A DNA stretch of 46,566 nucleotides, from positions 1-46,566 of IMG/VR virus record IMGVR_UViG_3300022602_000162; one strand, given 5' to 3'. Below the pieces are notes generated by a model, which was given only the letters and a program-made list of their open reading frames with translations, was not told the DNA's origin and ran no database searches. Shown here one piece after another: positions 1 through 46,566 of this stretch (within the stretch, counting starts at the first letter, position 1; each line of letters opens with the position of its first letter). Both the position numbers and the translations under genes were made by a program. The stretch is from a virus.

Positions 1-1001
1 TCGATGGTCTTGGCGTTGGGTTTAACGACCCGACAGACTGGATTAGTACAGGCAATTATACGCTTAACTATCTAATTAGTGGCGATTTCCATCGAGGAGT
101 TCCACTGGGTAAAGTTACTGTATTTGCTGGCGAGTCCGGTGCTGGTAAGAGTTTTATCTGTTCAGGTAATCTTATCCGTAATGCACAAAAAGATGGTATC
201 TACGTTATTTTGATTGATAGCGAAAACGCACTTGATGAAAAGTGGTTACACGATTTAGGTGTTGATACATCAGAAGAAAAACTTCTTAAACTCAACATGG
301 CAATGATCGACGATGTTGCCAAAACTATCAATGAGTTTTGTAAAGAATACAAGGAAATGACTGACCGTCCGAAGGTCCTCTTTGTCATAGACAGCCTTGG
401 TATGTTACTAACTCCAACTGACGTTAATCAGTTTGAAGCAGGTGATTTGAAAGGTGACATGGGTCGTAAACCTAAAGCATTGACAGCACTTGTTCGTAAT
501 TGTGTTAATATGTTTGGTAATTTAAATGTTGGTCTAGTTGCTACTAACCACACATACGCAAGCCAAGACATGTTTGATCCAGATGACAAAATTTCAGGCG
601 GACAAGGCTTCGTATACGCAAGTTCTATCGTAGTTGCTATGAAGAAGTTGAAATTGAAAGAAGACGAAGACGGCAACAAGACATCAGAAGTAAATGGTAT
701 TCGTGCGGCATGTAAGATTATGAAGACACGTTATGCCAAACCTTTTGAAACTGTACAAATTAAGATTCCATATGAAACAGGTATGAATCCTTATAGCGGT
801 ATGGTTGATATGTTAGAAAAACAAGGTATACTTGTACAACAAGGCAACAGATTAAAATATGTTGACCCAACCTCCGGTGAAGAATTCTTATTTTACCGAA
901 AAGAATGGAAAGATGATAAATTAGATATGATAATGCAAAATTATCATTTAAAAGTTAAACCAACAACCATTCCTGAGGAGATAGAAGATAATGTTGACTG
1001 A
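1..1001 (+). CDS. uvsX: UvsX RecA-like recombinase (5' truncated)
   Basis: The T4-type strand-exchange recombinase forms filaments on ssDNA and drives recombination-dependent replication and repair. The frame is open from base 3 with no start, so the gene begins outside the window; about 333 codons are visible against about 390 in T4 UvsX. The Walker A motif GESGAGKS lies at bases 129-152 and a Walker B-like ILIDSEN follows at about 204-224. The SGGQG stretch near 595 fits the RecA-family DNA-binding loop. The stop overlaps the next start (991), and UvsY follows, which supports the assignment. Confidence 0.95.
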   Translation, partial: DGLGVGFNDPTDWISTGNYTLNYLISGDFHRGVPLGKVTVFAGESGAGKSFICSGNLIRNAQKDGIYVILIDSENALDEKWLHDLGVDTSEEKLLKLNMAMIDDVAKTINEFCKEYKEMTDRPKVLFVIDSLGMLLTPTDVNQFEAGDLKGDMGRKPKALTALVRNCVNMFGNLNVGLVATNHTYASQDMFDPDDKISGGQGFVYASSIVVAMKKLKLKEDEDGNKTSEVNGIRAACKIMKTRYAKPFETVQIKIPYETGMNPYSGMVDMLEKQGILVQQGNRLKYVDPTSGEEFLFYRKEWKDDKLDMIMQNYHLKVKPTTIPEEIEDNVD

Positions 1002-1230
1002 AACACAAATTAGCGATATCTGGGTATTCTTTACTGAGTACATTGATAAAAAACAACTAGAAGCGGCGGCAGAACGATATGTCGATCTACTAGCAGATTT
1101 TGGTGTTCCTGACAGAGTCATGCAGGCGGTTACTGGCGTCGACACCATATTAGATAATGCAATAGAATATTATCTTGATGAGGTTGACGAAGAAAAAGAC
1201 GATGACGATTACGACGAATTGGAGTTTTAA
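991..1230 (+). CDS. Small acidic protein between uvsX and uvsY
   Basis: I do not recognise this 79-residue protein. The N-terminal two thirds look helical, and the C-terminus is strongly acidic (run of Asp/Glu over the last 17 residues). It overlaps uvsX by 11 bases, and its TAA shares an A with the uvsY ATG, so the three are translationally coupled. Its position suggests an accessory role in presynaptic filament assembly, but nothing in the sequence proves this. Confidence 0.8.
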   Translation: MLTETQISDIWVFFTEYIDKKQLEAAAERYVDLLADFGVPDRVMQAVTGVDTILDNAIEYYLDEVDEEKDDDDYDELEF

Positions 1231-1685
1231 TGGGATGGTATTCTAAGGTTTCAAAAGATATTAGTAACATACCAGATGCGGCTGAATTCTTTGAAAGCGA
1301 ATTAGTTGAAGCTAAGAAAGAATGTAAGATTAGTGGAAATGTTGAACGTGCCGCGGCTGCAATGCCCGGCATCGTTGAACAACGATTCATGCAATTACAG
1401 GAAATCGAAGCAATACTAGAGTATCTTAACATTGAACTACGTCGTCTAAAGAGCCAACACTTTCGTAAATACTTAGAGAATTATCAACGTGCTCTTAGTA
1501 GCAGAGATTGTGAAAAATTCGTCGAAGGTGAAGCAGACGTAGTCGACTTTGAAAAAATTATCAATGAATTTGCCCTGTTAAGAAATAAGTGGTTAGGTAT
1601 TACTAAAGCACTTGATCAAAAACAGTGGCAAATTACAAATATTGTAAAATTACGTGTTGCTGGTATGGAAGATGCAAGCATATAA
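1230..1685 (+). CDS. uvsY: UvsY recombination mediator
   Basis: UvsY loads UvsX onto gp32-covered ssDNA in T4-type phages. This 151-residue protein is close to the T4 length (137). Its C-terminal half has the family pattern of an invariant acidic/hydrophobic segment (FVEGEADVVDFE), followed by a helix with a WLG core and a basic RVAGMED tail. Identification rests on this pattern and on synteny with uvsX and uvsW. The start overlaps the preceding stop by one base. A rho-independent terminator follows directly. Confidence 0.8.
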   Translation: MGWYSKVSKDISNIPDAAEFFESELVEAKKECKISGNVERAAAAMPGIVEQRFMQLQEIEAILEYLNIELRRLKSQHFRKYLENYQRALSSRDCEKFVEGEADVVDFEKIINEFALLRNKWLGITKALDQKQWQITNIVKLRVAGMEDASI

Positions 1686-1708
1686 CTAATTTGTCCAAAA
1701 TTATGACC

Positions 1709-1741
1709 ATAGGCCTTAAATAATATGAGGCCTATTTTTTT
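1709..1741 (+). terminator. Rho-independent terminator after uvsY
   Basis: An 8-bp perfect stem (ATAGGCCT / AGGCCTAT) with an 11-base loop runs into seven or more T residues. It closes the uvsX-uvsY transcript. Confidence 0.92.
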
Positions 1742-1749
1742 CTAACCGG

Positions 1750-1778
1750 TTGACCTTTGAAAAAAGTAAGTGTATACT
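1750..1778 (+). promoter_or_regulatory. Sigma-70 promoter for the uvsW operon
   Basis: TTGACC, 17-bp spacer, TATACT. The ATG at 1786 lies 7 bases after the -10 with no Shine-Dalgarno, so the mRNA is probably leaderless. Confidence 0.8.
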
Positions 1779-1785
1779 AACACAT

Positions 1786-2979
1786 ATGAACGTAGATACA
1801 TTATTAAAAAATATTCTTGACGAACCAGACAATTATTCTCAGGCAAATTTGCCTAAAAAAGAGTATAATACTCTGCTGAGTTTATTTTCGTCAATTTCTT
1901 CGCATAACTACATCACTGAGAATCAAGGTCGGCTAATTCTTAAAATTCTCCAAGAAAATTCCAAAAAAATATCGAAATTTTCCGAGGCAATTTTTGAAGC
2001 CAATCGCGATCCTCAGTGGTCGAAGACGTTCAGAGTGGTTGAACAGGTAAGAAAAATGTATGTGACCACGGACCATGAAGAAAAAATGCTATTGGCCATA
2101 GATTTTACATTTTCTTCACAAATTCGTAAAATTTTAGTAGACAACGCTAAAAATATTGAAAACTTTTTGACCAAGGATGATGGTAAAAAATATGTTGCAG
2201 ACCTAACAGAACGTAATATTGTATTTTTATTTGAACTTCTAAAACCATTCAAATTTGATGTTGACCAACTGATAAAAAATCATTATGAAACCATAAAATC
2301 TTGGTCTGAAGACGAAATTCGTGACCAATTTTTAATCGGTAATATTAGTAATACCAACTTCCAAAAACACATTACTAACGACTTAGGGGTCGAGACCGCC
2401 ATTGATCAAAACATAATTATTGACCGAAGTATGCGGTACCAATATCGACCAGAAATTGCCAGAAAAATCGGTGAAAATTTGACCGAAAGTATTGCTCATC
2501 GAGAAAAATCAAGAGTATGGGTCAACAAACATGAACACAGTTTATCCGAAATTATTGAAAGTTTGATAAAATTAAGAAGACTACCGTTGCTGGTTGTATT
2601 CGATACAATGGTCAATAACAAGTACCTAGAAAATCTCGAAATTTTGTCAGATGCCCTGGAAAAAAATGGAATTTTTGACCACACTGGAATTTATTTTAGA
2701 TTGGCTAATGATGAATTGGGTAAGAAATTTAATGAATTTATTTTAGAAAAACAGTATAATTATAACTTAACAAATGACACAATCGTGGCTGGTGTAATGA
2801 GTGGAAAATTACCGAAATTTTTCCTAAAAAATGCGTGGCGGCCAATGAGTGTAATAACCTTAGATACAAAAATGGGGCTACGTCACGGTAAAACTTCAGT
2901 GTATGCCAACTGCTGTGATTGCATAATTGAGTGGGCAGATGAGCCTACAATGTTCGAAGGCAAGGTGATTGGACGATGA
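1786..2979 (+). CDS. Conserved hypothetical, upstream of uvsW
   Basis: 397 residues, unrecognised. The open frame extends upstream to a TTG at 1750, but that codon is inside the -35 box, so the ATG at 1786 is chosen. The protein is mostly charged and helical. The C-terminal 60 residues hold a Cys pair (NCCDC) and an IIEWADEP segment that may form a compact domain. It overlaps uvsW by ATGA, so it is translated with the helicase. A role in replication or recombination is inferred from position only. Confidence 0.8.
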   Translation: MNVDTLLKNILDEPDNYSQANLPKKEYNTLLSLFSSISSHNYITENQGRLILKILQENSKKISKFSEAIFEANRDPQWSKTFRVVEQVRKMYVTTDHEEKMLLAIDFTFSSQIRKILVDNAKNIENFLTKDDGKKYVADLTERNIVFLFELLKPFKFDVDQLIKNHYETIKSWSEDEIRDQFLIGNISNTNFQKHITNDLGVETAIDQNIIIDRSMRYQYRPEIARKIGENLTESIAHREKSRVWVNKHEHSLSEIIESLIKLRRLPLLVVFDTMVNNKYLENLEILSDALEKNGIFDHTGIYFRLANDELGKKFNEFILEKQYNYNLTNDTIVAGVMSGKLPKFFLKNAWRPMSVITLDTKMGLRHGKTSVYANCCDCIIEWADEPTMFEGKVIGR

Positions 2980-4445
2980 GTGTAAAATTAGTAATTCGTG
3001 ACGAAGTCAACATAAAACTTGAAAATTTGCCTTTAGAAATTCGCAAGAAATTAGTCGCAACATTCAAGTATGAGGATCCTACGGCACGTTATAGACCAGC
3101 TTATAAACTAGGTCGGTGGGATGGAAAAGTCAGTCTATTTGGTCTTGGTGGTAACGGTTATTTGAGCCAGTTAGAAAAGATACTTGAAATACTTTACAAT
3201 CAAAATATTGAAGTAGAGGAAATAGACGATCTCAGAAAAACTAGTAAAATTCAGTTCGAACCGGTGACTACAAACTATTGGGCAGACCAGGGAAAAGTGT
3301 GGCCAGAAGGTCATAGATTTGCTGGAGAACCTATTGTACTGCGTGAAGATCAGGTTGAAGTTGTTAACCGTTTTTTCACCAATACACAAGCACTACAAGA
3401 AGTTGCAACAGGTGCTGGCAAAACTATTATGACAGCAACGTTGGCGCATTGTGCTGAAAAATATGGACGTTCAATAGTCATAGTTCCTAATAAAGATCTA
3501 GTCACACAAACAGAAGAAGACTTTGTAAACGTTGGGTTAGATGTTGGAGTTTACTATGGTGATCGTAAAGATATAGGTAAAACTCACACTATATGTACCT
3601 GGCAAAGTCTTAATATTTTAGATAAGAAAAGTAAAAACTGGGATGCTGATCTTGCATTAACATTGGCAGAATTTCTCGATGGTGTCCAGACTGTCATAGT
3701 TGACGAAGTACACATGGCCAAGGCAGAAGTGTTGAAGAATTTACTCACACAGAATCTATGTAATGCACCTATACGTTGGGGACTAACTGGTACAGTACCT
3801 AAAGATGCGTTTGAAAGAGAACCCATTTTTGCCAGCATTGGCCCAGTGGTTGGAGGCATCAAAGCACACGAATTACAAGAGATGGGAATTCTTAGCAATT
3901 TACATGTAAATGTGTTACAATTAATAGACTTACCAGAGTTTAAATCATATCAAGAAGAATTAAAGTATCTTGTCACTAACAAAGATAGGATGCAATATTT
4001 TAGTAAACTTGTTCAAGGCATTGCAGATTCAGGCAATACATTAATCTTAGTCAATAGGATTGATACAGGCAAATTATTAACAGAAATGATAGAAGGCGCT
4101 GTGTTTATTTCAGGCGAAGTTAAGGGAAAAGATCGTAAAGAGGAGTACAAAGGACATGCAACAAATGACAATAAGATTACTGTGGCGACTTATGGTGTGG
4201 CCGCTGTGGGTATTAATATTCCTCGTATCTTTAATTTGGTTTTGTTGGAATCCGGAAAGAGCTTTACTCGCGTTATCCAATCTATTGGACGTGGTATTAG
4301 GAAAGCAGAAGACAAAGACTTTGTACAGATCTGGGACATAACTTCAACCTGCAAATTTGCCAAGCGTCACCTCACAACGAGGAAAAAATTTTACAAGGAC
4401 GCCAAGTATCCATTTACTCTTGAGAAAGTGGATTGGCAAAAATAA
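2976..4445 (+). CDS. uvsW: UvsW SF2 helicase
   Basis: UvsW is an ATP-dependent DNA helicase that unwinds R-loops, branched DNA and stalled forks, shifting T4-type phages from origin- to recombination-dependent replication. Visible motifs: Walker A (ATGAGKT, about residues 142-149), DEVH box (about 243-247), LTGT motif III (about 270) and motif VI QSIGRGIRK (about 435). At 489 residues it matches the family. The ATG overlaps the previous stop. Confidence 0.95.
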   Translation: MSVKLVIRDEVNIKLENLPLEIRKKLVATFKYEDPTARYRPAYKLGRWDGKVSLFGLGGNGYLSQLEKILEILYNQNIEVEEIDDLRKTSKIQFEPVTTNYWADQGKVWPEGHRFAGEPIVLREDQVEVVNRFFTNTQALQEVATGAGKTIMTATLAHCAEKYGRSIVIVPNKDLVTQTEEDFVNVGLDVGVYYGDRKDIGKTHTICTWQSLNILDKKSKNWDADLALTLAEFLDGVQTVIVDEVHMAKAEVLKNLLTQNLCNAPIRWGLTGTVPKDAFEREPIFASIGPVVGGIKAHELQEMGILSNLHVNVLQLIDLPEFKSYQEELKYLVTNKDRMQYFSKLVQGIADSGNTLILVNRIDTGKLLTEMIEGAVFISGEVKGKDRKEEYKGHATNDNKITVATYGVAAVGINIPRIFNLVLLESGKSFTRVIQSIGRGIRKAEDKDFVQIWDITSTCKFAKRHLTTRKKFYKDAKYPFTLEKVDWQK

Positions 4446-4451
4446 GGAATC

Positions 4452-4958
4452 ATGCAGATATTAACATTAGATAATCAAACGTTCTCATTGAACAATTTAC
4501 CAGAGGAAGTAGACGAAAATACCAGATTTGCGGTCTTAGATAACAGCGATCCAAAAGAACCAGATTTCTTTTTTATGCCGTTAATTTTCCTAGAATCGTT
4601 TAATGCACCTGCTATGGTATTAAATATCGGAGGTAACGAAATTGCAATGCCGTTGGATTGGTCAATAGCAGTAGGAGATAGTCAAAGCGGATGCGACATT
4701 GAAATTTTACCGTTAACAAGTTTAAATGACAGAGGGTTTGAAGCCTTATGTTTTAACCCATTAAGCTCGTTTAGGGTAGAGTTTAAAAAAATAGAAATAG
4801 TAAATTTTTACAATGATGTAAAATGGTACTTTCCTAAAATGAAAAACAGTCAGTTATTAGCAACACCAATTTCACAAGGTGCTAAACCTGATTGCGTATA
4901 TTTTGTCAAGGAGATATCGAGACAAAATGAAATTATTCAGTTGGATAAATTATTATGA
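4452..4958 (+). CDS. Conserved phage protein of unknown function
   Basis: 168 residues with no recognised catalytic motif. It appears to be a soluble, beta-rich, acidic protein with a hydrophobic block near residues 40-70 (MPLIFLES, MVLNIGG, MPLDWS). It starts 6 bases after uvsW and overlaps the following oxygenase by ATGA, so it belongs to the same operon. Confidence 0.8.
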   Translation: MQILTLDNQTFSLNNLPEEVDENTRFAVLDNSDPKEPDFFFMPLIFLESFNAPAMVLNIGGNEIAMPLDWSIAVGDSQSGCDIEILPLTSLNDRGFEALCFNPLSSFRVEFKKIEIVNFYNDVKWYFPKMKNSQLLATPISQGAKPDCVYFVKEISRQNEIIQLDKLL

Positions 4959-5593
4959 CATTACAAGTAGCATATTTTCAACCAATTATTATGGCTATCG
5001 ACACAGTTCCTCCTGTGGAGTTTAGCAGAATTTATAGCCTGGCAGAAACACTACATGCCCATCCAGAACTAAACGATTCTGGGGAAGATATTCTTAGTAT
5101 CAGAGGTGGACAACAGGTACATGTATATCCCAATGAACTAGGGTTAGACGTTAGTTGGTTAATTACATGGATTGAAAAAATTTGTCAAGGATACATGGAT
5201 TTAGTCACAGCACAATCCGGACATCAGGATCTAAAACTTTGTAAACCTGTAGTTGGAAGCATTTGGACCATTAGACAAGAGTCAGGTGATTACCAGGAAA
5301 TTCATGTACACCCTAACGCACACATTAGTGGAAATATCTATATCAGTGCTCCTGAATTAGACGAGTTAACTAAAAAGCCCAGCGATAGTCAGTTGATTTT
5401 TCAGTTGCCTATGAACCGAGACATATCTAAATTTGTTATGCAAGACACTTGGAAATATACGCCAAACCCTGGTAGTGTAATTGTTTTCCCAAGCTATCTT
5501 CCGCATACGGTTTATCCTTGGAAAGGAGCCGGGCATAGAACAGTTATGGCGTTTGATGCTAAATTATACCCCATCGACGAGGAAGTAAAATGA
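4955..5593 (+). CDS. 2OG-Fe(II) oxygenase-like protein (TIGR02466-like)
   Basis: Probable 2-oxoglutarate/Fe(II)-dependent oxygenase of the type common in marine phages; the substrate is unknown. The beta-barrel signature is visible: His117-Val-His119 in the HVHPNAHISG segment as metal ligands, the distal His184 in LPHTVYPW, and Arg195 as likely 2OG carboxylate ligand. Length (212) fits the family. It overlaps its neighbours on both sides by ATGA, and a second oxygenase-like gene follows. Confidence 0.75.
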   Translation: MTLQVAYFQPIIMAIDTVPPVEFSRIYSLAETLHAHPELNDSGEDILSIRGGQQVHVYPNELGLDVSWLITWIEKICQGYMDLVTAQSGHQDLKLCKPVVGSIWTIRQESGDYQEIHVHPNAHISGNIYISAPELDELTKKPSDSQLIFQLPMNRDISKFVMQDTWKYTPNPGSVIVFPSYLPHTVYPWKGAGHRTVMAFDAKLYPIDEEVK

Positions 5594-6177
5594 ATTTAAT
5601 CCCAGTTGGAATACAAATATATCAAAGTTCAATCTCCGATGATTTTTATAAATTTTTATTAGACGAATATGAAAACCATCTGGGAGATTACCAGCCACTA
5701 GAACAAAACGAAAATTTCTGGAATGGCGGTGCAGATTTTAAATTTTTAAAAGAAGAGCATAGAGATTACTATAATAAACAGATTGGTCGTCATGTTAATC
5801 AGTATGTTGGTAACAATGATTTAAAATTATCAAATCAGTGGATCAATGTACAAGCACACGATGGGTTCTTGCCTATGCATGATCATTATGGTATATTGTC
5901 TTATGTGATTTATCTAAAAGTTCCTAAATTTAGAGCCAATTATTTTTATAAAAAGAAACAAGATATCGGTTATGTTGAGGGTGCTATTCAATTTAATTTT
6001 GGATACAAAAATAGTTTATTTCCACCACAGGCTCTCATTCATCCTGAGGAAAAAATGATATTAATTTTTCCGGCAGAGATTCAGCATTATGTTTATCCGT
6101 TTAGAGATAGGGAATCAAAGAGAGTATCTATTTCAGGTAATTTTGTCAAAATTAAGGATATCGAAGTCGATGGGTAA
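5590..6177 (+). CDS. Second 2OG-Fe(II) oxygenase-like protein
   Basis: 195 residues with the same fold signature as the gene before it but diverged. His97-Asp98-His99 sits in PMHDHYG, distal His166 in IQHYVYPF, and Arg178 in the last strand. The substrate is unknown. Candidates from the family are protein side chains, nucleobases or small molecules. The tandem arrangement with ATGA overlap suggests duplication or joint action. Confidence 0.7.
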   Translation: MNLIPVGIQIYQSSISDDFYKFLLDEYENHLGDYQPLEQNENFWNGGADFKFLKEEHRDYYNKQIGRHVNQYVGNNDLKLSNQWINVQAHDGFLPMHDHYGILSYVIYLKVPKFRANYFYKKKQDIGYVEGAIQFNFGYKNSLFPPQALIHPEEKMILIFPAEIQHYVYPFRDRESKRVSISGNFVKIKDIEVDG

Positions 6178-6418
6178 CCTTAAACCTGGAGCTACTTATA
6201 TCTATGAACGAGCAGATGGAGTGACCTATGCTCGAGAAGTAGGAGCCGATCCCGATACAAGAACACCAATAGGGTGGGATTATGATCCAGTGAATGGTCA
6301 CCGCATAAACGACTTTTGGCGGGGTGTAATTGAAGAGGCACAAACCAATCCTGCTTTACAAAAGGCCTTGGATCGTGTTATAATGTTATATAAACTAAGT
6401 AAAGAACGTTATGAGTGA
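6170..6418 (+). CDS. Small conserved phage protein
   Basis: 82 residues, unrecognised. The open frame continues upstream, but the ATG at 6170 overlaps the preceding stop by 8 bases and is the first plausible start. An N-terminal beta segment (ATYIYERADG) is followed by a polar region and a C-terminal helix (QKALDRVIMLYKLSKER). It overlaps gp62 by 8 bases. Confidence 0.75.
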   Translation: MGNLKPGATYIYERADGVTYAREVGADPDTRTPIGWDYDPVNGHRINDFWRGVIEEAQTNPALQKALDRVIMLYKLSKERYE

Positions 6419-6887
6419 TAAAATTGAACTTAAAGAAAAAATAGCGTTTGTTGATTTGAACGCAAAATCTGTTTGGGATGAAATGACTCCGGAACAACAA
6501 AAAAGTCTTAAAAGCGAATTGTACATTCTTAATCGTTATATCAGTAACGTAAAAAGTAACAAACGTGAAATACAAGAACATTTTGTATTAACAGTTAACG
6601 AGTATTTTAACAAGCATTGGAATACTTTACAAAAACATCCTAAGCTACTTTGGCAATTATTGTGCATGTGTAGCTATGATGGATCTACACAATTTTATCA
6701 TGAATGGATTGGTTTTAAGAAGAAAACTGGTAGTAATAAAAAGACAAAATTCTTAGAAGAATTGATGCCTAATGCCAAACGTGATGAAATTGAAATGTTG
6801 GCAGAAATGTCAACAGATAAAGAAATAAAAGATCTTGCACGCCTGCATGGCATGGACGAAGCCACCATTGCTAAAAAATTAAAATGA
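6411..6887 (+). CDS. 62: Clamp-loader small subunit gp62
   Basis: Probable gp62, the small subunit of the T4-type sliding-clamp loader (partner of gp44), which opens the gp45 clamp. The 158-residue protein has the family layout: a helical N-terminus, a central aromatic/Cys segment (WQLLCMCSYDG), then KFLEEL-P-AK-DEIE and a C-terminal DKEIKDLARLHG helix. There is no Walker motif, as expected for this subunit. Identification is by pattern and context, without alignment. Confidence 0.75.
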   Translation: MSDKIELKEKIAFVDLNAKSVWDEMTPEQQKSLKSELYILNRYISNVKSNKREIQEHFVLTVNEYFNKHWNTLQKHPKLLWQLLCMCSYDGSTQFYHEWIGFKKKTGSNKKTKFLEELMPNAKRDEIEMLAEMSTDKEIKDLARLHGMDEATIAKKLK

Positions 6888-7576
6888 TGGCACTAGCACC
6901 GCAACCATATATCTGTCAATATTGTAATAAAGGGTTTATGCAAGAAAAAACCCTGTTTGTACATGTGTGCGAACAAAAACGAAGAGCACTTGCACGTACA
7001 GAAAGACACGTAGTATTAGCTTATGATACCTTTAATAGATTTTATCAAACAACACAAAACAACAAAGGTAATAAGACCTATGACGAATTTGCAAAAAGTC
7101 CTTATTATAATGCTTTTGTTAAGTTTGGGTCTTTCGTCAGTAATGTTAACCCTTTATATCCTCATAAATTTATTGATTATGTGGTTACATCTGGGGTAAA
7201 ACTAGATCATTGGTGTCGTGAAGAATTATATGAACAATATGTTTTTGATTTAATTAAACGTGAATCAGTGGAGACGGCACTTGAACGCAGTATCATTCAT
7301 ATGCAGGAATGGAGTGATGCAAATAATGCGCCATGGAATCATTATTTCTTATATGTTAGCCTAAGTCGTGCTTGTTATGATATCAAAGACGGAAAAATTA
7401 GTCCTTGGCTGGTCTTGAATAGTGCCAGCGGAAAAACTATGCTACAAAAGTTTAGCGATGAACAGTTGGCACATATACAAAATATCATTGATCCGCCATT
7501 CTGGGTAAGTAAATTTAAAAAATTACCAGCAGATGTTGAACTAGTTAAACAAGTAGTAAAGGAGTCAGGAATATGA
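6884..7576 (+). CDS. Zinc-finger protein of unknown function
   Basis: 230 residues. Residues 11-29 form a C2HC-type zinc finger (Cys11, Cys14, His27, Cys29), suggesting nucleic-acid binding. The rest is helical and aromatic, without a recognised domain. The ATG overlaps the gp62 stop; a second ATG follows at 6887. It lies between gp62 and the DnaE-like gene, so a replication or transcription role is likely but inferred. Confidence 0.8.
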   Translation: MMALAPQPYICQYCNKGFMQEKTLFVHVCEQKRRALARTERHVVLAYDTFNRFYQTTQNNKGNKTYDEFAKSPYYNAFVKFGSFVSNVNPLYPHKFIDYVVTSGVKLDHWCREELYEQYVFDLIKRESVETALERSIIHMQEWSDANNAPWNHYFLYVSLSRACYDIKDGKISPWLVLNSASGKTMLQKFSDEQLAHIQNIIDPPFWVSKFKKLPADVELVKQVVKESGI

Positions 7577-7737
7577 ATTCTCCAGTAACATGGTTATTGC
7601 AAGATGGAACGATTGTCGAAGAAATACCCGAACAAAATCGTTGTGCAGACATCTGGCGACTAGTTAACCCTGTTACTAAGGAACCATACAATCCTACTAA
7701 AGATGAACCTAAAGAATGGATACATACGGATTATTAA
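7573..7737 (+). CDS. 54-residue hypothetical protein
   Basis: Short gene with a good Shine-Dalgarno (AAGGAG at 7558-7563, 9 bases before the ATG). Its ATGA overlaps the previous stop, and its TAA abuts the next ATG. The product is acidic and aromatic (TWLL, DIWRL, EWIHTDY). No known function. Confidence 0.7.
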   Translation: MNSPVTWLLQDGTIVEEIPEQNRCADIWRLVNPVTKEPYNPTKDEPKEWIHTDY

Positions 7738-8307
7738 ATGCCAGATATTGATATAGATTTTGCAGATAGAACAAAGGCTTTAGATTTATTAAAGCATATT
7801 GACGCACGGATTGATACTAATAAGAAACATAATACTGGTGTGTATTGCACTAGTATTCCGCATAATCCTATCGATGGAATTTCTACATTAGATTATAAAA
7901 CGGCAGAAGAAAGAGGATATTTTAAACTCGATTTTTTAAACGTTTCAGTGTACGAAGGCGTTGATAGTATACAGCATCTAAAAACTTTATTGAATACGGA
8001 GCCTATATGGGATCTATTATTAGAAGACGATTTCGTCAACAAACTGTTTCACGTGAATGGTCATGGGGCAATACTCAGAGAGATGAAACCAACAACGATC
8101 GAACAACTGGCGGCTGTTTTGGCAATGATTCGTCCTGCAAAGCGTCACTTAGTTGGAAAAGATTGGAATACCGTGAACTTAGAAGTTTGGCAGAAACCCG
8201 AAGGAGATGAATATTTTTTTAAGAAGGCACATGCTGTAGCCTATGCACATGTAATTGTTGTGCAGATGAATTTAATTTGTGAACAATTAGCGAACTTTTC
8301 TAACTAA
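7738..8307 (+). CDS. Miniature DnaE-like (DNA Pol III alpha) palm/fingers protein
   Basis: 189 residues resembling the catalytic core of bacterial DNA polymerase III alpha with most insertions deleted. Matches in order: PDIDIDF at residues 2-8 (Asp3 and Asp5 equivalent to E. coli D401/D403), KHNTGV (DnaE KHAGGV), GYFKLDFL with Asp65 (E. coli D555), a REMKP...AAVLAMIRP block (DnaE LQP...ALFRPG), and KKAHAVAYAH near the C-terminus (DnaE NKSHSAAYAL). Normal DnaE is about 1160 residues. PHP, exonuclease-binding and OB domains are absent. It could be a polymerase relic used as a replication accessory. Catalysis is unproven. Confidence 0.7.
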   Translation: MPDIDIDFADRTKALDLLKHIDARIDTNKKHNTGVYCTSIPHNPIDGISTLDYKTAEERGYFKLDFLNVSVYEGVDSIQHLKTLLNTEPIWDLLLEDDFVNKLFHVNGHGAILREMKPTTIEQLAAVLAMIRPAKRHLVGKDWNTVNLEVWQKPEGDEYFFKKAHAVAYAHVIVVQMNLICEQLANFSN

Positions 8308-8661
8308 TTGAACACTTTTACGCTTGACTCTTTTTAGAGTAAGATTCATTAAATTAACCACAGGACCTAGTAATACTCTTACATCTTTACTGTTAAATGT
8401 TTTAACACAATAATTAAAGGGATGAATTTGCTCCCTACAGAATATGTTTATAGGAAATTGACGGTTACTTTCCCACCACCATGTTTCACCTATTTCTAGG
8501 AATTGTGTCTTTTCTTCGGGAGTTTTAATAGCATTGAGATCATAGAAACTAGTGACGTACTGGTCCTGGTTGATTATGATGCCCACGTATTCATTTTCGC
8601 CGTAGTTAATGACGCTGATAAAGGGTAAATTTTGTTCGATGTTGTCTCTTAATTTTGCCAT
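8287..8661 (-). CDS. Conserved phage protein of unknown function
   Basis: 124 residues. The start is taken at the ATG at 8661 because the upstream extension lies in the divergent late promoter region. Features are a WWWESNRQFPINIF motif mid-protein and a basic C-terminus (LKRVKRKSVQLVRKVR). It converges with and overlaps the DnaE-like gene by 21 bases. No Shine-Dalgarno is visible. Function unknown. Confidence 0.7.
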   Translation of the reverse strand: MAKLRDNIEQNLPFISVINYGENEYVGIIINQDQYVTSFYDLNAIKTPEEKTQFLEIGETWWWESNRQFPINIFCREQIHPFNYCVKTFNSKDVRVLLGPVVNLMNLTLKRVKRKSVQLVRKVR

Positions 8662-8666
8662 AAATA
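8659..8666 (+). promoter_or_regulatory. T4-like late promoter
   Basis: CATAAATA element 20 bases before the structural gene start at 8686, close to the T4 late consensus TATAAATA. It overlaps the start codon of the divergent gene. Confidence 0.6.
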
Positions 8667-8685
8667 CTATTAAAGGTTCTGCCAA

Positions 8686-9789
8686 ATGCAAAAAATCCAA
8701 AGTTATTTATATCCTAATAGGATCATTCTATTAGCCGATTTGGCAGGATTCACTGTGGAGAACCGTGTCGTGTACGCAAGAACAATAAAAATTTACAATG
8801 GAGTCGACAACGTCCTTGAATTTGACATTCAGAATGTTGATCAAAAGCGTCTCGACCTAACAACAGCTTTGAATAATATTGTAGTTAATATTATGGATCA
8901 AGGCGGCAAAGCATTGCCCAACAGCCCATATAACATGAATTTGCAAAGTGTAGCTAGTGCAACTAATGCCACAGTTGTTGCTACTAACGGAAAAAGTTCT
9001 AGTACAACTATTACTATTCCAACAGCAAATATCACTGGAACATTTTCAGTAAACTATCAAGTAACTGGAACAAATATCATAGGCCCAGTATTTGTCAGCG
9101 GAGTTGCTAGCGATATCGATAGTGCAACTACAACATTAACTGTAACATTTCAAAATCAAACAGTTGCCAATGCTACTGGCTTGTCAATTAGCAATATTGT
9201 TAAAGGTTTAGGAAATATTGTAATTCCTCAAGAAGATCTTTCAGACTTAGCAGATCAGTATTTGACTTATAGCGTTACAGGTATTGATCCAGCTGGCAAT
9301 GAAATTATGTTATATAACGATAGCCAATTTGGTGCACCTGGTAAAATACAATTGATTGGTAATGCTACACCGACTTTCAGAGATGAAATGGTTTACGACA
9401 GTTTTGTAGGTGAAATTAACTTCATGGGTAATGTTATCAATCATACTCCTGCAATTCCTTGTAAATTTTACGAAGCTGTTCCAATCGAATATATGAACTT
9501 TGAAGTAACTCTAGTAAACTTTATCGGAACAGTTTACGTCGAAGCTACAGAAGACATGACAATTGCCGTTAGTTCATTTTTAAATGCGCCACAACTTCAA
9601 AGTTATACATTCAATACCGCTACAACTACTACTGTGACCTTTAATAATGTTCCGGTAGCAAGCACCGGTGGACAATACAACTACATGCGTATTAGTTGGC
9701 AGTATCCAGATGTTTGGCAATATGGTAGTCAACAAAACCCAACTTTGACTTATGGTTCGATAACCGAAGTAGTAGCATATTCTTCATAA
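8686..9789 (+). CDS. Virion structural protein, tail or baseplate type
   Basis: 367 residues, preceded by a late promoter and by AAAGG 9 bases before the ATG. The N-terminal 60 residues (NGVDNVLEFDIQNVDQKR) form a compact domain of the kind found in phage baseplate or tail proteins. The middle is Thr/Ser/Val/Asn-rich beta sequence, and the C-terminus returns to conserved aromatic beta strands (YNYMRISWQYPDVW). This composition matches the other structural genes at 14-23 kb. The exact virion position is unknown. Confidence 0.7.
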   Translation: MQKIQSYLYPNRIILLADLAGFTVENRVVYARTIKIYNGVDNVLEFDIQNVDQKRLDLTTALNNIVVNIMDQGGKALPNSPYNMNLQSVASATNATVVATNGKSSSTTITIPTANITGTFSVNYQVTGTNIIGPVFVSGVASDIDSATTTLTVTFQNQTVANATGLSISNIVKGLGNIVIPQEDLSDLADQYLTYSVTGIDPAGNEIMLYNDSQFGAPGKIQLIGNATPTFRDEMVYDSFVGEINFMGNVINHTPAIPCKFYEAVPIEYMNFEVTLVNFIGTVYVEATEDMTIAVSSFLNAPQLQSYTFNTATTTTVTFNNVPVASTGGQYNYMRISWQYPDVWQYGSQQNPTLTYGSITEVVAYSS

Positions 9790-9793
9790 ATCT

Positions 9794-9800
9794 GTTATAA
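9794..9800 (+). promoter_or_regulatory. Extended -10 promoter before gp61
   Basis: TGT-TATAAT ends 6 bases before the ATG at 9807. No clear -35 is seen. A leaderless or very short leader is likely. Confidence 0.45.
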
Positions 9801-9806
9801 TAAGGC

Positions 9807-10775
9807 ATGAGCCTAATAGCGGATACATTACTTACATACCTGCCTGCAAAGCGTAAACATACTCCAAGTGGTTGGATTGGGTTCAACGCGGTATGTTGTG
9901 ATGATAAACGACAGCGTGGCGGATTTATTGTTAATCAAGGCGATGCTGTAAGTTATCATTGTTTTAATTGCGGATTTAAATGCAGTTGGCAACCTGGTAG
10001 ACACATAAGCAAAAAAATGAATGAGTTCATGCGGGATCTAAATATCCCCGATGATATCATTTCGCAGATGAGATTGGAAGCATTACGCTTAGATCAAAAT
10101 AATACCGCAGAAGTTCGTAATATAATTCCTAAATTTGATATCCGTGCATTGCCCATGGATAGTATTGCGATTACAGACTTATTATCTAACCCTCCAGAAA
10201 AACTTATACCTGTATTAGAATACATGGTAAGTAGACGACTTTTTCCTGAAGATTTTCTTTTCTATTGGACTCCAAAAGTTGGTTTTAGTAACAGGTTAAT
10301 TATTCCTTTTTTATACAAAGGAGAAATTGTAGGCTGGACTGCCCGTGCAGTCAACGATGCACAACCTAAATATTTGTCAGAGCAACAACCTGGATATGTG
10401 TTTAATTTAGACAACCAACACAATGATCGAGAATTCATAATTGTTAGCGAAGGCCCGTTTGATGCACTAAGTATTGATGGTTGTGCATTGCTCGGAGCAG
10501 AGATCAAAGACAGCCAAAATTGGCTACTAAGACAGCTAGGTAAAGAAATAATTTTAGTACCAGATAGGGACGAAGCTGGTAAAGCAACACTAGAACAAGC
10601 ACTTGAATATAATTGGTCAGTAAGCATGCCTGATTGGCCCGAAGGCATTAAAGATATCAATGATGCTGTGATTAAACTAGGTAAACTAGCTACGATGTGG
10701 TTGATTGTTAGTTCTAAAGAGTCTAACAATCTTAAAATACAACTCAAAGCAAAAAAGTGGTTTAAACATGATTAG
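9807..10775 (+). CDS. 61: DNA primase gp61
   Basis: T4-type primase, which makes RNA primers and partners helicase gp41. N-terminal zinc-binding Cys cluster (Cys30, Cys31, Cys52, Cys55, Cys59 in CHxCFNCGFKC-like context). TOPRIM catalytic core: VSEGPFDAL at about 213-221 and VPDRDEAG at about 251-258, the acidic metal ligands. DINDAV follows, as in DnaG-type primases. Length 322 compares with 342 for T4. gp41 is two genes downstream. Confidence 0.92.
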   Translation: MSLIADTLLTYLPAKRKHTPSGWIGFNAVCCDDKRQRGGFIVNQGDAVSYHCFNCGFKCSWQPGRHISKKMNEFMRDLNIPDDIISQMRLEALRLDQNNTAEVRNIIPKFDIRALPMDSIAITDLLSNPPEKLIPVLEYMVSRRLFPEDFLFYWTPKVGFSNRLIIPFLYKGEIVGWTARAVNDAQPKYLSEQQPGYVFNLDNQHNDREFIIVSEGPFDALSIDGCALLGAEIKDSQNWLLRQLGKEIILVPDRDEAGKATLEQALEYNWSVSMPDWPEGIKDINDAVIKLGKLATMWLIVSSKESNNLKIQLKAKKWFKHD

Positions 10776-12237
10776 TTGGGGAATTTCTGCAAATAGTCAC
10801 GATGCCGCAATAGCGGTATTCTGTGATGAAAAATTAGTGTTTGCTAGTCACAGCGAACGATTTAGCGGTATAAAAAACGATAAAGATTTATGTCGTGATT
10901 TGGTTATGGCCGCAAAACAATACGGAGCTCCTGACCAAGTTTATTGGTATGAACGCCCATTTCTTAAGACTTTAAGACAATTTTATGCTGGTCAAGGTTG
11001 GAAAGGTCGAGACAATGATATTGAAATTTACATGGCTCGTTACGAGATCAATGCACCTATAACTTATGTCGACCATCATCTTAGTCATGCGGCTGGTGGA
11101 TATTTTACCAGCGGATTCGATGAAGCATGTGTAGTAGTTATAGACGCTATCGGCGAGTGGGATACTGCTACAATATGGGAAGCAAAAGGTAACAAACTTA
11201 AAAAGAGATGGAGTTTACGTTACCCACATAGTATCGGATTATTCTATAGTGCCATGACTCAACGTGTAGGATTAAAGCCTAAGGAAGATGAATATATCTT
11301 AATGGGCATGGCCGCATATGGTGATCCTGGCAAGTTAAATTTTGACATGAGTCACGATTTTATAGACAATTATGGCAACTTAAAATTTTTACGTAGTTGT
11401 CATAGAGGTGTAATGGATTGGCGTCCTGACTTAACCGTTAAAGATAGTTTTGAGATTGCGGCCACCACTCAAGACATATACGAAGAATACTTCGAGCATT
11501 TATTGATAAAAGCAACAAGGCTAGTCAATAGTAAAAATTTAGTCTTAATGGGTGGTTGTGCGTTAAATTGCCTTGCTAATAGACTAACAGGAAACTATTT
11601 TGATAATACCTGGATAATGCCAAATCCAGGTGATGCTGGAAGTGCGGTAGGCGCTGTACTAGCCAAACATCCAGAATGGCGAATGTCACCTGACGAGTTT
11701 GATCCGTTCTTAGGTTATAACATGGGTTATCGTGCAACTAATGAACAAATTGTCGATTATTTAGAAATTAATAAAATATGCGGTGTTGCTCGAGGACGTG
11801 CAGAATTTGGTCCAAGAGCGTTAGGTAATAGAAGTTTATTAGCGGATCCCCGCGATATAGATATAAAGGATAAGGTAAATGCAATCAAACAACGACAACA
11901 ATTCAGACCGTTTGCTCCAGCAATACTCGAGGAGTTTGTTGATGAGTATTTTACTATGCCTCGTAATTGGCATAATAGTAGGTATATGCAAGTCATCGCC
12001 CGTTTACGGAATCCTGAGCTTTATCCTGCTGTCGTGCATCGTGATGGAAGTTCACGTGTACAAACTGTTCCAAACGATGGATCGCCGTTCAGAAAACTCT
12101 TAGAGCTATGGTATGCTCGAACTGGATGCCCGATGTTACTTAATACCAGTTTAAACATTAAGGGTAAACCTATGGTGAATGATCATGCAGATGCAAAGAG
12201 CTTTGAACGCCATTACGGTGTTAAAGTGTTTAATTAA
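10768..12237 (+). CDS. NodU/CmcH/TobZ-family carbamoyltransferase
   Basis: O-carbamoyltransferase homologue that makes carbamoyl-adenylate from carbamoyl phosphate and ATP and passes the carbamoyl group to an acceptor hydroxyl. Visible motifs: metal-binding HHLSHAAGGYF (His103, His104, His107), GGCALNCLANR, and nucleotide-binding GRAEFGPRALGNRSLLADPR (from about residue 343) with FRPFAPAIL. The start is the ATG at 10768, overlapping gp61 by 8 bases. The acceptor is unknown. Phage homologues have been linked to hypermodified cytosine (carbamoylated hydroxymethyl-dC), so DNA modification is a reasonable but unproven role. Confidence 0.9.
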   Translation: MISWGISANSHDAAIAVFCDEKLVFASHSERFSGIKNDKDLCRDLVMAAKQYGAPDQVYWYERPFLKTLRQFYAGQGWKGRDNDIEIYMARYEINAPITYVDHHLSHAAGGYFTSGFDEACVVVIDAIGEWDTATIWEAKGNKLKKRWSLRYPHSIGLFYSAMTQRVGLKPKEDEYILMGMAAYGDPGKLNFDMSHDFIDNYGNLKFLRSCHRGVMDWRPDLTVKDSFEIAATTQDIYEEYFEHLLIKATRLVNSKNLVLMGGCALNCLANRLTGNYFDNTWIMPNPGDAGSAVGAVLAKHPEWRMSPDEFDPFLGYNMGYRATNEQIVDYLEINKICGVARGRAEFGPRALGNRSLLADPRDIDIKDKVNAIKQRQQFRPFAPAILEEFVDEYFTMPRNWHNSRYMQVIARLRNPELYPAVVHRDGSSRVQTVPNDGSPFRKLLELWYARTGCPMLLNTSLNIKGKPMVNDHADAKSFERHYGVKVFN

Positions 12238-12241
12238 AGTG

Positions 12242-12247
12242 TATAAT
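12242..12247 (+). promoter_or_regulatory. -10 box before gp41
   Basis: Perfect TATAAT ending 5 bases before the gp41 ATG, with no recognisable -35 and no Shine-Dalgarno. Consistent with an activator-dependent (middle-type) or leaderless transcript. Confidence 0.4.
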
Positions 12248-12252
12248 ACAAT

Positions 12253-13671
12253 ATGAAACAAAATACAGATTACGGATATGATATACAAAAAGTATATCTA
12301 GAAATGATGTTGGCAGATGCCGCCACGTTTAGTAGATGTCAGGGCATTTTTGATCATACATTGTTTGATCGTAGATTGCAGCCGGCGGCTGAATTTATGC
12401 ATCAGTACATTGAAGAACATTCTGTAGTGCCCACAGAAGAGATTATCAATGCCGCCACTGGTAGCAATTTTAAAGTGCCACATGATTTGCGTGATGAACA
12501 CTATGACTGGCTACTTAATGATTTTGAAACATTCATTCGACATAAAGGTTTGGAAAAAGCAATCTTAGAAAGCGCCGATTTGTTAGAAAAAGGTGAATAC
12601 GGTAGTGTTGAAGAAAAGATCAAGTTAGCGGTACAAATTGGTCTGCAGAGAGATTTAGGTACAGATTACTGGCTGGATCCTCGCACACGTTTGATGAAGA
12701 TTAAAGACAAAAATGGTCAAGTATCGACTGGCTGGAAAGCAGTCGATGACAAATTATTCGGCGGATTTAATCGTGGTGAGTTGAATATTTTTGCAGGCGG
12801 ATCAGGAGCAGGCAAGTCGTTATTCTTAGCAAACTTAGGTATCAACTTTGCAGAAAAAGGCATGAATGTAGTTTACTTAACCCTAGAACTTTCAGAAGAA
12901 CTCGTTGCTATGCGTATGGATGCAATGGTAACAGGTATGGCTACTAAGGATGTGTTTAAGAATTTAGATGATGTTGAAATGAAGGTCAAAATGGTAGGTA
13001 AGAAGTCTGGTACATATCAGATCAAATATATGCCAAGCGGTAAAACTACAAACGATATTCGGGCGTATTTGAAAGAATATGAAATTAAATTAGGACGTAG
13101 AGTCGATGTGTTGTTAGTTGACTATTTGGACTTGTTAATGCCTATGGGTAAGAAAATTAGTGCTGAAAACTTGTTTGTCAAAGACAAATATGTGTCAGAA
13201 GAATTACGCAATTTAGCTATGGAAAAGAACTGTGTGTTTGTTACTGCGGCACAGTTAAATCGCGGTGCTGTGGAAGAAGTTGAGTTTGATCACAGTCATA
13301 TTTCAGGTGGATTGAGTAAGATTCAGACAGCAGATAATGTGTTTGGTATCTTTACAAGTCGTGCTATGCGTGAGCGTGGTCGCTATCAAATTCAGCTGAT
13401 GAAGACACGTAGTTCAAGCGGTGTTGGTCAAAAGATTGACTTGGAGTTCAATATTGACAGTTTGCGTATCAGCGACCTATCCGAGGAAGATAGTTATGGA
13501 AATAACAACAGTCAAAGTGCTGGCAGTGCATTACTTAACACTATTAAGAATCGTCAAACGGTAGCTCAAGAAAACCCAACAGATGGACTTGCTGTACCAA
13601 AAGTTCGTGCAGAAGTTGCAAGTAGTAAATTAAGAGATCTATTGAATAATCTTCCGTCTGATGATATTTGA
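12253..13671 (+). CDS. 41: Replicative DNA helicase gp41 (DnaB family)
   Basis: Hexameric 5'-3' helicase at the phage fork, working with gp61. 472 residues against 475 in T4. The N-terminal helical domain is followed by a linker and a RecA-type core with Walker A FAGGSGAGKSLF (about 180-191), Walker B VLLVDYLDLL (about 286-295), and the motif H3/H4 regions TAAQLNRG and SGGLSKIQTADN. A polar, low-complexity tail follows residue 410. Confidence 0.95.
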   Translation: MKQNTDYGYDIQKVYLEMMLADAATFSRCQGIFDHTLFDRRLQPAAEFMHQYIEEHSVVPTEEIINAATGSNFKVPHDLRDEHYDWLLNDFETFIRHKGLEKAILESADLLEKGEYGSVEEKIKLAVQIGLQRDLGTDYWLDPRTRLMKIKDKNGQVSTGWKAVDDKLFGGFNRGELNIFAGGSGAGKSLFLANLGINFAEKGMNVVYLTLELSEELVAMRMDAMVTGMATKDVFKNLDDVEMKVKMVGKKSGTYQIKYMPSGKTTNDIRAYLKEYEIKLGRRVDVLLVDYLDLLMPMGKKISAENLFVKDKYVSEELRNLAMEKNCVFVTAAQLNRGAVEEVEFDHSHISGGLSKIQTADNVFGIFTSRAMRERGRYQIQLMKTRSSSGVGQKIDLEFNIDSLRISDLSEEDSYGNNNSQSAGSALLNTIKNRQTVAQENPTDGLAVPKVRAEVASSKLRDLLNNLPSDDI

Positions 13672-13705
13672 TGGTTTTTAGACAGAATAGATAAGTACGT
13701 ATATA

Positions 13706-14149
13706 ATGGAACTATATCATCTACGCTCAACCGCAGACCCTTTAACTCGTGTAGTTAAAGATGATCCAGTACGTCCTCATATTCCATTAGAGCAACGCAT
13801 TAATGATGCCGCTGAAATTTTAATCTTAAAAGCAGGGGAAGAAATCCTAGCCGCTACTTGTTTGCAATGGCTTAAAGATATTCCTACAACTGAAGAAGAT
13901 TTAATCAATATGGACAAGACTAAAGATACAGCAGTATTTTATACCATATGGAGTTATGCACCCGGTGCCGGTGCAGAACTGTTAAAAAGAGCCGCTGAAT
14001 GGATTTTAGGCGAATACAAAGATGTTAAAAATATTGTTACCTTAAGTCCGCAAACACCTATGGCTCGTCGTTTTCACTTAAAAAATGGTGCAACTGTGCA
14101 TAAAGAAAACGAAACCACCGTTAATTATCAATATTACCACAAAGAGTAA
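13706..14149 (+). CDS. GNAT-like conserved phage protein
   Basis: 147 residues. A central strand (TAVFYTIWSYAP) is followed by GAGAELLKRAAEWI and then TLSPQTPMARRFHLKNGA, resembling a GNAT N-acetyltransferase core with its beta-bulge and C-terminal strand. The acetyl-CoA signature is imperfect, so activity is uncertain. Encoded just after gp41 and before the late structural cassette. Confidence 0.6.
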   Translation: MELYHLRSTADPLTRVVKDDPVRPHIPLEQRINDAAEILILKAGEEILAATCLQWLKDIPTTEEDLINMDKTKDTAVFYTIWSYAPGAGAELLKRAAEWILGEYKDVKNIVTLSPQTPMARRFHLKNGATVHKENETTVNYQYYHKE

Positions 14150-14153
14150 AAAC

Positions 14154-14161
14154 GGTAAATA
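14154..14161 (+). promoter_or_regulatory. T4-like late promoter
   Basis: GGTAAATA element followed by a leader with AAGGA 10 bases before the ATG at 14184. Marks the start of the tail-fibre cassette. Confidence 0.5.
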
Positions 14162-14183
14162 CTAGTTATAAGGACTGGTATTT

Positions 14184-14891
14184 ATGAGCAAAACCCAACA
14201 CTCGGTTAAACTATACGGGTATGACGCTGTTAATTTAGCAAAACTAGCCTATGACCGCGGGGACATAGTTTACGATGTAACTAATCAAACAATCCGTTTG
14301 ATGGATGGATCAACTGTTGGTGGCTATCCTATGGCTACTCAAACTTATGCAAATAATGCCGTTACAACAGCCTTACAGAATTATACCACTACAACTAATT
14401 TAAATACGATTTTATCTAATTATGTTCTTACAACAGCGTTAACAACTACATTACAGTCGTATGTAACTAATACTAGTTTAAGTACTAGTTTAAGCAGTTA
14501 TACTACCACAACTGGTATGAATACTGCTATCTCTAGTGCTGTAAGTACAGAAGTTACTAATAGAAATACTGCTATTTCTAGTGCTGTAAGTACAGAAGTC
14601 ACTAATAGAAATAGTGCTATTACATCTGCATTAACTACATATCTTCCAACAGCTAATGCAACACTATCCATTACAGGAACATCAGGTTCTCCTGTTTCTT
14701 TTAATACAGCTGGTGGTAGTTTGACATTTGCTAGTACTAGCGGAATCTCAGTCGGTGTGAGTGGCACAACAGTAACTATTAATAGTTCTCAAGATTTAAG
14801 AACTACAGCAACACCTACTTTTGCCAATCTTAAAATTGGTAATACAACTATTCGATCTTTGGCGCTGGCATTGGCCGCGGCAATGGCGTAA
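14184..14891 (+). CDS. Tail-fibre-like protein with tandem coiled repeats
   Basis: 235 residues. The N-terminal domain contains the phage-fibre motif VYDVTNQTIRLMDGS. It is followed by Thr/Asn/Leu-rich helical repeats and two near-identical 15-residue copies of a TAISSAVSTEVTNRN unit, typical of trimeric coiled-coil fibre shafts. A Gly/Thr/Ser beta region and a hydrophobic Ala-rich tail end the protein. Probably part of the adhesion apparatus. Confidence 0.7.
   Translation: MSKTQHSVKLYGYDAVNLAKLAYDRGDIVYDVTNQTIRLMDGSTVGGYPMATQTYANNAVTTALQNYTTTTNLNTILSNYVLTTALTTTLQSYVTNTSLSTSLSSYTTTTGMNTAISSAVSTEVTNRNTAISSAVSTEVTNRNSAITSALTTYLPTANATLSITGTSGSPVSFNTAGGSLTFASTSGISVGVSGTTVTINSSQDLRTTATPTFANLKIGNTTIRSLALALAAAMA
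14523..14612 (+). repeat. 45-bp tandem repeat, two copies
   Basis: Two head-to-tail 45-bp units starting at 14523 and 14568 differ at only a few positions. They encode the repeated coiled-coil shaft segment. A third, decayed copy begins at 14613. Confidence 0.8.
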
Positions 14892-14900
14892 GGATTTGGA

Positions 14901-16454
14901 ATGACAACATTAACACAAATTTTATTAAGAAGAGATACAGCGGCCAATTGGACCGCAGTCAATCCAATATTAGGTGCAGGTGAAACAGGAATCGAACAAG
15001 ATACACTTAAATGGAAATTCGGTGACGGCATTACTCCGTGGAATACTCTTTCTTATCCTACCCTATTATCTACCCCAACACCATCAAGTGCATTAACAGG
15101 AACAACATTACCACCTAACGTAGTTAACTCAAGTTTAACCAGTGTTGGCACATTGCATGGATTATCTGTTACTGGAAATTTAGCTGTCACTGGTACAATT
15201 AGTGGAACAATTAGTGCATCGAATGTCAGTGGCACGGTTTCTAATGCTACCAATGCTGTCAATTCAGTGAATGCCGGTACAGCAACTACGCTAGCAGGTG
15301 GTGCATCGAATCAATTAGTTTATCAAACAGGTTCAGGAACGATTGCTTATGTAACTGCACCAGCTGTCAGCAGTACATATTTAAGTTGGAGTGGAAGTGC
15401 ATTTGTATGGGGAACTGTAGGATCTGCCGGTACAGCCGCAACTGTTACTAATGCTTCTCAGCCAAATATTACTAGTCTTGGTACACTAACAAGTTTAACA
15501 GTGAGCGGAAATTTAACTGTAGGCGGGACAATTAATGGAACAGTTACTACTGCGGCAGGTGTTGCGGCTAGTGGTATCACTGGATCAGCTTTACCTACTA
15601 CAATCACTAGTGCGGCTGGTATCACTACACTTGGCAACATAACTAGTTTAACTGCTACTTCATTATCAGTAACTAATCCAATCAATGGAACTATATCGAG
15701 TGCAAACATCACTGGAACTTCGTTACCTAATACGATTGTGTCATCTAGTTTAACTAGCGTAGGAACACTGACAAGTTTAACATTAGGCACTAGTGCAGTT
15801 ATTACCGGCGATTTTGATAATGCCACATTTGCTAACCGAACACTATTTACTACTAAAACTACTAACGCATCAACTGGTATCTATGCTGTACCAAACGGTA
15901 CTAGTGGAGCCGCTAGCTGGCAAGCATTAAACAACAGTAGTCCGACTAATGCTAGCAAAATTTTAATTGCTACCAATGGTACAACCGATGTGCAGTTAGT
16001 GTCTGGAATAAATGGAAGTGGAACATATTTGCCGTTGAGTTTTTACAACAATGGTGTACAACAAATGCAGTTGGCAGTTAATGGTGTGTTGAACTTCACT
16101 AACCCAACTATAACAACTGCAAGTACTGGCACTGTGACATTATTCAATACCAACGCTACCACTGTAAATGCATTTGGTGCGGCAACTACTATGAATATCG
16201 GTGGTGCAGGCACCACAACTTATATTGGAGCAAATACTGGAAACACAACATTGAGTTTATTAGGAAACGGAACAACCGGTACTGCAACTATAACTACAAA
16301 CGTTACTTCTGGTACAGTTAATTTATTCGCCGGAGCACAAGCGATAAATATTGGTGCAAGTGGTGGTAGTGTTGCATTCGGTGGATCGTTAACTTCTAAC
16401 GGTGTTGCCATTCCTACCATAACTACTGTATTAACTTATCAGCTGGCGTTCTAA
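14901..16454 (+). CDS. Tail fibre with Mtd-type N-terminal domain
   Basis: 517 residues. Residues 5-50 carry the widespread phage fibre N-terminal signature (LLRRDTAANW, GAGETGIEQDT, KFGDGITPWNTL) seen in major-tropism-determinant-like and other receptor-binding proteins. The rest consists of repeats of the form SLTSVGTLTSLTVSGNLTVGGTI, likely a beta-helical or triple-stranded shaft. It starts 9 bases after the preceding fibre gene. Receptor specificity is not predictable. Confidence 0.8.
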   Translation: MTTLTQILLRRDTAANWTAVNPILGAGETGIEQDTLKWKFGDGITPWNTLSYPTLLSTPTPSSALTGTTLPPNVVNSSLTSVGTLHGLSVTGNLAVTGTISGTISASNVSGTVSNATNAVNSVNAGTATTLAGGASNQLVYQTGSGTIAYVTAPAVSSTYLSWSGSAFVWGTVGSAGTAATVTNASQPNITSLGTLTSLTVSGNLTVGGTINGTVTTAAGVAASGITGSALPTTITSAAGITTLGNITSLTATSLSVTNPINGTISSANITGTSLPNTIVSSSLTSVGTLTSLTLGTSAVITGDFDNATFANRTLFTTKTTNASTGIYAVPNGTSGAASWQALNNSSPTNASKILIATNGTTDVQLVSGINGSGTYLPLSFYNNGVQQMQLAVNGVLNFTNPTITTASTGTVTLFNTNATTVNAFGAATTMNIGGAGTTTYIGANTGNTTLSLLGNGTTGTATITTNVTSGTVNLFAGAQAINIGASGGSVAFGGSLTSNGVAIPTITTVLTYQLAF

Positions 16455-16462
16455 GGACAAAT

Positions 16463-16906
16463 ATGAAACAACTATTAAATTTTCAACCAATTTTTACACC
16501 AGGTGCTGGCGGAGTTGGTACATTAAACTTTACAAACTACCCTGGATTCAGTTTCAGTAAATTGTATGGTGTAATCGATACTACACAAAACACTCCTTTA
16601 TATGTTGCCGGTGCTCCTGGCTTAGGTGCTACAGCAAGTGGATCAATAGTTACGCTGACACTTAATACCAGTACATTTAGCTCAACTGATAAACTAAACG
16701 TTTATTATGATACTGCTCCTGGTTTTGAAAGTAATTTCTTAGCAGAATACGGCGGACAAGCCCAAAAAATGCAGGAATCGCTGGATCAGATTCTACAAGA
16801 ACTAAGAGTAATGAACGTAATTTTAGCACAGGGGCTAAATATTAATGACGATATAGACGGGTTACGTAATGACGTAAACTCTGTCAATAATAACCCGATC
16901 AATTAA
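16463..16906 (+). CDS. Structural protein, paralogous to the N-terminus of the 1802-residue protein
   Basis: 147 residues. The first 95 (IFTPGAGGVGTL, then NTTLY-like and STDKLNVYYDT segments) match the layout of the first 110 residues of the protein starting at 17734. The C-terminus is a coiled coil (MQESLDQILQELRVMNVILAQ). Probably a small virion or fibre-attachment protein using a shared attachment domain. Confidence 0.7.
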   Translation: MKQLLNFQPIFTPGAGGVGTLNFTNYPGFSFSKLYGVIDTTQNTPLYVAGAPGLGATASGSIVTLTLNTSTFSSTDKLNVYYDTAPGFESNFLAEYGGQAQKMQESLDQILQELRVMNVILAQGLNINDDIDGLRNDVNSVNNNPIN

Positions 16907-16918
16907 GGAGATTTAAGA

Positions 16919-17623
16919 ATGTTAATTCAAGGACAAGTAGGCGCACCAGCTGGTTCAAACCAACCAGGCGCTACCCCAGCAATCCGTCAAGGACAATTAG
17001 GTGATGTAATCGTAACAGAATTACATGATCGTTTTTATGAGCAGACATACCGTGGTAACACATTTAGAACTGGTACAACTGCTATTATTGCAGGTGCATC
17101 GACACACGGTACTGCAACAGGTGGTTCAGCTACACTAGCAACAGCCACAACAGGTACTCCAATGCTAGGTATTTGGAACCCGGTAACTTCAGGTGTTAAC
17201 GCTGTTTTGACACAAGCTCAATTTTCAGCATTTTATAATACTGTAACAACACCAACACCATTTGGTGCATTAGTTTGGTATGTAGGTACAGGTAACAGTG
17301 CAATTTCAACTGGTCTAGCACCATTCAACAGCAAGACATTGACACAAGCTGGTTCACAAACTAAAGGTTTTGCCGGCGCTACTGCTCTTACTGGTTTAAC
17401 TAACCCATTGACAGCTTTAGAAGTTGCTGACTTCCAAAGTGGCGGAGCAATACAGCTTGGTACTATTGCCAACACATCAGTTGCTCCAGGATTAACAAGC
17501 GTACAAAACTTTGATGGACAATTAATTATTCCACCAGGTGGCGTACTAGCTTTATACAATACAGCGGCTACAACATCATTCAGCTTTGCTGGTCGTTTAT
17601 TGTGGGAAGAAGTTCCAGTTTAA
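16919..17623 (+). CDS. Virion structural protein
   Basis: 234 residues, strong Shine-Dalgarno (AAGGAG about 10 bases before the ATG). Gly/Ala/Thr-rich, beta-predicted, with a conserved-looking N-terminus (GDVIVTELHDRFYEQTYRG) and C-terminus (LALYNTAATTSFSFAGRLLWEEVPV). This resembles decoration or tail-tip proteins of marine T4-like phages, but no specific family is claimed. A terminator follows. Confidence 0.65.
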   Translation: MLIQGQVGAPAGSNQPGATPAIRQGQLGDVIVTELHDRFYEQTYRGNTFRTGTTAIIAGASTHGTATGGSATLATATTGTPMLGIWNPVTSGVNAVLTQAQFSAFYNTVTTPTPFGALVWYVGTGNSAISTGLAPFNSKTLTQAGSQTKGFAGATALTGLTNPLTALEVADFQSGGAIQLGTIANTSVAPGLTSVQNFDGQLIIPPGGVLALYNTAATTSFSFAGRLLWEEVPV

Positions 17624-17643
17624 TTAATTAGACTAAACAAAAT

Positions 17644-17668
17644 ACCCGTACTAGTTACGGGTTTTTTT
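17644..17668 (+). terminator. Rho-independent terminator
   Basis: 7-bp stem (ACCCGTA / TACGGGT), 5-base loop, then seven T residues. Ends the 14184-17623 late transcript. Confidence 0.9.
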
Positions 17669-17703
17669 GTGACCTTAACAATATTATGTGCTAGTATGGG
17701 TTT

Positions 17704-17711
17704 GATAAATA
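17704..17711 (+). promoter_or_regulatory. T4-like late promoter
   Basis: GATAAATA 22 bases before the ATG of the giant structural gene; GGAG at 17724-17727 serves as ribosome-binding site. Confidence 0.6.
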
Positions 17712-17733
17712 TAAACAAGATACGGAGATTTGA

Positions 17734-20700
17734 ATGGCAAAAGCACAGCTTAGACAATATATTTTTACACCAGTGGCTGGCGCCGGTACAATAGAAATAC
17801 CTGGAAAATATGATCTACAACAGTTTCTAGTAATTACAAATACCACACGAAACACAATACTTTATAATTTTGCAGATACAACTTATACTGGTACAACTGT
17901 TTCTTTTTTACGTGGTATTAACGATATTAGTTTCCCAGACGCATTAGATAACTCAGACGGTGTTACTATTATCACCTTGGCAGCAGGTACAACTACTGGC
18001 ATGGCATCAACTGATACACTACAGATATTGTATGAACAGCCATTTCAATATGTACGTAGTCCAGAAGTAGGAACCGATGCGTTTGAACGTCAACGTGTTG
18101 CTTCTCCGCAATCATTATTAGATGCTGACTTTGAGTATGGTATGCAACCGACTAAGTGGTTGACCATTAGTCAGCAACGTAGTGTTCCTGCAATCTATGA
18201 AATTCCAGGAACAGATTTAACAGTGACTGCCGCAACAACAGACGCAAGTTCTGGTGGCGGTGGACTAACTACATCAGAATCAGTTATTACAATTACCACT
18301 GCTAGTATTCACGGATATAGTGTAGGGCAGCCAATCACTATTAGAGGATTTAATAGTGCTTACACTGGCTATGATCGTGCTGAAGGATCTTTTGTTGTTT
18401 ATCAAATAATAAACTCAACATCGTTTACATACATAGCAAAAGGTAAAGTAGGTTTTACTAACGGTGATAATATTTGGACTTCGTTTATTCAACTTCGTCA
18501 GGGCGGGTTTTATAGTGGATCGAATATAAATGCAGTCCTTAATACAACAGCAACAGCAACTAGTGGTGTAACTTATCAAATTACACTTGGCTCAACTACT
18601 GGTATGACTCAAGGTAGTCCTATCACGTTTAATACTATCAATACCAATGCATTTGCAACCAACGCATCAACTGGTTATATTTCTGTTGGAACTACTGTTG
18701 GAATGGCAACCGGTATGCCTGTGACATTCTCTGGAGCACCATTCGGAGGATTATTAAATGGTGTCACATATTACATAACTGGTATTATCAACACCAGTAC
18801 GATTACTATAAGTCTTGCCAGCGGTGGGTCTAATTTTACACCTTCTGCTACGGTTAGTGGCGGTAACATGGCAGTTGTTGGAGGCGGCAACTTTGGCAAT
18901 CTAACTTCTGGTACACAATATTATATTTCAGGTATTAGCGGTAATCAAATTACAGTTAGTTTACAACAACAATATACTACAACAATTACTGGTACCAATG
19001 CGTTATCCAACGGAGTTTATTTTAGTAACTATATTTTAAATGGTGTATCTGTTGGCGGCACTACTAACATGGTAGTAGGTGAAACAGTCAGTATCAGTGG
19101 TACTACTATTGGTAACTTATTAGCTGGAACATATTACATTTATGCAATCTTAGACAGTAACTATGCACAATTAAGTCTTACTAGTCCAACCAGTTTAAAC
19201 GGACTAATACTAGCAACTCAAACTACTGCTGTGTATTCTGGTAGCCCAATGAACGTAACTGTTGGTACAAACGTAGTCTTAACTAACAGTACAGGATATT
19301 TGTGGGCGGTAGCTATTTCTCCTCCAACAATAACATATATTACACCTAGTTCTGTTGCCAGTTTTGCTGGAACAATTTCAGGAAAAGTTTTAACAGTTAG
19401 TTCTGTGACAAGCGGAGTTCTTGCTCCTGGACAAGGATTGTCTTCTGGTACTGCTACAGTTCCTAGTGCAACTTCTATCATTATTCAATTGACTCCTACC
19501 GGCGCAAGTCCTGTAGTAAGTCCAACTTTAACTGCTGGCGGAACAGCGGGTACATATAGTTTTACAGTAAACAGTCCTACAAATATTGTAGTTGGACAAA
19601 TTGTGTCAGGAACTGGTATTCCTAACTCAACATTTGTTACAGGCATTGTTGGTAGTGTTATTACTTTATCCAATGTGTTCAGTAGTGCTGGTTCAGGTAC
19701 TTATAATTTTTATACAGCATACCAGCAAGGTACTTATAGTATAAGTCAATCGGCCACAGTAGGATCTAGCAGTACATTTTCAGCTGTTAACGTCAATCCT
19801 ACCATTACAGTTAACACAACAAGTCCGCATGGATTTACTCCAGGTGAAACAATCAACGTTGTAGTAAATAGCGAAAACGGAACTAACAACAATACATTAG
19901 CAAATGGTCCTTTCTTCGTTGAGGCAGTAACAAGCCCTACAACATTTACATATACCGCTCGCGGTGCAGGAGTTATAACCGGTACAGTTTCTGCTCAAGT
20001 TTATGCTCGTCCTGATAGTTTTTATTCACATAGACCGTTCGACGGCGGAGTACAATTAGGTACAGGTGGCCCAGGTTATGCGGCACAGGCCATCCGTATG
20101 AGCAAGAAATACATACGTTATCAATCAGGTAAAGCAATTAACTTTAATACTGGTTTACTAATGGCACCAAATTACTTTGTACGTAGTGCAGTTGCTACAG
20201 GTCAAAATTATGCTACAGGGTTGTCAATCACTGTGGCTAATACTAACGGATCTGTTGTAATTACTAGCGGTACCTATGTACAAGGACAGGCATTAATAAT
20301 ATCAAACGTATCATTAAATGGTGCAGTGGGATTAACAGCCGGTACATACTATATTGCAGTTGGCGGTACTGGAACTAGTATTACACTAGCCAGTTCTTAT
20401 GCAAACGCTATGGCAGGAACAGCAATTACATCTGTTACCCAATCAGGGTCTCTGACTGCCACGGCTATATTAACTCCAGTATTAACTATCACAACTGACG
20501 ACGTAGATCACGGTTGTCAGCAAGGTACTAGTGTAACACTTAGTGGTATTATAACAACAGGATACAATGGTACATATACTGTAGTCAACATTATCGACGA
20601 ACGTACATTACAAGTATTAGCTAATCAAACGTTAGGTGCACCTACTGGATTAATTGGTGCCGCAATTGGCGATCCTTGTTTATTAAGTTTAAACAACTGG

Positions 20701-23142
20701 TATGGTGCAGTAGTGCGTTCAGGCACATACGACGAACAAAATGGAGTATTTTTCCAGTATGATGGCCAAGTGGTCAGCGTGGTCAAACGTTCTAGCACAT
20801 TCCAGTTAGCAGGTACTTTTTCTGTTGTGGTTGGTTCAGGACAAGTTATTGGAGTTAACACACGTTTTACAAGTCAGTTGTTTGTAGGCGACAAAATTGT
20901 TATACGTGGTATGAGTCATACCGTTATTCAAGTTATTAGCGATACTTTAATGTATATTAACCCTCAATGGCGTGGATACAGTAATGCACAGGGTATTAAA
21001 GGTACAAAAACTGTAGATCGTATTATTCCACAAAGTCAGTGGAACGTGGACCGTATGGACGGATCCAACAGCATATACAACCCAAGTGGTTATCAAATTA
21101 TTCCAACTAAAATGCAAATGGTGGCCATGCAATGGACATGGTATGGTGCTGGATTTATTGACTGGATGATGCGTGGTCCCGAGGGCAAATATGTAACTGT
21201 ACATCGTTTGCGTAACAACAACTTAAACAACGAAGCTTGGATGCGAGCAGGTAACATGCCGGTACGTTATGAAGTGCAAAATGAAGGCGCCCGTAGTTTT
21301 ATTGTTGGATCAAGTCCACTGGGTGTTAGCGATACAACTGTAACTGTATTTGATTCTACATATTTCCCACTGCCAACACTAACAGCCTGTACAATTTATA
21401 TTGACAATGAATTGATAACTTATAAAGGTAAAATTAATACACAAGCCACAGCTACCAGTGCAACGGGTAATACTGTAACAGTTGGTTCAACTACTAATAT
21501 GGCTGTAGGACAACCTATTGTGTTTATGAGTTACAACAGCAACACCAACAACTTAGGTAACATACAAGTCAACACTACATACTATGTAAACACAGTTATA
21601 GATGGTGCTACTATCACACTGGCCACTAGCCTAGCCAATGTGGGCGTAACTGTGATGACTCAAGTTAACGCCGCGGCCACTGGCACTGTTACATCGTTGA
21701 CCATTAATGCGTTGACAGGATTAACTCGAGCAGTTACTATAGTGCCATGGGCAAGTGGTGGTTATAGAACATTTACAGCAGGTGCAGCCGCAAGTCATGC
21801 AGTACAAACTGGTGTAGTATCGGTTAATGGTTGTGCCAGTCCTATTGTCAGTCACTGGGGCGCGGCATTTATTGAAGACGGCGGATTTGATGCAGACCGT
21901 TCATACATTTTCAACTATCAGGTTACCAACGTTCCGCTTACAACTAAGAAGACCACTGCGTTTGCTATTCGTCTAGCACCCAGTGTAAGTAATGCCTTGT
22001 CAGGCGATCTTGGAGCACGTGAACTCATTAACCGTGCTAGTTTCTTGCTACAACAGCTGGAATCATCATCTGGTTCAGGTGGTACTAACGCGGCCATTGT
22101 GGTTGAGGGTGTTATTAATCCTAGCAACTTCCCTGCTTTGACCAACGTCAGCTTTAACAGTTTAAATTCAGCAGTTAACCCAACTGGACAGCCAAGTTTC
22201 AGTCAAGTGGCATCTGGTACCAGTATTATTTTCAGTAATGCTGTCAACAACTATCTAGTATGTCCAATATATGTTTCGGCTGGCACTAGTGCTATACCTT
22301 TGATCGGTAATCCAACCAGTACAACAGTACAAGTGGGTGACGACGTTTATTTCCCAACCAGTACTGCATCACTGTATGGTTTGACCAAAGTTTCCAGTCT
22401 AGTATCAACTTCTGCTGGTATTACTGCCACTATATCTAACACAACAACCTGTAGTTTTACTGCCAACTTTGCCGGTAACGTTATGACTATTACCGCAGTG
22501 GGTTCAGGTACTGTTACAATAGGTATGTTGTTGACTGGTACTAGCTTGGGTTCAGGTACTTACATTACCAACAACATTACTGGTACAGGTTCTGGAGTTG
22601 GAACTTGGGGTGTATCAGTTACACAGACCATTGGTAACGTGACTGTGACAGGTACCGCAGTTATCATGACAGTAACAGGTACTCCAAGCGGTGTGGTTAC
22701 TGTGGGTAGTTTGTTGGCAGGTGGTAGTGTCAGTGCTAACACATATATTATTGCCAACGGATCAGGTACAGGCGGTGCAGGTACATACTATGTCAACGTA
22801 AGCCAAAATACAACCACAGCAACCACAGCAATTTACTATGGTATTACTATTAACCAAGTGTTGTTGGCTCCGGTTATTTTATACGGTGGTACTGGTACAA
22901 CAGTTCAGTGCAGTCGCGGTACATACGCACTGCCTGGCGAAACTGTGTTTTCCTACATTAACTCACCAGCCAACAAGGACGCATTGGATTTGAGTAACTT
23001 GAAAGAACTTACCAATACTCCAATTGGTGGACGTGGTACATATCCCAACGGGTGTGATACTTTGTTTATTAATGCTTATATTACACAGGGTGCTCCAATT
23101 TCAACCAACTTGGTTCTACGTTGGGGCGAAGCTCAAGCCTAA
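17734..23142 (+). CDS. Giant structural protein (1802 residues), probable tail fibre or tailspike
   Basis: The N-terminal ~110 residues form the domain shared with the 16463 protein. Residues ~180-820 and 1230-1330 contain many copies of a beta repeat with the pattern TTTGMxxGxPxTF...YYIxxI and VGTxVxL. A conserved island near residues 780-1150 (RPFDGGVQLGTGGPGY, MSKKYIRYQSGK, MQWTWYGAGFIDWMMRGPEGKYV) looks like a globular functional domain found in other phage structural proteins. The C-terminus has another conserved block (GARELINRASFLLQQLE). It has its own late promoter and terminator. Confidence 0.8.
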   Translation: MAKAQLRQYIFTPVAGAGTIEIPGKYDLQQFLVITNTTRNTILYNFADTTYTGTTVSFLRGINDISFPDALDNSDGVTIITLAAGTTTGMASTDTLQILYEQPFQYVRSPEVGTDAFERQRVASPQSLLDADFEYGMQPTKWLTISQQRSVPAIYEIPGTDLTVTAATTDASSGGGGLTTSESVITITTASIHGYSVGQPITIRGFNSAYTGYDRAEGSFVVYQIINSTSFTYIAKGKVGFTNGDNIWTSFIQLRQGGFYSGSNINAVLNTTATATSGVTYQITLGSTTGMTQGSPITFNTINTNAFATNASTGYISVGTTVGMATGMPVTFSGAPFGGLLNGVTYYITGIINTSTITISLASGGSNFTPSATVSGGNMAVVGGGNFGNLTSGTQYYISGISGNQITVSLQQQYTTTITGTNALSNGVYFSNYILNGVSVGGTTNMVVGETVSISGTTIGNLLAGTYYIYAILDSNYAQLSLTSPTSLNGLILATQTTAVYSGSPMNVTVGTNVVLTNSTGYLWAVAISPPTITYITPSSVASFAGTISGKVLTVSSVTSGVLAPGQGLSSGTATVPSATSIIIQLTPTGASPVVSPTLTAGGTAGTYSFTVNSPTNIVVGQIVSGTGIPNSTFVTGIVGSVITLSNVFSSAGSGTYNFYTAYQQGTYSISQSATVGSSSTFSAVNVNPTITVNTTSPHGFTPGETINVVVNSENGTNNNTLANGPFFVEAVTSPTTFTYTARGAGVITGTVSAQVYARPDSFYSHRPFDGGVQLGTGGPGYAAQAIRMSKKYIRYQSGKAINFNTGLLMAPNYFVRSAVATGQNYATGLSITVANTNGSVVITSGTYVQGQALIISNVSLNGAVGLTAGTYYIAVGGTGTSITLASSYANAMAGTAITSVTQSGSLTATAILTPVLTITTDDVDHGCQQGTSVTLSGIITTGYNGTYTVVNIIDERTLQVLANQTLGAPTGLIGAAIGDPCLLSLNNWYGAVVRSGTYDEQNGVFFQYDGQVVSVVKRSSTFQLAGTFSVVVGSGQVIGVNTRFTSQLFVGDKIVIRGMSHTVIQVISDTLMYINPQWRGYSNAQGIKGTKTVDRIIPQSQWNVDRMDGSNSIYNPSGYQIIPTKMQMVAMQWTWYGAGFIDWMMRGPEGKYVTVHRLRNNNLNNEAWMRAGNMPVRYEVQNEGARSFIVGSSPLGVSDTTVTVFDSTYFPLPTLTACTIYIDNELITYKGKINTQATATSATGNTVTVGSTTNMAVGQPIVFMSYNSNTNNLGNIQVNTTYYVNTVIDGATITLATSLANVGVTVMTQVNAAATGTVTSLTINALTGLTRAVTIVPWASGGYRTFTAGAAASHAVQTGVVSVNGCASPIVSHWGAAFIEDGGFDADRSYIFNYQVTNVPLTTKKTTAFAIRLAPSVSNALSGDLGARELINRASFLLQQLESSSGSGGTNAAIVVEGVINPSNFPALTNVSFNSLNSAVNPTGQPSFSQVASGTSIIFSNAVNNYLVCPIYVSAGTSAIPLIGNPTSTTVQVGDDVYFPTSTASLYGLTKVSSLVSTSAGITATISNTTTCSFTANFAGNVMTITAVGSGTVTIGMLLTGTSLGSGTYITNNITGTGSGVGTWGVSVTQTIGNVTVTGTAVIMTVTGTPSGVVTVGSLLAGGSVSANTYIIANGSGTGGAGTYYVNVSQNTTTATTAIYYGITINQVLLAPVILYGGTGTTVQCSRGTYALPGETVFSYINSPANKDALDLSNLKELTNTPIGGRGTYPNGCDTLFINAYITQGAPISTNLVLRWGEAQA

Positions 23143-23152
23143 TATGATAAAA

Positions 23153-23177
23153 AAGCACCATTCGTGGTGCTTTTTTT
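23153..23177 (+). terminator. Rho-independent terminator
   Basis: 8-bp stem (AAGCACCA / TGGTGCTT) closed by a TTCG tetraloop and followed by a run of T. Ends the giant gene transcript. Confidence 0.95.
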
Positions 23178-23185
23178 ATGGCTGG

Positions 23186-23193
23186 TGTAAATA
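23186..23193 (+). promoter_or_regulatory. T4-like late promoter
   Basis: TGTAAATA ending 5 bases before the ATG at 23199; implies a leaderless late mRNA. Confidence 0.45.
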
Positions 23194-23198
23194 TTTGT

Positions 23199-23453
23199 AT
23201 GTATGCTAACCCCAGGGATTACTTCCCAGACCAGCACAATTTTGAATTCATAGCTGATATTCAATGGCCAGGTACTCATGGCCAGCAATTAGATTGGATT
23301 ACGGGTGTAACCAGTATAGAACACTGGCTGTTAAACTACACAGGTCCCAAGCATCAGCGTTGGGCATGGCACTGGGCACAGGAGTGTTACCACGTGGGAG
23401 TGGCCTTCAAGTACGACAAACATCGTACACTGTTTTTACTTACCTGGACCTAG
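23199..23453 (+). CDS. Small protein of the WF-L-W family
   Basis: 84 residues. An upstream in-frame ATG at 23178 sits against the terminator T-run, so the ATG at 23199, just after a late -10 motif, is preferred. The C-terminus (AFKYDKHRTLFLLTW) has the same pattern as several small proteins at 42.9-46.0 kb: aromatic, short polar turn, then a phi-F-phi-L-x-W ending. Function unknown. Converges with the oxygenase gene with 18 bases of overlap. Confidence 0.65.
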   Translation: MYANPRDYFPDQHNFEFIADIQWPGTHGQQLDWITGVTSIEHWLLNYTGPKHQRWAWHWAQECYHVGVAFKYDKHRTLFLLTWT

Positions 23454-24035
23454 TTGCTGTTTGATCCACGCAGTACGGTCAAACCAAATGTTAAAGCTGA
23501 TGACCTTGCGTGTGTCGTCTGTTGTGTTTTTGGTAACGCCATGACGTAGCCATCCGGGAAACAGTAAAATCATACCTTCAACAGGACGCATTTCAAAACG
23601 ATCACCCAGATCTGTAAAAGCCAAACTGGTATGTTCTTGTCCAGGGCGTTCAAAGTAGATATTGCCATCATCCCCGGTGGTTTGATAGTAGTAGACTCCG
23701 GCAATGTCAGCAGTTCCATGATCATGACTGGCACTGAAATCATTCCTATTGTACTCAGCTAGCCAACTGGCACGATCATGAGCAATCACAGTGAAATCTA
23801 GCTCACGACAGTATTCAGCTAGATGATATTCAAGTTCAGCCGCAAACAAGTCCAGTTGAGCTGATGCTATAACGTCATCAAAGTAGGTAACAGTAGTGAT
23901 AGGATGTTGATCATCCAGCTCACCGGAATCAGCCCATGTGATTCGATTCTGTGCTTGCTCAAGTTCCTGGGCCAAACTGGCAGGATCGCTGGCACGGCTC
24001 ATGTATAGGGGAATGGGGAATAAGTTGTGTATCAT
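23436..24035 (-). CDS. 2OG-Fe(II) oxygenase (TIGR02466-like)
   Basis: 199 residues. Complete catalytic pattern: His104-Asp105-His106 in the ASHDHGTADIAGVYYY strand, distal His165 in GWLRHGV, and Arg176 before VISFNIWF. This is the third oxygenase-like gene here and the one closest to the family consensus. The longer frame starts upstream without a good start. The ATG at 24035 follows a TAAATA element by 5 bases, so late, leaderless expression is likely. Substrate unknown. Confidence 0.82.
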   Translation of the reverse strand: MIHNLFPIPLYMSRASDPASLAQELEQAQNRITWADSGELDDQHPITTVTYFDDVIASAQLDLFAAELEYHLAEYCRELDFTVIAHDRASWLAEYNRNDFSASHDHGTADIAGVYYYQTTGDDGNIYFERPGQEHTSLAFTDLGDRFEMRPVEGMILLFPGWLRHGVTKNTTDDTRKVISFNIWFDRTAWIKQQLGPGK

Positions 24036-24163
24036 GCAGATATTTAGCAGGCCATCAGGCCCGGCAGAAAATTTTATCGGCGAAGCTGAAAGCGGAAAAA
24101 TTTCCAGTAGCCTACGCGAAGCGTAGCGGACAACGCAAGTTCTGCTAGCTGTAGCCCTGTACG

Positions 24164-24171
24164 AATAAATA
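24164..24171 (+). promoter_or_regulatory. T4-like late promoter
   Basis: AATAAATA ending 4 bases before the ATG at 24176, with no Shine-Dalgarno; another leaderless-type arrangement. Confidence 0.5.
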
Positions 24172-24175
24172 CAGT

Positions 24176-25351
24176 ATGACGAAAAAAAGCCTAGATTCAA
24201 TCATAATGGAAGACTTCTTGTACCGTATATGGACCATAGAAGAACAAGCCCGCACCCTAGCTGAAAAGCGGAAGAGCCTACGCGGCAACAACCCCTGCTG
24301 GAAGGGCTATCATCCTGTGGGTACCAAAAAGAAAGGTGGTGCCACTGTGCCCAACTGTGTGCCCACAGAAGAAAACTATGTTGACAATCAAGACATGGGC
24401 ATGGGTGCAGAACGAGCACAGGATCAACGTATAATGGAAACAGCCGCATGGCAAAAGAGCTCAGGCAAGAACAAAAATGGCGGCCTTAACAAGAAAGGTG
24501 TTGCCAGCTATCGTGCGGAACATCCTGGATCAAAGTTACAAACTGCTGTAACTACCAAGCCCAGTAAATTAAAGAAAGGTTCAAAAGATGCCAAACGACG
24601 TGCCAGTTTCTGTGCTCGTATGACGGGTATGAAAAAGCACAATACCAGTGGTAAAACAGCTCATGATCCCAACAGTCGTATAAACAAGAGTCTACGTAAA
24701 TGGCACTGTGAAAGTCTACAAGAATTTGCTGTAACACCTGGAGATGACGATTACGATCAGTTTAAAAAGCTGGCTCGCATGTGGTATCAAGGCAGTGATC
24801 ATGTGCAACAGGCCATAGAACACACACTGGATCGCATGGGATGGGGTATTAGTGAAGTGGAAGATGGATCGGATCAAATACAGCTAGTACACCATGAAGA
24901 TGTCAATGGCGATGATGTCATAGTGTTTGATGCTCATGAGCTGGACGAACATGCAGACATGCAGTCAATTGTGGAAGGTTTGGGATTCAACTGGAGTCAG
25001 TTTGGTCCTACAATAAGTCGTTTGGCTGTAGAAGCTGCCAAGGGACAACTGCCCTCTGCCGCTATTACAGTATTGCAAAAAGCTGGTGAATATGCCAATT
25101 TACCCATGGTCAAATGGGGAGCCAGTATAGCCAGTGATTTAGAACAGTTGTGGACGATAGCAACAAGTCCAGCGGCACTGGCATTCTTTATGGCCACATA
25201 CACTTCAGGATTAAACCAAGGTGAAGATGCAGAGTTGGCTAGAATTAGAAGCCAAAATCAGCCAAAGAAAGAACACATTGGACAAACTATAGGATTTGAT
25301 TCAGGCGCTGGTAATTGGGCAGATACTGGTAGCCGTAATAAGCAGATGTAA
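24176..25351 (+). CDS. DUF6321-like protein, probable virion-associated
   Basis: 391 residues in three parts. Residues 38-63 hold a Cys-containing motif (CWKGYHPVGTKKKGG, VPNCVP). Residues ~92-175 form a strongly basic block (AWQKSSGKNKNGGLNKKG, KAKRRASFCARMTGM-like) that I recognise as the DUF6321 type seen in marine phages. Residues 190-350 are acidic then hydrophobic and helical. The basic block suggests DNA or membrane contact within the virion. Late promoter upstream. No enzymatic motif. Confidence 0.7.
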   Translation: MTKKSLDSIIMEDFLYRIWTIEEQARTLAEKRKSLRGNNPCWKGYHPVGTKKKGGATVPNCVPTEENYVDNQDMGMGAERAQDQRIMETAAWQKSSGKNKNGGLNKKGVASYRAEHPGSKLQTAVTTKPSKLKKGSKDAKRRASFCARMTGMKKHNTSGKTAHDPNSRINKSLRKWHCESLQEFAVTPGDDDYDQFKKLARMWYQGSDHVQQAIEHTLDRMGWGISEVEDGSDQIQLVHHEDVNGDDVIVFDAHELDEHADMQSIVEGLGFNWSQFGPTISRLAVEAAKGQLPSAAITVLQKAGEYANLPMVKWGASIASDLEQLWTIATSPAALAFFMATYTSGLNQGEDAELARIRSQNQPKKEHIGQTIGFDSGAGNWADTGSRNKQM

Positions 25352-25555
25352 CTATTGGCGAGTTCTAGCAACAATGCCAGCGATCAAGTGCTGAGCATGT
25401 GCGTTATTAGTGTTAATACGATCTATATCTTCCAAGGCCAATTCTAACTGTTCTATACGCTGTTGTTGCGTGTAGACACGATTACGCAGATTGGCACTGT
25501 CTAAGAGACTCATTATAGCGGTTATGATTCGGGAAATGACAACATGTGTATCCAT
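25352..25555 (-). CDS. Possible coiled-coil protein
   Basis: 67 residues, abutting the stop of the convergent gene. It is amphipathic helical (RIEQLELALEDIDRIN). No clear Shine-Dalgarno or consensus promoter is present upstream, only a TATATA stretch about 8 bases before the ATG. It may be a real small gene. Evidence is limited to an uninterrupted, sensible reading frame. Confidence 0.4.
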   Translation of the reverse strand: MDTHVVISRIITAIMSLLDSANLRNRVYTQQQRIEQLELALEDIDRINTNNAHAQHLIAGIVARTRQ

Positions 25556-25570
25556 AGTGTATATAGCCGA

Positions 25571-25624
25571 ATGGGTCCTACAGGATCAAAAAAATTGTGT
25601 GCGAAAAATTTTGTCCAGTACTTA
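25571..25624. repeat. Dispersed ~54-bp imperfect repeat, copy 1
   Basis: Matches 26292-26346 in its first 13 bases, its A-run, GCGAAAAATTT and the terminal AGTACTTA. Copy 2 encodes the end of the 25890 gene and its 3' UTR, so copy 1 may be a duplicated remnant. Confidence 0.7.
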
Positions 25625-25678
25625 GCGTTTTTACTGAGACTAAAATTAGCCTATTTTCATGTAATCTTTTAGTAATCT

Positions 25679-25686
25679 AGTAAATA
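25679..25686 (+). promoter_or_regulatory. T4-like late promoter for the 24-residue ORF
   Basis: AGTAAATA element 38 bases before an ATG that has a perfect Shine-Dalgarno. Confidence 0.45.
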
Positions 25687-25724
25687 CTTGTGCACAGAAC
25701 TTGAACTGTGTTTAAGGAGGTTTT

Positions 25725-25799
25725 ATGTATATGACATCACGATACTTAGATCACAAGCCTCAAACCAAGTTAATGCACAGTGAGAATCCACCAAACTAG
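25725..25799 (+). CDS. 24-residue microprotein with perfect Shine-Dalgarno
   Basis: Polar peptide beginning MYMTSRYLDH and ending SENPPN. AAGGAGG is 4 bases before the ATG, the best ribosome-binding site in the window. A late-type -10 lies upstream and a small terminator hairpin downstream (25851-25874). Function unknown; no membrane segment. Confidence 0.5.
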   Translation: MYMTSRYLDHKPQTKLMHSENPPN

Positions 25800-25850
25800 G
25801 GTGTTGAACAATCACTGTTGAAATTCTATACGGGACATGCCCGCAACCCT

Positions 25851-25874
25851 GGCCCTTCTGAGAGAGGGCCTTTT
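25851..25874 (+). terminator. Probable terminator
   Basis: 6-bp GC stem (GGCCCT / AGGGCC), 8-base loop, then TTTT. It would end the microprotein mRNA and lies just before the next late -10 motif. Confidence 0.55.
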
Positions 25875-25877
25875 CAT

Positions 25878-25885
25878 GATAAATA
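25878..25885 (+). promoter_or_regulatory. T4-like late promoter
   Basis: GATAAATA ending 4 bases before the ATG at 25890. Confidence 0.5.
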
Positions 25886-25889
25886 TCTT

Positions 25890-26318
25890 ATGCGTTTACG
25901 AGAATTTGCACAACAAGCTGATGTTAGAGCTATAGACAATGCTATTGACAAAGCGGCACAACCACCGGCAAAACCACTGGCAAAACCACCGGCAAAACCA
26001 CTGGCAAAAATGTCTCCTATTAATATAAACATACTCAAGTATCTGGCCAAGGGCGATTGGCGAGCCGCTATACTAGCAGGCGCAATAACTATGGCTCCCG
26101 AACTTAAACCATACCTAACACCTGAGCAAAACAAGGTACTCAAATATGCCGTAAATACATATGGTGCGGCGAACTTCTGGACAGGACTAAGCACATTTGC
26201 CAGTAGAATTGGAGTACCGTTCTTAAGTCTAGCAGGATGGAGCACAGACTTAAACAGCAATGAGCAAGAGTGGCTAGAACGCCGTCGCCAAATGGGTCCT
26301 ACAGTCCAAAAAAACTAG
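25890..26318 (+). CDS. Small late protein with PAKP repeats
   Basis: 142 residues from the ATG at 25890. The frame extends upstream to a TTG at 25818 through a terminator, so the later start is preferred. Residues ~24-41 are a tandem PPAKPLAK linker encoded by 24-bp DNA repeats. A helical domain follows (LKYLAKGDWRAAILAGAIT...). Function unknown. The architecture suggests a virion protein with a flexible linker. Confidence 0.6.
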   Translation: MRLREFAQQADVRAIDNAIDKAAQPPAKPLAKPPAKPLAKMSPININILKYLAKGDWRAAILAGAITMAPELKPYLTPEQNKVLKYAVNTYGAANFWTGLSTFASRIGVPFLSLAGWSTDLNSNEQEWLERRRQMGPTVQKN

Positions 26319-26346
26319 GCTCGCGAAAAATTTAAAAGAAGTACTT
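26292..26346. repeat. Dispersed ~54-bp imperfect repeat, copy 2
   Basis: Partner of 25571-25624; spans the 3' end of the 25890 gene. Confidence 0.7.
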
Positions 26347-26468
26347 ATAGTTTTAGAGGGGTGAAAATACTTCGGTACCCATGCAGTTTAGCTAGTTAAT
26401 AAATCATTTTGTATATATATGCCCCGCCCTGGTCAAATTCTTCTTCATCACACCGCCGACCTTGAGCC
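26347..26468. other. Gene-free stretch at the convergent boundary
   Basis: About 120 bases between the last late plus-strand gene and the terminator of the minus-strand early region. It holds a weak dyad (GGGT ... TACCC around 26358-26380) and an AT-rich TATATATAT at 26411-26420. I see no gene. Confidence 0.6.
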
Positions 26469-26519
26469 AAAAAAATCCCCAACATGACCGGGAGCGAATC
26501 GGATTTATCATGTTGGGGA
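26469..26519 (-). terminator. Terminator carrying an anti-Shine-Dalgarno loop (hairpin copy A)
   Basis: On the minus strand a 12-bp stem (TCCCCAACATGA and complement) encloses an asymmetric TAAAT bulge, a CCG/CGG stem and the nine-base loop ATTCGCTCC, and is followed by seven T. It ends the AAA ATPase transcript. The loop is complementary to the GGAGCGAA ribosome-binding site used by neighbouring early genes. Confidence 0.85.
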
Positions 26520-26529
26520 CCAACTGACT

Positions 26530-26555
26530 GCCTAGTGGGAGCGAATCACATCGGC
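26530..26555 (-). promoter_or_regulatory. Anti-Shine-Dalgarno RNA hairpin (copy C)
   Basis: Minus strand: GCC/GGC outer stem, small internal loop, GTG/CAC stem, loop ATTCGCTCC. It lies in the 3' UTR of the AAA ATPase gene, just 5' of copy A. Confidence 0.6.
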
Positions 26556-26614
26556 GTCTGTCTGCCGGAGCTGTTCTAGTATAGTAGTGCCCCGGCCTTA
26601 CTGTATGCTAGCCC

Positions 26615-27508
26615 TTAGCGGCTACCACGCATACATGTAACCTCTGCTACTGCCCGCCATGTGTCTGGAAAGCTGACACGCAAGTCTGCTACCTTAAGTA
26701 CTGTACGCAGGCTCAGCTCACGCATACGAGCCTTGTACTCGTCTACGAAGTTGACTACATCCAGCTTGGCTTCATCCGATAAGTCATAGCTGTCTAACAT
26801 GCCATGCTCTGTTACTACCTGCTTGATTCTAAGTACCTTCTCACGCTCTGTGTCGATAGTAAGGTCCAAGTAGTGGCAACGGCTTTCCAATGCTTCCAAG
26901 TGATCCTGTAGCTTCTTGCTCTTCACGTGATCGAACTTGATGTTGGTAATAAAGATAGCACCGCCTTTGAATTCAAAGCTGTTGGGCACACCTTCACTAC
27001 GCAGGAGCCTGCTGTCAGTATTCCAGTGGATCATACGACGCTTGCTGGTATCCAACGCGGCCTTGAGAATGTTAAGACTCAAGTCATCTAACAAGACTGA
27101 GTCACAGTCATCAAACACTAGAATACACTTCTTGTCGCTGTAGTTGTAGAGCTTGCTGTAGAGTCCAATAGCACTCATAGCACCCTTAACGATCTCATAC
27201 TTCTTCAGCTTGCTGTCTTGTGCAATATCAGCCATGACATCATGCTTGCTGAGGACCTTTTCAACTCCAAAGCTCTTGCCTACACCTGGAGGGCCTGTCA
27301 CAATCATAGCACGAACATCGCCCCGCTTGACTGCACGAGTCATGTCATCTAAGATGCCAAAACGAGTACGCAAGCGATCTAGGATCTCTTCGTCTGTTTC
27401 ATTCGAAATATCTTTCTTAACTGCCTCTTGTTCTAGGCTGGCAATAGTGCCTTTGGGTTGTTTCTGTAGGGCCATCATCATCTTGCTCGTTTTAACTACA
27501 TGTACCAT
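26615..27508 (-). CDS. AAA+ ATPase
   Basis: 297 residues. Walker A GPPGVGKS at 72-79, Walker B ILVFDDCDS at 129-137, and a sensor-1-like AIFITNIKFD segment near 195-205. The closest visible type is the short phage AAA ATPase of unknown role. DNA remodelling or host takeover are possibilities. Ribosome-binding site AAAGGAGCGACA. Own promoter upstream; two anti-SD hairpins in its 3' UTR. Confidence 0.85.
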   Translation of the reverse strand: MVHVVKTSKMMMALQKQPKGTIASLEQEAVKKDISNETDEEILDRLRTRFGILDDMTRAVKRGDVRAMIVTGPPGVGKSFGVEKVLSKHDVMADIAQDSKLKKYEIVKGAMSAIGLYSKLYNYSDKKCILVFDDCDSVLLDDLSLNILKAALDTSKRRMIHWNTDSRLLRSEGVPNSFEFKGGAIFITNIKFDHVKSKKLQDHLEALESRCHYLDLTIDTEREKVLRIKQVVTEHGMLDSYDLSDEAKLDVVNFVDEYKARMRELSLRTVLKVADLRVSFPDTWRAVAEVTCMRGSR

Positions 27509-27535
27509 TGTCGCTCCTTTGGTGTTGAAAAATTA

Positions 27536-27564
27536 ATTATACACTCAAGGGCCCTGTTGTGCAA
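27536..27564 (-). promoter_or_regulatory. Early promoter of the AAA ATPase
   Basis: TTGCAC, 17 bp, TATAAT. The -35 sits in the loop of a 7-bp hairpin (27547-27553 / 27565-27571). Confidence 0.85.
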
Positions 27565-27579
27565 GGCCCTTTGATCGAC

Positions 27580-27900
27580 TTAATCTAATCTACTGCCTGC
27601 GTAGGCCTTTAGACCCAAGCTCTGCAGATAGGTTGCTAATGCCTCTGCACCTGCTTCTTTGACTGAAATGCTCTGTGTAGGAATCTTTGCAGGATCCCAG
27701 TAGCTCAAGCATTTGGGTTTGTAGTCCTTGCGGAAGCCTGCCTTGATCAGCTCCTTGGCCTGCTTGGAATTGGTTCTGTCCACATAGACATCAACCCAAC
27801 CAAAACCGCATGCATCACGCTCGCCAATCTTTTGATACATCTCAACGCCTGCGAGATGTGCTAGTACAAAACCTGCTTGAATCTGTTCTGCTGTTACCAT
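27580..27900 (-). CDS. Small early protein
   Basis: 106 residues, unrecognised function. N-terminal helix (AEQIQAGFVLAHLAGVEMYQK), a central strand with aromatic residues (CGFGWVDVYVD) and a C-terminal helix (AGAEALATYLQSLG). Ribosome-binding site AGGAGCGAAC 3 bases before the ATG. Own promoter. Confidence 0.8.
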   Translation of the reverse strand: MVTAEQIQAGFVLAHLAGVEMYQKIGERDACGFGWVDVYVDRTNSKQAKELIKAGFRKDYKPKCLSYWDPAKIPTQSISVKEAGAEALATYLQSLGLKAYAGSRLD

Positions 27901-27931
27901 AGTTCGCTCCTATTGTGTTGTTGAAGTAGTT

Positions 27932-27960
27932 ATTATACTGTCTTACTTACGGGTTGTCAA
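27932..27960 (-). promoter_or_regulatory. Early promoter
   Basis: TTGACA, 17 bp, TATAAT for the 27580-27900 gene. It overlaps the last codons of the upstream gene. Confidence 0.92.
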
Positions 27961-28128
27961 GCCGTTAACGCCTGCGAAGAACAAGCCCAAGCCTGCTAGG
28001 GCCATAAGGGCCAAAGGCATCAATTGACTGTCTGTTGCGGTGTCAATTGTGCCTGACACTCCATAGACTAAAAAGAATCCTGTGAATGCTACGACTGCGT
28101 CGCAGAATGCATATAGTTTATCTGACAT
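27943..28128 (-). CDS. Two-helix membrane protein
   Basis: 61 residues with two hydrophobic segments (about 8-28 and 35-56) separated by a short polar turn, and a basic C-terminus (LTTRK). Likely an early inner-membrane protein. Ribosome-binding site AAGGAGCGAAAC. Its stop lies inside the next promoter. Confidence 0.75.
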   Translation of the reverse strand: MSDKLYAFCDAVVAFTGFFLVYGVSGTIDTATDSQLMPLALMALAGLGLFFAGVNGLTTRK

Positions 28129-28161
28129 AAGTTTCGCTCCTTATTTGCTGTTGATGTTAGT

Positions 28162-28190
28162 ATTATACTCTCTTTTGGTTATCGTGTCAA
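28162..28190 (-). promoter_or_regulatory. Early promoter
   Basis: TTGACA, 17 bp, TATAAT for the 27943-28128 gene. Confidence 0.92.
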
Positions 28191-28475
28191 GCCGGCTTCT
28201 GCACAGATTGAACGCTCTTCTGCCAGGGTCTTTTCGTAAAATGCATTGTCATGAGCACTCAACGCGGCGGCCTTGGCAATACCCATTAAGACGCATGACT
28301 GCATGGTGTCTCTGTGGTTGTATGCTGTGATAGACTGATTCCAATAATCGTGGGCCGTATTGCTGTGGATTGCTTCTATAGTCTTGGGCGTCGAAACACT
28401 AACGAACGCTCCAAAGAAAAAGAACACAATGAAAAAGGATATGATGTATGCTACACCTTTACCAATCGTCTTCAT
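28179..28475 (-). CDS. Single-pass membrane or exported protein
   Basis: 98 residues. A hydrophobic N-terminal helix at 6-26 (VAYIISFFIVFFFFGAFV) acts as signal anchor. The remainder is polar with three Cys (positions ~60, 90) and helical. Ribosome-binding site AAGGAGCGAAAC. Its leader is almost identical to that of the preceding gene (28128), suggesting duplication of the promoter/leader module. Confidence 0.75.
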   Translation of the reverse strand: MKTIGKGVAYIISFFIVFFFFGAFVSVSTPKTIEAIHSNTAHDYWNQSITAYNHRDTMQSCVLMGIAKAAALSAHDNAFYEKTLAEERSICAEAGLTR

Positions 28476-28508
28476 AAGTTTCGCTCCTTATTTGCTGTTG
28501 ATGTTAGT

Positions 28509-28537
28509 ATTATACCTGATTTGGGCTTACTTGTCAA
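28509..28537 (-). promoter_or_regulatory. Early promoter
   Basis: TTGACA, 17 bp, TATAAT for the 28179-28475 gene. Confidence 0.92.
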
Positions 28538-28847
28538 TTCGAACAATAAGCCCTTGTGGCGTAGATACAACACCATACCCATTGCTTTCAAACAGGGCTA
28601 GAACTTCTCGTGCCATGCTATCTTTACGGCGAGCACCTTCTGCCTTAACGGCAATGAATGTCTTGCGATAGTTGATGTAGAGTTTAGTGTAGACAAAGGC
28701 GGTATCAATCAAGTCTCTTGCTGTGACTGCCTTGCGAACCTGTTCTTGTGAGTAAAGGCTCTTATTGTTTGAATTACGGCGTTGAGCATCCATAGCCGCC
28801 GCGAATGCAAAGATGCCTGCTTCCTTAGTATCTAATTCTTTTAACAT
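28527..28847 (-). CDS. Small early protein
   Basis: 106 residues, mostly helical and basic (QRRNSNNKSLYSQEQVRKAVTAR), ending in a predicted strand-turn-strand (GYGVVSTPQGLIVRIDK). Ribosome-binding site AAGGAGCGACAC. Function unknown. Confidence 0.8.
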   Translation of the reverse strand: MLKELDTKEAGIFAFAAAMDAQRRNSNNKSLYSQEQVRKAVTARDLIDTAFVYTKLYINYRKTFIAVKAEGARRKDSMAREVLALFESNGYGVVSTPQGLIVRIDK

Positions 28848-28874
28848 AGTGTCGCTCCTTGTTAGTAAGTCTTA

Positions 28875-28903
28875 ATTATACGGCCGTTTGGGCAAGCCGT
28901 CAA
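28875..28903 (-). promoter_or_regulatory. Early promoter
   Basis: TTGACG, 17 bp, TATAAT for the 28527-28847 gene. Confidence 0.9.
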
Positions 28904-28907
28904 CCGT

Positions 28908-29138
28908 TTAATCCCAATCTTTCTTGCCGCCGAACTGTTCATTCCAATTGTAGCCTGCGGTGTAAGCCACGATCTCTTCTGCTGTCATATCCGCCAGTTC
29001 CACGCGAGCTCCTTGGTAAGTTCCGCCTTTGTAGAAGTGTGGGTTGAATGGACGGCTGTACCACGAATCTGCTGAGCCACGGTCAAAGGGTCCACCATGA
29101 CGTTGATCATAGTTATTGCGGGTTTCTTGTGTAATCAT
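28908..29138 (-). CDS. Conserved phage protein (GGPFDRGSADSWY type)
   Basis: 76 residues. The central GGPFDRGSADSWYSRPFNPHFYKGG block belongs to a widespread small phage protein type of unknown function. Its ATGA overlaps the stop of the gene upstream, with GGAG just before it, so the two are co-translated. Confidence 0.8.
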   Translation of the reverse strand: MITQETRNNYDQRHGGPFDRGSADSWYSRPFNPHFYKGGTYQGARVELADMTAEEIVAYTAGYNWNEQFGGKKDWD

Positions 29139-29470
29139 ACCATCTCCACTAAAGGTTGTAACATGATTGCAGGGTATGCAATCGCTCCATCATACTCCAA
29201 CTGACTCTGCTCAAAGTCAGTTAAGAAGTCGTCCTCAACTACACCATAGCTGACCATGTAGTTGCGGGCATAGTCATCGCTGTATTCAAAGCGTGGGCGG
29301 AGTGCTTCTACCAACTCAGCGATGTGCTCATCACTGGGCAAGACTGTGCCCAACTGGTAGAAGTAGTCTTCACCACCTTTGAACTTCCAGTACTGTGGGC
29401 AAGTGCCCTCGCCGTCCCAATCATGGGCACCGTAGTTTTCCATGTACTGTGTAGTGATGTGTAATTTCAT
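29135..29470 (-). CDS. Conserved phage protein (ITTQYMENYGAHDWDG type)
   Basis: 111 residues. The N-terminal ITTQYMENYGAHDWDGEGTCPQYW-like segment is common in unrelated phages; function unknown. The C-terminal half is acidic. Ribosome-binding site TAGGAGCGAAC. First gene of a two-gene early operon. Confidence 0.82.
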   Translation of the reverse strand: MKLHITTQYMENYGAHDWDGEGTCPQYWKFKGGEDYFYQLGTVLPSDEHIAELVEALRPRFEYSDDYARNYMVSYGVVEDDFLTDFEQSQLEYDGAIAYPAIMLQPLVEMV

Positions 29471-29502
29471 AGTTCGCTCCTATTAATTAACTGTATAAAG
29501 CT

Positions 29503-29531
29503 ATTATAAGCCCTTTTGGTTAGGCTGTCAA
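29503..29531 (-). promoter_or_regulatory. Early promoter
   Basis: TTGACA, 17 bp, TATAAT for the 29470-28908 operon. Confidence 0.92.
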
Positions 29532-29708
29532 CTCTTTGAGCTGGCGAGCAATCTCTTGATCTGTTGTTTTTCTCACACGGCCGTCCTTGTAGAGCACCAT
29601 TGTAGAATCTGCATTGAACCTAACCACGCTGTAGGTTTTGGTCTTGCGATTGTAGCGGAAATCGATTTGTGTAGCGTAGAACTCTGTGTAGAAGTCTTTC
29701 ATATCCAT
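29520..29708 (-). CDS. Small early protein
   Basis: 62 residues. Beta-hairpin-like (FRYNRKTKTYSVVRFNADSTMVLYKDGRV) followed by a short helix; unknown function. Ribosome-binding site CAGGAGCACAC. A second ATG two codons later is possible. Confidence 0.75.
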   Translation of the reverse strand: MDMKDFYTEFYATQIDFRYNRKTKTYSVVRFNADSTMVLYKDGRVRKTTDQEIARQLKELTA

Positions 29709-29734
29709 TGTGTGCTCCTGCTGTTGATGTGTAT

Positions 29735-29763
29735 ATTATACCAGGTTTGGGCAGAGTTGTCAA
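29735..29763 (-). promoter_or_regulatory. Early promoter
   Basis: TTGACA, 17 bp, TATAAT for the 29520-29708 gene. Confidence 0.92.
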
Positions 29764-29848
29764 CACCTATTTGCAAAATAGATCGGCCGAGTGGGCACCT
29801 AGATTACACGCCCAGCGATGCCGTCCATCCCGTCGCCTTCGAATCATA

Positions 29849-29877
29849 ATTATACGGCCGTTTGGGATTCTAGTCAA
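29849..29877 (-). promoter_or_regulatory. Orphan early promoter
   Basis: TTGACT, 17 bp, TATAAT. The next 85 bases to the following promoter contain no gene with a ribosome-binding site, only a 26-codon frame whose ATG is 1 base from the -10, and a CTATTT/AAATAG dyad. It may drive a short RNA. Confidence 0.75.
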
Positions 29878-29909
29878 GAGAAAAGGTGTTGTATTTCTAC
29901 AACACCTTT
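29877..29909 (-). terminator. Strong terminator after the tRNA locus
   Basis: 12-bp perfect stem with a GAAA tetraloop on the minus strand, then TTTTCTCTT. Ends the transcript that carries the tRNA. Confidence 0.9.
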
Positions 29910-29921
29910 AGGGAGGGTTTT

Positions 29922-30016
29922 GGGAAGTCTCACCCTGTCGACTAGCAGGTTTCGTAGAGGGTTTGTATAGCGGCGGACTTATAGTCTGCTCTACAGGAAC
30001 GCACTTGTCCCTTCCC
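29922..30016 (-). other. Dyad-rich 95-bp segment next to the tRNA
   Basis: GGGAAG/CTTCCC closes the segment. Inside are GTAGAG/CTCTAC, a GCAGAC/GTCCGC hairpin with one mismatch, and CCTG/CAGG. It lies 7 bases from the tRNA 3' end and before the terminator. It is not a canonical tRNA (six unpaired bases between the T-like arm and acceptor), and which strand folds is uncertain. Confidence 0.4.
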
Positions 30017-30023
30017 GCTTGAG

Positions 30024-30101
30024 TGGTGGGCCCACCTGGACTCGAACCAGGGACCAAAGGATTATGAGTCCTCTGCTACTAACCAACTGAGCTATAGGCC
30101 C
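30024..30101 (-). tRNA. tRNA with CAT anticodon (probably tRNA-Ile2, otherwise Met)
   Basis: Cloverleaf read on the minus strand: acceptor GGGCCTA / TGGGCCC (one G-U), anticodon loop CTCATAA with anticodon CAT, T arm CCTGG-TTCGAGT-CCAGG, and an encoded CCA end. The GGACTCATAATCC context is that of the bacterial isoleucine tRNA whose C34 is modified to lysidine. The D arm carries two extra bases and only 3 pairs. The acceptor stem overlaps the stop codon of the upstream gene. Confidence 0.92.
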
Positions 30102-30277
30102 TGATATCGTCTAATCTCTTTTAAATCCCCATCCTGGTCCTCTAGAATGTAGACCTCATCGCAGAACTCTCGTTCGTTTTCTGCTAGCTCTTCTGCTTCT
30201 CTAAGAGTGGGAACACACTCAATCAGCTCTTCATGCTGATCGCGTATGATCCACACTTCATACTGAATAAACGCCAT
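30092..30277 (-). CDS. Small acidic early protein overlapping the tRNA
   Basis: 61 residues, Glu/Asp-rich; a strand (YEVWIIRD), a helix (TLREAEELAENE) and a second strand (EVYILED). Its start lies 1 base after the TAA of the gene upstream. The last codons (YQGL-stop) lie in the first 10 bases of the tRNA, so tRNA processing would remove its stop codon. Function unknown. Confidence 0.75.
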   Translation of the reverse strand: MAFIQYEVWIIRDQHEELIECVPTLREAEELAENEREFCDEVYILEDQDGDLKEIRRYQGL

Positions 30278-30278
30278 A

Positions 30279-30635
30279 TTAGAAAGGTGCGTCTTCGTCC
30301 TCAGTAACCTTAGCTGTCTTAGCAGGAGCCTTAACAGCCTTGGCAGGCTTCATTACACCTTTAACCGCTGGCTTAGATGTCTTAGGAGCCTTTTCTTCCA
30401 AGTATTCTGCAATGGCCGCTTGGGCATGTGCATTGGCAAACTCTGGGGCATTCTTAATAGCAAGGATACCTTCGTACTTGCTAACTGCTTCTGACAACTC
30501 AACCAACTCAATATCAGTGTGACCTGACTTGGTGAGTACTTTAGAGCGAAGCATGTCGTTCGCGAAACGAACTTTATAACCTTGCTCTGGGTGCTTAGAA
30601 ACACCGAACACTTTAAACAATTTATCTGTAGCCAT
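30279..30635 (-). CDS. Early protein with Lys/Ala/Pro-rich tail
   Basis: 118 residues. The N-terminal 80 form a globular domain (KLFKVFGVSKHPEQGYKVRF...). The last 35 residues are a flexible histone-like KPAKAVKAPAKTAK tail ending in an acidic EDEDAPF. Nucleic-acid binding is plausible. Ribosome-binding site CAGGAG. First gene of the tRNA-containing transcript. Confidence 0.75.
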   Translation of the reverse strand: MATDKLFKVFGVSKHPEQGYKVRFANDMLRSKVLTKSGHTDIELVELSEAVSKYEGILAIKNAPEFANAHAQAAIAEYLEEKAPKTSKPAVKGVMKPAKAVKAPAKTAKVTEDEDAPF

Positions 30636-30691
30636 TTGAAACTCCTGTGTGTGTTAAATTAAAAAACTAGTTCATTTCTGAACATAACTCT

Positions 30692-30720
30692 ATTGTATGC
30701 TCAATTCTTCTTGTTGTCAA
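30692..30720 (-). promoter_or_regulatory. Early promoter of the tRNA operon
   Basis: TTGACA, 17 bp, TACAAT. Confidence 0.85.
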
Positions 30721-31000
30721 CCAATTTCTTGGCCTTTTGGACATCTTTTCGTACTGTCTTAACAGGCAAAGGTTTTGGACGAATCCTACCCGAATTGAAC
30801 TCTTTCTTTAGGTAGTATTCCAACATCTGACGCTGAATCATGCTAGGCAAGTCTAGGCCATGCTCGTCAGGGCAGATAAAGCGGACAGGGCAACGACCCC
30901 ATCCACCATACTCTACGAACTGATTATAGTAGGATCTGTGATCTCTGTTACTGGGATCGAACTTGACCAGCGGACGGCCAAAGAACTCAAGTCTGCTCAT
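30701..31000 (-). CDS. Conserved phage protein (MSRLEFFGRPLV type)
   Basis: 99 residues. The MSRLEFFGRPLVKFDP start and WGRCPVRFICPDEHG core recur in many phages; function unknown. A basic C-terminal tail (VRKDVQKAKKLVDNKK). Its start overlaps the end of the 45-residue gene upstream; its stop lies inside the next promoter. Confidence 0.82.
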   Translation of the reverse strand: MSRLEFFGRPLVKFDPSNRDHRSYYNQFVEYGGWGRCPVRFICPDEHGLDLPSMIQRQMLEYYLKKEFNSGRIRPKPLPVKTVRKDVQKAKKLVDNKKN

Positions 31001-31124
31001 TCAAAGCCTTCCACTGACGAATTACTGCGTCTAGGGCTTCCCAATCATACTGTTTAGGCTTGGGACGAATCCTATCCTGCATTCTAGCATCGTGTGCTAG
31101 GTTCTTTTCTTTATTCGTTTTCAT
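30987..31124 (-). CDS. 45-residue basic early protein
   Basis: Short gene overlapping both neighbours (14 bases with each), in the middle of a six-gene operon. Sequence character: basic N-terminus, then QYDWEALDAVIRQWKALNEQ amphipathic helix. The tiled overlaps support it as real; function unknown. Confidence 0.65.
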   Translation of the reverse strand: MKTNKEKNLAHDARMQDRIRPKPKQYDWEALDAVIRQWKALNEQT

Positions 31125-31695
31125 TTTCTTCTTCTTCGTATTCAGCGATACACTCGCTAATGCCAAACATCTCGTCTAGGTCCTCGGGAATCGCATCCTT
31201 AACTGTTTCGCTGGTGTAACCACCAATGTCAAAACAGTCATCTTCGCCGTCTTCCCAAATACCAGCGAATGCCATGCCAGGCTCATAGTAGTAGAGCTTG
31301 ACAGTGAACCCTTGATCAACCAAATACTCCATAGCACCTGTAGGTGGGCTCCATGCTGAATCAAAGCCAAATGTGATGCCATGTTTATCATGGGCATCAT
31401 CGTATTCAACCTTGTCGTAGGCTTCTACTTCCCACTTGGTGCCCCACTCGTTGACGCAGAAGTCATACCAGTTACGATAGTTAAATTTGGCTAGATTGAC
31501 TTCTTCCTGTGCTACTAGATCCTTTTGCTTTTGATCTTCGTCATCACCTACGCGACCCGCTACGATATGCAGGTCCTCTGGTATAGGGCGGCAGTAGTTG
31601 AGGAACTTGCCCTCATTGATCGCTCCTACCAACTCATACATCTTGGCAGGGTCTGTGTGATTGATTTGGACTGTGTTATTGCACCAATTAGGCAT
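31111..31695 (-). CDS. DUF1281 / Api92-like ferredoxin-fold protein
   Basis: 194 residues with the hallmarks of the Api92/DUF1281 family found in phages and plasmids: N-terminal MPNWCNNTV, NWYDFCVNEWGTKW in the middle, FDSAWSPPTG, and GIWEDGEDD near the C-terminus. The biochemical role of the family is not established. Overlaps the upstream gene by 8 bases; its acidic C-terminus overlaps the next gene. Confidence 0.88.
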   Translation of the reverse strand: MPNWCNNTVQINHTDPAKMYELVGAINEGKFLNYCRPIPEDLHIVAGRVGDDEDQKQKDLVAQEEVNLAKFNYRNWYDFCVNEWGTKWEVEAYDKVEYDDAHDKHGITFGFDSAWSPPTGAMEYLVDQGFTVKLYYYEPGMAFAGIWEDGEDDCFDIGGYTSETVKDAIPEDLDEMFGISECIAEYEEEENENE

Positions 31696-31867
31696 TGTCG
31701 GCTCCTAGGTTAATTACTTGGGTTGTCTGATATTCGTAACTCTTGGTTTGGGGTCTAACATCTCCCAAAGACAGGGCAAAGATGTCCTCTGCCTCGTCTT
31801 GATCCTCTGCTTCTACCACACCTTCGTAGTAGACTTCTTCATAGGCTGTCACTCGGAACTTGGGCAT
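31688..31867 (-). CDS. Small early protein
   Basis: 59 residues. A TTG at 31885 would add 6 residues, but the ATG at 31867 follows the upstream TAA by one base and is preferred. Alternating strand pattern (KFRVTAYEEVYYEGVVEAED) with an acidic middle. Function unknown. Confidence 0.7.
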   Translation of the reverse strand: MPKFRVTAYEEVYYEGVVEAEDQDEAEDIFALSLGDVRPQTKSYEYQTTQVINLGADNA

Positions 31868-31868
31868 C

Positions 31869-32135
31869 TTAGCAACCGTATTCAAAAAATTCGACGCTAG
31901 GGTCGATGCTCTTTAATTCTTCTGCCGCACGGGTCAGCTTCTGATACTTGAGCTGAACAACGCTACGAGGAAGTTCGCCGTCGCAGGTTAGGTTCTCTGG
32001 GCTCAAGCCCGAATCAATCATGTCTGCGATACGCTGACGATCCGCGGCATTCAACAGGCTCAAAGGCTTCTGTCCAAAGATCTTGCCCCAAGCATTACGC
32101 TGGGCTACATAGGCTTCTAAATTTGATATATTCAT
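31869..32135 (-). CDS. Small early protein, first of a six-gene operon
   Basis: 88 residues, helical (YVAQRNAWGKIFGQ..., ADRQRIADMIDSGLSPENL), ending FFEYGC. Ribosome-binding site CAGGAGCGG. Its promoter also serves the genes down to 30701. Function unknown. Confidence 0.78.
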   Translation of the reverse strand: MNISNLEAYVAQRNAWGKIFGQKPLSLLNAADRQRIADMIDSGLSPENLTCDGELPRSVVQLKYQKLTRAAEELKSIDPSVEFFEYGC

Positions 32136-32163
32136 AACCGCTCCTGTGTGTGTTTAAGTAGTT

Positions 32164-32192
32164 ATTATACTACCGTTTCCGGATCTTGTCAA
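32164..32192 (-). promoter_or_regulatory. Early promoter
   Basis: TTGACA, 17 bp, TATAAT for the 32135-30701 operon. Confidence 0.92.
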
Positions 32193-32418
32193 TAACCATA
32201 CAGGCTTCACGGGTATTGTCTAGCCTAGACTCAATCTCCAGCTCTTGGGCCCGAAATTGAAGCTCTCTAGAATAGGCATCCATTAGTTCTTGGGCATAGG
32301 CCTTGTCGTCCTCGTCGGCCTGGGCAAACCAAGCCTTGAACTCATCGCCCTTGGTATTGAGTAGGAACTCTAGGTTATCCCGATCCCAATCGTTGGTAAT
32401 AAAGCCTTTAAGCGCCAT
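32170..32418 (-). CDS. Conserved phage protein (DWDRDNLEFLL type)
   Basis: 82 residues. The frame is open to 32454, but the ATG at 32418 matches the family start and overlaps the HTH gene by only 11 bases. Signature ITNDWDRDNLEFLL and EDDKAYAQELMDAYSREL is widespread in phage early regions; function unknown. Confidence 0.75.
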   Translation of the reverse strand: MALKGFITNDWDRDNLEFLLNTKGDEFKAWFAQADEDDKAYAQELMDAYSRELQFRAQELEIESRLDNTREACMVIDKIRKR

Positions 32419-32578
32419 AGTAGCCCAATTCTTCTTCATCAATGGCAACGCCATTCAAGGTCATCCATGAGTAGACCATCTCTACAGGAATGTCCAGGGT
32501 CTTGGCAATGTTCTTTTCAGTCAAGCCTGCGATAAACAATTCCTGGATATCATAATCCATCTCTGCAAATTTACTCAT
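32408..32578 (-). CDS. 56-residue helix-turn-helix protein
   Basis: Reads MSKFAEMDYDIQELF then IAGLTEKNIAKTLDIPVEMVYSWM, a clear helix-turn-helix of the sigma-region-4/resolvase type. Probably a small DNA-binding regulator. It overlaps the previous gene by 8 bases and the next by 11. Confidence 0.72.
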   Translation of the reverse strand: MSKFAEMDYDIQELFIAGLTEKNIAKTLDIPVEMVYSWMTLNGVAIDEEELGYYGA

Positions 32579-32729
32579 TTCTAGGTTTCTCTATGTTAAG
32601 GTTAGACAATAGTGCTTCTAAGACATCATAGGCCATCTGCCAACGATCTCCAGGGATGTTATAGATCCTAGTGGTGGCATCCTCTAGTGTGGCCAAAGCC
32701 TCTAGGATCTGATACTGTTCTTCAGTCAT
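32571..32729 (-). CDS. 52-residue early protein
   Basis: Helical acidic protein (EEQYQILEALATLEDATTRIY, DRWQMAYDVLEALLSNL). Overlaps the gene before it and the HTH gene after it by about 8 bases each. Function unknown. Confidence 0.65.
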   Translation of the reverse strand: MTEEQYQILEALATLEDATTRIYNIPGDRWQMAYDVLEALLSNLNIEKPRNE

Positions 32730-32937
32730 CATAGGCTTCATCGCCCATTTCAGTTACTTCTTCGGATATTACGCCCAGATCAACGATGCGGGCTGTTTGA
32801 TCTTCATTGCTCACACCCTGGAAGGCTGTACGGAATGATTGAAACTCTGCAAGGAAGTCATAGACTTCTTCGCGTCCCCAATCATCAGGCACCTCAAGTT
32901 CCTGAGTGAGTAATGTTTGAACTTGAACTTTTTTCAT
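32722..32937 (-). CDS. Small early protein
   Basis: 71 residues from the ATG at 32937, chosen because AAAGGAG lies 6 bases upstream; a longer frame to 33003 lacks a site. Acidic; helical with EVYDFLAEFQSFRTAFQG. A cUUCGg hairpin precedes its ribosome-binding site. No own promoter, so it is read through from the 33482 gene. Confidence 0.72.
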   Translation of the reverse strand: MKKVQVQTLLTQELEVPDDWGREEVYDFLAEFQSFRTAFQGVSNEDQTARIVDLGVISEEVTEMGDEAYDD

Positions 32938-32958
32938 ACCAGCTCCTTTAAGTTTAGC

Positions 32959-32974
32959 GAGGGCCGAAGCCCTC
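32959..32974 (-). promoter_or_regulatory. cUUCGg hairpin before a ribosome-binding site
   Basis: 6-bp GC stem (GAGGGC / GCCCTC) with a TTCG loop on the minus strand, no T run. Likely an mRNA processing, stability or translation-insulating element. Confidence 0.6.
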
Positions 32975-32990
32975 TTTGATTCAAACCCTG

Positions 32991-33482
32991 TCATTCTGCA
33001 CACTCCGCTGGGTTGAGTTTAGCAATAGCAGGGGCAAGTTTCTTCCAACGCTCGCCGTTCTTTTTGTAGTGCCACTCACCTGTAGTGTAGTCGCTGGCTT
33101 TAGTGTACTTGAAGCAATAGTAGTAGTCGCTCCAAGTATAGTGATCGCAAGCCTTAGCAAGCGTGTCAAACACTTTAAACTCAGTGCCAGTTTCGCCTCT
33201 GTCACGCCCGTAGTATGTGCAGGAACTGCCGTGTTGCTTTTCGTATTCCTCACGATCGGCTTCACACAAATCCAATGAGCTGAATGCGTGTTTAACACCA
33301 ATCTCTGGACGCAAGCTACTCAAGTCACCCAATGCAATCAAGTTATTGACCTTAGGGCTTGCTGAATAGTGCTTCAACAAGATAGCGCCGTTGTGCTCCA
33401 AGTATCCATCCCAGTGACAATAAACTGCACGAACAGTTTTATTGTAAGGGTTTTGGATAGCAATCATTGATCTAGTACCCAT
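32991..33482 (-). CDS. Conserved phage protein (MGTRSMIAI, CHWDGY type)
   Basis: 163 residues. N-terminal MGTRSMIAIQN, VYCHWDGYLEHNG and LIALGDLSSL motifs form a widespread phage/bacterial family of unknown function. A Cys/Tyr-rich central part (SSCTYYGRDRGE, YYYCFKYTK) follows. Ribosome-binding site CAGGAGCGAAAC. Confidence 0.85.
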   Translation of the reverse strand: MGTRSMIAIQNPYNKTVRAVYCHWDGYLEHNGAILLKHYSASPKVNNLIALGDLSSLRPEIGVKHAFSSLDLCEADREEYEKQHGSSCTYYGRDRGETGTEFKVFDTLAKACDHYTWSDYYYCFKYTKASDYTTGEWHYKKNGERWKKLAPAIAKLNPAECAE

Positions 33483-33513
33483 AAGTTTCGCTCCTGTGTG
33501 TGTTTAAGTGTTT

Positions 33514-33542
33514 ATTATACTGCCTTTTGGGCAACCTGTCAA
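33514..33542 (-). promoter_or_regulatory. Early promoter
   Basis: TTGACA, 17 bp, TATAAT for the 33482-32408 cluster. Confidence 0.92.
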
Positions 33543-33796
33543 CTCAATACCACTACGCGGCGTAGGGTTTCATCTTTGACTTCTTCGCCCGTGTCTTCAT
33601 CAAACTCAACTTCGTCATCGTACTCGGCAATCTTGTCCATGCGGTGGTAGTCACTGTAGACCACTGCACCCTCATCCACACGGTCCACCTTAGGGGCTAC
33701 CTCTGTGCGCCAGTGGTCGCCATAGTTGTATGAGAAGTGGACCTCTGCGTCCTGATCCATGTCCTGCAACATTTCGATGAGTTCTTTAACTTGCAT
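33539..33796 (-). CDS. Small acidic phage protein
   Basis: 85 residues. The MQVKELIEMLQDMDQDAEVHFSYNYG start is a common phage motif (helix then beta strand); the C-terminus is acidic (EYDDEVEFDEDTGEEVKDE). Unknown function. Ribosome-binding site AAAGGAGCGAAC. Confidence 0.82.
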   Translation of the reverse strand: MQVKELIEMLQDMDQDAEVHFSYNYGDHWRTEVAPKVDRVDEGAVVYSDYHRMDKIAEYDDEVEFDEDTGEEVKDETLRRVVVLS

Positions 33797-33828
33797 AGGT
33801 TCGCTCCTTTGTGTGTCTGTGTATATGT

Positions 33829-33857
33829 ATTATAACGTCTTTTGAGTTAAGCGTCAA
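33829..33857 (-). promoter_or_regulatory. Early promoter
   Basis: TTGACG, 17 bp, TATAAT for the 33539-33796 gene. Confidence 0.9.
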
Positions 33858-34080
33858 CCTTTGGAGCGAACAACTGCTTCATGTCACGCATAAAGCGTCT
33901 GTAAGCTACCTTTTGGCGTGTGGGTAGCTCATCCAGTGCTACCAAGTCCTGCATCTCTTTGACTGCTTCAAGTATGTCACCGCCAGTGTTTTGACGTGCA
34001 TAGGCTTGGACGATTTCAATAGCTTCAGTAATGTCCATTTGGTAGATGTTACCATTATTGAGTGTTGATATAGTACGCAT
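33847..34080 (-). CDS. Small early protein
   Basis: 77 residues, helical after an N-terminal strand; basic central region (PTRQKVAYRRFMRDMKQLF). Ribosome-binding site AAGGAGCGAAAC. Function unknown. Confidence 0.78.
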   Translation of the reverse strand: MRTISTLNNGNIYQMDITEAIEIVQAYARQNTGGDILEAVKEMQDLVALDELPTRQKVAYRRFMRDMKQLFAPKVDA

Positions 34081-34113
34081 AAGTTTCGCTCCTTAGTGTG
34101 TTAATATGTCTAT

Positions 34114-34142
34114 ATTATACTACAAAATGGGAGGGTTGTCAA
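34114..34142 (-). promoter_or_regulatory. Early promoter inside a hairpin
   Basis: TTGACA, 17 bp, TATAAT. Most of the -35 lies in the loop of an 8-bp hairpin (34130-34137 / 34144-34151). Confidence 0.92.
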
Positions 34143-34162
34143 TAACCCTCCAACCTGTAGTG

Positions 34163-34552
34163 TTATACGTCTAAGCACTCTTCCCAAATTTGTTCAACGT
34201 GTGCAGGGTCTAAACGCTCTAAACCCGCTAAAAACTTAGCGCCTACGTCCAAGCTAACATACTCCTCTGTTTGCATACCCTGCTCGCTATAACTAACGTC
34301 TAAAGCTTCTGCTTCTGTAAATCCAATTGTTTGCAAGTAAGTACGCAACTCCTGCATAAATTGTTTGTCTGTGTAAATTAAGCCGTCTTTTTGTATGTCC
34401 CAGCTAGTAGGACTAAAGTGTACGCAAAGCTCGCCAAAGTCTTTCTCTTGTGTGCAATACTGTAGACGCAACTGTGTGACCTCTACTGCTTTTGCTACAG
34501 GGCTCCAATAGCCGTTGCCGTTTGTGTGTAATGTTGTAAAAACTGTTTGCAT
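34163..34552 (-). CDS. Early protein of unknown function
   Basis: 129 residues from the ATG at 34552, 5 bases after AAAGGAGCGAAC; the frame upstream runs into the promoter. Strand-rich N-terminus (TVFTTLHTNGNGYWSP), then LCVHFSPTSWDIQKDGLIYTD and an acidic helical tail. Unrecognised. Confidence 0.78.
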   Translation of the reverse strand: MQTVFTTLHTNGNGYWSPVAKAVEVTQLRLQYCTQEKDFGELCVHFSPTSWDIQKDGLIYTDKQFMQELRTYLQTIGFTEAEALDVSYSEQGMQTEEYVSLDVGAKFLAGLERLDPAHVEQIWEECLDV

Positions 34553-34579
34553 AGTTCGCTCCTTTGTTTCAATGTATGT

Positions 34580-34608
34580 ATTATAACGCAATTTGGGAGT
34601 GTTGTCAA
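34580..34608 (-). promoter_or_regulatory. Early promoter
   Basis: TTGACA, 17 bp, TATAAT for the 34163-34552 gene. The 32 bases starting near 34603 duplicate those starting near 34137. Confidence 0.92.
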
Positions 34609-34631
34609 TAACCCTCCAACCTGTAGTGTTA

Positions 34632-34823
34632 TTATGCGTCCACAGTCAAAGTCTCTATCTCGTAAACTACGTCAGCCCTGTCCCCACCGTCTGCTTCCCA
34701 TTCCACTAGCATTTCCTCTAGTGCCGCTTCTGCTTTAGCTCGTGTACTATAAGCCCCCATATTGTAAAACTCGTCTTCGCTGGCACCCCAACCTTGTACT
34801 TGCACAATGTACGTTTTTTGCAT
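34632..34823 (-). CDS. Small early protein
   Basis: 63 residues. QKTYIVQVQGWG strand, then STRAKAEAALEEMLVEWEAD helix and VVYEIETLTV strand, a small alpha/beta fold. Ribosome-binding site CAGGAGCGAAC. Function unknown. Confidence 0.78.
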   Translation of the reverse strand: MQKTYIVQVQGWGASEDEFYNMGAYSTRAKAEAALEEMLVEWEADGGDRADVVYEIETLTVDA

Positions 34824-34847
34824 AGTTCGCTCCTGTTTAAAAAACTA

Positions 34848-34876
34848 ATTATAGCACACTTTCCCAAAAGTGTCAA
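34848..34876 (-). promoter_or_regulatory. Early promoter with flanking inverted repeat
   Basis: TTGACA, 17 bp, TATAAT. ATAGCACA at 34851-34858 and its complement at 34878-34885 bracket the spacer and -35: a candidate operator. Confidence 0.9.
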
Positions 34877-34892
34877 ATGTGCTATGTATTAA

Positions 34893-35162
34893 TTAACTAA
34901 CAAATACAATATTATTTGTGCGTGTAGTAGCTTGTGCGTGTTTTAATGCTACTGCAAGCTCTGCATTTAAATTGCTTTTAAGTAAGTCCCCACTAACATA
35001 CGCACACTTTGCTTGCACAGGAAAATTATGTACTATTTTAGTATTACCGTTTTTGTCCTCGCGTGTAGTTTTATGTACATTAAACGCTACTACAAGTTTA
35101 TAAGTTTTAAGTTTTTTATTAAAAACTAGTTTAGCTTTTGCAAGTGTATTTGTGTTAAACAT
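34893..35162 (-). CDS. Basic early protein
   Basis: 89 residues from the ATG at 35162 (CAGGAG, 6 bases upstream). Lys/Asn/Thr-rich with AT-rich codons unlike its neighbours, suggesting separate acquisition. Strands LAKAKLVFNKKLKTYKLVVAFNV and a C-terminal helix. Function unknown. Confidence 0.75.
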   Translation of the reverse strand: MFNTNTLAKAKLVFNKKLKTYKLVVAFNVHKTTREDKNGNTKIVHNFPVQAKCAYVSGDLLKSNLNAELAVALKHAQATTRTNNIVFVS

Positions 35163-35183
35163 GTTAGCTCCTGTTAAAAATGT

Positions 35184-35212
35184 ATTATAACGCATTTTGG
35201 GCTAACTGTCAA
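35184..35212 (-). promoter_or_regulatory. Early promoter
   Basis: TTGACA, 17 bp, TATAAT for the 34893-35162 gene. Confidence 0.92.
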
Positions 35213-35251
35213 AGACCATGAGGGCTGTAGGGTCTTGCGGAACCCATGGGC

Positions 35252-35276
35252 AAAAAGAAAGGCCCCTAGGGACCTT
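35252..35276 (-). terminator. Terminator of the ncRNA locus
   Basis: AAGGTCCC / GGGGCCTT stem (one G-U) with a tight loop, followed on the minus strand by TTTCTTTTT. Confidence 0.85.
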
Positions 35277-35278
35277 CC

Positions 35279-35312
35279 CCAAAACTAGCGGGAGCGAATC
35301 GCGTCATTTTGG
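35279..35312 (-). promoter_or_regulatory. Anti-Shine-Dalgarno RNA hairpin (copy B)
   Basis: Minus strand: CCAAAA/TTTTGG outer stem, internal loop, GCG/CGC stem, loop ATTCGCTCC. It sits directly before the ncRNA terminator. Confidence 0.7.
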
Positions 35313-35597
35313 TAACTACAAATTAGATTGGGCGGGCAGAGCATGCTCCTCGTTTAATGCCCAGCTCATCAGCCGGCACCCTGTAACCGTACAGTTAGAA
35401 AAGAACTAAAGGAATTCCGGACTACTTGCCCTATACCGTCTATAGAGCTAGTGCCTTCATCATTACCGCCTACCATCTCCGCCGTTGCACGAAGCCTTCT
35501 TGCCCTAGATACCAGGTACCCGTCGGTACGCTTCCATCTCTCTAGGCGCCTAACGGTGTAGGTAACCTTTAATGCTTTTCTAACTGTTCATGTGCTT

Positions 35598-35626
35598 ATT
35601 ATAGCACATGAACTAGAACCTGTCAA
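35598..35626 (-). promoter_or_regulatory. Promoter of the ncRNA, with operator-like dyad
   Basis: TTGACA, 17 bp, TATAAT. A perfect 10-bp inverted repeat (35586-35595 / 35604-35613) flanks the -10. Confidence 0.92.
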
Positions 35627-35638
35627 TAACCTTTCAAT

Positions 35639-35974
35639 TTACTCTGCTTCTTCTTCAACTACTTCATTTAAGTGATCAAAGCAGTCTTGCACACGACTTG
35701 ACTCTGTGTTAAAGAATGTATAGTCTCCGCAGACCATGCGTCCTTCACCTTCTTTAATGTACTCAAATCCGCCATAGTAGTCAATAGCACTAGAGTGGCT
35801 CACAGCAATCACTTCCTCATCCCTGTCAATGTACACAGGACCCGAGCGTACATCCAAGCCCAACTTTGTAGGGCTCGATCTTTCCATCTTACGTACATGA
35901 CGCTCTACAACCTCGTTGACTGCGTCGATCATGTCCAATGTTGAATCAAACGCTGTATCAGTAAAGTAACCCAT
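35639..35974 (-). CDS. Early protein of unknown function
   Basis: 111 residues. Helical N-terminus (STLDMIDAVNEVVERHVRKM), a central beta region (GPVYIDRDEEVIAVSHSSAIDYYGG, GRMVCGDYTFF) and an acidic end. Ribosome-binding site TAGGAGCAAAAC. Unrecognised. Confidence 0.78.
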   Translation of the reverse strand: MGYFTDTAFDSTLDMIDAVNEVVERHVRKMERSSPTKLGLDVRSGPVYIDRDEEVIAVSHSSAIDYYGGFEYIKEGEGRMVCGDYTFFNTESSRVQDCFDHLNEVVEEEAE

Positions 35975-36008
35975 TTCGTTTTGCTCCTAATGTGTTGTTG
36001 ATGTTTGT

Positions 36009-36037
36009 ATTATACTGCGTTTACCACCCGCTGTCAA
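36009..36037 (-). promoter_or_regulatory. Early promoter inside a hairpin
   Basis: TTGACA, 17 bp, TATAAT. An 8-bp stem (36027-36034 / 36046-36053, ACAGCGGG type) contains part of the -35. Confidence 0.92.
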
Positions 36038-36064
36038 CCTGCTTAACAGCGGGGTCACAACCTG

Positions 36065-36265
36065 TTATTGGCAAAAGATTTCTTTAGACAATATGTTGTC
36101 TTCTACTGCCTTGTGGCAAGTGTTCAACGCCATCATCATGTAGGGATAGACTAGGGCCTTTTCCTGTGGGCTCAGAGCCTCTACTACAGCAGTCAACTCT
36201 TTGAAGTCTGCAGGTGTAGCATAGAACCCGCTACGTGGGATTGGGTTTGATACGATGTCGTACAT
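36065..36265 (-). CDS. Small early protein
   Basis: 66 residues, helical (PADFKELTAVVEALSPQEKALVYPYMMMALNTCHKAVED). Ribosome-binding site AAAGGAGCGAC. Function unknown. Confidence 0.75.
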   Translation of the reverse strand: MYDIVSNPIPRSGFYATPADFKELTAVVEALSPQEKALVYPYMMMALNTCHKAVEDNILSKEIFCQ

Positions 36266-36295
36266 AAGTCGCTCCTTTTGTTAACGTAAAAACAT

Positions 36296-36324
36296 ATTAT
36301 ACTAGACTCTACTGTATCAGTCAA
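36296..36324 (-). promoter_or_regulatory. Early promoter
   Basis: TTGACT, 17 bp, TATAAT for the 36065-36265 gene; overlaps the end of the membrane protein gene. Confidence 0.88.
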
Positions 36325-36542
36325 CCAAATGCCTTGAATAACCCATAAATGCATATGGTTATTGACACTGCATTGGTCACAGTCTGTGGCACGTTGGCCA
36401 CACGTAAGCTCCACGTCAAGTAGCAAACACCCCCTAAGGTGCCGGCCACAATGTTCCATGGGTACTGGTTCAAGCTCATTAGGGTGTACATGGCGAGGAA
36501 CGATGCCGTCCCTGCCCATTGTATAGCATCGTTCAGTTTCAT
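36321..36542 (-). CDS. Small multi-pass membrane protein (PnuC/SWEET-like half)
   Basis: 73 residues with three hydrophobic segments (about 7-24, 27-46, 54-71) and the YPWNIVAGTLGGVCYLTWSLRVAN core seen in small phage membrane proteins that resemble half of a PnuC-type vitamin transporter. Transport is not shown. ATGA overlap with the GP88-like gene. Confidence 0.75.
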   Translation of the reverse strand: MKLNDAIQWAGTASFLAMYTLMSLNQYPWNIVAGTLGGVCYLTWSLRVANVPQTVTNAVSITICIYGLFKAFG

Positions 36543-37246
36543 GCCACTGCCATCATAATAGTACGTTTGACAAAGCCAGTGGTGTCTTTCCGAGCACGAC
36601 CCTTAGCTTTCAAACCAATAATGCCCACTTGCCCGTCTAAGAAGCGTAAGTCATCTTCATCAGCTGAGTAAGTACCCTCTGGAATTTTGTCGTACACTAC
36701 AGTCACGTTCATGCCCTGCAACAATGCTTCAGCCACATCGCTGTCATTGCCATCCGCCGCACTAAAGGTCAAGTGATAGTTTTTAAGATGCTTGACTTTG
36801 CGTCCAAGTACTTTGGTATAGTCATAAAACTGTACATAGTCAAACAATTCAAAAATGTTCTTGCCGTGTGCCGCTTCATACTTTTCCCAGCTCAAGTCAC
36901 TAGTACCATTCAAACGAATAGCTGGAGTTAAGCCCAACTTGGCTGACATTTTGACGGCTTTATTAATGTCCGCAACCAATGCCGCCATAAAAGCTTCACG
37001 CTGATCAAAAAACATCTTTGTCTTGCGAACTCGTGCCTGCTGGATAACGTTGGTAGTTTCACCACGCTTGAACATGCCACCACGCCCAGCTGTATTCAGG
37101 CAAGCCGCTGTACAACCTGCTGTACGCTTTGGACATACTTCCTTGCCACTCAGTCGAGCAGGGGCCAAGTGTAGGATAAAGCTCAAGTAACCTTTAGCTG
37201 TACCCTTTTGGATTTTGGGATTTGCTGTGCTTAATAGTGTAAACAT
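36539..37246 (-). CDS. GP88-family phage protein
   Basis: 235 residues. The N-terminal STANPKI, GYLSFILHLAPARLSG and VCPKRTAGCTAACLNTAGRGG motifs, with Cys38, Cys45 and Cys49, identify the GP88 family of phages. The Cys triad suggests metal or iron-sulfur binding. A central VRKTKMFFDQREAFMAAL and a TFSAADGNDSDV segment follow. Activity not established. Ribosome-binding site CAGGAGCGAC. Confidence 0.87.
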   Translation of the reverse strand: MFTLLSTANPKIQKGTAKGYLSFILHLAPARLSGKEVCPKRTAGCTAACLNTAGRGGMFKRGETTNVIQQARVRKTKMFFDQREAFMAALVADINKAVKMSAKLGLTPAIRLNGTSDLSWEKYEAAHGKNIFELFDYVQFYDYTKVLGRKVKHLKNYHLTFSAADGNDSDVAEALLQGMNVTVVYDKIPEGTYSADEDDLRFLDGQVGIIGLKAKGRARKDTTGFVKRTIMMAVA

Positions 37247-37276
37247 TGTCGCTCCTGTTTATTAACGTAAAAACAT

Positions 37277-37305
37277 ATTATAACTGAACTAGGGTACTTT
37301 GTCAA
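37277..37305 (-). promoter_or_regulatory. Early promoter inside a hairpin
   Basis: TTGACA, 17 bp, TATAAT; the -35 lies in the loop of GGGTA/TACCC (37292-37310). Serves GP88 and the membrane protein. Confidence 0.92.
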
Positions 37306-37328
37306 TACCCGCCCAACTTGTAGGGTTA

Positions 37329-37496
37329 TTAGTCAACACGAACTTCAACTAGCTGTCGAATAGCAATTAAGCCATCAATAACTCGGCTATGCGTTAACGT
37401 CCCAAAATCATAGTGCTCACCTTCAACAGTAGCGTCATTTTCCATAAGAGTTTGTGCCCGTGTAAGCAAGTCCAAAATTTGTGCTCGTGTGTCCAT
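37329..37496 (-). CDS. 55-residue early protein
   Basis: Helical, acidic (RAQILDLLTRAQTLMENDATVEG, SRVIDGLIAIRQLVEVRVD). Own promoter and ribosome-binding site AAGGAGCG 5 bases before the ATG, so it is a confident short gene. Function unknown. Confidence 0.75.
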   Translation of the reverse strand: MDTRAQILDLLTRAQTLMENDATVEGEHYDFGTLTHSRVIDGLIAIRQLVEVRVD

Positions 37497-37522
37497 ATAC
37501 GCTCCTTTGTTGCTAAGTGTAT

Positions 37523-37551
37523 ATTATACTGCATTTTGAGCAAATTGTCAA
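37523..37551 (-). promoter_or_regulatory. Early promoter
   Basis: TTGACA, 17 bp, TATAAT for the 55-residue gene. Confidence 0.92.
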
Positions 37552-37576
37552 TAACCCGACACTAGGCCGGGTTATT
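37550..37576 (-). terminator. Hairpin abutting a promoter, probable terminator
   Basis: 9-bp perfect stem (AATAACCCG / CGGGTTATT), 9-base loop; only a short T-rich tail. It separates the 37585 gene from the next -35. Confidence 0.55.
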
Positions 37577-37584
37577 AATACTGA

Positions 37585-37695
37585 TTATGAGTTTGGAGCA
37601 GGATTTGAGTTTTGATGCTGTTCTTTCGGCTTAGGAGCTGTTGGGCAACCTTTTAGTCCATTCCAGTGCCATTTGCGGCAATGTGTACATTCCAT
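37585..37695 (-). CDS. 36-residue zinc-ribbon-like microprotein
   Basis: Starts MECTHCRKWHWNGLKGC: a Cys-x2-Cys pair, His, and a further Cys at 17 make a small metal-binding knuckle. The rest is a Pro/Gln/Asn tail. Ribosome-binding site AAAGGAG 6 bases before the ATG; own promoter with a dyad operator. Confidence 0.7.
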   Translation of the reverse strand: MECTHCRKWHWNGLKGCPTAPKPKEQHQNSNPAPNS

Positions 37696-37726
37696 AGTTG
37701 ACTCCTTTACGTGCTGTGGAATGACT

Positions 37727-37755
37727 ATTATAACCTCAACAGCACGTAAAGTCAA
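37727..37755 (-). promoter_or_regulatory. Early promoter with 12-bp dyad
   Basis: TTGACT, 17 bp, TATAAT. A perfect 12-bp inverted repeat (37706-37717 / 37739-37750, TTTACGTGCTGT and complement) brackets the -10: strong operator candidate. Confidence 0.88.
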
Positions 37756-37763
37756 ATATAGAA

Positions 37764-37979
37764 TTACTCTCCGGGAAACTCCACACGATAATGACTGGCT
37801 TGTGGACGATCTAGTATGTAATCACTGGCCTCAAACTTGTCCTTGTATTCAAATACCATAAAATCACAGGCTTGAGCTGTGGTTTTGAATACATGTATAC
37901 GTAGTGTATCAGGATCAACTCTTATACTGACTTCATGTGTGGGAAAACGTAACTGAGCATGGTGCAATTGATGGCGCAT
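37764..37979 (-). CDS. Small early protein
   Basis: 71 residues from the ATG at 37979, with GGAGA 8 bases upstream; the frame extends to 38027 without a site. Strands HEVSIRVDPDTLRIHVFKTT and a C-terminal YRVEFPGE. Function unknown. TATAAT at 38032-38037 lies upstream without a consensus -35. Confidence 0.68.
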   Translation of the reverse strand: MRHQLHHAQLRFPTHEVSIRVDPDTLRIHVFKTTAQACDFMVFEYKDKFEASDYILDRPQASHYRVEFPGE

Positions 37980-38039
37980 CTTGATTCTCCGGTTGATATA
38001 GTACTTAGTGGTTAGACCTATTTGCACCGTGATTATACT

Positions 38040-38558
38040 GTAAACTTGACGGATTATACTAGTGTATTATAGAAAAATTTACTTTGTTATTCCAGATCTA
38101 TCGTGTAGCAGAGTGTATAATTGTGTGAGATAGATCTTCCCACCGTGTATAGCGGTGCTTACAGCGGGGCCTGCGGGAATGAAAAGTGTAGAAAAGTGTG
38201 ACAAAGTGCAATAAAGTGTGACCAATATAGGGTTATGATTCAGAACCATACCTGGGGCAGGCTAGACATAGGGTAGGAAGAATCTGATGGGTGAGGTGCT
38301 GACAGGCATAGTTACAATACTATACTCACATTCTCTCCCATTCTCTCGCCAATAAACCTCTTAACAGCGGGGCCTATACTAGTGTGTCGTGTGCGTATAT
38401 AGCGTTGTATCAACCCCTCTCGTCTATTTCCGCCAAAGTTCTTTATTATTCGTTCCGGTCCCGTTATAATAGCGGCTGTGTTGCTAGTCTAGTTGCCATT
38501 ATGGACATCAACAGTTCTTACACACATGCTAACAGCGGGGCCTATAGCTCTGTCAAAT
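38040..38558. other. Gene-free, repeat-rich 0.5-kb region
   Basis: No credible gene on either strand. It holds a 9-bp inverted repeat AGATCTATC (38094-38102 / 38129-38137), four 10-bp-phased AAAGTG repeats (38181-38220), three copies of an ACAGCGGGGCCT motif (38157, 38361, 38528) and a doubled CATTCTCTC (38329-38347). It could be a replication origin or regulatory centre. Confidence 0.6.
38181..38220 (+). repeat. Four 10-bp tandem repeats
   Basis: Units GAAAAGTGTA, GAAAAGTGTG, ACAAAGTGCA, ATAAAGTGTG. Exact 10-bp phasing puts all AAAGTG cores on one face of the helix. Confidence 0.75.
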
Positions 38559-38714
38559 ATGAATAGAATTGATAAGTTTTTTAGCACGTGGTATCAGCCT
38601 AAATATAGTCTCACGCCAGAAGAGTGGCTGTATATAGTGTATCTAGTGTGCTTGAGCATACTAGCGTTTGGTGTGGGCTTGTTGATAGGGCTTGTATGGA
38701 CCCTTGTAATCTAA
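38559..38714 (+). CDS. 51-residue single-pass membrane protein
   Basis: From the ATG at 38559: polar N-terminus (MNRIDKFFSTWYQPKYSL), then WLYIVYLVCLSILAFGVGLLIGLVWTLV, a long hydrophobic helix. No Shine-Dalgarno; preceded by the ACAGCGGGGCCTATAG motif. The end overlaps a minus-strand gene by 54 bases, so one of the two may be spurious. Confidence 0.45.
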   Translation: MNRIDKFFSTWYQPKYSLTPEEWLYIVYLVCLSILAFGVGLLIGLVWTLVI

Positions 38715-38873
38715 GCTGGTATCTACTATAAATGGATAATCTTTATTACGTCGAGTAGTATATGTACTAGTGTAGTCCTTACATGCTGTATAACTGCTAG
38801 TGGGTCGGTACTCAGTGTTGGCTACTGAGTCCAATAACAGTTTGATGCCTTCTTCTTCAGTTACTATAGTCAT
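38661..38873 (-). CDS. Hypothetical protein
   Basis: 70 residues from the ATG at 38873 (an in-frame ATG at 38918 is possible). Starts MTIVTEEEGIKLLLDSV; Tyr/Thr/Lys-rich C-terminal half (YTSTYTTRRNKDYPF). It begins 8 bases after the stop of the upstream membrane peptide. Unrecognised. Confidence 0.45.
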   Translation of the reverse strand: MTIVTEEEGIKLLLDSVANTEYRPTSSYTACKDYTSTYTTRRNKDYPFIVDTSLDYKGPYKPYQQAHTKR

Positions 38874-38881
38874 ATATGTGT

Positions 38882-38965
38882 TTATACGTGTGCCAGTAGT
38901 ATATAAGTTGCTACCCATAAGAACATGCCCACTATGAGTATGACAGCTATTTGTGTATTATCCAT
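38882..38965 (-). CDS. 27-residue transmembrane microprotein
   Basis: MDNTQIAV followed by an uninterrupted hydrophobic helix to the C-terminus (ILIVGMFLWVATYILLAHV). No clear ribosome-binding site. Composition strongly favours a real membrane peptide over a chance frame. Confidence 0.42.
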   Translation of the reverse strand: MDNTQIAVILIVGMFLWVATYILLAHV

Positions 38966-39043
38966 ATGTGTGCTTGCCGAGATAGATCTGTGTGTAGGCC
39001 ATAAACACTGGGTCTGCAGGGCACATTATCTTATTAGTTATTA

Positions 39044-39250
39044 TTAGTCATTGACTACATTAGCTACAACTTCACCAACCCAGTCCTTTACACGTAGCTT
39101 TTGATCACGATTCAAGCGTTCAGCATAAGCCTGAGCCAACTGTTCAGCATATTGTTGATTAGTAGTTGGAGGACCCGTCAAATCTACTTCTTGTAGACGT
39201 TCATTTAAACTGGGACTCCATGCGACGATTCTATAGTAGGTTGTTGACAT
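39044..39250 (-). CDS. Conserved small phage protein (SPSLNERLQEVDLTGP type)
   Basis: 68 residues; YYRIVAWSPSLNERLQEVDLTGP then a helical AEQLAQAYAERLNRDQ segment. Preceded by a perfect TATAAATA late promoter and GGAG, so it is a late gene. Function unknown. Confidence 0.75.
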   Translation of the reverse strand: MSTTYYRIVAWSPSLNERLQEVDLTGPPTTNQQYAEQLAQAYAERLNRDQKLRVKDWVGEVVANVVND

Positions 39251-39272
39251 TATTCATGCTCCATTGATCATG

Positions 39273-39280
39273 TATTTATA
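39273..39280 (-). promoter_or_regulatory. Perfect T4-type late promoter
   Basis: TATAAATA on the minus strand, 22 bases before the ATG at 39250. It lies inside the end of the lipoprotein gene. Confidence 0.75.
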
Positions 39281-39533
39281 TGCCATTTCTATTGTATGTA
39301 CGTGCTGGATTACGACTGTACTCACACACGTACTCACCGTCAAAGATGTTTAGTAGGGAGCAATCAGCATCAGTTATGCTCGTTGCGGCATGTTCAGGTA
39401 TTGACTTGCCCGTTGATGCCAAACTGGTCATGCTGGTTGCAGTATAGGCCAAGCCAATGGGCCCAGCACAAGCTGACAGCAGGGCTGTGACGGCTATTAA
39501 TAGGGCGAGCGAATTCGTTCTATGATTAACCAT
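39276..39533 (-). CDS. Lipoprotein
   Basis: 85 residues from the ATG at 39533. Basic n-region, hydrophobic LALLIAVTALL and lipobox L19-S-A-C22 for signal peptidase II. The mature part (GPIGLAYTATSMTSLASTGKSIPEHAATSITDADC-like) resembles small bacterial lipoproteins that carry an STGKS-HA motif. Location: outer or inner membrane leaflet. Overlaps the upstream membrane gene by 37 bases. Confidence 0.75.
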   Translation of the reverse strand: MVNHRTNSLALLIAVTALLSACAGPIGLAYTATSMTSLASTGKSIPEHAATSITDADCSLLNIFDGEYVCEYSRNPARTYNRNGI

Positions 39534-39619
39534 ACTACAATCGCTATGATGCCGACAATGGGAATCCACTCTCTTGGCGGGATTGGGTCTAAATTGGGTC
39601 GTGTTGGTTTCAGTGTCAT
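39497..39619 (-). CDS. 40-residue single-pass membrane protein
   Basis: Pro-rich N-terminus (TLKPTRPNLDPIPPREW) then IPIVGIIAIVVWLIIE helix and a short basic tail. The ATG lies 7 bases after a promoter -10, so the transcript is probably leaderless. It overlaps the lipoprotein gene out of frame. Confidence 0.6.
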   Translation of the reverse strand: MTLKPTRPNLDPIPPREWIPIVGIIAIVVWLIIERIRSPY

Positions 39620-39625
39620 GTCACT

Positions 39626-39654
39626 ATATTAACACAATCTATAGCCCAAGTCAA
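39626..39654 (-). promoter_or_regulatory. Promoter of the membrane/lipoprotein pair
   Basis: TTGACT, 17 bp, TAATAT. Confidence 0.7.
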
Positions 39655-39766
39655 GTCCGTATGCGTTACGGGCTTGACGCAGGTGAACCTACGAATTTAT
39701 GAGTAGGGCTTGGCCGGGGCTCGAAGTGCCTACAACAGCTTCAAAAATTTTTCCGCTGTAGCTTCG

Positions 39767-40513
39767 CTAGATTTTGAGTTTACCGCTTTCAGCTAGCCAG
39801 TTAGATTCAGTCATCACTTGAGTGCTCAATGTTGTGGCAGGCCATGCAAATAGATAGCCCTTGTTGACTTGAAATCGTTTGGTAAAGTTGGTTGAGCCTC
39901 GACTGTAGTCTATTATTTCGTACAGTTTACCTTGTTCGTCCAGTGCTTGATATGTGCGTCCATCAGCTAGATAATGTGTGGGTTTAGGGTTGTCAAATCG
40001 TTGTTCTTCTATGTATATTGACTTGTAACCTCTGCCCTCACCATATAGGAATAACACTGAGTGTAGACGGTCACAGCCAGCTTCTTGTGTTGTGCGTAGT
40101 GCATAGGCTTCATATTCAGCTAATTGGCTGGAGATAATAGTTTCAGGGTCACCCTTATAGCCTTGCAAGTCCACATTGGGTCTACGTACAGGGCTCGTGA
40201 CTGAGCGTGGCATGCCTATCCAAAGTCCATCCAGCTCTGTGTAGGTTTTGTTTTCAGCGTGTGCCAGTTGCCTGTCGCTTCTGGGCTTGTCAAATATACC
40301 CAGGACTCCACGGCACTTGATGTCTAATGCTACATTGTCGACTTTGACATCCACTATGGTAGTTGATCCACCACGTTGTTCAGCACCAGGATAAAAGGGT
40401 TTGAGCCCTTGTGTGATTACCAACTCACCCGTAGTGTCGTTGGGTACTGCATAGGTCCATGCTTGACGAGCGTGGTGTGCTATGTTTACTGCTACTTCAG
40501 GAGTTATCAGCAT
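39767..40513 (-). CDS. Possible PD-(D/E)XK-type nuclease or restriction-like protein
   Basis: 248 residues. The segment STTIVDVKVDNVALDIKCRG has the spaced acidic residues and D-I-K end of a PD-(D/E)XK core, followed by helices and SVLFLYGEGRGYKSIYIEEQ strands, as in some restriction endonucleases. No close family is recognised, so this is tentative. The start overlaps the preceding TGA. Confidence 0.45.
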   Translation of the reverse strand: MLITPEVAVNIAHHARQAWTYAVPNDTTGELVITQGLKPFYPGAEQRGGSTTIVDVKVDNVALDIKCRGVLGIFDKPRSDRQLAHAENKTYTELDGLWIGMPRSVTSPVRRPNVDLQGYKGDPETIISSQLAEYEAYALRTTQEAGCDRLHSVLFLYGEGRGYKSIYIEEQRFDNPKPTHYLADGRTYQALDEQGKLYEIIDYSRGSTNFTKRFQVNKGYLFAWPATTLSTQVMTESNWLAESGKLKI

Positions 40514-40728
40514 CAGTCAGTTAGCAATGTAAAACGTGACACAAACGCTGGCAAACGGCAACTGAATATGGTGTCATCTGCTTGGTTACGATAGCTGACC
40601 CAGGGATCAGGTTCTTCATTGGGATTGGTTATGGCCATTATGGTAAACTTTTCCATACTGGTGCTGACCCAAGTGCTACCTACCCGGGGATATGTGTTCA
40701 TGCGGTCTTCTGTGGTAAATGTTGTCAT
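40513..40728 (-). CDS. Small protein, DUF1653-like pattern
   Basis: 71 residues from the ATG at 40728, after GGAG. Beta-rich: STWVSTSMEKFTIMAI, then WVSYRNQADDTIFSCRLPAFVSRFT, similar in layout to the DUF1653-type 'YR ... P-L-F' ending. Function unknown; same operon as its neighbours. Confidence 0.65.
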   Translation of the reverse strand: MTTFTTEDRMNTYPRVGSTWVSTSMEKFTIMAITNPNEEPDPWVSYRNQADDTIFSCRLPAFVSRFTLLTD

Positions 40729-40729
40729 G

Positions 40730-41461
40730 TTAGGGTTTCTCCAAGATCCAAACGCCTTCTGCTGTCTTGTCCTGCTTGAACAAGTCAAAAAACTCTGGAA
40801 TAGTCACAGTAGTTATCTGGTTGGTCAAGCCCACTTGCACACATGTGGCCCTGGTAAAGTCCCGCATGAAGTCTGCCTGCAACACAGTGCCATAGTTGTG
40901 CTTGAGACAGCCTATGACATTGGGCATGCCTTCACGTAGGCACTCCTGGGTTATGTGTCTGTTGTCGTCAGCTTCCACAGTATGATAGTCCGTAATGCCC
41001 AAGCTGGCACAGGCCAATTCAACACTACTGTCAGTGTCTATCATAGCCCACCCTTGGTTGACCAGTTCACTGCTGATGCCGTCCCAAAGTCTGGGGCTAC
41101 CCGGAGTCATAAAGGCTATTTGATGTACAGGGTACAGGGTGTGTAGGGTCTGGGCCATCATGGCTATCTGTTGTGCCGCTACCCTAGGTGGGTTACGCTG
41201 ACCCTGGGGTCCTTGCCAAGCACTGGTCAACTGATACACGGCCTTGTTGATGTCCTGGGGCATGCGTTGTTCTTCATACCATACATAGCCCTGGGCTAAT
41301 AGGTCTGCGTGTCCTCTGGGTGCGTTTGTCCATTCTCTGCTGTCCTGCAAGCGAATAGGATACTGACTGGCACTGATCAACAGGGTATAGTCTCTTTGGA
41401 CGAATTCGCCAAACTGTGCGTTGCTTTGGCTGATGGGCAAGCCCAAAATGTGATAGTTCAT
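40730..41461 (-). CDS. Hypothetical protein
   Basis: 243 residues from the ATG at 41461, overlapping the upstream stop by ATGA. Mixed alpha/beta with an N-terminal strand (MNYHILGLPISQ), YTLLISASQYPIRL and IPEFFDLFKQDKTAEGVWILEKP at the end. No motif recognised. Confidence 0.72.
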   Translation of the reverse strand: MNYHILGLPISQSNAQFGEFVQRDYTLLISASQYPIRLQDSREWTNAPRGHADLLAQGYVWYEEQRMPQDINKAVYQLTSAWQGPQGQRNPPRVAAQQIAMMAQTLHTLYPVHQIAFMTPGSPRLWDGISSELVNQGWAMIDTDSSVELACASLGITDYHTVEADDNRHITQECLREGMPNVIGCLKHNYGTVLQADFMRDFTRATCVQVGLTNQITTVTIPEFFDLFKQDKTAEGVWILEKP

Positions 41462-41682
41462 AATAGGTTTCCTGGGTCTGCTTGTTCTATTTGATCCAGC
41501 TGTTCCCACACATACTTGACCAGTTCTTTGCCTGTGGCTGGGTCCATGGTCATTAGGTGTACCACACGACTCAACAACATGGCCGCTACATTGTGTGCTT
41601 CAAACACACCTTCATAGCCTATGATCAGTGTGTCCAATTCTTCTATAAACTGCTCTAAATCTTGTTCGGAATGATTGCTCAT
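41458..41682 (-). CDS. Small acidic helical protein
   Basis: 74 residues, helical throughout (EQDLEQFIEELDTLIIGYEGVFEAHNVAAMLLSRVVH). Overlaps both neighbours by ATGA. Function unknown. Confidence 0.72.
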   Translation of the reverse strand: MSNHSEQDLEQFIEELDTLIIGYEGVFEAHNVAAMLLSRVVHLMTMDPATGKELVKYVWEQLDQIEQADPGNLL

Positions 41683-41972
41683 TGTACTAGCATCCTTATG
41701 AGTCCGGTTGAATCGATGCTGACTAGCAAGATGTAGTTAGCCAACATGCCAAATGATTTCCTAGTCCAACTAGCCCAAGCGTACAGACTGCAACCAGTGA
41801 TCCAAACGGGATAAAGCTCAAGAAGAGGAGGGTTGGGTACAGTGAGCGCCATTGTAATGCTACAGCCAATGCTGATAGCCCAAGCCAAAAGCTCGATGCA
41901 AAAACGAAAGGAGTTAGATCTAAAGTCATCACGGATCCATTCAAGTGTGGGTTTAAAAATTGTATCAATCAT
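41679..41972 (-). CDS. Multi-pass membrane protein, conserved in T4-like phages
   Basis: 97 residues. N-terminal amphipathic part (FKPTLEWIRDDFRSNSFRF) and three hydrophobic stretches (about 25-43, 53-68, 74-90). The TVPNPPLLELYPVWI and SFGMLANYILL motifs recur in small T4-like phage membrane proteins. First gene of a four-gene minus operon. Its ATG is 5 bases after the -10 (leaderless type). Confidence 0.78.
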   Translation of the reverse strand: MIDTIFKPTLEWIRDDFRSNSFRFCIELLAWAISIGCSITMALTVPNPPLLELYPVWITGCSLYAWASWTRKSFGMLANYILLVSIDSTGLIRMLVQ

Positions 41973-41977
41973 ACAGT

Positions 41978-42006
41978 AATTTAGCAGATATTTTGCCAGG
42001 AGTCAA
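41978..42006 (-). promoter_or_regulatory. Minus promoter of the divergent pair
   Basis: TTGACT, 17 bp, TAAATT. Confidence 0.6.
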
Positions 42007-42011
42007 GCATC

Positions 42012-42040
42012 TTGACAACATGCCGACTAGGCGCTATAAT
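42012..42040 (+). promoter_or_regulatory. Plus promoter of the right-hand early operon
   Basis: TTGACA, 17 bp, TATAAT. Its -35 is 6 bases from the -35 of the divergent minus promoter. Confidence 0.92.
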
Positions 42041-42071
42041 AGCTACTGTGTTAAACAAAATAGAGGCTATC

Positions 42072-42407
42072 ATGCAGGCACTAGTAGAAACTACAGATTG
42101 GGGCAACTCAGCTTGTCCAAACCATACTTATTTGTTGGATGGCAACAATTTGGTTGCTTATATCAAACAGGGTGAAAATCGGCCTTTCTATTTTAAGAAT
42201 CCTATCAAAGGCTTTGACAAGCGTGGACGCAAGTTCAAAGAACTAGACACAAATCCGTTTGATGTTACAATTACTACACAGTTGATTGAAGTAGCAGGTT
42301 CCAAAGGAACTTATTTTGTAGACCCTGAAGCCAAGACTTGCACTTGTCCAGGATTCACTTTTAGAGGTGCGTGTAAGCATGTTAAAGAAGTTGAAGCAGT
42401 CGCTTGA
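42072..42407 (+). CDS. SWIM-type zinc protein
   Basis: 111 residues from the ATG at 42072 (GAGG about 7 bases upstream). The C-terminus carries a SWIM zinc finger: Cys90-x-Cys92 ... Cys101-x-His103 in TCTCPGFTFRGACKHV. The N-terminus has strands (YLLDGNNLVAYIKQG) around a basic loop (KGFDKRGRKFKE). SWIM domains bind DNA or protein. First gene of the right early operon. Confidence 0.82.
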   Translation: MQALVETTDWGNSACPNHTYLLDGNNLVAYIKQGENRPFYFKNPIKGFDKRGRKFKELDTNPFDVTITTQLIEVAGSKGTYFVDPEAKTCTCPGFTFRGACKHVKEVEAVA

Positions 42408-42504
42408 ATCTCGAGCAAGGCGTAAGAAATTAGATAAAATGTTACGGCAGTTGGCCACTCCTCAACCCAGGAGACCAGCCGCAAAAACTATCCCAAGGAA
42501 GTAA
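42379..42504 (+). CDS. 41-residue very basic protein
   Basis: Lys/Arg-rich (LKKLKQSLESRARRKKLDKMLRQL, then PRRPAAKTIPRK). Its start overlaps the SWIM gene by 29 bases and its stop is 1 base before the next ATG, filling the gap exactly. It could be a nucleic-acid-binding peptide. Confidence 0.5.
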   Translation: MLKKLKQSLESRARRKKLDKMLRQLATPQPRRPAAKTIPRK

Positions 42505-42505
42505 A

Positions 42506-42904
42506 ATGGAATATCACATAACAGCAGGATCCAAAACCAAAGCCTATATTGAAAGTCTAATGCCCAGTTTGATAGATCAACTAAAGTTGAACAACAGCAA
42601 GAAACTCTTGGCCATACGCACCGATAGGGAAACTGAACATCCAGGCACAACTATTCCATTAATGGGCATAGACACAGTTTTGGTTGTGCTTAGGCCCAGC
42701 AGGGACCGTTATGAATTGGGCATTACCCTAGCACATGAAATGGTGCATGTGGCCCAAATGGTCAAGGGCACACTCAAGATGACACGTAAGGGTAAAAAAT
42801 GGAAGGGCAAGTTTTATCACATGGACTATCCTTATTTGCAACAGCCTTGGGAAATACAGGCATTTGCCAAACAAGAATTACTACTGCGTAGGGCTATAGA
42901 ATAA
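42506..42904 (+). CDS. HExxH metallopeptidase-like protein
   Basis: 132 residues. LAHEMVHVAQ supplies the zinc motif His77-Glu78-x-x-His81. The C-terminal PYLQQPWEIQAFAKQ has Glu in the position of a third ligand, as in small phage zincin-like proteins. The substrate is unknown. AAGGAAG precedes the ATG. Confidence 0.75.
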   Translation: MEYHITAGSKTKAYIESLMPSLIDQLKLNNSKKLLAIRTDRETEHPGTTIPLMGIDTVLVVLRPSRDRYELGITLAHEMVHVAQMVKGTLKMTRKGKKWKGKFYHMDYPYLQQPWEIQAFAKQELLLRRAIE

Positions 42905-43200
42905 TGAGATTTAGAATCAACAAATTGGATCGACGCCATACAGGCTATAAGCAGTTTACTCATTATATCATACCCACATATAGTGCTAAACTAGAGGACA
43001 AGCTGAGATTCTTTGAATGGCGTAACTGGTGCTGGGCCACTTGGGGTCCTGGTATGGAACGTGAAGCCGCACTGGAGTTTGGCACTAATCAATTCAGTGT
43101 GTGTCGTTGGGCTTGGCATACTGAAGACAGATCACGTAGACTGTATTTTGCCAGTGAAAAAGAATTAAATTGGTTTGTACTAACATGGAGTGGTGAATAA
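42904..43200 (+). CDS. WF-L-W family protein
   Basis: 98 residues. Trp-rich middle (FFEWRNWCWATWGPG), then RLYFASEKELNWFVLTWSGE, the same C-terminal module as genes at 23199, 44140, 44922, 45192, 45524 and 45784. Start overlaps the previous stop by one base. Function unknown. Confidence 0.75.
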   Translation: MRFRINKLDRRHTGYKQFTHYIIPTYSAKLEDKLRFFEWRNWCWATWGPGMEREAALEFGTNQFSVCRWAWHTEDRSRRLYFASEKELNWFVLTWSGE

Positions 43201-43418
43201 TGTATATTGATGAACAAGATTATTTGGACATGGCTCGTGACTATGAAGCCATGGAACGTCAAGCCGTACAGGATGCAGAAGAATTGCGTAGACTACGGTC
43301 TGGAGAATTGGTTACTTGTCCTTGTGATTTGGAACATGCCAGGGCAATGTTTAAAATGGCTTGTTTTTATTTGAGCCAACATGATCCAAAATTTGAATTG
43401 GAGTTAACAGATGATTAA
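43200..43418 (+). CDS. Small acidic protein
   Basis: 72 residues, helical and acidic, with a Cys pair (TCPCDLEHARAMFKMACFYL). Overlaps its neighbours on both sides. Unrecognised. Confidence 0.75.
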   Translation: MYIDEQDYLDMARDYEAMERQAVQDAEELRRLRSGELVTCPCDLEHARAMFKMACFYLSQHDPKFELELTDD

Positions 43419-43854
43419 AGGACTAACGGGCTCAGATGGGCTTTTTGTTGAAAACGGCAACACCACGTTGCCCTATATAAACCAAAACAGCAATAATCCT
43501 ATGCAGGGCATAATTAGAATATCGGGGACTGAGCTACAGGTGTTCGATGGCACAGCTTGGATCATGTTGCCCTCTAGCTATGCTACAGTTCGAATGGACT
43601 CTAGCATTATTAGCTGGGTACGTGCTAAACAAGCTCGAGAACAAGAGCAACATCAAGAGCTAGAGTATTTGAAACGTAGAGCCGAACAACACCCTAGCCT
43701 ACGTAAGGCTTATGAAGCTATCATACGTGCAGAAGAACGATTGAACGCAGACATTGACAAGGCTGTAGAAGATTTCAAATTGCTGGACAAGCTGATAGGC
43801 GAAGAATATGATAACGCAGGCATGGAAATGCAAATGCCTATGTCCAGCCCATGA
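43411..43854 (+). CDS. Conserved phage protein with fibre-like N-terminus
   Basis: 147 residues. N-terminal GLTGSDGLFVENGNTTLPYI, NPMQGIIRISGTELQVFDGTAWIMLPSSYATV pattern is common in phage structural or accessory proteins. The C-terminal half is a coiled coil (RAKQAREQEQHQELEYLKRR). Despite the fibre-like pattern it lies in an early operon. Confidence 0.75.
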   Translation: MIKGLTGSDGLFVENGNTTLPYINQNSNNPMQGIIRISGTELQVFDGTAWIMLPSSYATVRMDSSIISWVRAKQAREQEQHQELEYLKRRAEQHPSLRKAYEAIIRAEERLNADIDKAVEDFKLLDKLIGEEYDNAGMEMQMPMSSP

Positions 43855-44165
43855 ACATTCTAAACCTACGCTTTGAGTTTACCAATCCATTTGATCGCTG
43901 GGATTATTTTAAGAACCTAGGATGCCTACACGGCGATATGGGCATGTACAAAGCGTGGGAATTAGAGCACACATACTACAGTCCATTGTTGTTAGACTGT
44001 GAACTCAGCCTAACACATCGTTGTGATCATCCAGGCTTTGAGTTTGGTATCGGTATTTTAGGCTATGGCATTCATTTTAGAATCTATGACACACGTCATT
44101 GGAACTATGACTTAAACTGTTTGGAAGAACGGGACTACAGTGAGTACTTTGAAATTAACCACTAG
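43851..44165 (+). CDS. Conserved phage protein (FEFTNPFDRWDYFKNLG type)
   Basis: 104 residues. The start MNILNLRFEFTNPFDRWDYF, the KAWELEHTYYSPLLLDCELSL block and HFRIYDTRHWNYD are highly characteristic of a widespread small phage protein of unknown function. ATGA overlap upstream. Confidence 0.82.
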   Translation: MNILNLRFEFTNPFDRWDYFKNLGCLHGDMGMYKAWELEHTYYSPLLLDCELSLTHRCDHPGFEFGIGILGYGIHFRIYDTRHWNYDLNCLEERDYSEYFEINH

Positions 44166-44463
44166 ACAATGGCGTAACATTAGGGCTGAACTGCACAAAG
44201 AGCACCCAAAAACTGTATTCATGATTAGGGATAAAATGAAACAAGTTTTGGGTTTTACTGTACGTGAACACTCAGGTTATAGGCCAAGGACAGCCCGAGA
44301 GCTAGCGGAATACGATCTAAGTGATAATATTCGATATGAAACTGAAAAGGAAAATCGATTCTATAGAGAGAATATTAACGAACACTTCATTTGTCTTGAC
44401 TTTTATAACGAACGCAAGTACACTATGTTTTTATTAAAGTTTTCGGAGTTTATAAATGGATGA
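44140..44463 (+). CDS. Conserved phage protein, FLL-ending
   Basis: 107 residues from a GTG at 44140 (26-base overlap with the gene before it). LKLTTRQWRNIRAEL and LGFTVREHSGYRP at the N-terminal side, and ICLDFYNERKYTMFLLKFSEF at the end, a variant of the WF-L-W module with F replacing W. Function unknown. Confidence 0.7.
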   Translation: MSTLKLTTRQWRNIRAELHKEHPKTVFMIRDKMKQVLGFTVREHSGYRPRTARELAEYDLSDNIRYETEKENRFYRENINEHFICLDFYNERKYTMFLLKFSEFING

Positions 44464-44668
44464 GCTTGAACAATTACGTAAAGAAAACGAACAACTCAAA
44501 GAAGAGCTGAAACGTCTTTACGGAGTTGAACGACCGTTTGTTTGCGGTAGTACAAAGGATATAGACACAGATGGTATGCCTGTCTACGTCCTTGTCTGCC
44601 CGATGTATGGTTCAGACGGTTTTGCCATTTATAAAAAACACAGACAATACTCAGCACCCTCATATTAA
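44456..44668 (+). CDS. Small coiled-coil protein
   Basis: 70 residues. N-terminal leucine-rich coiled coil (MDELEQLRKENEQLKEELKRL) and a beta C-terminus with two Cys. GGAG 8 bases before the ATG. Function unknown. Confidence 0.72.
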   Translation: MDELEQLRKENEQLKEELKRLYGVERPFVCGSTKDIDTDGMPVYVLVCPMYGSDGFAIYKKHRQYSAPSY

Positions 44669-44677
44669 GGACACATT

Positions 44678-44917
44678 ATGGATATCAAAGAATTAGAAAA
44701 TGTATTTCGTCTTCAAACCACTGCCAGCGACACATATACTCCCAAAGATACATTAGACTATCTATTGATCAAAGGACAGAATAAAGTTACAGGCACACAT
44801 CCTGCAAAGGAAATGGCAACATTATTGGAACAATTAAATGAACATGGTTATGTATTTGATGCGTACAGAGATCGTACTCCTGTATTCATTGTACCAGAAA
44901 TTATAACGCCAATGTAA
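44678..44917 (+). CDS. Small early protein
   Basis: 79 residues: helix (KELENVFRLQTT), DTLDYLLIKGQNK, helix (PAKEMATLLEQLNEHGYV) and a final strand (RTPVFIVPEIITPM). AAGGA 6 bases before the ATG. Function unknown. Confidence 0.75.
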   Translation: MDIKELENVFRLQTTASDTYTPKDTLDYLLIKGQNKVTGTHPAKEMATLLEQLNEHGYVFDAYRDRTPVFIVPEIITPM

Positions 44918-44921
44918 TAGG

Positions 44922-45155
44922 ATGATTCAATTGAAGCAAGTCAAAGTAGGAATGTTCAATCTTCCAGGATTATCATTCCCTAAAGATCCTGCACCTGAGA
45001 TTGTTGAAGAAATGATTGTCTGGTGCAAAGAAAACCATTGTGGTTACTGTTCTGGTCCTAAACTTTGGAGCTTCAAGACAGAAGCACAAAGAGATTGGTT
45101 TATACTTCGTTGGATTGATCATATTCCCAAAGAGGAAATCAAAGAGGACGAGTGA
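44922..45155 (+). CDS. WF-L-W family protein
   Basis: 77 residues. IVEEMIVWCKENHCGYCSGPKLWSF then KTEAQRDWFILRWIDH: a clear member of the paralogous family, with a Cys triplet before the module. Confidence 0.78.
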   Translation: MIQLKQVKVGMFNLPGLSFPKDPAPEIVEEMIVWCKENHCGYCSGPKLWSFKTEAQRDWFILRWIDHIPKEEIKEDE

Positions 45156-45191
45156 AAAATTTACTCCTATCAAACATAAATCTTAAAAATC

Positions 45192-45527
45192 ATGACGCAG
45201 TATAAAGGTCGCGGGCTAATACAGATCACTGGCCGCCAAACTGGTAAATCTGTTGTTAATAGTATTAGTGCGGTTAAAAGTTTCCAAATGTTACCACGGG
45301 CACCTAAACCAAAGATCAAATGGAAACAATTACCTGGCAATAAACTACAGGCCTATGTAGATGAAATACAAGCCCGTGGCTTTGAGCGTGGACTCAATGA
45401 ATCTGATATGGATCCTATACAAGAATGGAGTAAGGAATGTAACTGTGGAGTCCGTACAAGTTTTAATACTTGGGAATTTAAAAGCGACAAGCACATTACT
45501 ATGTTCTTAATGAAGTGGGCATCATGA
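45192..45527 (+). CDS. WF-L-W family protein with GH19-like N-terminal motif
   Basis: 111 residues. C-terminal CNCGVRTSFNTWEFKSDKHITMFLMKW fits the family. The N-terminus MTQYKGRGLIQITGRQTGKS resembles the YRGRGLIQLTGR motif of GH19 endolysins and also ends in a short P-loop-like GRQTGKS. No Shine-Dalgarno is seen. Confidence 0.7.
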   Translation: MTQYKGRGLIQITGRQTGKSVVNSISAVKSFQMLPRAPKPKIKWKQLPGNKLQAYVDEIQARGFERGLNESDMDPIQEWSKECNCGVRTSFNTWEFKSDKHITMFLMKWAS

Positions 45528-45787
45528 CATTAGAAGATGAAATGATTGAGCAGGCCGCTAAACAAATGTCCAACGAACTAGACAGAGAAATACTTTGGGG
45601 AATGTTACAAGGCATGGGTTGGACTCGTGTTATGTTGCCACGGCTAATAGATAACCATCATGCTATTGATATTACCTATTGGCTAGAAGATAACTGTAAA
45701 CATTCGTACGAGCGTAATGGTAGAGATTTTATATTTGAAAGTCAAAAGGATGCTAACTGGTTTATCCTACGTTGGGGAACAGAATGA
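45524..45787 (+). CDS. WF-L-W family protein
   Basis: 87 residues from the ATG at 45524 (ATGA overlap). N-terminal TLEDEMIEQAAKQMSNELDREILWGML helix is a common phage start; the C-terminal FIFESQKDANWFILRWGTE is the clearest example of the module. Confidence 0.78.
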   Translation: MTLEDEMIEQAAKQMSNELDREILWGMLQGMGWTRVMLPRLIDNHHAIDITYWLEDNCKHSYERNGRDFIFESQKDANWFILRWGTE

Positions 45788-46035
45788 TCAAAGACTGGGG
45801 TGATAAGGTTACAATTGACTGTTGGGATAACGGTGCTGAACGAAATTGCCATCCTGCTTGGATAAAGTTAGTAGACAGTATTGACGAAGACTTGGATCAT
45901 AACGGATATGAAAAAGCTGTTAATATGGTATTGAAGAAGTACAAGGCTAAGATGATTCGCCCTAGCACTTATCCACACTATATGCGATTTCCTAACATGA
46001 AGATGGCCAATTGGTTTTTATTGGAGTGGATGTAA
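45784..46035 (+). CDS. WF-L-W family protein
   Basis: 83 residues from the ATG at 45784 (ATGA overlap). Ends YMRFPNMKMANWFLLEWM. Helical acidic middle (DSIDEDLDHNGYEKAVNMVLKKY). Confidence 0.78.
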   Translation: MIKDWGDKVTIDCWDNGAERNCHPAWIKLVDSIDEDLDHNGYEKAVNMVLKKYKAKMIRPSTYPHYMRFPNMKMANWFLLEWM

Positions 46036-46304
46036 TGAACGAACGAATTCGACAACTTGCTGAAAAGGCTGGCTTGAGATTTACTCAATTGATGAGCAAT
46101 CCAATGGTTCCTGTTGTGGATGGTAAAGAAAAAGATTTAGAAAAATTTGCCGAGTTGCTTGTTGAGGCGGTGTTGGATCAAGTCAAAGAACGTGCATACT
46201 ATACGGGTGACAGAGACTGGAGCGATGAAGTAGATCGTACTTGGATTCAATTAGAGTTTGGCTATGGTAAACTACACGATGCAAAACATGGAGTTGAAGA
46301 ATGA
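46035..46304 (+). CDS. Conserved phage protein (NERIRQLAEKAG type)
   Basis: 89 residues. MNERIRQLAEKAGLRF and LEKFAELLVEAVL are characteristic of a widespread T4-like phage small-protein family of unknown function. Shares one base with the preceding stop. Confidence 0.8.
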   Translation: MNERIRQLAEKAGLRFTQLMSNPMVPVVDGKEKDLEKFAELLVEAVLDQVKERAYYTGDRDWSDEVDRTWIQLEFGYGKLHDAKHGVEE

Positions 46305-46566
46305 GAACACTAATTGATCCAAACAGCAGTTGCGGGTTCTGTGGTGGATATGACCTTGGGACAAGGTGTGAGAGTTGTGGCGCTGGTAGCGATAATTATG
46401 ATGCCCTAGGTGGCGAACAAGGATGGATTATGAAAAGCAAATTAAATGAACTAAGATTGGATGCTGGTATTGCCAGAATTGAGAACCAACAATGGTTATG
46501 TGTGTTAGACAAAGAAACTGGCACGATGATTGACCCCTTGATTGGTCTAGAAAAGTTCGCCGAGTT
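46301..46566 (+). CDS. Zinc-ribbon protein related to the preceding gene (3' truncated)
   Basis: About 88 codons visible. CGFCGGYDLGTRCESCG gives a four-Cys zinc ribbon at residues 11-27. After ~55 residues comes DPLIGLEKFAE, the same block as in the preceding protein. The gene runs off the window. Confidence 0.75.
   Translation, partial: MRTLIDPNSSCGFCGGYDLGTRCESCGAGSDNYDALGGEQGWIMKSKLNELRLDAGIARIENQQWLCVLDKETGTMIDPLIGLEKFAE

Follow-up and report, generated by a model that had tools for sequence, protein, structure and literature searches.

We describe, in a large lake-water phage, an RNA that is with high confidence structured, non-coding and apparently trans-acting. It belongs to a family outside Rfam that occurs in many uncultured large phages and has strong covariation behind it; comparison of sequences establishes the family, its fold, its non-coding nature and its genomic context, as well as the complementarity between a hairpin at the 3′ end of this copy and the Shine-Dalgarno (SD) sequences of early genes. 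Our preferred reading, to which we would assign a probability of about 0.55, is that of a stably folded early RNA acting in trans, probably as a ribonucleoprotein (RNP) scaffold or decoy for a protein of translation or stable-RNA metabolism. The stretch analyzed, 46,566 nucleotides at full length (the window), represents part of a jumbo-phage-like genome, and its UvsW-type helicase is nearest (~50% identity) to those of Sinorhizobium phage Phosso, Agrobacterium phage Atu_ph07 and Pseudomonas phage PA5oct.

The locus and its dyad promoter

On the minus strand of the window, a predicted transcript of ~338 nt without a gene lies between a sigma-70 promoter overlapped by a dyad and an intrinsic terminator. 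Its features are as follows.

35598-35626, minus strand: sigma-70 consensus promoter of the RNA gene, TTGACA-N17-TATAAT (12/12 matches)
35586-35613, no strand: perfect, operator-like 11-bp dyad, GTTCATGTGCT-6 nt-AGCACATGAAC (inverted-repeat search)
35392-35586, minus strand: conserved structured RNA core, ~195 nt (covariance model match, stable fold)
35566-35586, minus strand: P1 5′ strand (CAGUUAGAAAAG, CA internal loop, UUAAAGG), pairing with 35412-35392 (fold, inner-pair covariation)
35463-35565, minus strand: arm A (P2; UUAC/GUAA, CUAC/GUAG, CCGUU/GGCGG), enclosing P3 and the P4 region (covariation)
35502-35549, minus strand: P3 hairpin, apical stem 35529-35526/35519-35516, loop CGACGG 35525-35520 (compensatory changes)
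35419-35455, minus strand: arm B (P5) hairpin, apical loop GACGG 35440-35436 (apical stem covaries)
35392-35412, minus strand: P1 3′ strand, CCUUUAG UU CUUUUCUAACUG (fold, duplex energies)
35330-35381, minus strand: second small module, GGGUG[hairpin]AUUAAACGA[hairpin]CGCCC, then AATCTAATT (sequence likeness; lower confidence)
35279-35312, minus strand: anti-SD hairpin, GCG-AUUCGCUCC-CGC inside CCAAAA/UUUUGG, loop 35299-35291
35253-35278, minus strand: intrinsic terminator, GAAGGUCCC-UAGG-GGGCCUUUC and U-rich tail

A first-pass annotation, made from the window alone, had proposed that a consensus promoter, a perfect operator-like dyad and a strong terminator bracket a stretch without a credible gene, and each of these elements holds up. 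The promoter matches the sigma-70 consensus at 12 of 12 positions over 35626-35598 (TTGACA 35626-35621, 17-nt spacer, TATAAT 35603-35598), with a predicted transcription start at ~35591; the 11-bp arms of the dyad (35586-35596 and 35603-35613) lie over the -10 and form the sole inverted repeat of at least 10 bp within 60 nt across 34.6-36.3 kb; and the terminator shows a stem plus a U-rich tail at 35278-35253. The next gene has its own promoter (35212), beyond the terminator. Between 27 and 42 kb, the minus strand carries 21 promoters with at least 11 of 12 matches, that of the RNA among them, and 53 at the looser threshold of 9/12, against 24 in shuffled sequence. Whereas the other promoters of this early array lead to an SD and an ATG, the RNA-gene promoter leads to neither.

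A dyad of 10 to 11 bp over the -10 is rare: across the phage loci examined, only 11 of 1313 distinct sigma-70 promoters have one, and nine of these 11 drive this RNA. Two dyad arm sequences occur, both perfectly symmetric, the second (GTCTATGTGCT/AGCACATAGAC, in L013 and L116) retaining the symmetry. From the sequence, it may fairly be inferred that a dedicated dimeric regulator would act at the dyad. Further dyad promoters lead, in L116, to a 68-aa open reading frame that directly precedes the RNA and, in L151, to a leader and small open reading frame. An RNA-like leader with GAGTTTGGAGACTCTGCCT lies upstream of the core in L151 (13352-13480), L072 and L152, the L151 copy standing behind the same dyad promoter.

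A conserved core outside Rfam

The first loci were collected via two neighboring proteins, and about 12 distinct contigs among them carry the RNA in changing gene neighborhoods. A DNA pattern drawn from these contigs matched 112 stretches in viral contigs, and both sources were pooled to align about 80 distinct members; the 80 distinct members of the family all lie on uncultivated phage contigs. Their matched lengths range from 170 to 268 nt, and the large contigs in which the RNA was matched carry a single copy each (20/20). In the window, a covariance model matches 35407-35576 with 130 bits (E 3e-35), the window copy having belonged to the seed of the model that gave this score. Model R1, for which 27 sequences of types A and B were given a hand-set structure, recovers subtypes outside its training set at E values of 1e-9 to 1e-20. 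The RNA was not detected in G001, G003, G005, G006 and G026, in which a relative of the neighboring protein is present; its absence from several such contigs indicates that the gene is accessory and dispensable.

By these sequence searches, the family is absent from Rfam, in agreement with the earlier remark that its size and layout match no nameable family. At the curated cut-offs of Rfam 15, about 12 further loci, like the window copy, returned tRNAs only; none of GOLLD, ROOL, tmRNA, RNase P, 6S and the group I introns reached its cut-off. Permissive searches gave only noise for the window copy, no match for L144, and for L113 only neighboring tRNA-like matches and twister-P3 at an E value of 2.4. 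A resemblance to group I introns, RNase P and tmRNA was also considered by eye and has no Rfam support. Members of six sequence types had no true homolog by blastn among 50,697 phage records; a weak match to LR745206 was not confirmed by the model. A model search of five isolated jumbo phages, Phosso, Atu_ph07, PA5oct, Vibrio phage 2.275 and GAP32, yielded just a meaningless 11-bit match, and the pattern found 20 matches in 84,980 bacterial and archaeal genomes (257 billion bases), none of them a member according to the model. No description of this RNA was found in the open-access literature.

Sequence comparison demonstrates a fold in which a long P1 closes a three-way junction with two arms: arm A is formed by P2 and runs into a multiloop that holds P3 and the variable P4, and P5 makes up arm B. 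P3 (CGACGG/UGACGG) and P5 (NGACGN) have near-identical apical loops, and the junction strands UAGG, CAUGAA and GYGG are conserved. Over 80 distinct rows, 95.9% of the cells are paired; compensatory changes occur in 22 of 32 pairs (642 cells versus 184 in shuffled alignments), and the covariation score of 0.64 falls to 0.19 on shuffling and to at most 0.11 on sliding. In a ranking by background-corrected mutual information, positions 1 to 17 are all proposed pairs (17/17), a ranking that leans towards the fold because the alignment was fitted to the structure. Given the effect size and the sliding control, the fold is nevertheless secure. The strongest covarying pairs suit a nested fold, no pseudoknot stood out, and the minimum-energy fold of the window copy agrees with that of the family.

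The individual helices differ in what supports them. The four apical pairs of P3 show compensatory changes, and P2 pairs occur in the family as UA/AU, CG/GC/AU/UA, GC/AU and GC/CG/UG/UA; P2 pairs UUAC/GUAA are invariant, so that covariation offers no proof of these. The outer pairing of P1 outlasts complete sequence turnover, its strands being unrelated between subtypes: the median duplex energy of P1 strands is -14.2 kcal/mol with their own partners versus -4.6 kcal/mol with swapped partners, in a test that mostly covers pairs outside the modeled ones. Part of the apparent conservation was imposed by the search pattern, GGUUACC..UAGG..GACGG (P3), and only the ~12 members found via a neighboring protein are free of this bias; nearly all of these have the P3 GACGG, L049 being the exception. 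In arm B, which is outside the search pattern, GACG is present in 74 of 77 members. Kissing between the two GACG loops was rejected on inspection, as the loops are not self-complementary.

The annotation had described the stretch as dense with hairpins and as a self-contained locus of about 340 nt. The first statement applies to the 216-nt stretch that holds the core, with a folding z of -3.3 and none of 200 shuffles as stable, but not to the full 341 nt, which are not unusually stable (z -1.0). As to the second, the bracketing by promoter and terminator stands, but the conserved unit comprises only ~195 nt, the 3′ ~140 nt being lineage specific.

Genomic settings and competing explanations

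Members of the family occur in two main settings. About half have their own promoter, 35 of the 80 distinct members having one at most 75 nt upstream, and many others lie inside tRNA operons. In solo copies, the -10 is placed for a predicted start at the foot of P1. A tRNA follows within 250 nt in 33/80 members; 28 of 81 have at least three tRNAs within 3 kb on the same strand, 41 of 81 have none, and every tRNA counted within 3 kb (421/421) is on the strand of the RNA. Array copies sit among up to 26 tRNAs. boxA antitermination leaders belong to rrn operons. An rrn-like boxA, GTTCTTTAAMAATT, is found upstream of the tRNA arrays (L104, L166, L147, L140, L067, L113 and others), directly ahead of the first tRNA or of the RNA, with 16 occurrences on the tRNA/RNA strand and 0 on the opposite strand. 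By analogy, this placement suggests rrn-like antitermination of untranslated operons. As in rrn-type leaders, the motif comes just before the operons of array members; in contrast to these leaders, the operons here are phage tRNA operons, and none was seen before solo copies.

Several explanations other than a trans-acting RNA have to be weighed against these data. That the locus is a protein-coding gene or a chance sequence has a practically negligible likelihood: short open reading frames exist in it, as in any DNA, but covariation is present, and a conserved reading frame among homologs, which the annotation had named as grounds for abandoning its own proposal, was sought across the family and none stays open, the member lengths spanning all three classes modulo 3. 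The structured, non-coding interpretation first put forward is thus upheld by the covariation among homologs. It is also very unlikely that the RNA acts in cis on the next gene, as a leader or a riboswitch. A few members do precede a gene without an obvious promoter between, but in 25/80 members the consensus promoter of the next gene lies -18 to +89 nt from the core end, its -35 sometimes within the RNA gene, and tRNAs follow in the 33 members counted above. As the gene that follows is often served by an independent promoter, the RNA is not its leader. Moreover, the downstream genes differ between members, the RNA holds no 5′ UTR position ahead of a conserved gene class across the family, and the window copy terminates ahead of the next gene's own promoter. 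Improbable, if less so, is a role as a processing or spacer element that organizes the maturation of neighboring phage tRNAs, with P1 joining the upstream CCA end and the downstream start. P1 indeed starts at the (A)CCA of the upstream tRNA in five members (L113, L147, L063, L140 and L067), and its 3′ strand reaches into the first bases of the next tRNA in L067 and L161, which, with the frequent downstream tRNAs, speaks for such a role; against it stand the 41 members that have no tRNA within 3 kb and the window copy, which owns a promoter and a terminator.

The remaining 3′ ~140 nt of the window transcript hold a ~50-nt module, which is followed by one anti-SD hairpin and then by the terminator. 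The module is recognizable in L148/L138, L002, L013 and L151, and in an energy calculation it is not stable alone. That an anti-SD hairpin precedes the terminator had been noted before and is confirmed: the loop AUUCGCUCC, exposed on a 3-bp stem, exactly complements GGAGCGAA, the SD of the early genes, of which the minus strand has nine, together with 19 GGAGCG. The main job of the locus might accordingly be to bind GGAGCGAA of early mRNAs via this hairpin and shut off their translation. This explanation draws on the exact complementarity and on the recurrence of the same loop, with compensatory stems, as tandem hairpins in many related phages, but we regard it as unlikely, as the hairpin is absent downstream of the core in all of the other members checked (37/37). 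Because of this absence, the hairpin explains the tail of the window copy and not the family, and the 3′ tail is a lineage-specific fusion.

The anti-SD RNA is a finding in its own right. Its loop occurs twice more in the window, in tandem hairpins where the early array ends (26475-26560, minus strand), and such tandem hairpins are present in ~150 stretches of viral contigs (103 and 50 for two spacings), with an invariant 9-nt loop, variable but complementary 3-bp stems and a second hairpin that is often a terminator. Judged from these sequences, they look like a small RNA for early shut-off. Tandem anti-SD hairpins were also seen in L003, L087, L101, L106, L129, L152, L161, L168 and others.

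Other elements were observed in the contigs. A second conserved structured RNA-like element (GGATAGGGTCAAGTGCGATCCTGTAG...ACGAAAC...) lies downstream of the core in L005 (~890-1030), L109, L060, L013 and L081. L004 (6725-6795), L015 and L081 contain an element, GTCCCGGGAATCC...CTGAGTTCGCAACTCAG...GGGACGCCA, that resembles a tRNA but has a very short D arm; changes in its T stem are compensated, and ARAGORN does not call it. A repeated CTACATCGCYTGGATACTTCCC...GGCACTAGGTCC, possibly a small RNA, follows the cores of array copies by ~100-250 nt (L144, L102, L077), and a short hairpin, GGCATTCAGGTAG..CCTGATGTAAGYCCAATCTAATT, stands ahead of promoters or ribosome-binding sites in L068, L072, L087, L049, L015 and L030; the AATCTAATT end of this hairpin element also closes the second module of the window copy.

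Possible function and comparison with known phage RNAs

Under the preferred reading of a trans-acting scaffold or decoy, the host sigma-70 polymerase would make the RNA early, either from its own promoter, here under the operator-like dyad, or within phage tRNA operons. In the latter, where the RNA ends flush with neighboring tRNAs, tRNA processing would release it. The genes next to the RNA are not constant among members, and the company of tRNAs and boxA places it in the sphere of stable RNA and translation. The likeness of the two loops and the conservation of the junction suggest a protein ligand; the GACG(G) loops and the junction may be presented to a host or phage protein of translation or stable-RNA metabolism, a protein-binding role that is a guess from the architecture. 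In the window phage, the 3′ hairpin with its SD complement is a lineage-specific addition that could target early mRNAs. A more far-reaching version, which we put forward tentatively and hold to be possible rather than probable, is that of a new phage RNA machine, a compact RNP or RNA-only device made with phage tRNAs in boxA-antiterminated operons that might retune the host translation or tRNA machinery and that is here fused to an anti-SD hairpin, which would couple it to early-mRNA shut-off.

Phage T4 stable RNAs C and D lie in a phage tRNA cluster and have no known function; the present RNA would resemble them in setting and probable stability, which makes them a lead only. Closer in niche are GOLLD, a structured RNA without a known function that phages carry near tRNA islands and that is sometimes tRNA linked, and ROOL, a phage and prophage RNA near tRNA islands without a known protein partner (PMC12286853). 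The location in phage tRNA islands is shared by 28 of 81 members. GOLLD, however, often exceeds 800 nt and has another fold, and ROOL has ~660 nt with pseudoknots, whereas the core here has ~195 nt, lacking the several hundred nucleotides and multiple pseudoknots of both RNAs, and the members searched have no Rfam match. That the RNA oligomerizes via its loops into an RNA-only assembly like those of GOLLD and ROOL is therefore rather unlikely: the same phage tRNA-island niche (PMC12286853), the conserved loops and the occasional linkage to tRNAs would agree with it, but the RNA has at most one-third of their size, no match to them in Rfam, and GACG(G) loops that are unable to pair mutually. 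Sharing with GOLLD and ROOL a niche but not sequence, size or fold, it represents a new family, which joins them among the RNAs associated with phage tRNA islands. Direct predictions follow from the family model and from the rules of context (dyad promoter or boxA-tRNA operon), and since ~195 nt suits routine pull-down, probing and structure work, the role of tRNA-island RNAs becomes more testable.
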